NCBI RefSeq assembly: GCF_030145185.1 | Contig: NZ_JAQYWB010000043.1 | Coordinates: 1 to 53,160, forward strand | DNA: 53,160 nucleotides | Direction: 5' to 3' | DNA from: Desulfoluna sp. | Lineage (GTDB): Bacteria; Desulfobacterota; Desulfobacteria; Desulfobacterales; Desulfolunaceae | Part shown: piece after piece, positions 1 through 53,160 of the stretch | Layout of the letters: the number at the start of each line of letters is the position of its first letter | Position numbering within the stretch: the stretch's first letter is position 1 | Position numbers and translations under genes: made by a program | Notes under the pieces: generated by a model | The model's input: the letters and a program-made list of their open reading frames with translations, nothing else | What the model was told of the DNA's origin: nothing | Database searches by the model: none

Positions 1-2357
<2,357 letters not shown>

Positions 2358-2474
2358 GATCCCTTGCCTCTTCTTTACTTTTTTGCGCTCATTTAAACGG
2401 CAGTTCTCTTCATGCTCCATGGGACAAAGGGCCTGTGGGTCGCCCTTGCCCCTCGATTGAATGCGAATTTCAGG

Positions 2475-2505
2475 CAAAAAAAAACAGGGCACCAAAGGCC
2501 CTGTT
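2475..2505 (-). terminator. Intrinsic terminator between carA and carB
   Basis: Two 8-bp arms (AACAGGGC 2483-2490 and GCCCTGTT 2498-2505) form a hairpin that, read on the minus strand, is followed by an unbroken run of nine T. It begins 1 base after the carA stop codon and 118 bases before the carB start. It should end or attenuate carA transcription, so carB probably depends on read-through or on its own promoter. Confidence 0.85.
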
Positions 2506-2506
2506 C

Positions 2507-3643
2507 TTAAGCAGTGAAATTCTCCATCATGGAGACAAATTCATCAAAAAGATACTGGGCATCGTTGGGCCCCGGAGACGCCTCCGGATGGTACTGGACG
2601 CTGAGAACGGGATGAACGCGGTGCCGCAAGCCTTCCACGGTTCGGTCGTTCAGGTTGATATGGGAGACATCCACATCGGCCCCGGAAAGGCTCTCCATAT
2701 CCGCTGCAAAGCCATGATTCTGGCTGGTGATCTCCACCTTGCCGCTGGCAATATTCTGCACAGGCTGGTTTCCCCCCCGGTGACCGAACTTCAGCTTGTA
2801 GGTCTTGCCGCCCAGGGCGATGCTCATGATCTGATGACCCAGGCAGATGCCAAAAATGGGCCGGAACCCAATCAGGGCCTTCACGGTCTCCACGGCATAG
2901 ATCACAGGTTCGGGGTCGCCGGGGCCATTGGAGAGAAAGATCCCGTCGGGATTCATCGCCTTTATCACCTCAGCGGAGGTTGTGGCGGGCACCACAATCA
3001 CTTCACAGCCGGACGCTTCCAACAGGCGAATGATGTTAAACTTGATGCCGAAGTCAAAGGCCACCACCGCTTTTTTCTCACCCCGCGCGGAAAAAAGATC
3101 GGCGCTCAAGGTTTCCTGAATAAAGACGGGGATGTCATTGACCAGGCGGTAGGGTTTGTCCGTAGAGACCTCACTCGCCAGATCACACCCGACCATAGAG
3201 GGGAGGGTTTTCGCCTTCTCCACCAGGCTCTCCGGGTTCTCAACCTCTGTGGAGATGATGCCCCGCATGGCGCCTTTGTTTCTAAGGTGCAGGGTCAAGG
3301 CCCGGGTATCGAGCTCGTCGATGCCCATGACGCTGGACGCCTTCAGGTAGTCGGCCAGGCTCATATCCGCCCGCCAGTTGCTGTAGTCGTCCTGGTACTC
3401 CCGGACGATCAGGGCAGAGGCCTGAATACGAGAGGACTCCACATCTTCGCGGCTCACGCCGTAATTTCCGATGAGGGGGTAGGTCATGGTGACCATCTGG
3501 CCTCGGTAGGAGGGGTCGGTGATAATTTCCTGGTACCCCGTCATGCTGGTGTTGAAGACGACCTCTCCACCCACCTCGCCGGGACCGGTAAAACTTCGGC
3601 ACGAAAAAATTCGGCCGTCTTCGAGGGCAAGCAGTGCTTTCAT
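2507..3643 (-). CDS. carA: Carbamoyl-phosphate synthase small subunit (glutamine amidotransferase)
   Basis: Hydrolyses glutamine and passes ammonia to CarB. The 378-residue protein begins [13 protein letters not shown], has the CarA-specific N-terminal domain, and a C-terminal class I amidotransferase domain with the nucleophile loop GICLGHQ and the His-Glu pair in [11 protein letters not shown]. The length matches the family (about 380). The frame is open further upstream to 3700, but the ATG at 3643 has AAGGA eight bases before it and fits the family N-terminus. It is divided from carB by an intrinsic terminator, unlike the tightly coupled carAB of many bacteria. Confidence 0.97.
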
Positions 3644-3802
3644 GAAAGGTGATTCCTTATTTGACAGGTGATGCGAGAATGCCGAAGGGCGGCCCTGCAA
3701 AGCCCGTCCATAATGCTTGAATCATGGTGAGATGGATCAATGGATCCATCGTCATTACGGATCTTTGAAGAAGGGTATTCCTTTCCCAAAGTCCGCGCGC
3801 AA

Positions 3803-3841
3803 CTATCCCGCTTCTTACGCTGAAGGTAAAAAGCGGGATAG
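3803..3841. other. Perfect 11-bp inverted repeat in the glt-carA gap
   Basis: CTATCCCGCTT (3803-3813) is repeated in inverse at 3831-3841 with a 17-base loop. It lies between the end of the gltA-like gene (3950) and the start of carA (3643), all minus strand. There is no T-run on either side, so it is not a standard intrinsic terminator; it could be an RNA structure in the carA leader or a Rho-linked 3' end. Confidence 0.5.
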
Positions 3842-3949
3842 CAATAAACCAATGGAAACGGTCGGCTGTTGTGTCGTGTGAAGAGAGAAAGGCTTAGATG
3901 GAATCATGCACTCCGTTTGGAACCGGCCCATGTTCCCAGGCCCCTCTCT

Positions 3950-6292
3950 TTATCCCATCGGGGTATTGGTGATGAGGGTCCAGACCCCGCAAGGACAGGC
4001 GTCGGCGCAAAAGCCGCAGCCAATACAGCGATCTGTCTTCACCACATACTCAAAAGGCGAGGTCGGGTTCCCCGTCTCGCGCCTTTCAATCGCCTCTTTG
4101 GGGCACAAGGTAGCACAGATTCCACAGTCTCTGCAACTCCCACATGACGAACATTCGCTGCCACACTTCTGAATATCTTCATAAACCGAGAGTCTGGGGT
4201 CGAAATAGGCCAGATTCATGCGCTCTTTGGCGATCACCTTTCGGGGGTCCCGCCCTGCCGGACGCTTGCCCTTGCTGATGGCGTCGATGGTCTCTGCCGT
4301 CCGTCGCCCGCCACCGATGGCGTCGGTGATGAGGCCCAACCCCGTGATATCGCCAATGGCAAAAATCGAGGGGTCCGTGGTCTGTCCGTTCTCATCCACG
4401 GACACATACCCGTTCGGGGCGATGGCCACGCTTCGGGGCAGAAAATCCGGATCGGCCATGTCCCCGATGGAGAGGATCACGGTATCGGCACCCAGGAGCT
4501 CTCCGTCGTCCAGGAGCACCCCATTTCCGGTGATCTCCCGGGTAAAACAGGGCCACTTGAACTGAGCCCCCGCCTTTTCGGCGGCGTCCTTCTCTTCGCC
4601 AAAGGCGGCGGGTGCCTGAATGTCGATGAGGGTCACCTCTTCGGCCCCGCAGCGCACCGCCTCGGTGGCAGCATCACAGGCCGAGTTACCGGCCCCGATG
4701 ATCACCACCCTCTTGCCGGGCTTGGCCACGCCGGACTTGGCGTCGGCCAGAAAAACATTGCCGGTGATGAGTCGCTCTTTTCCAGGGATATCGAGCATCC
4801 GGGGCTTCTGGGCTCCGGCAGCGATCACGATAAAATCGTGGTCCCCCTTCATCCGGTCCAGCTCAACCGCCGTCAAAGGCTGCTGGAGATGAACCTGGGG
4901 CAAAATCTCGCTGATACGTGACAGCTCTGCATCCAACACCTCCTTGGGAATCCGGCTTTCGGGAATCACCGCAGCGATCTTTCCCCCAAGGGTGGGGGCG
5001 GTGTCGAAGACCACGGGGTCATGGCCGCCCATCCGAAGCTGCCAGGCCACAGAGATCCCTGCGGGACCCCCGCCGATCACGGCGACCTTTCGCCCCGAGA
5101 CCTCGGGCACCTGGGGCACCTTCGCCAGAATACTCGCCTTGCCCAGCTGCTTGATGTCGATGGAGGGCATAAAGGCCGACTGCTTGGTACAGGCCGCCAT
5201 GCAGGGGTTGGGACAGAGGTAGCCGCACACCGTGGCAGGAAAAGGGGTGTAATGAAGGGCCAACTCCACCGCCTCATCCACCAGACCGTTACGCACCAGG
5301 CCCCAGCGCTCCTGGACGGGAATGCCGGAAGGACAGGCCCCCTGGCAGGGTGCCACGTACTTCTGGTTCTCCCAGACCGGCACAAAACGCCGCAAGTCGC
5401 CGGTGGTGATCACCGGGATATGGCTCATGTCGAGATCGGTGAGATCCCCAATAAGACCGCCCTCTCCCAGCTCACGGTCCCACACCTCCCGCCGGAAAGA
5501 GTCCATGGAGCGAATGGAGCGTCCCATCTTATCCTGGGGGCTGCGGGCCACAAGTAACTGCCAGTCCTCACGACGGGCCAGCTTGGTGGTGACCTCGTCC
5601 CGGCCGATGCGCGTGAGAAAAGATTTTAAGTTGGCCGAGAGCCACTCCCAGTCCTCATCGGTGATGGGTGCCATGCGGGCATCGCCCTGGCTGTAGCCTT
5701 TGATGGGGCCACGGAAAAAGACCCGCCCCCCCACCATACCCACCAGGGGACGGTACCCCAGGACGTTCTCCTCATTCTGGGGCTGACAACCGCAGACCAC
5801 GGCGGTGCCACCGGCCATAAACTCGCCGAAATAGTCTCCGGTGGAGCCCAGGACCCACAGCTCCGGCGGTTCAAACCGGGGGTTCTCCTTGGTCATGGTC
5901 ATGCCGCGGGCGCCTAGGTTGCCTCCCACGGAGATGCGTCCCTGGGCCATGGCGTTGGCCGCGCCGTTGGAGGCGTTGCCGTGGACGATGATTTCGGCAC
6001 CGGCGTTGAGCCAGCCGATGTCGTCGGAGGCGGCCCCCATGATTTCAATCGTTGTATTGGGAAACCCCATGGAACCGGTCCGCTGGCCACAGGTGCCAGT
6101 GATCCTGACCGTCACCTTCTCATCGCCGGCGCCATGAAGGCGCCCTCCGATGCCGTGCTGGCCCAGGGCATCCACCTCTATCTGACGGTACCCTTTGGCA
6201 ATCGCCTTCTGGATCTTCTCTTCCAGGTCACGCGAGGCGATGCGGGTTCCCTCTTCCTTTCCATGGATGGTCAATTTTGTCTTGCTCTTCAT
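3950..6292 (-). CDS. Glutamate synthase: GltB3 (GXGXG) domain fused to GltA/GltD-type FAD/NAD(P) oxidoreductase with C-terminal ferredoxin domain
   Basis: Likely the electron-input subunit of an archaeal-type glutamate synthase. The 780-residue protein reads, in order: residues about 20-230, the right-handed beta-helix GXGXG domain of GltB (GQHGIGGRLHGAG, GRISVGGNLGARG, GGRVFFRGPIKGYS); about 315-345 and 370-400, cysteine clusters of the GltD N-terminal iron-sulfur region (PCQGACPSGIP, CGYLCPNPCMAAC); about 410, FAD site VIGGGPAGIS; about 555, NAD(P) site VIIGAGNSACD; FAIGDITGLG near 665; and about 710-775, two ferredoxin-like clusters (CRDCGICATLCP, CIGCGFCADACPCG). It starts 5 bases after gltB2 stops. 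Fusion of the GltB3 domain to this oxidoreductase is the unusual point. Confidence 0.9.
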   Translation of the reverse strand: MKSKTKLTIHGKEEGTRIASRDLEEKIQKAIAKGYRQIEVDALGQHGIGGRLHGAGDEKVTVRITGTCGQRTGSMGFPNTTIEIMGAASDDIGWLNAGAEIIVHGNASNGAANAMAQGRISVGGNLGARGMTMTKENPRFEPPELWVLGSTGDYFGEFMAGGTAVVCGCQPQNEENVLGYRPLVGMVGGRVFFRGPIKGYSQGDARMAPITDEDWEWLSANLKSFLTRIGRDEVTTKLARREDWQLLVARSPQDKMGRSIRSMDSFRREVWDRELGEGGLIGDLTDLDMSHIPVITTGDLRRFVPVWENQKYVAPCQGACPSGIPVQERWGLVRNGLVDEAVELALHYTPFPATVCGYLCPNPCMAACTKQSAFMPSIDIKQLGKASILAKVPQVPEVSGRKVAVIGGGPAGISVAWQLRMGGHDPVVFDTAPTLGGKIAAVIPESRIPKEVLDAELSRISEILPQVHLQQPLTAVELDRMKGDHDFIVIAAGAQKPRMLDIPGKERLITGNVFLADAKSGVAKPGKRVVIIGAGNSACDAATEAVRCGAEEVTLIDIQAPAAFGEEKDAAEKAGAQFKWPCFTREITGNGVLLDDGELLGADTVILSIGDMADPDFLPRSVAIAPNGYVSVDENGQTTDPSIFAIGDITGLGLITDAIGGGRRTAETIDAISKGKRPAGRDPRKVIAKERMNLAYFDPRLSVYEDIQKCGSECSSCGSCRDCGICATLCPKEAIERRETGNPTSPFEYVVKTDRCIGCGFCADACPCGVWTLITNTPMG

Positions 6293-6297
6293 GTTGG

Positions 6298-7935
6298 TTA
6301 CACCATGTATTTGATATCGAGACGTTCTGCCGCGTCGCGGTCGTCAATCCCCAGAGCATCGGACATACCGATGGGCAGGGAGGTGGATCGGCCAAGGGGA
6401 GCTATGATCTTTTTGAGTTCGGTATCAAAGGAGAGATACATATCCACCACGCGCTGGGCCACATGCTCAGGGTCGAGGCGACGGTAAAGCCTCGGATCCT
6501 GGGAGGTGATGCCCTTGGGGCAGATCCCCAGGTTGCAGACGTTGCACCGATCGGACTCGGAGCCGAGACAGCCGGCCGCCGCCTGCATGACATATTTACC
6601 GGTCTGCACCATGCTGGCCCCCAGCATAATCAGAGAGGCCGCATTGGCCGCTAAGTTCCCGTTCTTCCCGATGCCGCCTCCGGCCGACAGGGGCAATTCG
6701 TTCTCCATGCCGATCTCCACCAGGGTCTTGTAGCAATCCCGAAGGCTGGAGGCGATGGGATGCCCCATGTGGTTCATGGACACGTTGTAGGCCGCCCCGG
6801 TGCCACCGTCCTCGCCATCGATGGCAAGCCCTGCCGCATAGGGGTTTCGGGTGAGGTTGTTCAGCACCGCCAGGGAGGTGGAAGAGGCGGAAATCTTCGG
6901 ATACACCGGCACCCGGAATCCCCAGGCCATGGACATGGACTGGATCATCTTGGCCACAGACTCCTCGATGGAGTACTGGGTCTGATGGGTGGGCGGGCTG
7001 GGAAGGCTCACCCCGGTGGGGACCCCCCGAATGGCCGCGATCAGTTTATTGACTTTATGCCACATCAAGAGGCCGCCGTCCCCGGGCTTGGCCCCTTGCC
7101 CATATTTGATCTCGATGGCGCAGGGGTCCACCTTCATCTCCGGAATGGCGTGAATAATCTCATCCCATCCGAAATAGCCGGAGGCGACCTGCAAAATCAC
7201 ATACTTTAAAAATTCAGACCGCAGCAGGCGCGGAGGGCATCCACCCTCACCGGTGCAGATACGCACGGGCATCCCGAGCTCTTCGTTCAGATAGGCCACC
7301 CCCATCTGAAGTCCCTCCCACATGGTGGGGGAGAGAGCCCCGAAGCTCATGCCGCCGATGACCAGGGGATAGATCTCCCGAACCGGGGGGACCCACTCGC
7401 CCTTCAGGTGACGCTGAAGCTGCTCTTTGGGGGGCAGCACCCGACCCAGCAGGGTCTTGATTTCAAATTCGTGGCGCCCGGCATCCAGGGCCGGATCGGT
7501 CAGCATGGAGATCCGGGTAAACTTGATGCGGTCAAGAATCCCCGCCCCTTCCGATTTCCGCCGCCCGCCCCGCGTGAGGGGCTGGCCGCCCTGGTCCGTA
7601 TGGTAACGCTGCTTATCCGATTCGTCGTTTCTGCGTGGAAGAATCGCATCGTTGGGGCAGACCTGGGAACACATGCCGCATCCGATGCAGGCATGCTTGG
7701 GCTCGGTCTTCTGACGAACCCCGTAAAAAAGAGAGTAACGGTTCTCCACCTTGCCGGTGAGTCCCAAAGGGACCTCGACCTGCCGCTTACGAAAGACCCC
7801 GAGTTCAATGGCTTTTACCGGACAAACCGCCGTGCACTGCCCGCAGAGGGTGCAGGCCTCTTTGTTCCAGTCGATCTGCCAGTGGAGATCTTTGAGGCTT
7901 AATGAGGAAGGTGTAATCGTTCCGTTTGTCGACAT
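6298..7935 (-). CDS. Glutamate synthase FMN-binding central domain with N-terminal ferredoxin domain (GltB2-type)
   Basis: Catalytic synthase part: converts 2-oxoglutarate plus ammonia to glutamate on FMN and a 3Fe-4S cluster. The 545-residue protein has two ferredoxin motifs near residues 28-42 (CTLCGQCTAVCP) and 82-94 (CIGCGMCSQVCP). The Glu_synthase TIM barrel follows (VIGGMSFGALS, EIKYGQGAKPGDGG, DGEDGGTGAA, SAGGGIGKNG), then the cysteine motif CNVCNLGICPKG near residue 470. There is a strong GGAGG before the ATG, inside the 3' end of gltB1. The two genes overlap by 37 bases, which argues for translational coupling. Confidence 0.93.
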   Translation of the reverse strand: MSTNGTITPSSLSLKDLHWQIDWNKEACTLCGQCTAVCPVKAIELGVFRKRQVEVPLGLTGKVENRYSLFYGVRQKTEPKHACIGCGMCSQVCPNDAILPRRNDESDKQRYHTDQGGQPLTRGGRRKSEGAGILDRIKFTRISMLTDPALDAGRHEFEIKTLLGRVLPPKEQLQRHLKGEWVPPVREIYPLVIGGMSFGALSPTMWEGLQMGVAYLNEELGMPVRICTGEGGCPPRLLRSEFLKYVILQVASGYFGWDEIIHAIPEMKVDPCAIEIKYGQGAKPGDGGLLMWHKVNKLIAAIRGVPTGVSLPSPPTHQTQYSIEESVAKMIQSMSMAWGFRVPVYPKISASSTSLAVLNNLTRNPYAAGLAIDGEDGGTGAAYNVSMNHMGHPIASSLRDCYKTLVEIGMENELPLSAGGGIGKNGNLAANAASLIMLGASMVQTGKYVMQAAAGCLGSESDRCNVCNLGICPKGITSQDPRLYRRLDPEHVAQRVVDMYLSFDTELKKIIAPLGRSTSLPIGMSDALGIDDRDAAERLDIKYMV

Positions 7936-9029
7936 ATCTGAACCTCCTGACGATCGGGACCCACAATGGCCGTGTCGAGATACATGGGTTGAAAATCTTT
8001 GGACTTGTCACGGTCGGGAATGGCGGAGTCCAATCCGCAAATCTCCGAAGAATACGCGTAGGTTCCCGGCCGCCCGCCAATCACTCCAGGGCGCAGTTTC
8101 TTTCGATCCTGGACCATGAACAGGCTGTGATCCGGCAGGCTGCCGATCACACAATTGGGCCCGTCAATGATCAGGCGCCTGCAGGTCTGCTTCAACTGAG
8201 TGAGCAGATCCGCGTTGGGGTGGGAGGCCAGGGCATCCCCAGCCAGGGGGGTGATGATGTGTTTGTAAAATTCCAGCCCCAGGCCCAGCTCCTTTTGCAT
8301 GTAATGCAAAATGTGGGTAAACACCTCCGAGTCGGAGTTAAACCCCATGTACCCCTCAAATCCGCGCTTCTGCAAAAACTCCCGGATGGGAATAAAGGCC
8401 GTGTTCTCACCGTTGGTCATGGTGGAGAATCCCTGGACGAAAAAGGGATGGCAGGCATACAGGTTGATGGCGTAGTTGGTGTTCTGTCGCCCCTGGGCCA
8501 TGACAATGCGCGCCTGGATATCGTTGGCGTCGAGTTTCAGGTAACGCCCCACGGTGAGGGGATCGCCGATCTCCTTGATCATGATGACATCGGGCCAGAA
8601 GGAAAAGACGATCATGTCTTTCTCCTCTTCCCCCATGCCGCGGAGCTCCAGTCGAATGCGGGTGAGTTCCGTCTGCTTCCGCTCCCAGGTCCACTCCTCC
8701 CACTCATCGGGATATTCGTAGGCACGAATCAAGTAGATACCCCGTTTGGGAATGCCTTCAGGCGGGGTTTTGTCTAATTTAAACGAAATCTTGTATTTGG
8801 TAATAAACCCCTTCTCCATCATCTTGACGTCCAGACGACGAAGCCCCGCCTCGGTAAAAATACCCGAGAGGATGGGCGCATCCTTCATGGTTTCAAACGG
8901 TCCCCCAAGGTCCCTCAAAAAGAGACCGACCCCGGAGCCGTCATGGCCTTCCCGCATCACATCCAGAGCCTCAAGGGCCACCATGGGTGACACGGGATCT
9001 TCGCTGGTGATTGCAAACAAACGACACAT
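7899..9029 (-). CDS. Glutamate synthase glutaminase domain (GltB1-type, class II amidotransferase)
   Basis: Stand-alone glutaminase subunit that supplies ammonia to the GltB2 barrel. The 376-residue protein starts MCRLFAITSEDP, so Cys2 becomes the N-terminal nucleophile after Met removal, as in class II (Ntn) amidotransferases. Further family signs are REGHDGSGVGLFL, TNGENTAF and GFNSDSEVFTH, which match the glutamine-binding N-G and D/SDSE motifs. A clear GGAGAAAC ribosome site precedes the ATG. It is first in the operon gltB1-gltB2-gltB3/A, in line with the split archaeal organisation. Confidence 0.9.
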   Translation of the reverse strand: MCRLFAITSEDPVSPMVALEALDVMREGHDGSGVGLFLRDLGGPFETMKDAPILSGIFTEAGLRRLDVKMMEKGFITKYKISFKLDKTPPEGIPKRGIYLIRAYEYPDEWEEWTWERKQTELTRIRLELRGMGEEEKDMIVFSFWPDVIMIKEIGDPLTVGRYLKLDANDIQARIVMAQGRQNTNYAINLYACHPFFVQGFSTMTNGENTAFIPIREFLQKRGFEGYMGFNSDSEVFTHILHYMQKELGLGLEFYKHIITPLAGDALASHPNADLLTQLKQTCRRLIIDGPNCVIGSLPDHSLFMVQDRKKLRPGVIGGRPGTYAYSSEICGLDSAIPDRDKSKDFQPMYLDTAIVGPDRQEVQICRQTERLHLPH

Positions 9030-9864
9030 CTTTGTTTCTCCTTACACGGGTGCGAATCCATATCCCACATGAGAACAAACCCTTTCACGCTCAATCAAAA
9101 AAACAGCGTAAAACGATCTGAGTGTTTACCGAACCATTCCCCTTCCTCATACAAGCCAGTCGGCCAGGGTGAGCCCAACCCGTGAATCGGTCGCAGCCTT
9201 TTTTAAAACAGGCAGGGCCTCAAAAAAGATAGCTATCCCTGCAGAGATGGCTTTCGCCAGCCTTCCGGGAAAACCGTCGGGTGAGATGCATGAAGTAAAC
9301 CAGGTGCAGATGTCGCAAAAGCCCTCTGCGAGAGCTCTTCCAAATCTATCCATCGTGGGTGGTAAATCGTAATTATTACCGAAGTGAGACAAGAAAATCA
9401 ATGATTTTAGTTTATTACAGAAATATATCAGATACCAGATACAAAATACACCGTTTCTGCGCGTTGGGAGAATCCCGCGTTGCGAAGCCTGCGAACGCTG
9501 AAACGAAAGGATATTCCTCTTTTTTAATAGAGAATCTAAAAAAAGCGCATTCATAACAGTTAAAGTGACGATTTTAGCCTGATGTCAGAAATATCACACA
9601 TCAACAAGGCCCTGTAATCTCCCCGGGGAAGTCCATGCCAGGGTCCTCCCCGGAGGGGCTCTCGCCGAAAAAATCGAACCCGACGCGTCAAAAAAACAGT
9701 CACCCTGAAAGAAAAGGCCCCTGGTCCAGGCCTGGGGGGCCGGGAAAACGGGTGACCCGGAGGCAGTCTTGGGGTCCGAAAAGACATGTCACGGCTCCGT
9801 TCCCCAAAAAGCCTTCTATGGTTAAAGTTCGGGGCAAAAACGTGCCTCCGGCGGAAAGGTGTGC
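9030..9864. other. Intergenic stretch, no convincing gene
   Basis: Upstream region of the glt operon; its promoter is expected within the first few hundred bases, but no clean -35/-10 pair stood out. A minus-strand frame 9147-9353 would give a 68-residue product beginning MDRFGRALAEGF, but it has no clear ribosome site and no recognisable family. Other frames here are opposed and have odd composition. I treat the stretch as non-coding. Confidence 0.5.
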
Positions 9865-9980
9865 CACCTTGAAAGCAGGTTGCAAATGCGCTTTGGGCTT
9901 TAGATTTACCCAAGATTGTTTTTTAAGACCTGTTGGTTAAACGTTTCAAACGTTTATCCCCCGGCAGGGCCGACGGAGGC
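9865..9980. repeat. Degenerate copy (A) of the dispersed inverted-repeat element
   Basis: Carries two modules found again in the element at 18379-18820: CACCTTGAAAGCAGGTTGC (9865-9883) and TTTTTTAAGACCTGT (9919-9933). The second is followed by the near-perfect palindrome 9938-9956 (TAAACGTTT-C-AAACGTTTA) and a CCGGCAGGGCCGACGGAGGC stretch at 9961-9980. The GTAACNATTCAGC ends seen on copies B and C are absent, so it looks like a decayed or truncated member. Confidence 0.65.
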
Positions 9981-9984
9981 ACCA

Positions 9985-10022
9985 CAAAAAAAACCAGGAT
10001 GCATCCGCATCCCGGTTTTTTT
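9985..10022 (-). terminator. Intrinsic terminator downstream of asd (bidirectional in form)
   Basis: Hairpin AAACCAGGATGC / GCATCCCGGTTT with A-run on the left and T-run on the right, 58 bases past the asd stop. On the minus strand the stem ends in eight T. Confidence 0.85.
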
Positions 10023-10079
10023 ATAGACTATCTGGTATCTATCCCGCCTTCATGCAAGGCAAAAGGAAGGCCTCTGAAT

Positions 10080-11189
10080 TTAAGCGGAGAGTTTTTCTAC
10101 GGCAATATTCAGCATGCGACGCACGGGCTCTGCAGCCCCCCAGAGGAGCTGATCCCCCACGGTAAACAGGCTGATATAACCGGGGCCGAGGTTCAGCTTC
10201 CGGATGCGCCCCACGGGAACGGTCAGGGTGCCGGAGACGGCCGTGGGGGTCAAGGCACTTAAGGTCTCTTCCTTGGTGTTGGGCACCACCTTGACCCAGT
10301 CATTGGCCGACGCGAGCAGGCGCTCCACCTCCGCAATATCCAGATCATCTTTAAGCTTCATCGTAATCGCCTGGCTGTGACAGCGCATGGTGCCGATACG
10401 CACACAGATCCCGTCTATGGGAATGGGAGAATCGCTCTCAAGGATCTTGTTGGTTTCCGCGACGCCCTTCCACTCTTCCCGGGTCTGTCCATTTTCCATG
10501 GGGCTGTCGATCCAGGGGATCAGACTTCCGGCCAGGGGAGCACCGAAATTGTCCGTGGGAAAGGCCTCCGACCGCATGGCCTGTGTCACTGCGGTGTCCA
10601 CGGCAGCCACAGGGCCATCTAAAATGGGCTGAGCCGCGTCGTTGATGGCTCCCATCTGGGAGACCAGCTCTTTCATGTTCTTGGCACCGGCACCGGAGGC
10701 GGCCTGATAGGTCATGGAAGTGAGCCACTCCACCTGTCCCGCCTCAAAGAGACCCCCAAGGGCCATCAGCATCAGGCTGACCGTGCAGTTGCCGCCGATA
10801 AAATCTCGGATACCCGCGTCAAATCCCTTATCGATGACGTGACGGTTCACGGGATCCAACACAATCAAGCTCTTCTCGGACATGCGCAGAGCGGACGCCG
10901 CATCGATCCAGACACCTGTCCAACCGGACTCACGAAGCTGGGGGTGCACCTTTTTGGTGTAATCGCTGCCCTGGCAGGAGAGGATAATCTCCATCCCTTT
11001 GAGAAGATCCACGTCAAAACCATCTTGAAGAAGCGGGATCTCTTTTCCAATCTCCGGCCCCTTCTGACCAGCCTGACTGGTGGTAAAAAAGATCGGATCA
11101 ATGTTTTTAAAATCGTTTTCTGCCCGCATTCTCTCCATGAGAACCGATCCAACCATCCCTCTCCAACCGACAATACCTACCTTCACCAT
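10080..11189 (-). CDS. asd: Aspartate-semialdehyde dehydrogenase
   Basis: Reduces aspartyl phosphate to aspartate semialdehyde with NADPH, the branch point to lysine/diaminopimelate, threonine and methionine. The 369-residue protein begins [17 protein letters not shown] (NADP-binding loop). It contains the catalytic-cysteine motif [15 protein letters not shown] near residue 135, and [11 protein letters not shown] near 265 with the catalytic His. Length and motifs match the E. coli-type enzyme rather than the shorter Gram-positive type. The ATG at 11189 is preceded by GAGGAG; an upstream extension to 11231 is unlikely. It lies 38 bases after the TPR gene and probably shares its transcript; a terminator follows. 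Confidence 0.95.
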
Positions 11190-11227
11190 GGTTCTCGTGC
11201 TCCTCTTTATGTAAAAACGTCGCTCTG

Positions 11228-11758
11228 TCAATCCATTCCCTGAATGGTCCTGAGAAGTTTCGGGGCCAGGGGAGACCCCGCCCGATACAATTTTCTGTAC
11301 ATCTCAAGGGCCTTCTCAATCTGAGCCGTGCTGTCATAGGCGACCCCCAATCGAAAAAGGGTGGTGTTATCCTCGGGCTTCAACTGTGCCGCCTGATAAA
11401 AAGCCGAAAGAGCTCCGAAGCGATCGCCCTTTTCTTCCTGCAGGTTCCCCAACCGATAGTGAACCTCCCAACTGTCGGGGTGGCGTTCCGCCGCCTCCGT
11501 CAACACATCAACCGCCTTGGATTTTTTATTGATCTTTATATAGCAGTCACTGAGGAGCAGGACCGTCGACGTATCGGCCTCCTCTTCCTTCGCCAGTGAC
11601 TTGTTCAACACCTTCGCGGCGTGCTTGTAGGCTTTCTCCCCATACAGCGCCTTTCCCTCGTCAAAGAGAGGTCCGGCATGGAGGGGTAAGGTCCAGGCGC
11701 TGGCAATGAACATTGCCAGCGCGATGCGGCCCCCTCTGCAAAAACCCGATAAACTCAT
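11228..11758 (-). CDS. Exported tetratricopeptide-repeat protein
   Basis: The 176-residue protein has an N-terminal signal peptide (basic start, hydrophobic [14 protein letters not shown], then HAG as a likely signal peptidase I site near residue 28). About four TPR-like helix pairs follow (for example [21 protein letters not shown] and [20 protein letters not shown]). It is probably a periplasmic scaffold; the partner is unknown. It is encoded directly upstream of asd on the same strand, but no functional link is evident. Confidence 0.8.
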
Positions 11759-12025
11759 GGGCAGTCTCCCGATCTGTAAAGATGGTGCATGGACAAAAAT
11801 CGCCCCCCCAACCGGCTTTTCAGGACAACGTCATGGGGTGCAGAAGAAGATCGATATCGAATCCATTCTCAGGATCGCAGAATCGACGTTTTTCGCGGCT
11901 ATCGTATGAGGATGTCGAAAATCATGGGGAATTTTCCGGGCGGCGTGTTAAAAAACCATCAAGAACCCATAGATAAGCACAAAACCCACGACAACGGCAA
12001 GTCATTATTGCCCCTGGGAAGTCAG

Positions 12026-12060
12026 AAAAAAAGCCCCCCTTCAGGCGGTCCGAGGGGAGG
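12026..12060 (-). terminator. Probable terminator after prmA
   Basis: On the minus strand a CCTCCCCT / AGGGGGG imperfect stem is followed by CTTTTTTT, about 75 bases past the prmA stop. The stem has mismatches, so confidence is moderate. The rest of the 11759-12135 gap shows no gene. Confidence 0.55.
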
Positions 12061-12135
12061 AAAAGCAAGGCTCACCTTTTCCCACACCTCACACGGGATC
12101 CTGAATCACCCCGAGGCGAGCCAGGCGCCCCTGGG

Positions 12136-13059
12136 TTACTCCGCTTTTTTTTGGGCGACCATCACCAGCCAGGACTCTTCAGCGTGGGTCTCCACCAGGG
12201 AAAAACCCGTCTCAAGAAGTCTGGCTTCCACCATGGGCCCTTTTTCATCCAGGATCCCCGAAAGAATCACGATCGAGTCTGCATGGACCACCTGATGGAT
12301 ATCCCCCAGCAACTCGACCACCACCTCGGCCAGAATATTGGCCACCACCAGATCATAGGCTTTTCCCGCCTGGGAGATGAGATCTGCACAGACCACGGAA
12401 AAGCTCTCCGGAATCTGGTTCAGGGCGAGGTTCTGGGCTGCTGTCTCCACCGCCACGGGATCGTTATCCACCCCGAGCCCCTCCCTGGCGCCGGAAAGGG
12501 AGGCCGCCACAAGCAGAATCCCGGAGCCAGTCCCCACATCGAGGACCGTCATCCCCTCTTTCGTGTGGTGCTCAATCATCTCCACGCAGAGACGGGTGGT
12601 GGGGTGGGTGCCGGTGCCAAAGGCCATGCCCGGGTCAATCAAAAGCACCTTCTCACCCTCGGTGGGGTCGTAGGTTTCCCAGGTGGGGCACACCACAAAC
12701 CGCTCCGTGAGATGAACCGGTTTAAAGTTTTCTTTCCAGGATTCGTTCCAATCCGTGTCGGGAATCGTTTCGGTGGTGATCTCACAGGGGATCCCCGACC
12801 GCTCGAAAAGGGCGGACAGGCGCTCTTCCAGAGCACGAAGCACGCCCCCTTCCTCTCCATCCATAGAGAGATAACCGGTCACGGCGTACTCGGTGTCCTC
12901 TGTGTGTCCTCCCGGATCCCATCCTTCGACGGGTTCCATGTCGGGAAGGGTCACGGAAACCGAGCCGATGCCCACCGCTGAAAATTCGTTGGCGATCAAT
13001 TCATCGGCCGGAAGATCCCCTTGGGGACTATAGGTTACACGTATCTCAAGCCATGGCAT
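12136..13059 (-). CDS. prmA: Ribosomal protein L11 methyltransferase
   Basis: Cytoplasmic SAM-dependent methylation of ribosomal protein L11. The 307-residue protein has the PrmA N-terminal substrate domain, then the hallmark FGTGTHPTTRLC, SAM motif VLDVGTGSGIL, and VVANILAEVVVEL in place of the NPPY motif. The length is normal for PrmA (about 295-310). Start MPWLEIRVTY fits the family. It begins 5 bases after the radical SAM gene ends, so the two are probably one transcript. A second PrmA-like enzyme is encoded at 19093-19887. Confidence 0.93.
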   Translation of the reverse strand: MPWLEIRVTYSPQGDLPADELIANEFSAVGIGSVSVTLPDMEPVEGWDPGGHTEDTEYAVTGYLSMDGEEGGVLRALEERLSALFERSGIPCEITTETIPDTDWNESWKENFKPVHLTERFVVCPTWETYDPTEGEKVLLIDPGMAFGTGTHPTTRLCVEMIEHHTKEGMTVLDVGTGSGILLVAASLSGAREGLGVDNDPVAVETAAQNLALNQIPESFSVVCADLISQAGKAYDLVVANILAEVVVELLGDIHQVVHADSIVILSGILDEKGPMVEARLLETGFSLVETHAEESWLVMVAQKKAE

Positions 13060-13064
13060 GGCTG

Positions 13065-14459
13065 CTATCTCCTTTTATGCGGGCGGTTGCTCTGTTTGGA
13101 ACATTTCTTACTCTGTTTCGAAGGCTTCTTTGGAATATTGCGCCCACCGGGTCTTTCTGCGTACATCTCCAAGGAGGGATTGAAGTAGCCATGTTTCAAC
13201 TTGGGAAACCGTTTCTCAAGCTTCATGATCATGCGCCTCATCCCCACGGGCAACCCGATGGGACCGGCGGCTCGCATCATTTGATAATAACGCAAGGGGT
13301 CAAAGTTCAAGTTCCGCCACTGAATCAGGTCCACAGCGTTGGCGTCGATGAACTCACTTAAGGCCTCTACCTCCTCGATGCAGTCGGTAACGCCGGGGAC
13401 GTTCAGGTAATTAATGGCTTTATACGCCCCGTGTTTTCGGGCCACCTGAAAACTCTCCACCACATCTTCATAGCGGTACCCGTTGGGCCGGAAATAGGCG
13501 CTGTAGATCTCTTTTCTCACGCTGTTCATGCTCACCCGGATGGAATCAAGCCCTGCGGTAAAAAGGCGATCCAACACCAGAGGCAGGCTGCCATTGGTGT
13601 TCATATTAAGGGTACCTGCGGCGGTCTTGGAACGGATCAACACAAGGGCCGGTTCAATGACCTCTGCGGCCATCAAGGGGTCACCCTCGCACCCCTGGCC
13701 AAAACTCGCCACCCCACCCGGCACCCTGTCAAAGTGGGTTAACGCCACCTCGCTGATCTCTTCGGGGGTGGGGGTAAAATCGATGCGATCCTGGCAGGAC
13801 GAGAGGGAAGGCCCACTCTGAAAGGAGATACACCCCAGGCATCGGGCGTTGCACTGACGTGAGGTCGGCAGCGGGGCTTCGCATCGACCGATGTAAAAGT
13901 TCTTGGCCGCCGGGCACCCGTAGGTCAGGGAGCAGTGTTCCAGGTGTCGGAAGAGGCGGTTCTCTGGGAATCGTTCGCGCATCACCGCCACCCCCTCTTC
14001 GACCTTGGGAATGGGCATAAGCGAAAGGTCTTGCCTCTCTTCCGCATCCACCCTAAAGGAGGCGGTTCGAAATCCCTCATCGTGCCACCCCACAGCACAA
14101 TACGAAAAAAGGGGCAACAACTCGGCACCCGCCTCTTCCTCGGCCGCGACCTGGGCGGTGTTCACATACCCCGGGGAGTTGAAGGCCGCCACCGGATAAA
14201 TACGCTCTTCGGGATTGTACGGGTTGTGAGAGAGGGTCTCTACCACCCCCTCCTCCATATTCCAAACCAGGGCGTAGCGATCCGGGAGCCTCATCAGCTC
14301 CCCTCCGTCCGGCATCAATAAGGTCTCCCCCACGGTCAGGGGCATCAGCACCTCACCACATCGTCCCACCGCGCCATAGCCCTCGAGATCGAAAATTTCT
14401 CCTTTCTCGTTTGCCACCAGGGCGGTCACCAACCTTTCTTTACCTTGAGCTCTTACCAC
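13065..14459 (-). CDS. Radical SAM protein, function unknown
   Basis: The 464-residue protein has the radical SAM cluster motif CNARCLGCISF (CX3CX2C) near residue 195. It is preceded by about 190 residues of a lineage-type N-terminal region with several beta-rich segments and followed by barrel segments (ASFGQGCEGDPL, TLNMNTNGSLP, SIRVSMNSVRKEIY). The C-terminus is basic and Lys/Ser-rich, ending SKQSKKCSKQSNRPHKRR, likely disordered. The substrate is not clear. Its coupling to prmA hints at, but does not prove, a role in modification of a protein or ribosome. Confidence 0.85.
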   Translation of the reverse strand: MVRAQGKERLVTALVANEKGEIFDLEGYGAVGRCGEVLMPLTVGETLLMPDGGELMRLPDRYALVWNMEEGVVETLSHNPYNPEERIYPVAAFNSPGYVNTAQVAAEEEAGAELLPLFSYCAVGWHDEGFRTASFRVDAEERQDLSLMPIPKVEEGVAVMRERFPENRLFRHLEHCSLTYGCPAAKNFYIGRCEAPLPTSRQCNARCLGCISFQSGPSLSSCQDRIDFTPTPEEISEVALTHFDRVPGGVASFGQGCEGDPLMAAEVIEPALVLIRSKTAAGTLNMNTNGSLPLVLDRLFTAGLDSIRVSMNSVRKEIYSAYFRPNGYRYEDVVESFQVARKHGAYKAINYLNVPGVTDCIEEVEALSEFIDANAVDLIQWRNLNFDPLRYYQMMRAAGPIGLPVGMRRMIMKLEKRFPKLKHGYFNPSLEMYAERPGGRNIPKKPSKQSKKCSKQSNRPHKRR

Positions 14460-14840
14460 TGGAATTGTTTCCCGTTATCTATTATATTTAAAAGGATTTA
14501 TCAAAAATATTGCCTAAATGGGCCTCTTACCTGTATATAAGGGACATCCTAAAGCGGGATGCCCTGTTTGTAACACAAAGCATCGGGGCGTCAAACCGTC
14601 TTTTTTTCACAGGATGACCGCTCCGATTGCCCCGTCGAAGGTTTGTGATGCTGGCAGGCCGCACCCGCCTCGCACCCCCGACCAAGGGTTGAGCTTTGTG
14701 TCTCATGAGAATCAGAGCCATCCAAAATGATCAGGGCACGACTCCCCGAGCCACGCGCACGCTGACTTCACGCACCGTGGCCATGGTCTCAAGCACCCAT
14801 CACATGCAACATAACTGAAACGATTTGGGAAGAAATACGA
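14460..14840. other. Divergent intergenic region between radical SAM gene and DEAD-box gene
   Basis: Should hold the promoters of both diverging genes. I see an imperfect GGGACATCC / GGGATGCCC hairpin near 14545-14567. No gene is supported. Confidence 0.45.
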
Positions 14841-17237
14841 TTGATACGAAACCTATTTAAACGCATAGCGGAATTTGTCACAGGATCGAGCAAGGACGAC
14901 GAATCGTCAGCCATACCGTTCGCGGAACTCTCACGCAAAAAAGCGGAAGAACAGTCCAGAAAAGAACGGGCTGAGCGAAAACGACGCCCTCGGGATAAAA
15001 AAGCCACCGAACCTCGCGCAGAGCAATCAAAAACCCGGCGTACGGACAGTCGGCAGCAGCCCAAGGGCAAGCCTGAAAAGCAAGCGCCGTCTCAAGGCGC
15101 CTCCGAGGAGCCGAAATCCCGTCAGGAAAAAGTCTCCCCTCGTAACGGCCGTCCCGCTCAAAATCAGCGCAATCGCTCGGAACGCACCAGCAAGCGCACC
15201 CCATCGGATCGCAATCGCACTGAGCGCGAGGTTCCCATTAAAAAGGAGGACCCGAAAAAGAGTGAGAGTCCTCGACAGCCTCGGAAACCCGCCTGGAGCC
15301 TTGATGAGTTTGATGCTCCTGAAAAAGAGGGCGAGGTTCGTTTCCATGACTTCGATCTTCCGATCAAGTTGATGCATGGCATCGCCGAACTGGGTTTCCA
15401 GTACGCCACCCCCATTCAGGCGGGTTGCCTTCCGGAGACCCTCAAAGGGCGCGATAGCATCGGCAAAGCCCAGACCGGCACCGGAAAAAGCGCTGCGTTT
15501 CTCATCACCATCATCAACCATATCGGAAAAAACCCCATGCGCGGGGGGCCCGAAAGAACCTTTCCCCGTGCTCTCATTCTCGCCCCCACCCGAGAGTTGG
15601 CCCTTCAAATTGAAAAAGATGCCCGAGACCTCTGCAAGTTCACGCCTTACTCCATCGTCTCCCTTTTCGGGGGCACCGGCTACGAAAAGCAGAAAAAAGG
15701 GATGGCCAGTTCCGTGGATATCATTGTGGCAACCCCAGGTCGCCTCATTGACTTTAAAAACCAGAGACTGGTGGATCTCTCGCGGGTTGAAATTCTCGTC
15801 ATCGACGAAGCGGACCGAATGCTGGATATGGGGTTTATCCCCGATATCAGAAAAATTGTGTACGCGACGCCCCCTAAAGAGCAGCGGCAAACCCTCTTTT
15901 TCAGCGCGACTTACTCCAGTGATGTGATGCGGCTCGCCGACCAGTGGACCAAAAATCCCCATCACATGGAAATTGAACCTGAAACCGTGGAGGCTTCGTC
16001 CGTCGATCAGAAGATCTTTCTGGTCACCACCGATGAGAAATTTCCCCTTCTCTACAACCTGATTAAAGGGAAAAATCTCACCAAAGTTCTCGTGTTCACC
16101 AACCGTAGAGATCAGGCCCGACGACTGGCCGAAAAACTCAACAAGCTGAAGGTGAAAGCGGATCTTCTTTCCGGAGAAGTCGCCCAGAACAAACGAATCC
16201 GTGCCCTGGAGGATTTCCGATCCGGCAAGGTTGAGGTCCTGGTGGCCACCGATGTGGCAGCCCGTGGGCTTCACATTGATGATATCAGTCATGTCATCAA
16301 CTACACCCTCCCCCAGGATCCTGAACACTACGTCCACCGCATCGGACGAACCGGTCGGGCCGGTGCCACCGGCACCTCCGTCAGCTTCGCCTGCGAAGAC
16401 GATTCCTATTACATCCCGGCCATCGAAGAGCTCCTGGGCCACAAGCTCATCTGCGAGTATCCCGCAGATGAACTTCTCGCCAAGGTGAAAGCGCCGGAAC
16501 GATCCAACGTTCAGCAAAAGCCTCAGCGACCGCGCAAATCTCAGTCGTCCTGGCAGGATGCACCCGAGTCGGACACCGAGGAAGATCTGTCCCCGGATGA
16601 GCCCACCAAGACCGCGATATCAGAAACCCCGGATTCCGGGCTTCCCGATATCACTTCGGCACCCAAACGACGCCATCGTTCACCTCGTGCTCCCCGAAAC
16701 ACGAACCGGACGCAAAAGCCCACCTCTCCCTGGAACGATCCTGAGATCCTGAAAGAGATGGACGACGAGGGCTCGACCCTGGAAACCACCCCTGAGTTTG
16801 TGCCGATGCCCGAGTCTGTGCCGATGCCCGAGTCTGTGCCGATGCCTGAGACTGTGCCGATGCCCGAGTCTGTGTCGATGCCTGAGACTGTGCCGATGCC
16901 TGAGACTGTGCCGATGCCTGAGACTGTGCCGATGCCTGAGACTGTGCCGATGCCTGAGACTGTGCCGATGCCCGAATCTGTGCCGATGCCCGAGCTTGCG
17001 ATGATGCCCGAACCTGTGGCAGCTCCTGAGCCTGTGGTAACCCCTGAGCCTGTGGAGAGTCCCCAAGCTGAGATGGAACCCATGGCACCTCTGAGCGACG
17101 CCACAAGCGAGCCTTCTGCCACCCCGCAAAAGCCAAAAAGCGCCAGGCCATCGCGGAACACGCGCCGACCTAACGCACCAAAATATCGGAAACGTCCGGG
17201 AAACCGATACACTCAAAAGCCACGCACCGATAAATAA
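14841..17237 (+). CDS. DEAD-box ATP-dependent RNA helicase with long disordered tails
   Basis: Unwinds RNA in an ATP-dependent way, probably in ribosome assembly or RNA decay. The 798-residue protein starts with TTG preceded by GGGAAG. Residues about 1-150 are Lys/Arg/Glu-rich and disordered. The helicase core follows: Q motif region (GFQYATPIQAG), motif I AQTGTGKS, Ia PTRELALQ, II DEAD, III SAT, and VI HRIGRTGRAG near 510. The C-terminal 250 residues are Pro/Glu/Arg-rich and include a hexapeptide tandem repeat (separate entry), ending in a basic tail typical of RNA-binding RhlE/RhlB-like proteins. The gene stands alone with its own terminator. Confidence 0.92.
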   Translation: MIRNLFKRIAEFVTGSSKDDESSAIPFAELSRKKAEEQSRKERAERKRRPRDKKATEPRAEQSKTRRTDSRQQPKGKPEKQAPSQGASEEPKSRQEKVSPRNGRPAQNQRNRSERTSKRTPSDRNRTEREVPIKKEDPKKSESPRQPRKPAWSLDEFDAPEKEGEVRFHDFDLPIKLMHGIAELGFQYATPIQAGCLPETLKGRDSIGKAQTGTGKSAAFLITIINHIGKNPMRGGPERTFPRALILAPTRELALQIEKDARDLCKFTPYSIVSLFGGTGYEKQKKGMASSVDIIVATPGRLIDFKNQRLVDLSRVEILVIDEADRMLDMGFIPDIRKIVYATPPKEQRQTLFFSATYSSDVMRLADQWTKNPHHMEIEPETVEASSVDQKIFLVTTDEKFPLLYNLIKGKNLTKVLVFTNRRDQARRLAEKLNKLKVKADLLSGEVAQNKRIRALEDFRSGKVEVLVATDVAARGLHIDDISHVINYTLPQDPEHYVHRIGRTGRAGATGTSVSFACEDDSYYIPAIEELLGHKLICEYPADELLAKVKAPERSNVQQKPQRPRKSQSSWQDAPESDTEEDLSPDEPTKTAISETPDSGLPDITSAPKRRHRSPRAPRNTNRTQKPTSPWNDPEILKEMDDEGSTLETTPEFVPMPESVPMPESVPMPETVPMPESVSMPETVPMPETVPMPETVPMPETVPMPETVPMPESVPMPELAMMPEPVAAPEPVVTPEPVESPQAEMEPMAPLSDATSEPSATPQKPKSARPSRNTRRPNAPKYRKRPGNRYTQKPRTDK
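16800..17051 (+). repeat. 18-bp in-frame tandem repeat in the DEAD-box gene
   Basis: Eleven consecutive 18-base units encode VPMPE(S/T/L) with one VS variant (16800-16997), followed by three diverged units (AMMPEP, VAAPEP, VVTPEP) to 17051. Units differ mainly at GAG-T/A-CTG and CCC/CCT, and five central units are nearly identical at DNA level. This suggests recent expansion by slippage or recombination. Because the unit is 18 bases, copy-number change keeps the frame. Confidence 0.92.
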
Positions 17238-17257
17238 GGGATGCCCCCCTTCACCTA

Positions 17258-17288
17258 AGCGCCGCCCTCAAAAGCGGCGCTTTTTTTA
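17258..17288 (+). terminator. Intrinsic terminator of the DEAD-box gene
   Basis: Stem AGCGCCGC / GCGGCGCT with an 8-base loop followed by seven T, 20 bases after the stop codon. Confidence 0.92.
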
Positions 17289-17403
17289 TATTTTTTTTCC
17301 GGCAAGGCGTCGGCTTGGCGTATACTGAGTGAAGAACACATGGCCTTCTCCTTATCCCTCAGGATCTTTTTTCCCGCTCCCCCTTATTATTCGAGGTGCC
17401 TCC

Positions 17404-18012
17404 ATGATCAAACACGTCAAACTTCTTCTCTTCGATATCGGTGGTGTGTTTATCCAGCTGTCCGGTGTCGAACAGATGCTCGCCTGGACCCAGGGGCTTC
17501 ATTCCGAAGAGGAACTCTGGAATCTCTGGCTTCACTCCCACGCCGTCAAGGCGTTTGAGACCGGCCGCATCGCACCCCATGATTTTGCCCGGACCTTTAT
17601 CCAGGAATTTTCTCTGCCCGTGGATACCCCGACCTTCCTCACCGCCTTTGCCTCCTGGACCACCCTCCCCTACCCGGGATTTCACGAGGTCATGACGGCG
17701 ATCAACGGGACCTATCTAACCGCCTCGCTCTCCAACACCAATGAGCTCCACTGGCACCATCTCTGTTCCCAGGTCAAAATAGACCGCCTCTTTCACCACA
17801 ACTTTCCCTCCCATAAGCTTGGGCTCATGAAACCCGACACCGCCTCTTTTTCCCATGTACTCGATACGCTGGGAGTGTCTGCCGATGAAACCCTCTTTTT
17901 CGATGACACCCCCGTCAACATCACCGCCGCACGCTCCCTGGGAATACACGCCCACCAAGTCTGCGGTGTGGATCACCTGCAACAGACCCTCAAGGAGCTC
18001 GACATCCTGTGA
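17404..18012 (+). CDS. HAD-superfamily hydrolase (HAD-IA type)
   Basis: Probable phosphatase of small phosphorylated metabolites; substrate unknown. The 202-residue protein has motif I LFDIGGVF near residue 10, motif II SLSNTNE near 110, motif III lysine in KLGLMKPD, and motif IV FFDDTPVN near 165. FDIGGV in motif I is common in the YihX/epoxide-hydrolase-like branch. The ATG at 17404 has GAGGTG six bases upstream, whereas the open frame to 17329 lacks such a site. The stop overlaps the next gene by four bases, so the pair is translationally coupled. Confidence 0.88.
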   Translation: MIKHVKLLLFDIGGVFIQLSGVEQMLAWTQGLHSEEELWNLWLHSHAVKAFETGRIAPHDFARTFIQEFSLPVDTPTFLTAFASWTTLPYPGFHEVMTAINGTYLTASLSNTNELHWHHLCSQVKIDRLFHHNFPSHKLGLMKPDTASFSHVLDTLGVSADETLFFDDTPVNITAARSLGIHAHQVCGVDHLQQTLKELDIL

Positions 18013-18356
18013 CCCCTCAACAACGCCAGGAACTGAAACAGCATATCCATACCGAACTGCGTCACTTATCCGAAGAACTCCACGCCACGGAAGAGACGTC
18101 CAGCCCAACGGTGACTCCAGACAATGCCATCGGACGCATCTCCCGCGTTGAAGCCATGCAGGCGCGCCATATTGGCGATGCCTCCGCCCGTGCACGGAAA
18201 GAACGCATCGTCCGGCTTGAACAGGCCCTTAAAGATGTGGATGATGAAGACTACGGCCTCTGCGTCGCCTGTGAAGAACCCATCCCCCTCGCCCGCCTCC
18301 GGCTCATCCCCGAAGCCACCCTCTGCGTGGCCTGCGCCGCCTCTCTGGAAAGCTGA
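18009..18356 (+). CDS. DksA/TraR-family zinc-finger protein
   Basis: Small (115-residue) protein with an N-terminal predicted coiled-coil and a C-terminal C4 zinc finger (GLCVACEEPI ... TLCVAC). This is the DksA/TraR layout of RNA-polymerase secondary-channel binding factors. It starts at GTG 18009 inside the stop region of the HAD gene (GTGA overlap). It lacks the obvious DxxDxA coiled-coil tip motif of true DksA, so regulatory activity is uncertain. Confidence 0.8.
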   Translation: MTPQQRQELKQHIHTELRHLSEELHATEETSSPTVTPDNAIGRISRVEAMQARHIGDASARARKERIVRLEQALKDVDDEDYGLCVACEEPIPLARLRLIPEATLCVACAASLES

Positions 18357-18378
18357 CGGGCATGGGGTAAATTTTATG

Positions 18379-18820
18379 GTAACTATTCAGCTTATGCCTC
18401 CGGCGGCCCTGCCGGGCTAAACTTTCGAAAAGTTTAACAAACAGGTCTTAAAAAATTCTTCTTGAATGAATTTTGTTTTAAAGGCAGATATGATTTGACC
18501 CGAGGAATCCACCTACGCCCATGTCTATGCGTCACCATTCGACCAACGTCAATGGGCTACGGCGCGACAAGCGAGGGGTAAAGCACATCCGCAAGCAGCT
18601 TTCAAGGAGTCAAAGTCACTTAGGCAAAAACACCTTGAAAGCAGGTTTGCGAATGCGCATCGGGTGTCGTAGCTCCGGGCTGAAATGCGTCCGCATTCGC
18701 GTGGAGTGCAAGGGGACGCACTATGCGTCGCAAATTCGTGTGCTGTAGATGGGTACAATTCAACGCATCTGTTGAGTTTAACCGGAATAACTCCGCCGGA
18801 GGCATAAGCTGAAGAGTGAC
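18379..18820. mobile_element. MITE-like inverted-repeat element, copy B
   Basis: Ends are GTAACTATTCAGC (18379-18391) and, inverted, GCTGAAGAGTGAC (18808-18820). Just inside and overlapping them lies a perfect 21-bp inverted repeat, 18386-18406 against 18793-18813, with core TATGCCTCCGGCGG. The interior holds the shared modules (18441-18455 and 18631-18660) and no intact gene; a 75-codon plus-strand frame at 18521-18748 is judged spurious. Copies A (9865) and C (22535) share ends or modules. It is non-autonomous: no transposase is inside. Confidence 0.7.
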
Positions 18821-18895
18821 CAAGGTAATTTACTTCATCACCTTTCATGCGCAGGTCTTTGATCCGAATTATGACGTGTTGGTCCCTGCGGTGAA

Positions 18896-18911
18896 TGTTT
18901 CACGTGAAACA
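18896..18911. promoter_or_regulatory. parS: parS centromere site 1
   Basis: TGTTTCACGTGAAACA, an exact match to the 16-bp parS palindrome bound by chromosomal ParB. It lies in the gap between the DksA-like gene and the methyltransferase gene, 75 bases from element B. Confidence 0.9.
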
Positions 18912-18999
18912 CCCCCCCCATCCGTCCCCCAACGGCTCATCGCTTTAAAAAACGCCCTCAAACAATCTATTTACCTCAATAAATAAGTTACTTAAAAAG

Positions 19000-19033
19000 A
19001 AAACCGCCAAAATCGAACGATCTTGGCGGTTTT
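19000..19033 (-). terminator. Intrinsic terminator of the PrmA-like methyltransferase gene
   Basis: Perfect 11-bp stem AAAACCGCCAA / TTGGCGGTTTT with a 12-base loop. On the minus strand it runs into TTTTCTTTTT. It lies 60 bases past the stop. Confidence 0.88.
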
Positions 19034-19092
19034 AATATTATGACTCGCGTTTGCGAGTTTATGTAAATTTTAAACGTTTTATAGCTTTATGG

Positions 19093-19887
19093 TCAGTTGG
19101 ATTTTTTCAGGTGCAAACCCACCCACCCTTTGCTTGATTTTTCGTCCTTCAAGACGAAAGAACTTGAGTAAACGGCTTTCACTCTCTCCTCTTCCCCCTC
19201 TTTAATCCCGGAAAGAATCAGGTCCCCTCCCGTATCCACCCACGAGGTTATCGTTCCCTTTAAAGAGACCAGGGTGGGGTACCGAAGGTTGGCCGTCACC
19301 ATCTGATAGAGTGTGACGGAACAAAACCCATCGGCATGGTAAACCGTCAGGCGATGAGAAAAATCATTGAAAAGAGCGTTCTCGCGAGCATCGTGCATGG
19401 CAATGGGATCGATCTCCGTGGCATCCACATGGTCGCACCCAAGCTTGAGTGCCAGCAAAGAGAGAACCCCGGTTCCGGTGCCAAGGTCCAGGGCCTGTTG
19501 CCAGCGGATTCCGTTCTGGCTGGCCGCAACCATCAGCCCAGCACAGAGCCGGGTGGTGGGGTGGGTCCCATTACCAAAACTAATCCCCTCCTTCATGGAG
19601 ATACAATGGGTTCCATCCCTTAAGCCGGGAAGATGGGGAGGGGCCAGGACCACCCCGGAGACCAGGGGGTAGTAGCAATTTAACGAAGGGACCACCACCG
19701 TACGCCCGAGTTGCTGGCGGTAAGTGAGAAGATTGTTTTCCACGCATCGGGTGAGGCTTGCCTTGGCCGAACGCCGATTCACCCCCTGGGATGCCATCAT
19801 CACAGAGAGAAGGTCGGTGGGGGTCAGAGACTGCGTTCTCTGATGCACATGGTCAACCATGAGCGCATCAACACGTGACGTCGCCAT
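19093..19887 (-). CDS. PrmA-like SAM-dependent methyltransferase, substrate unknown
   Basis: The 264-residue protein has a helical N-terminal region of about 90 residues unrelated to the PrmA N-domain. It then has FGNGTHPTTRLC (the PrmA hallmark) near 105, SAM motif ALDLGTGTGVLSL near 135, acidic residue in DATEIDPIA, and VTANLRYP where PrmA has NILA. It is thus a PrmA relative with a different recognition domain; because a full-length prmA exists at 12136, this one likely modifies something else. Followed by its own terminator. Confidence 0.78.
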   Translation of the reverse strand: MATSRVDALMVDHVHQRTQSLTPTDLLSVMMASQGVNRRSAKASLTRCVENNLLTYRQQLGRTVVVPSLNCYYPLVSGVVLAPPHLPGLRDGTHCISMKEGISFGNGTHPTTRLCAGLMVAASQNGIRWQQALDLGTGTGVLSLLALKLGCDHVDATEIDPIAMHDARENALFNDFSHRLTVYHADGFCSVTLYQMVTANLRYPTLVSLKGTITSWVDTGGDLILSGIKEGEEERVKAVYSSSFVLKDEKSSKGWVGLHLKKSN

Positions 19888-19968
19888 AACGGGTATGTCT
19901 CCCTATAAGACCCCTGGGTTCAGGCCTGAGATAAAGGTCCTTCTTGGGTGCAGGATGCGTGGGCGGCT

Positions 19969-20349
19969 TTAATCGAAGGTGAGGGTTCTGCCCTCTTTTT
20001 CCAGCAACGCATCGTACCAGTGAACAAACTCAAAGGAAGCGCGCACACTGTCGGTGTTGTTCATCACCCCCATGGCCAGCTCCATCGCCGTTTGACTGTA
20101 CTGGTTGGAGGGATCCTCGGGACCTGCCTGAGCGAGAAATTCACGGATCAGTTGATCCACCGTCCGCTCGGACCCGTCCACACGGATATCCAGGGGATCT
20201 TTGGGATCCCCGAATGGATTCCAGAGATCATACCCCTGTTTCTGGATCATCCTCTGCCCGCGTTTCCCCATGGCATCGAAAATGGCCTTCTTCTTGGCCG
20301 CGATCTCATCGTCACTAAACTCATTGTGGGTCATGCCGACGGTGCTCAT
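19969..20349 (-). CDS. Conserved-looking hypothetical protein
   Basis: The 126-residue soluble, acidic protein (MSTVGMTHNEFSDDEIAAKK...) has no motif I recognise; no signal peptide or membrane segment is visible. It contains WNPFGDPKDPLDIR and an all-helical C-terminal half. Its start overlaps the end of the YkgJ gene by four bases (ATGA type), so the two are translationally coupled and probably act together. Confidence 0.7.
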   Translation of the reverse strand: MSTVGMTHNEFSDDEIAAKKKAIFDAMGKRGQRMIQKQGYDLWNPFGDPKDPLDIRVDGSERTVDQLIREFLAQAGPEDPSNQYSQTAMELAMGVMNNTDSVRASFEFVHWYDALLEKEGRTLTFD

Positions 20350-20996
20350 TCCGTCACCTCTACCCCTAAAAACTCGTTGTTAAAATCGGTGATCAGAACC
20401 ATGGAGAGAGGCATCAGCAGGGTCTCCATTTTAGTAAACCGCGAATCGATATGACGAACCAATTCCTTGGAAATAGCATAAAGACGGTTGTAGACCAGAT
20501 CCATATTCAAGGTGGGATAGGCCTTGCCCTCATTAAAACCGGAAAGCCCGCAGGTGTGGCCTTTCCCGGCGGCCGAGGTAGGAATGCCGTAAACCCGGCA
20601 GGCAATGGGGCGATATTCGTACATCAGGCAGCGTCCCTCCTCACCTAAGAGCGGGCAGCGGACCCGAAGCTTCGAGATGCTGTCGATGATGGCACTGTCG
20701 TCCTCACCGGCCTCATGCCGTTTGTAGGCCTCTTTTTTTAACTTGGCCAGGGTTCGGTCCGCCTTGCTGGCGCGTTCGGTGATCTCATAACGCACTTTAC
20801 CGGTAAAGAGTTCATCGAACTTGCTCTTGAGGTAGAGTGCCTCCACAAAGGTGAGGTCAAACAAGGCGTGGCAGCAATCATCGCACCCCGGCTTGCAGGC
20901 CACCTCATCCTTGAATTCTGAACTGACCTGGGTAAAAATCTGCCCCACCTGGCCGACCAACGCTTCATAACGAGAAAATGAGTGTGTAAAATCCAT
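20346..20996 (-). CDS. YkgJ-family cysteine-cluster protein
   Basis: Putative metal (zinc or iron-sulfur) binding protein of the UPF0153/YkgJ family; biochemical role unsettled. The 216-residue product shows the N-terminal CKPGCDDCCH cluster and the second cluster CPLLGEEGRCLMYEYRPIACR, which define the family. The chosen ATG (20996) has GGAG nearby; an extension to 21071 is possible. Coupled to the downstream 126-residue gene. A second family member is at 41891-42679. Confidence 0.85.
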   Translation of the reverse strand: MDFTHSFSRYEALVGQVGQIFTQVSSEFKDEVACKPGCDDCCHALFDLTFVEALYLKSKFDELFTGKVRYEITERASKADRTLAKLKKEAYKRHEAGEDDSAIIDSISKLRVRCPLLGEEGRCLMYEYRPIACRVYGIPTSAAGKGHTCGLSGFNEGKAYPTLNMDLVYNRLYAISKELVRHIDSRFTKMETLLMPLSMVLITDFNNEFLGVEVTE

Positions 20997-21091
20997 ACCG
21001 TCTCCATCTATTTCATTCACCCACACCGGTTGGTCAGTCGGGACGTCAATGGCTCCGACAAAAGACCACAAACCATCGGCATGGGAAGGCT

Positions 21092-21107
21092 TGTTTCACG
21101 TGAAACA
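21092..21107. promoter_or_regulatory. parS: parS centromere site 2
   Basis: Second exact TGTTTCACGTGAAACA, in the gap between the YkgJ gene and the end of mnmE, 2.2 kb from site 1. Paired origin-proximal parS sites are normal for chromosomes segregated by ParABS. Confidence 0.92.
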
Positions 21108-21134
21108 CCCGGGCCCCCTCACAGGAAGACCGGA

Positions 21135-22514
21135 TTATTTTCCAATGCAAAAATTGCTGAATATCTCATCCAGGATATCCACGGGAACTTCTTCTCCCAA
21201 GATCTCTCCCATCAGATCCATGGCCGAACGGATATCGATACTGATGGCATCAAAAGAGAGCTGAGAATCTATACCCTCTACAGCATTTTCTACATTATTT
21301 AAAGCCTTTCTTACCAGGGCAACCTGCCGTCTGTTGGGCACAAGGGCGCTGCGGTCCTCGGGAAGACGCTCAAGAATCCGGGACACGACAGCCGCCTTGA
21401 CAGCCTCCATTCCCTCACCGGTCTTCACCGAGACTGTCAGGTGCGCAAGTCCCTCCTCTGAAAGAAGGTCAACCGCTCCCCCAGGGGTCAAATCGGCCTT
21501 ATTCACCAGAACCATGCATTGCCGTGTGGCGACATACATACGGATCTGATTGAGCACCGGCGCCTCCAGCCCCAAGGAGCCATCCACCAGATAAAGAATC
21601 AAATCCGAGGCCTCAATGCGGCTCAAGGTACGCTCGATCCCAATTTTTTCCACAGGATCCTCTGTCACGCGAAGCCCTGCCGTATCGGTCACTTGAAAGG
21701 CGATGCCATCAATGTGGATAAACTCATCAATCAAATCACGGGTGGTTCCGGGCACGTTGGTGACAATGGCCCGATCCTGACCCGAGAGTCGGTTCAGGAG
21801 GCTCGACTTTCCAGAGTTCGGGGGTCCGGCAATGACCACACGGATGCCATTTCGGAAAATATCGGAGTCGTCGAAATTGCCAATCAGGGACTCAAGGGTC
21901 TGAATCACCACGCCCCCTAAAGTCTCTCGAATGGCCTCGGCCTGAATCGCCTCATCCACATCGTCGGGAAAATCAAGGATCGCTTCGAGGGTCACGGTGA
22001 TCCCCTTGAGGGTCTCTCGAAGGGCCCCGATTTTTTGTCCCAACTCCCCTTTCACCATAGAGATGGCCATCTCATGGGAGGTGGTCGTGCGGGCGTTGAT
22101 CAAATCGATCACCGCCTCGGCCTGGGACAGGTTGATGCGCCCATTGAGATAAGCCCGCTTCGTAAACTCTCCAGGCTCGGCAAGACGTACCCCCTCATCA
22201 AGAAGACAGTCAAGGATCTGACGCATCACCACAGGGCTGGCATGGGATTGAATTTCAACACAGTCTTCCGCCGTGTAAGATTTGGGCCCCTTCATGTAAA
22301 AGAGAATCACCTCATCGAGGACCTCCACCTTTGCATCGACAAAGGTTCCATAATACACCCGATGACTCTTCGGGCGCTTGATCCCGGAAACCGAGCGAAA
22401 AAAGGTCATAGCGACCTCAACGGCTTTCTCCCCGGACACCCGGATGATGCCAATCCCCCCACGCCCTACAGGCGTGGCAATGGCTGCGATGGTATCAAAA
22501 TCCAAATAGCTCAT
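21135..22514 (-). CDS. mnmE: tRNA uridine-5-carboxymethylaminomethyl modification GTPase
   Basis: With MnmG modifies the wobble uridine (U34) of certain tRNAs. The 459-residue protein has the formyl-THF-binding N-terminal domain (MSYLDFDTIAAIATPVGRGG), the GTPase with P-loop GPPNSGKSSLLN near 230, DTAGLR near 275 and NKAD, and the C-terminal FCIGK containing the catalytic Cys. The length is typical (about 455). The start at 22514 matches the family; an upstream extension runs into repeat element C and is rejected. mnmG is not in the window. Confidence 0.97.
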   Translation of the reverse strand: MSYLDFDTIAAIATPVGRGGIGIIRVSGEKAVEVAMTFFRSVSGIKRPKSHRVYYGTFVDAKVEVLDEVILFYMKGPKSYTAEDCVEIQSHASPVVMRQILDCLLDEGVRLAEPGEFTKRAYLNGRINLSQAEAVIDLINARTTTSHEMAISMVKGELGQKIGALRETLKGITVTLEAILDFPDDVDEAIQAEAIRETLGGVVIQTLESLIGNFDDSDIFRNGIRVVIAGPPNSGKSSLLNRLSGQDRAIVTNVPGTTRDLIDEFIHIDGIAFQVTDTAGLRVTEDPVEKIGIERTLSRIEASDLILYLVDGSLGLEAPVLNQIRMYVATRQCMVLVNKADLTPGGAVDLLSEEGLAHLTVSVKTGEGMEAVKAAVVSRILERLPEDRSALVPNRRQVALVRKALNNVENAVEGIDSQLSFDAISIDIRSAMDLMGEILGEEVPVDILDEIFSNFCIGK

Positions 22515-22534
22515 AGCTCTTTTCTTATCATTTT

Positions 22535-22683
22535 GTAACGATTCAGCGTATGCCCCGGGGGCTCTGCCGGGGGCAAAATGCATTCGCAATCTGCTTTCAA
22601 GGTGAGTGAACCTAAGTGGCTTCGCCACCCTTGCCGCCGGAGGCTTTTTTGGGGTCTGATTTTTTTAAGAGCTGAATGGTTAC
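22535..22683. mobile_element. MITE-like inverted-repeat element, copy C
   Basis: 149 bases bounded by GTAACGATTCAGC (22535-22547) and inverted GCTGAATGGTTAC (22671-22683), 12 of 13 matching. It carries module GCATTCGCAATCTGCTTTC (22580-22598, minus-strand version of the module in A and B) and a GCCGCCGGAGGC block at 22633-22644. It sits 20 bases upstream of the mnmE start codon, so it may affect mnmE expression. Confidence 0.72.
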
Positions 22684-22791
22684 GTCATTTTTTCTATAAT
22701 GGCTGGAACGAAAAAGAGGACCTGCCCCCGAATCCAATGCCCCTGAAGTCTGTCTTAAACTACCACGTCACCCGAACAGGGACCATAAAAA

Positions 22792-22826
22792 AAGCCTGTT
22801 CGATACGGGAACGCTCGAACAGGCTT
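22792..22826 (-). terminator. Intrinsic terminator after jag
   Basis: Stem AAGCCTGTTCGA / TCGAACAGGCTT, 12 bp, flanked by A-runs on the plus strand that become a T-run on the minus strand. It lies 24 bases past the jag stop and ends the rpmH-to-jag block. Confidence 0.92.
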
Positions 22827-22849
22827 CAAAAAAATACAGATCAGTTTAT

Positions 22850-23674
22850 CTATCTGTTTTTATTTCTTATATTCTTACTTCTCTTCGGAAAAATAACCAA
22901 TCGGCGATAATACCCCTCTCCCATGGATTGGGTCCGTACCCCGCGGTCATCTTTCAGGGTCAGGTGGATAATACGGCGATCATGGGAGGACATATGGCCA
23001 ATGGTATGAGGTTTCCCCGTTTTCTTGACCTTCTCCGCCATCCGCTGGGCATGCTGGCGCAATTTGTCCTTACGCATCTCCAGGTAGCCTTCGATATCCA
23101 CCTGAACCCGCACACGCTCCATGCTGTGCTTGTTGATAATTTTATCCAGAAGGTACTGGATCGCTTCAAGGGTTTGCCCCTTTTTACCGATCATCACAGC
23201 CGCGTTTCCGCCTGTGACATTGTAGGTGAGGATGTCCCCTTGAACCTGATAGGAAATTTCAGACTCTTCTGAGATAAAGGAGGCGATCTCCTTAAGGATT
23301 TCCACGCCGGCATCTGCGGCGGTCAGGCCTTTAAAGAACCCCTCTTCAAAAATCCGTTCGGTGTACTCAAAGGTTCGATCTTCCCCTTGAAAACCTTCGA
23401 CGTCAGACGCAGACGCATCCCTCTCCTGGGGAGCCGGAGTACCAAAGGCCTCATCCACGAGGCTCTTGGCCACGGGTCGCTGTTTGGCCCCACTTTTTTT
23501 AACGGGACCCACTGAGATCTTGGCTTTTTTGGACCCAAAGAGACCGAAGAGCCCGGTGCTTCCCTTGGAAACAACGGTATAATCCAGATCCTCTCTCGGG
23601 ATATCGAGTTCCTTTAAGGCAGCCTCAATAGCTTTCTCTACGGTTCTGCCTTCAAATTCTCTAAGCGAATTCAT
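22850..23674 (-). CDS. jag: Jag/KhpB RNA-binding protein
   Basis: RNA-binding protein often encoded beside yidC. The 274-residue product begins with a Jag_N domain (MNSLREFEGRTVEKAIEAA, GLFGLFGSKKAKI). It then has an acidic linker, a KH domain with GNAAVMIGKKGQTLEAIQYLL near 180, and an R3H domain near 225-260 (RDKLRQHAQRMAEKV, SSHDRRIIH). The start lies 15 bases after yidC ends. Order yidC-jag-mnmE is the classic one. Confidence 0.93.
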   Translation of the reverse strand: MNSLREFEGRTVEKAIEAALKELDIPREDLDYTVVSKGSTGLFGLFGSKKAKISVGPVKKSGAKQRPVAKSLVDEAFGTPAPQERDASASDVEGFQGEDRTFEYTERIFEEGFFKGLTAADAGVEILKEIASFISEESEISYQVQGDILTYNVTGGNAAVMIGKKGQTLEAIQYLLDKIINKHSMERVRVQVDIEGYLEMRKDKLRQHAQRMAEKVKKTGKPHTIGHMSSHDRRIIHLTLKDDRGVRTQSMGEGYYRRLVIFPKRSKNIRNKNR

Positions 23675-23689
23675 ACACTCCTCCAGAGT

Positions 23690-25315
23690 TTACGAGAGTT
23701 TCTTGGTAATATAATACTGCTGAGAAATCGATAGAACGTTGTTCACAAGCCAGTATAATACCAATCCAGATGAAAAGTTGACGAAAATGACTGTCATCAC
23801 AAGAGGCATCATCATCATCATCTTGGCCTGGGTGGGGTCTCCGGTCGAGGGAGACATCTTCTGCTGAAGAAACATGGTGGCCCCCATCAAAAGGGTCATC
23901 ACAGGAATCCCGGTCGGAGCCACCATCATGGGAATGGAAAACCCAAAATCAAAGAGCCGGTCCGGAGCCGACAGGTCCGTAATCCAGCCGAAAAATGGGG
24001 CGTGGCGCAATTCGACGGCTGAGTAAAGCATGCGGTAGAGCGCAAAAAAGATGGGCATCTGAACCACCAGGGGCAAACAACCGCTCATGGGGTTGACCTT
24101 GTAGGTCTTGTAAAGCGCCATCACTTCCTGGTTCATCCGCGCCTTGTCACCCGCATATTTTTCACGAAGCTGGGTCATGATAGGCTGAAGCTTTTTCATC
24201 TCATGCATCGAGGTATAGCTCTTATTGCCCAGGGGCCAGAAAATCAGCTTGATGAGAACAGTGAGCAAGATGATGGCGATCCCATAGTTGGCCACCACAT
24301 GGTCATGAATAAAATTCATCAGGCCGAGACAGGGTTTGGCAATGATATCGAACCAGCCGAAGTTCACCGCCTTGTGAATGGATGAATCGAGTTTTTTCAG
24401 CATGGAGTAGCTCTTGGGAGCCGCCAGAATATTCACGGCATAACTCTTCTCCATGCCCGGCTGAATCACGCCGGTGGGCAGATTCAAAGCCGCTGTGATC
24501 ACACCATTGTTGTCCGCCAGAAACATGGATGCCCCGGTGACCCCTTCAGGAATAACCGCCGTCAGAAAATAACGACTCTGCTGGGCCACCCACTCCACGG
24601 CACCGGAGTAAAGGTTTTTGTCTTTGATCTTTTTAACCTTCACGTTTTCCAGATGACCATCCACATAACCACTGGGCCCCTCGAACCCGTAGGCTCGACC
24701 CCCGGCCACAGTAGAATACAGGCCAAAGGCCAGGGCATCGTCCAGAGCCAGGGTGCTCCCGTTGCGCAATGTCACTCGCGAGGAGATGGCATACGTATCA
24801 ACGGAAAAGAGGAAGGTACGAATCACCTCAACGCCGGAGGCGCTCACCCAGCGATAGGTCAGAGAGGCTCCGCTCTCCCCCACAACCACATGCTGCCTGT
24901 CCGCCTCGAAGAGGGCATTTTCCACTCCCACCACGCTGTTTTTCGCCAGGGACAGTGTGAAGGTCCGGTCCACGAGGTCAGGAATCACATTTTTAAAGGC
25001 CTCACCGTCTAAGGTCTCTTTGAATTTTTTCAGTTCGAATCGTTTCACCGAAGCCCCGCGGTTGGTGAATTCGATGCGGTAAAGAGGGGAGTCGACCACG
25101 GTGATGTTCTCAGCCACGACCTCTACGGGCTTGATATCGACAACCGGCGTCGCCACCACGCTGGGTTGGACCACGGACTGTTCCAGTTGAGGCTCTAAAG
25201 GGGCCTTTGTGGCTTTCTGGGGAGGAAAAAGAAAATTCCACCCTGCAAACACAATGATGGAAAGAATAATTGCTGCAAAAAGTCTGACCTGTTCCATACG
25301 TTCTCCGTTGTTCAT
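23690..25315 (-). CDS. yidC: Membrane protein insertase YidC
   Basis: Inserts and folds inner-membrane proteins with or without SecYEG. The 541-residue protein has the long proteobacterial form. It has an N-terminal membrane segment (FAAIILSIIVFAGWNFLF, residues about 10-28), a large periplasmic beta-domain (about 50-330), and a C-terminal 60KD_IMP domain with five membrane segments. Visible are KLIFWPLGNKSY, PMSGCLPLVVQMPIFFALY and a final segment before TKKLS. Begins at ATG 25315. Confidence 0.96.
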   Translation of the reverse strand: MNNGERMEQVRLFAAIILSIIVFAGWNFLFPPQKATKAPLEPQLEQSVVQPSVVATPVVDIKPVEVVAENITVVDSPLYRIEFTNRGASVKRFELKKFKETLDGEAFKNVIPDLVDRTFTLSLAKNSVVGVENALFEADRQHVVVGESGASLTYRWVSASGVEVIRTFLFSVDTYAISSRVTLRNGSTLALDDALAFGLYSTVAGGRAYGFEGPSGYVDGHLENVKVKKIKDKNLYSGAVEWVAQQSRYFLTAVIPEGVTGASMFLADNNGVITAALNLPTGVIQPGMEKSYAVNILAAPKSYSMLKKLDSSIHKAVNFGWFDIIAKPCLGLMNFIHDHVVANYGIAIILLTVLIKLIFWPLGNKSYTSMHEMKKLQPIMTQLREKYAGDKARMNQEVMALYKTYKVNPMSGCLPLVVQMPIFFALYRMLYSAVELRHAPFFGWITDLSAPDRLFDFGFSIPMMVAPTGIPVMTLLMGATMFLQQKMSPSTGDPTQAKMMMMMPLVMTVIFVNFSSGLVLYWLVNNVLSISQQYYITKKLS

Positions 25316-25697
25316 CTACTTAAAGATAGTGCCTTGTTCATGGCCGATGGTCCGTCCCTACCCCTTATAAGGTGCAACGACACCGGGTCGATTGCCGGGC
25401 TCTGGAATCTTCTGGACGGATGGGTTGATGGCCTCGAAAAAAAGACACGCTTGGGTCGTGAGACAACACGCTGACGTCCAATGGGACGGATCCGTCAAAG
25501 GTTGTTGGGGACACCATGGCCTGTCACTTTTGACAAACACATCATCACTTTTAATCGTTGTTCTTGTCCCGCAAAAAAAAGGGACGGCTGCACAGACCCT
25601 AAGGTAGACACGCAAAAATTCTGTCGTGCGCATCTGTGATTACGGGGGTCTACGGGTCAGGAGGTGGGTGCTGAAACTCTGATGAAAGGCGCTGTCG
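25316..25697. other. Gap between yidD and yidC, no gene seen
   Basis: 382 bases separate yidD from yidC, much wider than the few bases common in this cluster. The frames here are short, Cys/Pro-rich and without ribosome sites. It may contain a separate promoter for yidC-jag; I could not point to one. Confidence 0.45.
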
Positions 25698-25946
25698 CTA
25701 GGGAACCGGGTCAAATCCTCCGGGATGAAACGGGTGACACTTAAGAATGCGTTTCACCGCCAACCAGGACCCTTTCAGAATTCCATACCGTTCATAGGCT
25801 TCAATGGCGTATGCCGAACATGTGGGATAAAAACGGCATCGGGGACCCGTCAAAGGAGAGATCAAATACTGATAGGCCTTTATCAGACCGATAAAAACCT
25901 GTTTAGGACGCAGTACTTGCTTTAATTTTTTGAAAAATATGCTCAA
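25698..25946 (-). CDS. yidD: Membrane protein insertion efficiency factor YidD
   Basis: Small cytoplasmic-face membrane-associated helper of YidC-dependent insertion. The core is clear: [24 protein letters not shown], then [27 protein letters not shown], with the three family cysteines. No ATG fits the expected length; TTG at 25946 gives 82 residues, and longer readings run into the rnpA frame. The gene overlaps the end of rnpA by 44 bases, the usual tight arrangement. Confidence 0.9.
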
Positions 25947-26259
25947 GGGATAAAAAGGTCTCTTTATTGCTGAGTTGAGCCACAGTACGCTTGGCAATAA
26001 GCTGGATATCCCGATTCTCAAAAAACTGCCGACCGTTTTTCCGAAAATATTCACGTACGATCCGTTTGATGCGGTTACGCGTGACAGCACCCCCAACCTT
26101 TTTTGATACAGTGATACCAATGCGGGACGTCTGTAAGTCATTTTCCAGGATATTGGCAACGAAATGACGGTTGTGGACGGTTGCCCCTTTCCGATAGAGA
26201 TCCTGAAACTGATATCTTTTGAGAATTCTCATCTCTTTTGTAAAGGCGTTCGCTCGCAA
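25903..26259 (-). CDS. rnpA: Ribonuclease P protein component
   Basis: Protein subunit of RNase P, which matures tRNA 5' ends. The 118-residue product has the conserved [20 protein letters not shown] start, the strand region [11 protein letters not shown], and the RNR signature [16 protein letters not shown]. The TTG at 26259 keeps the family-typical residues before ILKR; an internal ATG at 26232 is the alternative. It follows rpmH by about 145 bases. Confidence 0.93.
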
Positions 26260-26403
26260 TACGACAGTATCCCTGTATCCTCATCCTCTCCGTGGTGCCT
26301 CGTTCCGGTGGATCATGGCGCGACCTGTAACGGCTCGCCGCCCGCCCAAACGAGGCCTCCGGAGCTACCCTTTAATGAAGGCATCATAAAAATTGAGCAC
26401 GTA

Positions 26404-26538
26404 TCAAGCGGAGAGGCGTTTTCTGCCCTTCGCACGACGGCGCTTAACAATACGACGTCCCCCGGGGGTGGACATACGATTCATGAATCCATGCTTTCTG
26501 GATCGCTTAAGGTTGCTTGGCTGAAAAGTTCTTTTCAT
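26404..26538 (-). CDS. rpmH: 50S ribosomal protein L34
   Basis: 44-residue basic ribosomal protein, [18 protein letters not shown] at the start and [10 protein letters not shown] at the end, an unmistakable L34. It is first gene of the rpmH-rnpA-yidD-yidC-jag block on the minus strand; in many bacteria it is next to dnaA, which is not present here. Confidence 0.97.
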
Positions 26539-26640
26539 TATGTGAATACCCCTATTTTACGTTTGATTTCACACTTTTGTGACGTTAAAATAAACCCGGT
26601 AACTTAATCATAAAATCCAACACGTGTCAACAGCCATATT

Positions 26641-28152
26641 TTACTTGAATTTTTCGGTGAGTTCAAACTCTTCCCGATGAAATCGACGGATCGGGTAAAT
26701 TTCGATTTTCTTCCCCACCCTAAATTCAATGGCGCTGATCGTATTGGTCTCCTCTCGATGGAGATAATCGGCCATCCCTTCACTCACCTTGAGGGTAAAA
26801 ATATCCCCCATCATATCCCGGGCGTGACGATAAATCTCCCTGTAAATTTTCTGGGAGATGGTGGTACGTGAAATGGTATAGCCATCCCCATGACAGATGG
26901 GACAGTCTTCGCAGAGCATCCGCGTCAAGGACCGCCTGACCCGTTTCCGGGTCATCTGCACCAAACCAATCTCACTCATGGGCAGAATATTTGTGCGGCA
27001 TTTATCTTTCTTAAACGATTCTTTCAACACCTCAAAGACACGGTCCCGATTCTCCAGGTCCTCCATGTCAATAAAATCGAGAATGATGATACCGCCTAAA
27101 TTCCGGAGACGCACCTGGGCGGAAATTTCTCGAATCGCCTCCAGGTTGGTCTTGGAGATGGTCTCCTCAAAATTATGTTTCCCCACATATCGTCCGGTGT
27201 TCACATCAATAGAGGTGAGGGCCTCGGTCTGTTCGATGACAATGTACCCGCCGCTTTTAAGCCACACCTTCTTTTTCAGGGCACGGGTAATGTCCCCTTC
27301 GAGGTTAAAGGCTTCAAAAATGGGCTCGGAGCGATCGTAATACTCCACCTTCACATTGAGCTCAGGCATGATCTTGCGAATAAAATTATTCACCGAATCA
27401 TACCCGAATTTGTTGTCGATGGTCAGGCGGTCTGCCTCATGGGTCAATAAATCTCGAATCGCGCGAAAGGTCACGGTCAAATCTCGATGCAACCGGTAAG
27501 GCGCTGAAAAACTGCGGTACCTTTTTTTGATGTTCTCCCAGGAGTTCACCAAAAGATCCATTTCCCGCTTCAGCTGCACTTCGGCAATCCCCTCACCTGC
27601 CGTTCGAAAAATATAGCCATAGGGAATATCACGCTCTCCGCTGATGAGTTCCCGCAGACGATCTCTCTCCTCTTCCGTGGCGATCCGCTTGGAAATACCG
27701 ATATGATCCACATTGGGCATCAAGACGAGATATCGGCCAGGAAGTGAAATATAGGTGGTAATCCGAGCCCCTTTGGTTCCAATGGGGGATTTCACCACCT
27801 GCACCATAATTTCCTGACCTTCACGCAAGAGTTCCTCAATGGGAATCTGACGACCGGTGTTGTCCGGAGCAAAGTCCTTATTGCTGTTTTCACTGATGGG
27901 GGGTTCATTTTCCCCGATATTCTGCTTTTTCTGAACGTCGTCTACATAGATAAAAGCCGCCTGGTTGAGACCAATATCGACAAAAGCAGCCTGCATGCCA
28001 GGAAGCACACGCTGCACACGCCCTTTGTATATATTGCCATTGATATTGGAATCGTCGCCTCGTTCCACAAAGAGCTCAACGATATTCCCATCTTCCAGGA
28101 GGGCCACACGGGTCTCCTGTTCCGTTACATTAACAACCAGTTCCTTGTACAT
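26641..28152 (-). CDS. rng: Ribonuclease G (Rne/Rng family)
   Basis: Endoribonuclease for rRNA and mRNA processing. The 503-residue protein begins MYKELVVNVTEQETRVALLE. It has an S1 domain (GNIYKGRVQRVLPGMQAAFVDIG near 40), the catalytic DNase I-like domain with TSIDVNTGRYVG and GGIIILDFIDMED (acidic metal ligands), and the Zn-link CEDCPICHGDG near 410. It lacks the long RNase E C-terminal scaffold, so RNase G fits better. The start at 28152 is the family start; the open frame reaches 28197. It lies 28 bases after the radical SAM gene on the same strand, a pairing frequent in Desulfobacterota. Confidence 0.94.
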   Translation of the reverse strand: MYKELVVNVTEQETRVALLEDGNIVELFVERGDDSNINGNIYKGRVQRVLPGMQAAFVDIGLNQAAFIYVDDVQKKQNIGENEPPISENSNKDFAPDNTGRQIPIEELLREGQEIMVQVVKSPIGTKGARITTYISLPGRYLVLMPNVDHIGISKRIATEEERDRLRELISGERDIPYGYIFRTAGEGIAEVQLKREMDLLVNSWENIKKRYRSFSAPYRLHRDLTVTFRAIRDLLTHEADRLTIDNKFGYDSVNNFIRKIMPELNVKVEYYDRSEPIFEAFNLEGDITRALKKKVWLKSGGYIVIEQTEALTSIDVNTGRYVGKHNFEETISKTNLEAIREISAQVRLRNLGGIIILDFIDMEDLENRDRVFEVLKESFKKDKCRTNILPMSEIGLVQMTRKRVRRSLTRMLCEDCPICHGDGYTISRTTISQKIYREIYRHARDMMGDIFTLKVSEGMADYLHREETNTISAIEFRVGKKIEIYPIRRFHREEFELTEKFK

Positions 28153-28180
28153 ATATAGTGACCACGATTCGGTTATCGGG

Positions 28181-30709
28181 TTAGCAGACGTCGTCAATCC
28201 GGCAGAGTTTTAACAGACCCAGGTGAGCAGAGGCATCTTCGGTCAGAGAAAAGATATGCTTCACGGCAAGATCAGGACGGATGACCACCCCATCAATCCC
28301 TTTCAGATCGATGGTCAATTGAGAGGGGGAGTGAAGCTCCACCCCTCGAACAAACAGCTTCAGATCGTACTCCTTTATATTTCCTTTTTTTCCTTTTTTT
28401 TCAATTATAAAATTATTTAATTCCATAAATTTACTTAATCTATCGGCATCAAAAAGATCAGATGATCCAGATACCTTATATCTAAATGCATTGTCTTTCA
28501 GATCTTTACACTTAAAATAAGGCTTAACATCGCAGATGTTAATTCCTTCTACGAGATGTCGATTCAGTTTATCTTTTATCTCATCAGGTGAAGCGTTTGA
28601 TGGCACGGAGACCACAAACTGCTCATCGAGACTCTCCATCCCCAAAGGCATCGGATCGGAAAAGGTAATCTTGGGACGGGGGTTGAATCCATGGGACTTT
28701 TCAATGGTCAACCCGGCGCGACGAAAGGCCTTGGTGACAATATTTACCAGCTCCAAGTGTCCAAAAAAACGGGCATTGTCTGTTTTGGAGAACGAGATGC
28801 TGTATTTCACAAAAGAGGCCTCTGACTGGGGGAGCGCGGCCACGGGCCCTTCGTCTTCGGATCGGGAAAGCCGGATCACGGGCCGAATGGTTTCAAAATC
28901 ACAGATGCCACAACCGGAACAATCTCCATACCGACAATCCGGGGTCAAGACGGCGGTCAGGGCCCGCGCTCTCTCTTTTTTAAGATAGGCCTTCGAAATG
29001 CCCGAGTCGATATGATCCCAGGCCAGGGGCTCATCCAGGCCGCGCTCACGCTGACACAGCCCTCCCCAATCCAGCCCCTCTTCGTCCACGGCCTCTTTCC
29101 AGAGGCCAAGGTTCATATACTCACTCCAGCCATCCAGACGGCACCCCTTCTCCCAGGCGCGGACTAGCAGCGTCCCTAAGCGGCGGTCTCCTCGAGACCA
29201 GATCCCCTCCAACCAGCTGATTTCCGTGCTCCCCCACTTGAGGTTCACCCCAGGCAGTCGCAGGTTCTCTTTCAGCCAGCTGATCTTCTCCCACGCCTCA
29301 GCCCGGGTGATCTGCCCCTCCCACTGAAAGACGGAGTGCGGCTTGGGAATAAAGGTGGAGATGCTCACATTGATGATATCTCGCTTCTTACGGGAAAACC
29401 CGCGGAGGGTCCTGACAAGATCGACGATGCCCTGAAGATCATCCTGAGTCTCTGTGGGCAGGCCAATCATGAAGTAGAGTTTGATGGTGGTCCAGCCCAG
29501 GGAAAAAGCATTTTTAACGGTTTTCAGAATATCGTCTTCGCTGATCCCTTTATTGATCACATCTCGGAGACGCTGGGTACCGGCTTCGGGGGCAATGGTA
29601 AACCCGGTCTTGCGGACATTTTTAATGGTCTCCATCAGCTCGGCTGTCAGACGTCCGGCTCGAATCGAGGGCAGAGACACCGCCACCTTCTCCCCGTCGG
29701 CACAGCATCCCGAGGTGATCCCCTGGATCAATTCGGGCAGCTGTTCATAATCCCCGGTACTTAAAGAGAGCAAAGAGATGTCACTGTACCCCGTGGTCAC
29801 CAGGGATTCGGTGCTGATAGCCAGAAGATCCTCCACGCTGCGCTCCCGAACCGGGCGATAGATCATGCTCGCCTGACAGAATCGACAGCCTCGGGTACAC
29901 CCCCGGGAGATCTCCAGCCGCAGTCGATCGTGCACGGGCTTTCCAAACGGAATCACCGGCTTCTCGGGAAAAGCGTCCCGGGTGAGATCTGAGACAATGG
30001 CCCGCTTGACGCGCGGCTTCTCCGGGTTTTTCGCCTTCACCACCGCCAGAGTGGTCTCTGTGCCGGGGAGTTCTTCGTAACTCACCTCAAAATGGGAGGG
30101 CACATACACCCCGTCGATCCGAGCAACCTCCGTGAGAAGCGCCTCTTTATCGGCCCCACTTTTCCGCCAGGCGATGATGACATCCGCCACCTCCGGCAAG
30201 GCCTCTTCCCCGTCCCCAATGATCAAAAAATCAAAGAAATCCGCCACCGGTTCGGGGTTGAAGGCACAAGGCCCCCCACCGATCACCAGGGGGTGAGAGG
30301 CATCCCTGTCTTGGGCCAGGAAGGGGATATCCGCCAGGTCCAGCATGGTCAGAATGCTGGTGTAATTGAGTTCATACAGAAGGCTGAATCCCACCACATG
30401 AAATTCGGAAAGGGGGGTTCGGGTCTCCAGGGAGAAGAGAGGTTGCTCCCTCTCTTTTAAAAGCACCTCCATATCTGGAGCCGGGGCAAAGACACGTTCG
30501 GCATAGATGTTTTCACGTTTATTAAGAAGGGCATAGAGAATCTGTATGCCGAAGTGAGAGGTCCCGATATCGTAGAGATCCGGGTAGGCCAGCACCATAT
30601 GAAGGTCCATGGCTGACGGGTTTTTCACCACGCGGTTCACCTCGGTTCCCAGATACCGACTCGGTTGGTTGACCTCGGTGAGGATGCCTTGAATTGTTGT
30701 ATTGTCCAT
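28181..30709 (-). CDS. TIGR03960-type radical SAM protein fused to a DUF2344 domain
   Basis: The 842-residue protein has an N-terminal B12-binding-like region (PDLYDIGTSHFGIQILYALLN, VIGGGPCAFNPEPVADFFD). The radical SAM core has RGCTRGCRFCQAS near 265 and a barrel (TIAPEAGTQRLRDVINKG, IKLYFMIGLPTET). A CGDCSGCGIC-like cysteine cluster lies near 610, then a C-terminal DUF2344 domain (about 645-840: YSISFSKTDNARFFGHLELV, FNPRPKITFSDPMPLGMES). In many bacteria the two halves are separate neighbours; fusion and closeness to rng are typical of the group. A role in RNA or ribosome modification is suspected from context only. Confidence 0.9.
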   Translation of the reverse strand: MDNTTIQGILTEVNQPSRYLGTEVNRVVKNPSAMDLHMVLAYPDLYDIGTSHFGIQILYALLNKRENIYAERVFAPAPDMEVLLKEREQPLFSLETRTPLSEFHVVGFSLLYELNYTSILTMLDLADIPFLAQDRDASHPLVIGGGPCAFNPEPVADFFDFLIIGDGEEALPEVADVIIAWRKSGADKEALLTEVARIDGVYVPSHFEVSYEELPGTETTLAVVKAKNPEKPRVKRAIVSDLTRDAFPEKPVIPFGKPVHDRLRLEISRGCTRGCRFCQASMIYRPVRERSVEDLLAISTESLVTTGYSDISLLSLSTGDYEQLPELIQGITSGCCADGEKVAVSLPSIRAGRLTAELMETIKNVRKTGFTIAPEAGTQRLRDVINKGISEDDILKTVKNAFSLGWTTIKLYFMIGLPTETQDDLQGIVDLVRTLRGFSRKKRDIINVSISTFIPKPHSVFQWEGQITRAEAWEKISWLKENLRLPGVNLKWGSTEISWLEGIWSRGDRRLGTLLVRAWEKGCRLDGWSEYMNLGLWKEAVDEEGLDWGGLCQRERGLDEPLAWDHIDSGISKAYLKKERARALTAVLTPDCRYGDCSGCGICDFETIRPVIRLSRSEDEGPVAALPQSEASFVKYSISFSKTDNARFFGHLELVNIVTKAFRRAGLTIEKSHGFNPRPKITFSDPMPLGMESLDEQFVVSVPSNASPDEIKDKLNRHLVEGINICDVKPYFKCKDLKDNAFRYKVSGSSDLFDADRLSKFMELNNFIIEKKGKKGNIKEYDLKLFVRGVELHSPSQLTIDLKGIDGVVIRPDLAVKHIFSLTEDASAHLGLLKLCRIDDVC

Positions 30710-31107
30710 GATACTATATTTTATAAACCTTTGAAATCGTAAGGAATTTTATTTGCACCACATTGTAAACATTTCATAATAGTACATATTTTTCAAAAAC
30801 ACCAAAGTTAAATACCTTGTTTTCCAGCCCACCTGAGCCCTCTTTTTCCTTCCTGTCTCTCCTTTCTTTTTCCGGTCAGAAGACCGATCTGTCCACAGAG
30901 GGAACCATGAAACGAAACGCCCACCCGCAGTGAACCTCTTGGCAGGGCCACCGGTCGTCATTGCCTGCCTCACATCGAGATGAAAAAATCCGCAACCTGA
31001 TCTTTGCTGTTGTCCAGGCGGAGCCAGGGGACTACATTATCCTTTTCCCCTTCGGTTTCCCCCGATCAGGGATCGTTATACATCAACCCAACAACCACAG
31101 GTGTGTC
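30710..31107. other. Divergent intergenic region between radical SAM gene and asnS
   Basis: About 400 bases upstream of both diverging genes; AT-rich near 30710-30800. No gene, and no confident promoter, was identified. Confidence 0.45.
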
Positions 31108-32466
31108 ATGAAACGAACGAAAATTAAGGCACTTCTGGCAAGAACTGCCCCCCTTGAAAACGTCCTTATTAAAGGCTGGGTCCGAACCCGGCGAGACACG
31201 AAAGAGTTCTCGTTTATTGAGGTTAACGACGGCTCCTGCCTTGCCTCCATCCAAGTCATCGTGGATGCTGGAACCCCCGGGGCCGAGTTTCTCCCCAGAA
31301 TATCCACCGGCGCAGCCGTCGCTGTCACAGGTGAAATGGTCCCCTCCCCCGGCAAAGGCCAGGCCTTCGAAATAAGATCCAGAGGACTTGAGCTCGTGGG
31401 AACCTCCCAGGAGGCTTACCCCTTACAGAAAAAAAGACACAGCGATGAGTTTTTGCGCACCATCGCTCACCTGCGCCCCCGGACCAATAAGTACGGGGCG
31501 ATCATGCGAATCCGGTCTAAAACAAGCCACCTGATCCATAGGTTTTTCGAAGAAGAGGGCTTTTTCCTGATCCACACCCCCATCATCACCGGGTCAGACT
31601 GTGAAGGGGCCGGAGAGATGTTCCGCATCACCACCGTGTCTGGCTCCACACCGGCCTCCGACGACTTTTTCGGCCAGGAGACCAACCTCACCGTCTCGGG
31701 CCAACTCTCCGCCGAGATGATGGCCCTGGCCCTGGGAGATGTCTATACCTTTGGTCCCACCTTTCGGGCAGAAAATTCAAACACCAGTCGCCATGCCGCC
31801 GAGTTCTGGATGCTGGAGCCTGAAATGGCCTTTTGCGATCTAACCGGCAACATGGATATAGCCGAAGCCCTGATCAAATATGTAGTCCAAGGGGTGCTTG
31901 AATCCTGCGCCGAAGACATCGCGCTCTTTGCCAATTTTGTGGATAAAACCCTGATGAAGACCCTCACCTCCCTGCGAGACGACGCCTACATTCGCCTCTC
32001 TTACGCAGACGCCGTTGAAATTCTTCTTAAGGCAAAAAAACCCTTTGACTACCCCGTCTCCTTTGGCATCGACCTCCAATCCGAGCACGAACGCTATCTG
32101 GCCGAAGAGCACTTTAAAAAGCCCGTCTTTCTCTACAACTATCCCAAGGGAATTAAACCTTTTTATATGCGGATGAATGATGATGGGGAAACGGTGGCTG
32201 CCATGGACCTGCTGGTCCCCCGGATCGGGGAACTGATCGGTGGAAGCCAGAGGGAAGAGCGAGAGGATAAACTGCAGGAACGCATGCAGGCGCTTAATCT
32301 TCCGGAAGCGGACTACTGGTGGTATATGGACTCCCGACGTTTTGGCTCGGTGCCCCACAGCGGCTTCGGCTTAGGCTTTGAACGGCTGCTCATGCTCCTG
32401 ACCGGAATTTCCAATATCCGGGACGTCATCGCCTTCCCCCGCACCCCAGGCAGTATTGATTTCTAA
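31108..32466 (+). CDS. asnS: Asparaginyl-tRNA synthetase
   Basis: Charges tRNA-Asn. The 452-residue class II enzyme has an OB-fold anticodon domain (VLIKGWVRTRRDTKEFSFIEVNDG), the AsnRS signature ITGSDCEGAGEMF, motif 2 region TFRAENSNTSRHAAEFWMLEPEM, and motif 3 GFGLGFERLLML near the C-terminus. The ATG at 31108 follows AGGTG; the open frame extends to 30961 without support. Presence of asnS means direct charging rather than only Asp-tRNA-Asn amidation. mgsA follows after 10 bases. Confidence 0.96.
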   Translation: MKRTKIKALLARTAPLENVLIKGWVRTRRDTKEFSFIEVNDGSCLASIQVIVDAGTPGAEFLPRISTGAAVAVTGEMVPSPGKGQAFEIRSRGLELVGTSQEAYPLQKKRHSDEFLRTIAHLRPRTNKYGAIMRIRSKTSHLIHRFFEEEGFFLIHTPIITGSDCEGAGEMFRITTVSGSTPASDDFFGQETNLTVSGQLSAEMMALALGDVYTFGPTFRAENSNTSRHAAEFWMLEPEMAFCDLTGNMDIAEALIKYVVQGVLESCAEDIALFANFVDKTLMKTLTSLRDDAYIRLSYADAVEILLKAKKPFDYPVSFGIDLQSEHERYLAEEHFKKPVFLYNYPKGIKPFYMRMNDDGETVAAMDLLVPRIGELIGGSQREEREDKLQERMQALNLPEADYWWYMDSRRFGSVPHSGFGLGFERLLMLLTGISNIRDVIAFPRTPGSIDF

Positions 32467-32476
32467 AAGGAGAGGT

Positions 32477-32911
32477 ATGGAAGCCAGGAAACGCATCGCC
32501 CTTGTGGCCCATGATGAAATGAAACCCAAGTTGATCGCCTGGGCCAGCACCCATCAAGAGACCTTAAAAAAACATGAGCTTTATGGCACCGGCACCACCG
32601 GAGGACTGTTGATCTCCGAAGTGGGACTGGATGTCATCCGTTTTAAAAGCGGGCCTTTGGGTGGGGATCTTGAAATGGGAAATCTCATCGTCAACGACGG
32701 ACTCGATATCATGATTTTTTTCTGGGACCCCATGACCGCTCAGCCCCATGATGTCGACGTGAAAGCCCTGTTGAGAATCTCTGCCGTCCATAACATCCCC
32801 ATTGCCTGCAATGAAGCCTCGGCGGATTTTTTTATCACCAGCCATCTGTTCAATACACCCTACAACCCAGCGCTGCCGGATTACACCCAGCACATCAACC
32901 GAAGGCCCTGA
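32477..32911 (+). CDS. mgsA: Methylglyoxal synthase
   Basis: Converts dihydroxyacetone phosphate to methylglyoxal and phosphate, a bypass of lower glycolysis. The 144-residue protein has RIALVAHDEMK, YGTGTTGGLL (phosphate site), SGPLGGDLEMG with the catalytic Asp, and FFWDPMTAQPHDVDVKALLR, all hallmark. It starts 10 bases after asnS with AAGGAGAGG before the ATG, so the two genes are cotranscribed, although no shared pathway is obvious. Confidence 0.95.
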   Translation: MEARKRIALVAHDEMKPKLIAWASTHQETLKKHELYGTGTTGGLLISEVGLDVIRFKSGPLGGDLEMGNLIVNDGLDIMIFFWDPMTAQPHDVDVKALLRISAVHNIPIACNEASADFFITSHLFNTPYNPALPDYTQHINRRP

Positions 32912-32980
32912 AAGAAAGGCCCACAAGGCGCACCCCTGACCCAGGAAAGCAACGCAGGCCAATAGACACCCTGGCCTGAA

Positions 32981-33781
32981 TTAAACCTCATCAAGGGGCA
33001 AAGAGACGGTGGGGAGACGTAAGAGTTTTCGTACCTCATCGGAAAGGTGGGAGAGGCTGAAGGGTTTTTTGATAAACCCGGTGTGGGGTTCCTTGAGAAA
33101 CTGTTCGACCCGCTGGTCTTTACGGAAGCCGCTTGAGATCAGGACCTTGACCCCGGCATCGACCTCTTTCAGAAGATGAAAGGTGTCGATGCCGTCAATT
33201 CCCGGCATGATCAAATCCAAAATGACGAGATCGATGGTCTCTTTTTCCTGTTTGTACAAGGCCAGCGCATGGACCCCGTTTTCTGCGGTGATGACGTCCA
33301 GGCCGATTTTGGTGAGCATCTGAGCCCCCACATCCAGAATCAGCTCTTCATCATCCACAAGGAGAATGCGGTATTTTTCCTGGGAAGCCTGACGGTAGAT
33401 ATCAATTCCCCGACGTATACGGCCCTGGGGAAGCGAAGGCTCTCGGTCTTCTATTGCCGGGGTGAGAGACAGGGCGGCTTCGTCAGATCCCACATTTTGT
33501 CCCACATGGGTGAGTAATTTTTCGGTCAGGCGGGTGCCACTTTTGAGGTAACGCTCCATGTTCTTGAGGCGTTCATAGGAGGGGTCGTCACGATGTGTGT
33601 CGTGAAGCATGATGGAGATGTTGCCCTGGATCACCATCATGAGGTTGTTGAACTCATGGGCCACCCGACCAAAAATCCGGGTGCGCTCCTGCGTTACCTC
33701 TTTGGCACGCAGAGCGTCAAGCTCGGCTTCCAAAGAGGCGATCTTTATTTCCAAATCTTGGTATGTAGGGGTCTCAGCCAT
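32981..33781 (-). CDS. Histidine-phosphotransfer-like (DHp) plus receiver domain protein, no ATPase domain
   Basis: The 266-residue cytoplasmic protein has an N-terminal coiled coil (about 1-40) and an H-box FGRVAHEFNNLMMVIQGN near 45 like that of a histidine kinase. A linker replaces the HATPase domain, and a receiver domain occupies about 140-255 (ILLVDDEELI, phospho-acceptor Asp in LVILDLIMPG, SSG, and KKPF lysine). With no N/G1/F/G2 ATP boxes it cannot phosphorylate itself. It could act as a phosphate shuttle or a decoy. Start chosen at ATG 33781; TTG 33799 is an alternative. It lies downstream of gyrB on the same strand, about 200 bases away. Confidence 0.85.
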   Translation of the reverse strand: MAETPTYQDLEIKIASLEAELDALRAKEVTQERTRIFGRVAHEFNNLMMVIQGNISIMLHDTHRDDPSYERLKNMERYLKSGTRLTEKLLTHVGQNVGSDEAALSLTPAIEDREPSLPQGRIRRGIDIYRQASQEKYRILLVDDEELILDVGAQMLTKIGLDVITAENGVHALALYKQEKETIDLVILDLIMPGIDGIDTFHLLKEVDAGVKVLISSGFRKDQRVEQFLKEPHTGFIKKPFSLSHLSDEVRKLLRLPTVSLPLDEV

Positions 33782-33977
33782 GCTTGATCTCTTTGCCAAA
33801 AGTCAATGTCACGCTGTTCCCATATCAGGGAAGGGCTGCTTTCCTTAAATCTTATTTAAGGTTATCATAAAGATCAAAAACACCGACGTTTTTTTTATTT
33901 TTTATAAGTGATTCTCCGCCGGTGCCTTTGTCTCTGTGGCCCTATATCCTGACTACCTGTCGCCGTTTACATCCTAA

Positions 33978-36407
<2,430 letters not shown>

Positions 36408-36478
36408 CTATAGCCCTTAACCCAATCTGCGTTGATGCCTTCGTTCACCTCGTTCGTTTGCCGCCGGAGGGAAGGGGC

Positions 36479-37597
36479 TCAAATCTTCATGGGCATGATA
36501 ATACTTAAAAAGCGCTTTTCATCCACCCCTTCCACAAGGCAGGGGTGATGGTTGTCCCGAAGGTTTACCAGAATACGCTCATCGTTTATCACATTCAATG
36601 TATCGATCAAATATTTCGGGTTAAAGGCCACCTCGACCTCATCCCGTTCGAATGCAATGGCCATGTCCTCCTTGGATTCCCCAAGGTCAGGGTTGGTGGC
36701 GGTCACCTCCAGGCGATTGGCAGCAAAATTAAAAATAACACTGTTGTAACTGTCCGAGGAGAGGATGGACATGCGCTTGAGCATCATGGAAAAGAGTTTG
36801 CGGTCGACCTCAATATCAAAGGCATCATCTTTTTCAATCACCTGCTCGTACTCCGGAAAATCTCCCTCCAGCAGGCCGATAATGACGGTCTCTTTTTCCA
36901 TCTTGAAGATCAGGTAATTGTCCTTGACACCCACCTCAACAAACTCTTCCTTGTCGAGAATTTTGGCCGCTTCCATCAGTCCCTTCTTCGGAACAATCAC
37001 ACTTTCGCCAGGAACGAAGTTGTCCTCCTGGCCGATCTCCACATCCACTTTACAAAGCCGTCGACCGTCGGTGGAGACCATGCGCATCAGCTGGCTGTCG
37101 GCCTGCTGGATACGTTCGAAACAGACACCGGTGATGTGAGCTCGCTTCTCATCTGAAGGAGCCTGGATCATGACGGTCTTTTCGATCATCTCCCGAACAT
37201 TGCCCGTCGCGACACGGGTGAACGTCACCTCATCCACACGGGGAACATCGGGAAAATCATCGGGACTCATCCCAACGATGTGGTAGACAATGTTGTTGTT
37301 TTTGATTTCAATCCACTGCCGCTCGATCTCTTCGATCAAGACCTCTTCGCCGGGAAAATTCTGGACAATCTCAAAGAGTTTTTTGGCATTGATGGTGATG
37401 GCACCTTCCCGTTCGACATCTGCGGCATAGTGCCCTTCAAAACCTGTTTCCAGGTCCGTCGCCACAAAAGAGATGCCTTGGCCTTCCCCTTTAATCAGAA
37501 CATTGGCCGTGATGGCCAGGTTGCTCTTCCGTCCCGTAATCCCCTGCACCCGCCCAAGAATGGTGGAGATATCTTTTTTAGATATTTTGAATTTCAT
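36479..37597 (-). CDS. dnaN: DNA polymerase III sliding clamp (beta subunit)
   Basis: Ring-shaped processivity factor. The 372-residue protein starts MKFKISKKDISTILGRVQGI and ends YLIDTLNVINDE ... SIIMPMKI, matching all three clamp domains; length near the E. coli 366. The start ATG at 37597 has GGAAAA upstream; a TTG at 37615 is the alternative. It is the first gene of a dnaN-gyrB unit, and the 727-base gap upstream is a candidate origin. Confidence 0.96.
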   Translation of the reverse strand: MKFKISKKDISTILGRVQGITGRKSNLAITANVLIKGEGQGISFVATDLETGFEGHYAADVEREGAITINAKKLFEIVQNFPGEEVLIEEIERQWIEIKNNNIVYHIVGMSPDDFPDVPRVDEVTFTRVATGNVREMIEKTVMIQAPSDEKRAHITGVCFERIQQADSQLMRMVSTDGRRLCKVDVEIGQEDNFVPGESVIVPKKGLMEAAKILDKEEFVEVGVKDNYLIFKMEKETVIIGLLEGDFPEYEQVIEKDDAFDIEVDRKLFSMMLKRMSILSSDSYNSVIFNFAANRLEVTATNPDLGESKEDMAIAFERDEVEVAFNPKYLIDTLNVINDERILVNLRDNHHPCLVEGVDEKRFLSIIMPMKI

Positions 37598-38324
37598 GAG
37601 GTTTTCCAAGTTCAATGCTGAATCCGTGGTTCGATGGTTGGTGTAAAGAGTGCTGCCGCACCGATTACAGCCCGTGATGAGGGTGGCTTTGGATCAGGCC
37701 ATTCAATCAAGCGTTGGATTCAGACGATACGGTTTGTGAATGAAGGGGTCATGGACCTGATCACCCCCTATGTAATAGTAAGTTACACCGAAATTATCAA
37801 TATAAAAAAAAGTAATTTACCGCTTTTTTATCGATCGTTTGATTGTTTTTTCATCAGCTTGTTAAAAGTGGTTTAACTTCTTAAAAATTCTTTTCGTTTC
37901 CCGATGAAGCCCAGAGGGAACATCTGTGCTGTGGCTGTTTTTTGTTTGGGTGGGCTGTTCTTTTTCAAGGGGAAGAAGAAGAGAGGGGGTTCTCTTTTTA
38001 ATATATATATTTTAGTTAATCATCATAATAAGGGTTGTTCATAAGTGCAACAAGTCCATTAACTGGTTGTTTTTTAGAGGAATAAATATGTCAAAAAAAC
38101 TGTAATTACGGTTAATAAGAATGTTCAAAACTCATCGGTTGTAGACAGGGTTTGAGTTGTTGTTGATAACCGGGGTAGTTTTGAACAACGCGTGAACGTG
38201 TTGTAGACAATAAAAAAGGGGTGCGAACCCCCGCACCCCCATGAAAATCCGTAAGAACCCCTTGAAATAAATGAGATTCTCGCTATGAATAAGTTATGAA
38301 CAATAAGAAAATTCTCTCTTTAAA
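37598..38324. other. Candidate replication origin (oriC) region
   Basis: No gene in 727 bases. It holds an AT stretch (about 37998-38030, rich in TATATATATTTTAGTTAAT). Three DnaA-box-like 9-mers of form TTAT(G/C)AACA lie at 38036-38044 (minus), 38161-38169 (minus) and 38294-38302 (plus). An 11-bp inverted repeat TGTTCAAAACT lies at 38122-38132 and 38177-38187, and TTGTAGACA occurs twice. Strict TTATNCACA boxes were not seen, and a similar 9-mer also occurs at 42738-42746, so the call rests mainly on position beside dnaN. Confidence 0.5.
38212..38239 (-). terminator. Intrinsic terminator of the split rdgC pair
   Basis: Stem GGGGTGCG / CGCACCCC with a 6-base loop (38218-38239). On the minus strand it is followed by TTTTTT, 86 bases past the stop of the downstream half-gene. 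It lies inside the candidate oriC gap. Confidence 0.87.
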
Positions 38325-38852
38325 TTAAGCGGTTAGCCAGCGCTTGATGGCGGGTACCGTTTCATTTTTCCATGTTTCAGAAATACGCAGACGCACAAAG
38401 GATTGGAAGAGGTCCCCCACCAGGGTCACCACTTCAGCCGAAAGAAAGAGCTTATCGATGACGGCTCCTTCGGTTTCATCCCCCGATTCCACAGGGGGTG
38501 TTTCCGGGGTTTTGAGACCGGTGATGTTGAAATTTTCCCCCTTCAGAGTGAAACTCCACCCCAGGTCCCCTTTTTTAAAGAGGAGGGATATTTCTGTGAC
38601 CAGGGCCCCTTTGCGGATGGCGACAATCCCTTCGCTCAGATCGGCATCGTCTCCTTTGATGGTGACGCTCTCCACGGTGTTTTCATCGCGGATCACTTCC
38701 AGAACGATGCGGTTGCCCACCGCCAGGAGCAGGGGCATCTCCTCGGCGTCCATCAGGCTTTTGGGCTCATTTTCAAGGGTGAACCAGAGCCAGGTCAGAA
38801 ATTCGTGGCCGAGGAATCTGTATTTATTATATAAAACAGAAATATCAAGCAT
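38325..38852 (-). CDS. Probable C-terminal partner of a split RdgC
   Basis: The 175-residue protein contains KYRFLGHEFLTWLWF at its start and IVAIRKGALVTEISLLFKKGDLGWSFTLKGENFNITGLKTP in the middle (seen as several shorter conserved-looking stretches). I associate this with the second part of RdgC-like proteins in Desulfobacterota from memory, not from a search. It begins 3 bases after the N-terminal half stops, so translation is coupled. RdgC binds double-stranded DNA as a ring and limits RecA. Function here is inferred from the neighbour. Confidence 0.6.
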   Translation of the reverse strand: MLDISVLYNKYRFLGHEFLTWLWFTLENEPKSLMDAEEMPLLLAVGNRIVLEVIRDENTVESVTIKGDDADLSEGIVAIRKGALVTEISLLFKKGDLGWSFTLKGENFNITGLKTPETPPVESGDETEGAVIDKLFLSAEVVTLVGDLFQSFVRLRISETWKNETVPAIKRWLTA

Positions 38853-38855
38853 GGG

Positions 38856-39473
38856 TTACTCCGTAAAATCTTCAGGGGTGATGGAGGAAAGACGGTCTCG
38901 GTCCATATCGGAGAGGGAGAGGGTCAGATCGGCCTGGGTGTAAGGGAAGAGACGGATGAGTTTGATCCCCGCAAAACTTTTGTTGAAAAGTGTTTCAAAC
39001 TCTTCATTGGCAACCTTTTGGGTGGAGTAGAGCCAGACTTCCTGCTGCTCGTATTGCCAGACCACATCGAAGACGTTTGGGGTGGGTGGGATCCTTATGG
39101 TCAGCACGTTCATAATATGATCTTTGATCTCACTTTTCTCGTTTTTGGAGAGAAATTCCCGATCGCTTTCAGCGAGTCGTTTGGCCGAGGCAATGGCCAC
39201 CTGTTGCTTCACCACCTTGGTGGGGATTGATTTTTTATCGATGCGCATACCAAAAACATAGTGGGTGCCGATCTGAAACGTGGCATCCTCAAAATCGGGT
39301 GTGAAGGGGGTCTCAAAGGAGGTCCATCCCACGGCCAGATCCTGGGCTTCGTTGTCGATATCGGTGATAATCTGTTTTTTAAGTCCTTTCCTGACCTGTT
39401 CGGTGGGGTTCTCCGAAAATTGGCCCTCCACTCGGTAGCGGGCGATGGTCTGGGTGGATGATAACAATCCCAT
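38856..39473 (-). CDS. RdgC-like protein, N-terminal part
   Basis: The 205-residue protein starts MGLLSSTQTIARYRVEG; ATG at 39473 has AAGGA upstream. The segment KKSIPTKVVKQQVAIASAKR with the following KSEIKDHIMNVL aligns by eye with the RdgC helix-rich region (E. coli PSPVIKQALEAKIAKL ... KDSLKDEVLHSLL), and IDKKSIPT sits at the start. Full RdgC has about 300 residues, so this is roughly two thirds; the remainder is plausibly the next gene. Length and order suggest gene fission rather than a broken gene, since both frames are clean. Confidence 0.75.
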   Translation of the reverse strand: MGLLSSTQTIARYRVEGQFSENPTEQVRKGLKKQIITDIDNEAQDLAVGWTSFETPFTPDFEDATFQIGTHYVFGMRIDKKSIPTKVVKQQVAIASAKRLAESDREFLSKNEKSEIKDHIMNVLTIRIPPTPNVFDVVWQYEQQEVWLYSTQKVANEEFETLFNKSFAGIKLIRLFPYTQADLTLSLSDMDRDRLSSITPEDFTE

Positions 39474-39804
39474 ATGGTAATCCTTCTTGATTCGGTTGAT
39501 TTTTAAATAAACCCGGTGAGAAAAATCCTTAATAGGAGGTGGTTTTTCCTGTAAATAAGGAGATAACAACACCGCGGGTTAAGACAGGAGAGCGACCGGA
39601 GATCATTTTTCGATCGGACGGCTGTCATTTTATACCGTGAATAAAGGAGGCAAACAAGCCAATTTTATATTGAATTTCAAGGAGGCCGCCCTGACATGGA
39701 TGGGGTGGACTCTTCCGGGATGGCTGGGTTGTTTAGAGCGGATTATGTGGATGGGGGCAGGGTTTGACCCCGGTTTTTTGATGGAAGAATGGAGTTTGAA
39801 GATA

Positions 39805-40173
39805 ATGGAAAACTGTGTAAAATCGATAGAACTTGAAAATGGTCTTATCCTGAAGGTCGAAGATACCTCGCGAAGGATCAGTGAGGATGCCTTTGTCGTC
39901 AAGGTTCGTTTTACCATCTCTTTTCAGATATCCGAAGAGGAGGCGGGGGCTCTGGATCTTTCGCTTCCAGAGCTGACGAAGATGCTGGGCTCTGCCGGGG
40001 GGCGGTTTGAAAAAGAGAGAGAAAAAAACTTCGTCAAGGAAGCCCAAAAAGATGAGGTTTTCAAGGAGATGACGGACTCCTACCTTCATACCAATCTGAG
40101 TTACCTTTCCCATCCTGGCTTTAAAAAAGGGGTGATTCGAAGATGTCTCGCTGAAAAACGGGGTCGGTATTGA
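39805..40173 (+). CDS. Small hypothetical protein
   Basis: The 122-residue soluble protein (MENCVKSIELENGLILKVED...) with mixed beta start (ILKVEDTSRRISEDAFVVKV) and a helical, charged C-terminal half. I recognise no family. Codon and residue use look like a real gene. ATG 39805 is chosen because GGAG lies 10 bases upstream; the open frame reaches back to 39637 and ATG 39781 is an alternative. Followed 30 bases later by the lytic transglycosylase gene on the same strand, so cotranscription is likely. Confidence 0.65.
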   Translation: MENCVKSIELENGLILKVEDTSRRISEDAFVVKVRFTISFQISEEEAGALDLSLPELTKMLGSAGGRFEKEREKNFVKEAQKDEVFKEMTDSYLHTNLSYLSHPGFKKGVIRRCLAEKRGRY

Positions 40174-40203
40174 TCTAAGAGGGATGAAAAAAAAGGGGGG
40201 GCG

Positions 40204-40785
40204 ATGAGGCCAAAGGGATGGATCCTGTGTTTGGCGTTGGTGGTGTGGGCGCCTGCAGGGGCAGAAATTTATACCTACAAAGACGCATCGGGACAGATCT
40301 ATTTTACAGACTCGCCCGGTGCCCATGAGATTGACATTATGGGTGCGCGTCGTCTGGACCGGCATAAAAAAGGGGGCTCCCCTAAACTATGGAGTTCCTC
40401 GGCCTTTGATCCGTTGATCGTCAAGGCAGCCGCAAAGCACAATCTCCCCTTTGCCCTGATCAAGGCGGTGATTCATGCGGAATCGGCCTTCAACCCGAAG
40501 GCCCTTTCGCCCAAAGGAGCCAAGGGGCTGATGCAGTTGATGCCGCAGAATATCGCCTTTTATAAGATCAAAAATCCCTTTGACCCCGATGAAAACATCA
40601 TGGGGGGGGCGGCGTATCTGAAGCTTCTCTTGACCGATTTTAAGGGCAACCGGAAGCTTGCGCTGGCGGCTTACAACGCGGGCCCCACCAAAGTCAAAGA
40701 GTGCCAGGGGGTGCCCCCCATTGCAGAGACCCGGGCGTATGTGGCGAAGGTGGAACGGTTTAACCGGTATTACAGCCTTAATTAA
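40204..40785 (+). CDS. Lytic transglycosylase with N-terminal DUF4124 domain
   Basis: Cleaves peptidoglycan in the periplasm. The 193-residue protein has a signal peptide (ILCLALVVWAPAGA, cleavage near residue 21), then DUF4124 (EIYTYKDASGQIYFTDSP). The SLT domain follows: IKAVIHAESAFNPKALSPKGAKG, whose ESAFNP Glu is catalytic; GLMQLMP; and AALAAYNAGP-like LALAAYNAGPTKV. GGGGGGCG precedes the ATG. The 3' end overlaps galU, convergent, by 8 bases. Confidence 0.93.
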   Translation: MRPKGWILCLALVVWAPAGAEIYTYKDASGQIYFTDSPGAHEIDIMGARRLDRHKKGGSPKLWSSSAFDPLIVKAAAKHNLPFALIKAVIHAESAFNPKALSPKGAKGLMQLMPQNIAFYKIKNPFDPDENIMGGAAYLKLLLTDFKGNRKLALAAYNAGPTKVKECQGVPPIAETRAYVAKVERFNRYYSLN

Positions 40786-41659
40786 CGCCGACGTCGATCA
40801 AAAGGCTCTGAAGGTAGGCATGGAGTCGGTCTTTGATCTCGGGATTTTCCAGGGCATACGCAATATTGGCCATTTGAAAACCGGCCTTGTCCCCGCAGTC
40901 AAATCGGGTGCCCTCAAAAAGATACCCATAAATGCTCTGGGTGTTCAGAAGTTGAGCCATGGCATCCGTGATTTGAATTTCCCCCCCCGCACCGCACTCT
41001 TTCTTTTCAAGCAGACCAAAAATTTCCGGAGTGAGAATGTAGCGTCCGATGATGGCCTGGTTGGACGGAGCCACGTCGGGCTTGGGCTTTTCCACCAGTC
41101 CCTTAATCTGGATCAGATGGTCGTGGAGCTGTTCACCATCGACAATCCCGTATTTGTCCGTTTGACTGGGATCCACGTCCATCACCGCCACCATGGAGGA
41201 CTGGGTGGTCTCGAAGGCTTTGATCATCTGGGAGAGAACCGGGGTTTTGGCCTTGACCAGGTCGTCGGCTAAGAGGACGGCAAAGGGTTCATCACCCACC
41301 ACGTCGCGAGCGCACCAGATGGCATGTCCCAACCCCAGGGGTTGGTTTTGGCGGGTGTAGATAATGGTGCCGGTTTCGGGGACCAGGGCCTTGATACTCT
41401 CGAGGGTCTCTTCTTTCCCCCTGTCCTTTAAGATTGATTCAAGTTCATGGGAGTGGTCAAAATGGTCTTCAAGGGCCTCTTTTCCCCGGCCGGTGACGAA
41501 GATAATCTGCTCAATGCCTGCAGACAGAGCCTCTTCCACTGCGTATTGAATCAAGGGTTTATCCACAATGGGAAGCATCTCTTTGGGAAGGGCTTTGGTG
41601 GCCGGAAGGAAGCGGGTGCCGAGGCCGGCAACGGGAAATACCGCCTTGCGTATTTTCAT
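40778..41659 (-). CDS. galU: UTP--glucose-1-phosphate uridylyltransferase
   Basis: Makes UDP-glucose for surface sugars. The 293-residue protein has the nucleotide-binding start FPVAGLGTRFLPATKALPKE, ending MLPIVDKPLIQYAVEEAL, plus LGLGHAIWCAR and VLLADDLV, VEKPKP and GTRFDCGDKAGF. All are standard for bacterial GalU of about 290 residues. It stands alone on the minus strand between two plus-strand genes. Confidence 0.96.
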   Translation of the reverse strand: MKIRKAVFPVAGLGTRFLPATKALPKEMLPIVDKPLIQYAVEEALSAGIEQIIFVTGRGKEALEDHFDHSHELESILKDRGKEETLESIKALVPETGTIIYTRQNQPLGLGHAIWCARDVVGDEPFAVLLADDLVKAKTPVLSQMIKAFETTQSSMVAVMDVDPSQTDKYGIVDGEQLHDHLIQIKGLVEKPKPDVAPSNQAIIGRYILTPEIFGLLEKKECGAGGEIQITDAMAQLLNTQSIYGYLFEGTRFDCGDKAGFQMANIAYALENPEIKDRLHAYLQSLLIDVGVN

Positions 41660-41890
41660 GGGTTCAGATCCTGGTTTGAGTCGGCAGACAGCGGTCTGGT
41701 GAAGGTGGACCGAAATGAGGGGCCACAGGCTTTTTTTGTTGTGATATACGGTGAATGACGCCTGAAATCAAGGGTCACTGATATATTTTTATTGTAAAAC
41801 CGGAGTGAAATTATTATGTTACTCCTTTTTCAGGGAATATAAACACACATGAAATGTGTTTAACCATAGAAGAAGTGAGGAGTGATCATT

Positions 41891-42679
41891 ATGAGTGAAT
41901 CTGAAAACAAGGCAGACATCGTACCGGTGCGCATGGGACGCAATACCGGTTTTCAATTTGAATGCCACAAGGGTGTCAGCTGTTTCACCAAATGCTGCCG
42001 GGGGATCGATATTATCTTGACGCCCTACGACATCATTCGCCTGAAAAACAAACTGGAACTCCCGTCAGAGGAGTTTCTGGCTATTTACACCGTGCCCCAG
42101 CTCTATGAAAAAACAGATCTTCCGGTGGTCACCTTAAAGCTTCTGGATGACGACATTCGGTCCTGCCCCTTTGTACGGGATGAAGGCTGCCTGGTGTATG
42201 ACGATCGTCCCACCACCTGTCGTTACTACCCTCTGGGGGTCGGTAACTTGAGCCATGGAGAAGAAGGGGGGGATGACGACAAAGATTTCTTCTTTTTTGT
42301 CAATGAACCCCACTGCAAAGGCTTTGACGAGAAGAAAGAGTGGACGGTCGATTCCTGGCGAAAGGATCAGGGCGTGGATATTCACGATGAGATCAACGCC
42401 GGCTGGACGGATCTGATTGTTCGAAAGCGCAGTTTTCCCCCCAATATTAAGTGGACTCCCAAGGCCAAAGAGATGTTCTTTATGGCCTGCTACAACATTG
42501 ACGCCTTCAAGCGCTTTGTCTTTGAGAGCCCCTTTCTCACCAAATTTGAGGTGGATGAGGCGATGCTGGAAAAGATTAAAACCGATGACATCGCTTTGTT
42601 AGAGTTCGGTCTTCTCTGGTTGAAAGATGTTTTTTTCTTAAAGAAAGATGAAAACAAGCAGTTCAAAGTCAAAAAATAG
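41891..42679 (+). CDS. YkgJ-family cysteine-cluster protein (larger form)
   Basis: The 262-residue protein has cluster 1 CHKGVSCFTKCCRG near residue 20 and cluster 2 CPFVRDEGCLVYDDRPTTCRYYP near 97. It then has an extended C-terminal half with FVNEPHCKGF and helical segments. Putative metal-binding; substrate unknown. Start at ATG 41891 with GAGGAG eight bases upstream; a GTG at 41882 overlaps that ribosome site and is less likely. A single-gene unit with a terminator. Confidence 0.85.
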   Translation: MSESENKADIVPVRMGRNTGFQFECHKGVSCFTKCCRGIDIILTPYDIIRLKNKLELPSEEFLAIYTVPQLYEKTDLPVVTLKLLDDDIRSCPFVRDEGCLVYDDRPTTCRYYPLGVGNLSHGEEGGDDDKDFFFFVNEPHCKGFDEKKEWTVDSWRKDQGVDIHDEINAGWTDLIVRKRSFPPNIKWTPKAKEMFFMACYNIDAFKRFVFESPFLTKFEVDEAMLEKIKTDDIALLEFGLLWLKDVFFLKKDENKQFKVKK

Positions 42680-42787
42680 AGATAGCATGGGTGGTGAGCC
42701 TATATGTTTTGGATGTTTATGTGTAAACAGGGCTGATTGTTCATAAGTTTGAGAAAAAATCCCTCAAATTTTTTCTTTTGCAGGTAA

Positions 42788-42822
42788 AAAAAAGCCGGTT
42801 CCCCAAAGGGACCGGCTTTTTT
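42788..42822. terminator. Bidirectional intrinsic terminator
   Basis: AAAAAGCCGGTTCCCC / GGGACCGGCTTTTTT stem with short loop, A-run left and T-run right, between the convergent YkgJ and dapA-like genes. It can serve both. Confidence 0.92.
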
Positions 42823-42846
42823 GTTTTCAGCGGTTGAAGCGAAAAT

Positions 42847-43884
42847 CTAATACGTCTCGGTGTAGATGAGGCTTTCGAAGAGGGCCTCGTCATTGAGACG
42901 GGCGTTGATGTCTACCTCGAAGAAGGACTCCACCGGAGCCAGCAGCTCGGGGTTGGTTTTCATCACGTCACGGAGATATCCCACCACCACGGAAAGTCCC
43001 TTGCGGGTCATCTTTCCCAAGGGCCTTCGGCAGCCGCCCGAGGGCATGCCCAGGATCTGCATGGCGGTCTTGATGGCCAGGGGGTTCCTCGCCACGCATT
43101 TGACCTCGCCAAAGGGCGTCTCTTCCATGGTGACCACGCTGGTCAGCTTGAAGAGCGGCATCAGCGCTGTATGCAGGGCGTCTGCCTCATCCAATTTTCC
43201 CTCGGCCACAAGCTCTATGAGCCGGGAGGCCGGGCCGGGAACGATGTTCGAGGCCACCGAGATCACCCCGGAGGCGGCGATGGCTGGATCGGTCATCATG
43301 GTGACCACCAGGGCATCGTCTCCAGAGAAGATGGTGAAATCCGGACCGCAGACCTCACGGGTTCGCTTCATGTTCTCAAGGTTTCCCGTGGCCTCTTTGA
43401 CGGCAGAGACGTTGGGGCATTCACGGTTTAACAGGGCGATGTCTTCGGGAAGCATCTGGGCACCGGTGCGTCCGGGGATGATATAAGGAATCACCATAAT
43501 TTCCGGAAAGGTCCGGGCCACAGGGGTGACATACTCTTTTCGAATTTCAAGGGAGCTGGGGCCGTTGTAATAAGGATCCACAAGAAGGACGGCATCTACC
43601 CCAGCTTCAACGGCATGCCGTGTTGCGGAGAGTGCTTCGTTGGTGTTGTTGCTCCCGGTACCCGCGATGCAGAAGCATTTATTCTTGGTCTGTTTGGAAA
43701 TAATCTCAATAAGGCTGTTGTGTTCGTCCCAGGCGAGGGTGGGGCTTTCGCCGGTGGTGCCGACGGCCAGGATGCCTGTGATGTTGTTTTCAATCTGAAA
43801 ACGGCACAGGTTTTCCAGGCCCTCGTAGTCCACGAGATCATTTTTAAAGGGGGTGACCAATGCTGTGTAGCAGCCTTTTTTCAT
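42847..43884 (-). CDS. DapA-family protein (4-hydroxy-tetrahydrodipicolinate synthase or related aldolase)
   Basis: Class I aldolase fold: pyruvate forms a Schiff base with lysine. The 345-residue protein begins MKKGCYTALVTPFKNDLVD. It keeps GTTGESPTL (Thr pair), DPYYNGPSS, the tyrosine and arginine in IPYIIPGRTG, and the Schiff-base lysine in AVKEATGN. So DapA activity is plausible and would feed on the product of Asd. It is about 50 residues longer than usual at the C-terminus (through LIYTETY), so another aldolase substrate is possible; I leave the symbol empty. Confidence 0.85.
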   Translation of the reverse strand: MKKGCYTALVTPFKNDLVDYEGLENLCRFQIENNITGILAVGTTGESPTLAWDEHNSLIEIISKQTKNKCFCIAGTGSNNTNEALSATRHAVEAGVDAVLLVDPYYNGPSSLEIRKEYVTPVARTFPEIMVIPYIIPGRTGAQMLPEDIALLNRECPNVSAVKEATGNLENMKRTREVCGPDFTIFSGDDALVVTMMTDPAIAASGVISVASNIVPGPASRLIELVAEGKLDEADALHTALMPLFKLTSVVTMEETPFGEVKCVARNPLAIKTAMQILGMPSGGCRRPLGKMTRKGLSVVVGYLRDVMKTNPELLAPVESFFEVDINARLNDEALFESLIYTETY

Positions 43885-43946
43885 TGTCTTACCTCTGGCT
43901 TCGCAAATGTGACTGTAAGGTGACTTTTGATTACAAACATTGGAAA

Positions 43947-43974
43947 ACTATAAAAAAAAAGAGCCGCATGTCAA
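43947..43974 (-). promoter_or_regulatory. Sigma-70-like promoter of the dapA-like gene
   Basis: On the minus strand TTGACA (43969-43974) and TATAGT (43947-43952) are separated by 16 bases, 63 bases upstream of the start codon. Confidence 0.65.
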
Positions 43975-44076
43975 TACCAAAGGCGATTGACCCCGGGATG
44001 AGCGAATGGGTTGGGGGTATTTCCGGTGGCCCTGGCCCCCTGTCGGCGGGAAAGCCAAAAGGGGCTTCGATTTGAT

Positions 44077-44103
44077 TTGACAACCCTTGGATGGCAGTAT
44101 AAT
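44077..44103 (+). promoter_or_regulatory. Possible promoter of the TPR gene
   Basis: Perfect hexamers TTGACA (44077-44082) and TATAAT (44098-44103), but only 15 bases apart, shorter than the optimal 17. About 180 bases upstream of the TPR start codon. Confidence 0.5.
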
Positions 44104-44281
44104 TTATGCATTTATTTAAAAAAATGGAAAGTACAGAAGGGAAGCGCGACCGGAATTTATATTCAAGGTTGCAGCCCTTTTTTTAAAGGATGTGACATAA
44201 AAACACCTGACGTGAAAGAGCAGAAAGCCCCATGCCGGGTTTCTTCTTTTTTTTGTGCGGGTTACCAGACAAAGAGGGATC

Positions 44282-44905
44282 ATGCAAAAGCCGAAGAACG
44301 CACAAGAAGGTATTGCACAGCTCAGGGCGGATGTTGCCGGGAGTCCTGACTGCGGAAACAGCCACTACAATTTGGCCGTGGCCCTTATGGGCGTTAAAAA
44401 TTATGATGAGGCAGAAGCCTGCCTCAACGACGCCGTGGGATGCAGCCCTACTCTGGCCGAGGGGTACGTGATGCTCGGAAGTATTGCCCTGCAGCGTGAT
44501 GATGTCGAGGGCTGTCTCTACTACAACACATTGGCCACCAAGTCCCGGGCCGGGTTTGCCGTGGGGTATGGCAATATTGGTTTTCTGGAGCTGCAACGCG
44601 GCAATGTGGAAGAGGCCATTAAAAACCTCAAGAAAGCCATTGTGCATAACTCCAAGTTTGTGCAGGCCTATACCACCCTGGCCAACGCGTACCTGATGAA
44701 AGGCCTGGTGGATGAGAGCATCGAAATGAGCCTGAAGGCCCTTGAGGCCGAGCCGGATTTTCCCATCTCACACCACAACCTGGGAATCGCCTATCTTGAA
44801 AAAGAGGATTACGCACAGGCGATTGTGCACTTTGATAAGGCACAGTCCATGGGGTATGAGGTGCCCGAAGCCCTTTTGAAAGAGGTGGAACCCCACCGCG
44901 TTTAA
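44282..44905 (+). CDS. Tetratricopeptide-repeat protein
   Basis: The 207-residue protein is built almost wholly of TPR units (about five: for example NSHYNLAVALMGVKNYDEAE, VGYGNIGFLELQRGNVEEAI, ISHHNLGIAYLEKEDYAQAI). No signal peptide or membrane segment, so cytoplasmic scaffold. ATG 44282 has GAGGG five bases upstream. It is separated from the next unknown gene by a terminator. Its partner is unknown. Confidence 0.85.
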   Translation: MQKPKNAQEGIAQLRADVAGSPDCGNSHYNLAVALMGVKNYDEAEACLNDAVGCSPTLAEGYVMLGSIALQRDDVEGCLYYNTLATKSRAGFAVGYGNIGFLELQRGNVEEAIKNLKKAIVHNSKFVQAYTTLANAYLMKGLVDESIEMSLKALEAEPDFPISHHNLGIAYLEKEDYAQAIVHFDKAQSMGYEVPEALLKEVEPHRV

Positions 44906-44918
44906 ATTCTGATAAGTA

Positions 44919-44953
44919 AAGCCCCCTGCGGTGTGTGCAGGGGGCTTTTTTTT
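44919..44953 (+). terminator. Intrinsic terminator of the TPR gene
   Basis: Stem GCCCCCTGC / GCAGGGGGC with a 7-base loop followed by eight T, 16 bases past the stop. Confidence 0.93.
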
Positions 44954-45010
44954 TGCAGGACCCCATCCGTTCGGCTTTGGCGGGACGTATCCTTTAAAAA
45001 GAGAAGAGAC

Positions 45011-46132
45011 ATGAAGATTACCTGGAGTCTGCCGGGTCACAGCAGCAGTGGCAAGATTGATGAGAAGGTGCTGGCAACCCCCCTTCCTGCGAATCGGGTC
45101 TATGAAGAATCGGGTCTTTGTTACGCACACTATGTCCGCGCCGTGGAGACGGTTCTTAAGCAGGAAGAGACTCGCAGGGACGGGTTGATGGAAGCCCTCT
45201 TTCCCGGGACAGCGCCCGAAGTTCACGGTGTCCATGTGGAGATTTTAAAGCATGGACCGTTTTATCACCCGGCGCGTATGACCCTTGAAACCGATGCCGG
45301 TGCGTTCTCTCTGGTGATTAATCTGGCGGTGACCTCCGAAGGGGGCGCCTGCGCCGAACGTGAATTTGCCCTGCTTGGGCAGCTGGCTGAAAGAAGCGAG
45401 GCACTCCCTCGGGTCTATCTCCTCAAGGCCGTCGATGTGGATGGGCATCGGGTGGTCCTTTTTTTCGGGGAGTGGTTTGACGGCTTTCATGAGTTTCATC
45501 AGACACGGCGTCCCGAAGGGGATCGGGTGGTGGTCTGGGCAGGCGAATCCCATGGCCTGGTGACCCGAGAGACGGAATGCTCGATCTACTGCCAGTCGGC
45601 TGATATTCTCACCCGGCTCTACAATCCGCTCTCCTTTGCGTTGGTCCAACCCTGGCATCATGCCGCCGGGGATTTTGTCGTCAACATGGAGGCGACTCTG
45701 CCGAGGGTGCGATTGATCACCCTGCGGCAATATATCCCCATGGCCGAGGTGGATGACATCGGGGCCGAGGAGATTCTGGAGGGAGCCCTCTTTTTTTTGA
45801 TGATGCTCTCGATTCGAAATCGCCTGGACCGATACGATGGCATCGGTGAGGTCGCCTGGGTGGGGACCCACAGCGTGAAATCCACCCTCGATGGTTTTTT
45901 TACAGGGGCGGCGTATCATCAAAATATCGGTCCCCTTGAGGGGGCGTTTGGCCCGTGGGTTAAAGATTACCTGGTCACTTATACCGAAGAAGAGTTTCGT
46001 GAAACGGCCGATGCGGTGGTCTCGTCCTTTAATCCACAAGCTTCTGAAATGGGTGTCATAAGGGAACATATTGCAGACCATGTGGCGGAATTTTATCGCA
46101 TCATACAGGCCTTAAATATTCATCAAGAGTAA
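45011..46132 (+). CDS. Protein of unknown function upstream of dsr
   Basis: The 373-residue soluble protein (MKITWSLPGHSSSGKIDEK...) is not a family I can name. It contains VVLFFGEWFDGFHEFHQ after a basic and hydrophobic stretch, loosely recalling the hinge of kinase-like folds, but no clear HxD or DFG catalytic motif is visible, so I assign no function. AGAAGAG precedes the ATG at 45011. It lies between the TPR gene and the dsr leader, all on the plus strand. Confidence 0.7.
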   Translation: MKITWSLPGHSSSGKIDEKVLATPLPANRVYEESGLCYAHYVRAVETVLKQEETRRDGLMEALFPGTAPEVHGVHVEILKHGPFYHPARMTLETDAGAFSLVINLAVTSEGGACAEREFALLGQLAERSEALPRVYLLKAVDVDGHRVVLFFGEWFDGFHEFHQTRRPEGDRVVVWAGESHGLVTRETECSIYCQSADILTRLYNPLSFALVQPWHHAAGDFVVNMEATLPRVRLITLRQYIPMAEVDDIGAEEILEGALFFLMMLSIRNRLDRYDGIGEVAWVGTHSVKSTLDGFFTGAAYHQNIGPLEGAFGPWVKDYLVTYTEEEFRETADAVVSSFNPQASEMGVIREHIADHVAEFYRIIQALNIHQE

Positions 46133-46176
46133 AAATAATTTTGATTTACATCTTCATTGAAATTGAACAAAGAGAG

Positions 46177-46225
46177 GTATTCACGAGAGAAAAATTTTTG
46201 AAAAATATTTTTCTCTCGTGAATAC
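46177..46225. promoter_or_regulatory. Perfect 19-bp hairpin in the dsr upstream region
   Basis: GTATTCACGAGAGAAAAAT (46177-46195) is repeated in perfect inverse at 46207-46225 with an 11-base AT loop. It starts 45 bases after the upstream gene stops. There is no T-run, so it is not a typical terminator; candidate operator, RNA structure or Rho-linked 3' end. Confidence 0.75.
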
Positions 46226-46503
46226 AAATCGAATAAAATCAGAAGAATCACTGTGATACTCGTGGGTTGTTGATGGCGGCGGCAGGGTCACCCCTCCTCC
46301 AATCAGGGGGGGCTGCGTGAAACCATTTAATTTTTGGCATTCCGTCACTTTTTTCCATTTTTAAAAGTCCATGCAAGATATCAGGAATTCTCAGTAGGTT
46401 ATCCTCATGATTATTTTTGATTAATAAGAGCGTATTGATATGGGATGTCTTGGGGAGCGGATGGAATGTAAAGCCTTAATAACCACGGAAAAAAGCTTTT
46501 TTA

Positions 46504-46532
46504 TTGACAATAAAAGTCAATAACTTTATACC
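46504..46532 (+). promoter_or_regulatory. Candidate dsr promoter
   Basis: TTGACA (46504-46509), 17-base spacer, TATACC (46527-46532). The -35 box is part of ATTGAC-N7-GTCAAT, an inverted repeat that could be an operator. It would give a leader of about 190 bases before dsrA. No other feature was seen in the rest of 46133-46727. Confidence 0.5.
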
Positions 46533-46727
46533 ATGGATTTGATAATAGGGTCATTGTAATTTTTCAATGGAAATTGCATAGACAATAGCAGCTGGAACTT
46601 TCGTTTTGGCTGTTATTTTATGTAGTTTAAGGTTTAAGGTTTGAGTGACTTGGCGGGTAGAATCAAATGGAGCTCATTTGGTTTTGTTTTGTTGAGTTAA
46701 AATTATTTATTCAATGGAGGTAAGGCA

Positions 46728-48104
46728 ATGGCAAAGCATAACACCCCTTTGTTGGACGAGCTGGAATCCGGGCCGTGGCCAAGCTTTGTGTCCGACATCA
46801 AGCAGGAAGCTGACGTCAGGGCAAAGAACGAAAAAGGAATCGATTTTCAGATTCCTTCCGAAGCTTGCGACGATCTGCTTGGACTTCTTGAGCTCTCTTA
46901 CAAAGATGGAACCACTCACTGGAAACATGGCGGTATCGTAGGTGTTTTCGGTTACGGCGGTGGCATCATCGGGCGTTACAGTGACAAGCCCAAAGAGTTT
47001 CCTGCAGTGGCTGCTTTTCACACGATTCGTGTTTCTCAGCCGGGTGCAAAGTATTACACCACCGAGTTCCTGCGTCAGTTGATGGACCTCTGGCAGCTTC
47101 GTGGCTCCGGACTCACCAACATGCACGGCTCCACCGGTGACATCGTTCTGCTGGGCACCACGACCCCTCAGCTCGAAGAGATTTTCTACACCCTGACCCA
47201 TGATATGGATCAGGACCTCGGCGGTTCCGGGTCCAACCTGCGAACCCCCGCTGACTGTATCGGTCAGTCCCGCTGTGAATACGCTTGCTACGACACTCAG
47301 GAGATCTGCTACTTCCTGACCATGATGTATCAGGATGAACTCCACCGCCCCGCATTCCCCTACAAGTTCAAGTTCAAGTTTGACGGTTGCCCGAACTGCT
47401 GCGTGGCCTCCATCGCTCGTTCTGACCTGTCCTTCATCGGTACCTGGAGAGACCAGATTGGTATTGATCAGGCGGAAGTTGCCAAGTACATCGACGGCAC
47501 CAACCCTGCCAACGCCGGTGCACACAAAGGTCGCGACTGGGGTGCCTTCGATCTCGACGCCGAAGTGCTGAACCTTTGCCCCACCGAGTGCATGAAGTAC
47601 GAAGACGGAAAGCTCACCATCAACGACAAAGAGTGTACCCGTTGCATGCATTGCATCAACGTCATGCCCAAGGCGTTGAAAATTGGTAAGCAGCGCGGTG
47701 TCTCTCTCCTCGCCGGAGCCAAGGCTCCCATCGTGGACGGCGCTCAGATGGGTTCCCTCATCGTTCCCTTCCTTGAAATTGACCAGACCATGAACAAGCA
47801 GCTGGCAGATTTCGAGTCTGAAGAAGAATGGATGGAATACCTTGAAGAGAAGTATGCCGGAGTCGTCGAAGTGATTGAATCCATCTGGGATTACTGGATG
47901 GAAGAAGGTAAGAACCGTGAGCGTCTCGGTGAGTTGATGATCCGTCAGGGCCTTCAGAAGCTGCTCGAAAAAATCGGCATGGAGCCCCAGGCCGTACACG
48001 TCGATCATCCCCGTACCAACCCCTACATCTTCTGGAAAGAAGACGAAGTACCAGGTGGCTGGGACCGTGACATCAACGAATACAGAAAGCATCACGCACG
48101 CTAG
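46728..48104 (+). CDS. dsrA: Dissimilatory sulfite reductase, alpha subunit
   Basis: Catalyses sulfite reduction with DsrB in the cytoplasm, holding siroheme and 4Fe-4S centres. The 458-residue protein has the siroheme-cluster cysteines C177 and C183 ([11 protein letters not shown]) and C221 and C225 (CPNCC). A ferredoxin-like insertion has CPTEC at 284 and CTRCMHC at 303-309. GGAGG precedes the ATG. dsrB follows after 11 bases. Reductive type is indicated by dsrD behind it and the absence of oxidative dsr genes such as dsrEFH nearby. Confidence 0.99.
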
Positions 48105-48115
48105 GAGGGGTTCTC

Positions 48116-49264
48116 ATGGCTTTTATTTCTTCAGGATACAATCCCGAAAAACCGATGGAAGGTCGAATTACGGATATTGGTCCGAAACACTATGACCAGT
48201 TCTATCCCGAAATCATTAAGAAGAACAAAGGCAAGTGGAGCCACCACGAGATCCTCGAGCCTGGTATTCTGGTCCATGTAGCTGAAAACGGCGACGAAGT
48301 GTTCACCGTTCGTTGCGGTGGTGCCCGTCTCATGAGTGCCTCGCACATCCAGGAGATTTGCGACATTGCCGATAAGCACTGCGACGGCAAGCTGCGTTTC
48401 ACCACCCGTAACAACATCGAATTCATGACCGATTCCAAGGACAAGATGCTGGCCCTTAAGGCCGATCTTGCCCAGCGTAAATTCGATGGCGGCTCTTACA
48501 AGTTCCCCATCGGTGGTACCGGTGCAGGGATCACTAACATCGTTCATACCCAGGGTTGGGTTCACTGCCACACCCCCGCCACCGATGCCTCCGGCACCGT
48601 CAAGGCGACCATGGACGAAGTGTTCTCTGATTTCCAGGACATGAGACTGCCTGCCAAGCTCCGTATCTCCATGGCTTGCTGCCTCAACATGTGCGGCGCG
48701 GTTCACTGCTCCGACATCGCCATCCTCGGTTATCACAGAAAGCCTCCCATCCTTGACCATGAGTACCTGGACAAGGTCTGTGAGGTTCCCTTGGCTGTTG
48801 CTGCCTGCCCCACCGCGGCTATCAAGCCCTCCAAGGTAGAGCTTGCCAACGGCGAGACTGTGAAGTCTGTGGCTGTCAAGAACGAGCGTTGCATGTACTG
48901 CGGTAACTGCTACACCATGTGTCCCTCCATGCCCCTTTCCGACGCCGAAGGCGACGGGATTGTTCTCATGGCAGGTGGCAAGGTGTCCAACCGTATCAGC
49001 GCGCCCAAGTTCTCCAAGGTTGTTGTGGCGTTCCTGCCCAACGAAATGCCGAGATGGCCTACCATGACCCACGCCATCAAGAAGATGATCGAAGAGTACG
49101 CCAAAGGCGCCCGCAAGTATGAGCGTTTCGGTGACTGGACTGATCGTATTGGTTGGGAGCGTTTCTTTGATGTGTGTGAACTCGATTTTACCCACCACCT
49201 CATCGACGACTTCCGTGACGCTGCGTATCAGTCCTGGCGTCAGACTTCTCAGTTCAAGTTCTAA
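48116..49264 (+). CDS. dsrB: Dissimilatory sulfite reductase, beta subunit
   Basis: Partner of DsrA in the alpha2beta2 complex. The 382-residue protein has [13 protein letters not shown] with C151, [12 protein letters not shown] with C188/C189 and C193 for the catalytic siroheme-cluster unit, and the ferredoxin motif [12 protein letters not shown] near 258. GGAGGGG precedes the ATG. Composition is rich in favoured codons, consistent with high expression. Confidence 0.99.
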
Positions 49265-49321
49265 GATAAGATTTAGGTTAAGCTGAGAACGCATCCATTT
49301 CGTCAGAGAGATGGGTAACCA

Positions 49322-49347
49322 GCAGGGGGCCTGTAAAGGTCCCCTGC
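49322..49347 (+). other. mRNA hairpin between dsrB and dsrD
   Basis: 10-bp stem GCAGGGGGCC / GGTCCCCTGC (one G-T pair) with a 6-base loop, 57 bases after the dsrB stop and 21 bases before the dsrD start. It lacks a T-run, so it probably protects or cleaves the transcript rather than ending it. Confidence 0.65.
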
Positions 49348-49368
49348 CCCTATAAGCTGGAGGTCCCA

Positions 49369-49623
49369 ATGGCATTAGAAAAAGAAGAAGCCAAAGTGGT
49401 CATCGTTGATAACCTGACCAAGAAATTGAAGACCAAGTCCAAGTTCTATTTGAAAGACTTCTATGCGTTTTTTCCTGGCGAAAAGCCCCGCGCAGTAAAG
49501 AATATCGTGAACGCTCTCGTTAAAGACGAGGTTCTTGAGTACTGGTCAAGTGGTTCTACCACCATGATTGGCCTCAAGGGTATGGGCAAGCAGGCTAATG
49601 CAGAAGGCGAAGGCGAAGAATAA
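49369..49623 (+). CDS. dsrD: DsrD, sulfite reductase activator
   Basis: 84-residue winged-helix-like protein that stimulates DsrAB; found only with reductive Dsr systems. It begins MALEKEEAKVVIVDNLTKKL and has the conserved FYLKDFYAFFPGEKPRAVKN and EYWSSGSTTMIGLKG. GGAGG precedes the ATG. Confirms the direction of sulfur metabolism. Confidence 0.97.
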   Translation: MALEKEEAKVVIVDNLTKKLKTKSKFYLKDFYAFFPGEKPRAVKNIVNALVKDEVLEYWSSGSTTMIGLKGMGKQANAEGEGEE

Positions 49624-49687
49624 TCGCTTTTGTGTCTGGACGCTTTTTTAAGCGTTATTTGTTTAAGACTCCCAAGTGCAGTGATTG

Positions 49688-51097
49688 ATGAAATCTGAAA
49701 GAATCAGCAGTATCCCCGGGCTTTTTATCTCCGCCCTCCGTGGTGGATCAGGGAAAACCATTCTGACAATAGGCATCACCGCTGCACTGAGGAGTCTTGG
49801 CAAACGCGTGGCCCCGTTTAAGAAGGGTCCTGATTACATTGATGCCGGCTGGCTCTCGCTGGCGGCAGGGAATCCCTGTTACAATCTTGATACCTATCTG
49901 ATTGACCACGACACCGTGGTCTCTTCCTACCTGACCAATTCAGCAAAATTGGGTGCGGATATTGCCATCGTAGAAGGCAATCGCGGTCTGTTTGACGGCA
50001 TCGATATTGATGGCAAAACCAGCACGGCCGAAACCGCCAAGCTCCTTCAGGCGCCCGTGATCCTTGTCCTGGATTGTACCAAGAGCACCCGCACCATGGC
50101 GGCCGCTGTTTTGGGGTGCCTCCATTTTGATCCGGACCTCCAGATCGGTGGGGTCATCTTAAATCGCATCGCAGGCCCCCGGCACAAAAACAACCTCATC
50201 AACAATATCGAGTACCACACCGGCGTTCAGGTGATGGGAGCGGTGCCGAAACTGCGGAGCCATGATTTTCCAGAGCGGCACATGGGCCTGGTACCCACCC
50301 CCGAGCATGACTGGGCTTTTGATTCCGTACGCAATGCCGAGAGGATTATTCGGGAGCATGTGGATCTGCCCCGGATCATCGCCCTTTCCGAAACCGCCGT
50401 TCCCTTTGAACGTGACTGCAGGGTACCCACCGATTTAGGGGCCATCAACCCGGAGAGTCCGGTTATCGGCGTGATCCGCGATGCCTCATTTCAATTTTAT
50501 TACCCTGAAAATTTAGAGGCCCTGGAAGCTGCAGGGGCTCAGGTGGTGGAGATCAGCCCTTTAAGGGATCGCAGGCTTCCCGAGGTGCTGGACGGGCTCT
50601 ATATAGGCGGTGGGTTCCCCGAGACCCATGCCCGGGAGTTGGCAGAAAATGTGACCTTCAGGGAGAGCATTTTAGCCAAAGTCAAAGAGGGCATGCCCCT
50701 CTACGCCGAGTGTGGTGGTCTGATTTATATGGGAGAAGAGCTGGAAGTGGACGGCCTCGTCTATCCCATGACGGGTTTGTTTCCCCTGGCTTTTTCCGTC
50801 TCAAAACGGCCCCAGGGCCACGGGTACGTGGTGGCTGATGTGACCGGTGACAACCCCTTTTTTGAGCGGGGCACCCAACTCAAAGGCCACGAATTCCGTT
50901 ACTCCAAAATCACCCGGTGGGATCGAAAAGAAAAGGATGCGGCCTTTACCATGGCCCGGGGAACCGGCATGGCCGATAAGGCCGATGGCATCACCCAATA
51001 CAACGCACTGGCCACCTACACCCACATCCATGCCCTGGGAACTCCGTCCTGGGCCCCTTCGTTTGTCTCCAAAGCCCTTCAGTATAAAACCAGATAA
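49688..51097 (+). CDS. Cobyrinate a,c-diamide synthase homologue (DsrN-type siroheme amidase)
   Basis: The 469-residue CbiA/CobB protein has an ATP-binding start GLFISALRGGSGKTILTIGI, DIAIVEGNRGLFDG, GVILNRIAG, and a C-terminal glutamine amidotransferase domain with the nucleophile Cys in YAECGGLIYMGEEL near 342. In dsr clusters this gene is dsrN and is thought to amidate the siroheme of DsrAB; it could equally serve cobalamin synthesis, but no cob genes are nearby. ATG at 49688; a TTG at 49685 is less likely. It lies 64 bases after dsrD. Confidence 0.93.
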   Translation: MKSERISSIPGLFISALRGGSGKTILTIGITAALRSLGKRVAPFKKGPDYIDAGWLSLAAGNPCYNLDTYLIDHDTVVSSYLTNSAKLGADIAIVEGNRGLFDGIDIDGKTSTAETAKLLQAPVILVLDCTKSTRTMAAAVLGCLHFDPDLQIGGVILNRIAGPRHKNNLINNIEYHTGVQVMGAVPKLRSHDFPERHMGLVPTPEHDWAFDSVRNAERIIREHVDLPRIIALSETAVPFERDCRVPTDLGAINPESPVIGVIRDASFQFYYPENLEALEAAGAQVVEISPLRDRRLPEVLDGLYIGGGFPETHARELAENVTFRESILAKVKEGMPLYAECGGLIYMGEELEVDGLVYPMTGLFPLAFSVSKRPQGHGYVVADVTGDNPFFERGTQLKGHEFRYSKITRWDRKEKDAAFTMARGTGMADKADGITQYNALATYTHIHALGTPSWAPSFVSKALQYKTR

Positions 51098-51226
51098 AAT
51101 CATGTTTTCGGCGGTGAGGAGTGCCCCCAGCGTTCAGGTGGGTTGCGTATGCGCTGTATCATTGCGGAAAAAAAGGGGGAAGGCAGCTGAGGAAGCCCTT
51201 GGAAAAGGACTTCCCCCGGCCAGGTT

Positions 51227-52048
51227 TTAAGCGTCGATTTGTTTGAATATCTCGCCAACCATTCGCGGGTTCCAGAGTCCGCGTCCAGAGCGTGTGGGGA
51301 CCTTCTCTTTTAAGAAAACGGTGGCGATACGTGTCTGGGTGATCCCCTCTTTTTTAAGGGCGGTCAGGACCTCTATCAGGCGGTTTTTGTAGGCCGCTTG
51401 ATCACCGGAATCCATAGAAGAAAGCTCCATGGCGAAGGTCTCTATTCCGATTTTTTCCGGAACTTTGTCCTCCTGGGCGGCCACAGGGGCAGGCTTTTCC
51501 TTTGCCGGCGCTGCCTTTTGAACCTCCGGTTTTCGAGGGGCCGGGAGGACGGGAGCCGGTTTGCCCTGTATGGCTGTGTCGCGTTTTTTCTTTTGCTTGA
51601 GAAGCCACTGGGTCACCTGCTTGGACTTTCGTGTGGTGACGGCTTTGAGTTTCATCTCCTTACGGTAGCTTGTGGCATCCATGACGAGAACAGCATGGGG
51701 GTCGGTCAAGACCGATCCGGGCAGGTCAGAGCTTTCCACGGCCCACCCGTCCATTTCCAACCAGTAATGGGTGTGGCCCTTAAGGGGGCCTTTGCCAATC
51801 AGCCCTTTAATCCAGACCCATCCTTTGTCGCATCGGTTGTTTATGAGGCCTGACATCAGAGCCACACTGCGGTTCTGACTTTTTTCATGAATGTGGTAGA
51901 GATTTTCGGCCATGATGGACTGGACGGCCAGTTCCATGCGCTCGGATTGAATGAGGTCTCCCAGGAGGGAGAGGGGCTCGCACGCTCTGTTTGATTTGCC
52001 GGGTTTGAATAGTACCCTGATCTTTACATCCTTCTTCAACGGTCTCAC
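51227..52048 (-). CDS. Hypothetical two-domain protein
   Basis: The 273-residue protein has an N-terminal domain to about residue 140 with WVWIKGLIG and HTHYWLEMDGWAVESSD. The central part is Lys/Pro/Ala-rich and disordered (about 150-200). The C-terminal 70 residues (ALKKEGITQTRIATVFL ... GLWNPRMVGEIFKQ) resemble helices near the DNA-binding part of serine recombinases. No catalytic recombinase domain is present. The frame opens at GTG 52048; a TTG at 52039 has better ribosome-site spacing. Convergent with dsrN. Confidence 0.6.
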   Translation of the reverse strand: MRPLKKDVKIRVLFKPGKSNRACEPLSLLGDLIQSERMELAVQSIMAENLYHIHEKSQNRSVALMSGLINNRCDKGWVWIKGLIGKGPLKGHTHYWLEMDGWAVESSDLPGSVLTDPHAVLVMDATSYRKEMKLKAVTTRKSKQVTQWLLKQKKKRDTAIQGKPAPVLPAPRKPEVQKAAPAKEKPAPVAAQEDKVPEKIGIETFAMELSSMDSGDQAAYKNRLIEVLTALKKEGITQTRIATVFLKEKVPTRSGRGLWNPRMVGEIFKQIDA

Positions 52049-52232
52049 TTCCTGTCATAACTTGTGGTGCGTTTGATGTGGCGGCTTTTTATATAAGGAA
52101 AGCCTCACAGAAGGAAATCATTTGGCGGTATCATGGGTGAGACCTTTGTCCACCCTACCGAAGAGAAATGCTTTCACTTCAAGATGATGGGTTTGAAGCA
52201 TCCATACCATAAATTATCGCGTGAGACAAAAA

Positions 52233-52257
52233 AAATGGGGGACAACGTCCCCCATTT
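52233..52257 (-). terminator. Intrinsic terminator of the chemoreceptor fragment
   Basis: Perfect 11-bp stem AAATGGGGGAC / GTCCCCCATTT with a 3-base loop. On the minus strand it runs into a T-run. It lies 25 bases past the stop. Confidence 0.93.
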
Positions 52258-52282
52258 GTAAAAAAAGAGTTCTTTTTTTATC

Positions 52283-53044
52283 TCAGACTTTAAATCGACG
52301 CACCAGAGCGGCCATCTCTTCCGAGAGGAGAGCGAGGTTTTCGGCATCCGTGAGAACCCGTGCGCTGTTTTTCGAGAGGAAGGAAGCGTTCTGATTGACC
52401 TCCTCTATCTCAAGGGAGATGGTGTGGGTCTCCTCGCTGCTTTGGGTGATGGTTCGGGTGACGTCCTCGATGCCCATGGAGGTCTGTGCCACGTTGTCGG
52501 CAATCTCCCGGGTGGTCACGGACTGCTCCTCCACCGCCGCAGCGATTCCCGCGACAATCTCGCTGACATGAGAGATGATGGTATCGATCTCTCCGATGTC
52601 GTTGCTTGCATGGTCTGTGGATGTCTGGATACCCCGAATCCGCTCGGTAATTTCTCCTGTGGCCTCGGCGGTTTGACGTGCCAGGTCCTTGATCTCCCCA
52701 GCCACCACGGCAAAGCCTTTTCCGGCTTCGCCAGCCCGTGCCGCCTCAATGGTGGCGTTTAAAGCCAAAAGATTCGTCTGGTCTGAAATGTCAGAGATGG
52801 TTTCGGTGACCACCCCGATGTCCCGGGCAGCGGCGGCCAGCTCCTCCACGCCCTTGGCGACACCGCTGGCCTTGGCGGCCGCCTGGGTGGAGATCTCCCG
52901 GGCACGGCCGGAGTTGTCAGCAATCTCCGAGATGGTGGAGGTCATCTCTTCTACCGCGGAGGCGATCATCCCGGCACCGGACGAGGACTGGTTCATGGCT
53001 GCAGAGGCCTCGTTCATATCCTGAAAGTCATATAAAGCGCACAC
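52283..53044 (-). pseudogene. Chemoreceptor (MCP) signalling domain, 5'-truncated
   Basis: The 253-codon frame covers only the cytoplasmic signalling part of a methyl-accepting chemotaxis protein: methylation helices, the conserved hairpin tip SDQTNLLALNATIEAARAG followed by EAGKGFAVVAGEIKDLARQT, and a returning helix ending RRFKV. No ligand domain, membrane segment or HAMP remains. In-frame sequence directly upstream hits a TAG, and the DNA there (53044-53160) encodes an unrelated frame. I therefore read it as a chemoreceptor gene whose 5' part was replaced. It could still be a soluble receptor starting at GTG 53044. Confidence 0.75.
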
Positions 53045-53160
53045 TATTCGGTTGCCACTCCCAAGTACTTTAAGAACAGCCTATCTCTGGCCACAGATTC
53101 GGTGGACCATCGATAGTTGCCCATGACAGTCTGCACCTTTGTGGTTTCGATGCAGTCAAA
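53044..53160 (-). CDS. C-terminal fragment of an unidentified protein at the window edge
   Basis: The minus strand is open for 38 codons from the window end to TAG at 53044-53046, ending RDRLFLKYLGVATE. It abuts the truncated chemoreceptor gene. A transposase end is one explanation for the truncation, but I cannot recognise a family from this length. Confidence 0.4.
   Translation of the reverse strand, partial: FDCIETTKVQTVMGNYRWSTESVARDRLFLKYLGVATE

Follow-up and report, generated by a model that had tools for sequence, protein, structure and literature searches.

A conserved promoter and a predicted folded leader upstream of dsrAB in Desulfoluna

The stretch of Desulfoluna sp. DNA analysed here (the window, 53,160 nucleotides) carries dsrA and, downstream of it, an ORF at the position expected for dsrB, then dsrD (PF08679) and then a cobyrinate-diamide-synthase-like gene, the kind known as dsrN. 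Between the end of the upstream ORF at 46132 and the dsrA ATG at 46728 lies a gap of 595 bases, as the initial annotation had reported when it called these bases non-coding; no ORF of at least 60 aa lies wholly inside the gap, and two mechanically called ORFs overlap its last 21 bases. Three separate things may share this gap (Table 1), namely a 3′-end hairpin of the upstream gene, the promoter of dsrAB and a folded 5′ UTR, and as one complete account we hold this with a confidence somewhat short of even. The gap is of nearly constant length in Desulfoluna (595 bases in the window; 600, 593, 594 and 599 in relatives; 701 in G003), which contrasts with the 45% identity of the 250 nt preceding the promoter in these species.

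Table 1. Features at and upstream of dsrA, in window coordinates
Feature	Position	Strand	Support or remark
TPR gene upstream of the 373-aa gene	44255..44905		also matched ahead of dsrA at many other loci
12-bp GC-rich stem with T-run, terminator-like	44918..44948		between the TPR gene and the 373-aa gene
Upstream gene, 373 aa from ATG, kinase-like fold predicted	45011..46132	+	AlphaFold2 pLDDT 92.3
Hairpin, 19 perfect pairs, 11-nt loop	46177..46225	.	-25.1 kcal/mol, z -9.07
Conserved block CTTTTTTATTGACA, T-tract and -35 hexamer (TTGACA, 46504-46509)	46496..46509	+	alignments of the family and of the wider set
Palindrome ATTGAC-N7-GTCAAT over the -35	46503..46521	.	found only in this species
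-10 hexamer TATACC	46527..46532	+	8/8 in the family
dsrAB mRNA 5′ UTR as predicted (about 189 nt, with the start placed from the -10)	46539..46727	+	conservation; MFE z about -5
Leader hairpin I	46576..46623	+	-20.2 kcal/mol, z -5.85; both-sided changes in 7/21 pairs
Leader hairpin II, base GACUUGGC / GUUGAGUU	46647..46698	+	-17.1 kcal/mol, z -4.38; both-sided changes in 5/21 pairs
dsrA Shine-Dalgarno GGAGG, not within either hairpin	46716..46720	+	sequence
dsrA	46728..48104	+	TIGR02064, 573 bits

For comparison we used a family set of eight Desulfolunaceae, consisting of six Desulfoluna and the sister genera G006 and G007, and a wider set made up of same-order genomes and the best 80 of 581 genome_contigs matches to dsrA. 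G001 belongs to the same genus as the window, and over the last 250 nt before dsrA it is identical to D. limicola NZ_AP024488.1. For the wider set, upstream regions were taken from the best dsrA matches and do not cover all of the 343 genomes with a match among the 389 of the order; regions identical over the last 200 nt were merged, which reduced 170 to 157. The subsets used below are the 155 leaders with at least 130 nt, the 153 regions with at least 350 nt, the 154 leaders with GGAGG and enough flank, and the 131 leaders that were folded.

The gene upstream of the gap encodes a protein with no Pfam or NCBIfam match, and a Pfam search with 39 of its homologues gave stray matches only (best E 0.028); a profile search of solved structures returned one match, at E 0.25. 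When the AlphaFold2 model was compared with known structures, the best Foldseek match was GAK kinase (E 8.5e-6), and VIA-align placed the aminoglycoside phosphotransferase APH(2'')-IVa at the top (Z 13.6, rmsd 3.6, 215 aligned) and also found homoserine kinase (Z 13.4, rmsd 3.7, 230 aligned). Invariant residues of the protein include K80, H81, G82, G220, D221, F222, D273 and R274. The gene is thus predicted from the model to encode a kinase-fold protein, either an active kinase or a pseudo-enzyme. A same-strand homologue precedes dsrA in 72 of 118 loci, a count in which loci are unmerged and include pairs from one genome (for example L007 and L053), and in which loci with 1500 nt upstream may miss a homologue.

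Past the stop codon of this gene, the initial annotation had described a 49-base hairpin of 19 perfect pairs and no T-run, and the description is accurate. The hairpin starts 44 nt past the stop codon and is AT-rich, with 6 G-C pairs among its 19; AAATCGAATA stands right after the stem in the place of a T-run, and a terminator scan has no entry for it. Its stem is the longest perfect stem of the 53-kb window, the next being 12 bp, which is also the maximum reached in 20 shuffles. Rfam microRNA matches over the hairpin stayed below their gathering scores. In a sample of the same genome (20 stretches from contigs C1-C20, L133-L152, 354,947 bases) we counted 18 perfect hairpins of at least 12 bp, nine of at least 15 bp and four of 19-21 bp, hence such a stem is not rare for this organism. 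The perfect hairpins of 15-21 bp are unrelated in sequence, several lack a T-run, and many lie shortly past stop codons. When the four shortest of the 18 are left out and the hairpin of the window is included, 9 of 15 fall 0-50 nt past the nearest stop and 12 fall 0-174 nt past it; these distances were taken from mechanical ORFs of at least 90 aa and are rough, because 4 of the 15 hairpins also lie inside another, shorter mechanical ORF.

None of the five other Desulfoluna has the sequence of the hairpin in the gap before dsrA, and the same slot is differently occupied there: at +52 to +54 past the upstream stop (+44 in the window) G005 and G002 carry canonical intrinsic terminators, G001 carries a 7-bp stem, and G004 and G003 have no clear hairpin. 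Moreover, the dsr leader would comprise only the ~189 nt past the promoter, and thus the hairpin falls outside the predicted dsr transcript. The hairpin had been presented as part of a long dsr leader, a reading that lack of conservation in close relatives was to refute; it lies upstream of the promoter and is missing from this gap in 5/5 of the other Desulfoluna, and the reading was rejected. By sequence and position, it is most likely the 3′-end hairpin of the upstream gene's own transcript. It would then be an element of the terminator slot, which stops or protects the end of that transcript and takes no part in dsr regulation. Like an intrinsic (Rho-independent) terminator, it is a stable hairpin shortly past a stop codon, in the slot where G005 and G002 carry canonical ones; unlike such a terminator, it combines a perfect 19-bp stem of few G-C pairs with the lack of a T-run, and hence it is not a canonical intrinsic terminator.

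The promoter of dsrAB, TTGACA-17-TATACC, had also been proposed in the initial annotation, with its -35 inside ATTGAC-N7-GTCAAT, and this sequence is present and conserved. It is kept in 8/8 Desulfolunaceae and is 94.5% identical among the six Desulfoluna. In the wider set, the pattern of a T-rich stretch, TTGACA, 16-18 spacing and TAT or TAA was found in 133 of 153 distinct dsrA upstream regions and in 17 of 7650 shuffled ones, with a spacer of 17 in 126 of the 133 promoters; the median distance between inferred start and ATG is 152 nt. The consensus over these 126 is about gCTTTTTTATTGACAAg...ATTAATTyTATAnC. Among the 20 upstream regions that the pattern missed, L072, L119, L120, L121, L123 and L127 are from Desulfovibrio relatives or a Desulfohalobiaceae. 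A scan for consensus promoters did not list the promoter of the window; its rule demands that the second hexamer end in T. The promoter of the window resembles sigma-70 housekeeping promoters in its hexamers and its upstream T-tract, and it differs from them in that the conserved block CTTTTTTATTGACA extends past the -35 hexamer, and does so across families. Positions 46496-46532 would be a strong, near-consensus housekeeping promoter for dsrAB, and the palindrome over its -35 would be coincidental.

The palindrome itself is not shared by relatives, since its right arm GTCAAT is changed in 7/7 of the family (GGCAAT in four, other changes in three), and TTGAC-N7-GTCAA is present in 1 of the 133 promoters. 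The HcpR type 2 site is ATTTGACCNNGGTCAAAT, that is, TTGAC-N4-GTCAA (PMC545781), and the half-site TTGAC/GTCAA of this CRP/FNR-family regulator of delta-proteobacteria recurs in the window, with a spacing of N7 instead of N4 and without conservation. The palindrome thus has neither the HcpR arrangement nor the TTGTGA-type form of FNR-like operators, and the remark that it matches no known HcpR site remains valid for the published HcpR sites. In the accessible part of PMC545781, dsrAB lies outside the predicted HcpR regulon of Desulfovibrio.

On an earlier reading, a dedicated dsr regulator would bind either the 19-bp hairpin or the palindrome over the -35 as its operator. The hairpin sequence is indeed far from chance, and the half-site is like that of HcpR type 2 (PMC545781), but neither element is conserved and the spacing is N7, not N4; the palindrome, which is private to this species, was rejected as an operator, and we regard the operator reading as a whole as very improbable. 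The hairpin could also be the leftover of a mobile inverted-repeat element instead of an end-of-gene hairpin, since it is species-specific in the gap, perfectly paired and AT-rich. It is, however, present as a single copy in the genome, on which ground a repeat or mobile-element origin was rejected; moreover, the same slot of the relatives holds hairpins of other sequence, and comparable hairpins of unrelated sequence lie elsewhere in the genome, so that such an origin is highly unlikely.

Downstream of the promoter, the 5′ UTR is conserved as well. Among the six Desulfoluna its mean pairwise identity is 84.8% (gaps counted), as compared with 75% at the third positions of unchanged dsrA codons and 45% in the 250 nt before the promoter. 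The latter stretch lies in the window at 46226-46460 and at its counterparts in the relatives. Invariant stretches of at least 21 and at least 36 nt lie around hairpin II in the six Desulfoluna, and AATGGAGGTAAG at the dsrA Shine-Dalgarno is invariant in 8/8 family leaders. The window leader is about 5 standard deviations more stable than its shuffled versions, all six Desulfoluna range from z -2.46 to -6.04, and hairpins 46576-46623 and 46647-46698 explain the excess stability. In the sister genera G006 and G007, z is weaker than -1.46, and the stability of these leaders does not clearly exceed that of shuffles. Mean z values by group are -3.59 (8 Desulfolunaceae), -0.75 (62 other leaders) and 0.04 (61 leaders that have an extended Shine-Dalgarno, described below). 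Of the leader as first drawn, the palindromes were not conserved; the part that is conserved and covaries is 46576-46698, which had not been singled out.

Covariation was scored on the 8-sequence alignment of the family, sister genera included, from which the structure had itself been derived, and these sequences are few and related. Pair-keeping changes on both sides occur in 12 of 42 pairs, a number reached by 0/500 shuffles, and controls in which the structure was slid along the alignment gave 0-6 such changes; likewise, 92.8% of the cells are paired versus 37-45% in the slid controls. Further pair types over the whole structure were reached by 63/500 shuffles, and this was the one of five measures that did not stand out. 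For hairpin II alone, the count of both-sided pairs was reached by 7/500 shuffles and that of further types by 115/500. Most of the both-sided changes stem from G006 and G007, and within the genus alone they are found in 2 of 60 predicted pairs, in a somewhat larger structure. The leader therefore has the excess stability and the covariation of a structured bacterial 5′ UTR, with stability seen in the six Desulfoluna, covariation over eight sequences and weak folding in the sister genera; as far as sequence comparison goes, it is apparently a modest but real element of this kind.

A covariance model of the leader gave one match per genome, always at the dsrA leader, in 8/8 family genomes, and hence no second copy was seen among the 150 of 219-805 first-look candidates that were scored in each genome. 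At 30 chosen loci from other families, model R1 matched the dsrA leaders only weakly, at best with E 4.4e-4 and 6.1e-4. No Rfam 15 family was found inside 46235-46727 up to E 5, and the loci of eight relatives gave 0 matches at gathering scores, so a known Rfam RNA was rejected as the identity of the leader. Pairing of the leader with the segment beside the Shine-Dalgarno was predicted within the genus, but no longer once the sister genera were added. In a crude duplex test for hairpin II, the window leader reached p 0.12, and a common stem between mid-leader and the region before the Shine-Dalgarno was not in excess, with 6 of 92 and 1 of 62 leaders at p<=0.05, as expected by chance; three of these seven leaders are from Desulfolunaceae. 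A CUUGACA/UGUCAGG stem that had been seen by eye in several families was found to be unsupported beyond Desulfolunaceae and perhaps L010.

dsrAB is the key gene pair of sulfate respiration and encodes a central enzyme of this globally important process, and little is known about what sets its expression; no description of a dsrAB 5′ UTR was recognised among the literature matches listed, and nothing on dsrAB regulation was found in the accessible part of PMC11887813. The present comparison supplies testable parts, which are the promoter (present in 133 of the 153 upstream regions examined), the folded leader of Desulfoluna and the untranslated extended Shine-Dalgarno of other families. The dsrAB transcript would begin near 46539, and its ~189-nt 5′ UTR would fold into two long hairpins just before an open, AU-rich ribosome-binding site. 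Transcription would be high, the folded leader would keep ribonucleases off the 5′ part of the mRNA without obstructing the start site, and the outcome would be a long-lived, well-translated dsrAB mRNA. The most likely role of the leader is to stabilise the dsrAB mRNA or to aid its translation, and together with the conserved promoter it probably helps the cell to make sulfite reductase abundantly. The whole explanation, with a 3′-end hairpin, a housekeeping promoter and a stabilising folded leader, is our preferred one, tentatively and with the balance nearly level.

A protein matching TIGR00649, which we take to be RNase J, is encoded in this genome too, as it is in the setting of known 5′ UTR stabilisers; TIGR00649 scored above cut-off in 14/14 genomes tested, that of the window included, and also in 9/14 control genomes. 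Stabilisers described in Bacillus are hairpins, bound proteins or ribosome-binding sites close to the mRNA 5′ end (PMC3997798), and the leader of the window, with its stem-loops near the 5′ end, is like the class of 5′ UTR stabilisers that work by a 5′ stem-loop or by ribosome binding, which includes the B. subtilis aprE leader and STAB-SD (PMC3997798). It differs from STAB-SD stabilisers in that the Desulfoluna leader is without an untranslated Shine-Dalgarno, which is present in relatives of other families. An effect on mRNA half-life is a prediction.

The main rival to a stabilising leader is a ligand- or protein-dependent switch: acting as a riboswitch or protein-responsive attenuator, the leader would tune dsrAB to a metabolite, for which siroheme or sulfur status would be candidates, or to DsrAB itself. 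Two hairpins with their long invariant stretches (at least 21 and at least 36 nt) precede a cofactor enzyme, a cobyrinate-diamide-synthase-like gene lies downstream, and the terminator scan of G002 lists hairpin II as terminator-like; yet the scan of the window has no site in the UTR, the covariance model matches at dsrA only and once per genome (8/8, with 150 of 219-805 candidates scored), Rfam gave no match, and the pairing beside the Shine-Dalgarno was lost from the prediction once the sister genera were added. We therefore think a switch unlikely. To a similarly small degree, we allow that the conservation reflects promoter, start-site and translation signals only and that the structure has no function of its own. 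The leaders of other families are barely above shuffles (mean z -0.75, n=62; 0.04, n=61), the two sister genera also have weakly folding leaders, and only eight related sequences support the structure. Against this stand the fold of all six Desulfoluna, the excess of paired cells over the slid controls and the conservation of the leader above third codon positions.

Many dsrA leaders of other families carry an extended Shine-Dalgarno (AGGAGGTG, mostly GAGAGGAGGTGA), which was found in 62 of 155 distinct leaders (0.13% in shuffles), 73-111 nt upstream of the dsrA ATG (loci within L017-L187), and in 54 of these 62 no ATG, GTG or TTG stands 3-14 nt past it; GGAGGTG occurs at -125 to -45 in 67 of 155. 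Such an untranslated extended Shine-Dalgarno of the STAB-SD type is absent from the leaders of the window and the family. Leaders that have it are unstructured (mean z 0.04, n=61), and RNAalifold gave no consensus structure over the 67 leaders with GGAGGTG. Two leader designs thus stand behind one promoter, of which the window has the hairpin design. The extended Shine-Dalgarno is a possible 30S parking or mRNA-stabilising element. It is conceivable, though rather doubtful, that a single conserved promoter serves two interchangeable leader designs through which dsrAB of Desulfobacterales is controlled post-transcriptionally: the first would be an unstructured leader with GAGAGGAGGUGA about 85 nt upstream of dsrA and no start codon, which would park the 30S subunit and guard the mRNA, and the other, that of Desulfoluna, the covarying hairpin pair. 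No pairing partner over the whole leader set could be shown for a segment like GTCAGGaTgGTTAAT, which recurs by eye about 20-35 nt before the Shine-Dalgarno in several families and in both leader designs. Exact copies of the extended Shine-Dalgarno 12-mer number 25 in 15 genomes picked for having it or a near variant, with 13 at dsrA (13/15 genomes by position) and 12 elsewhere. Five of the latter have an ATG 6-12 nt on and an ORF of at least 60 aa, four lack a start codon and are embedded in open frames of >250 codons, and the other three are followed by just a GTG or TTG and a short ORF.
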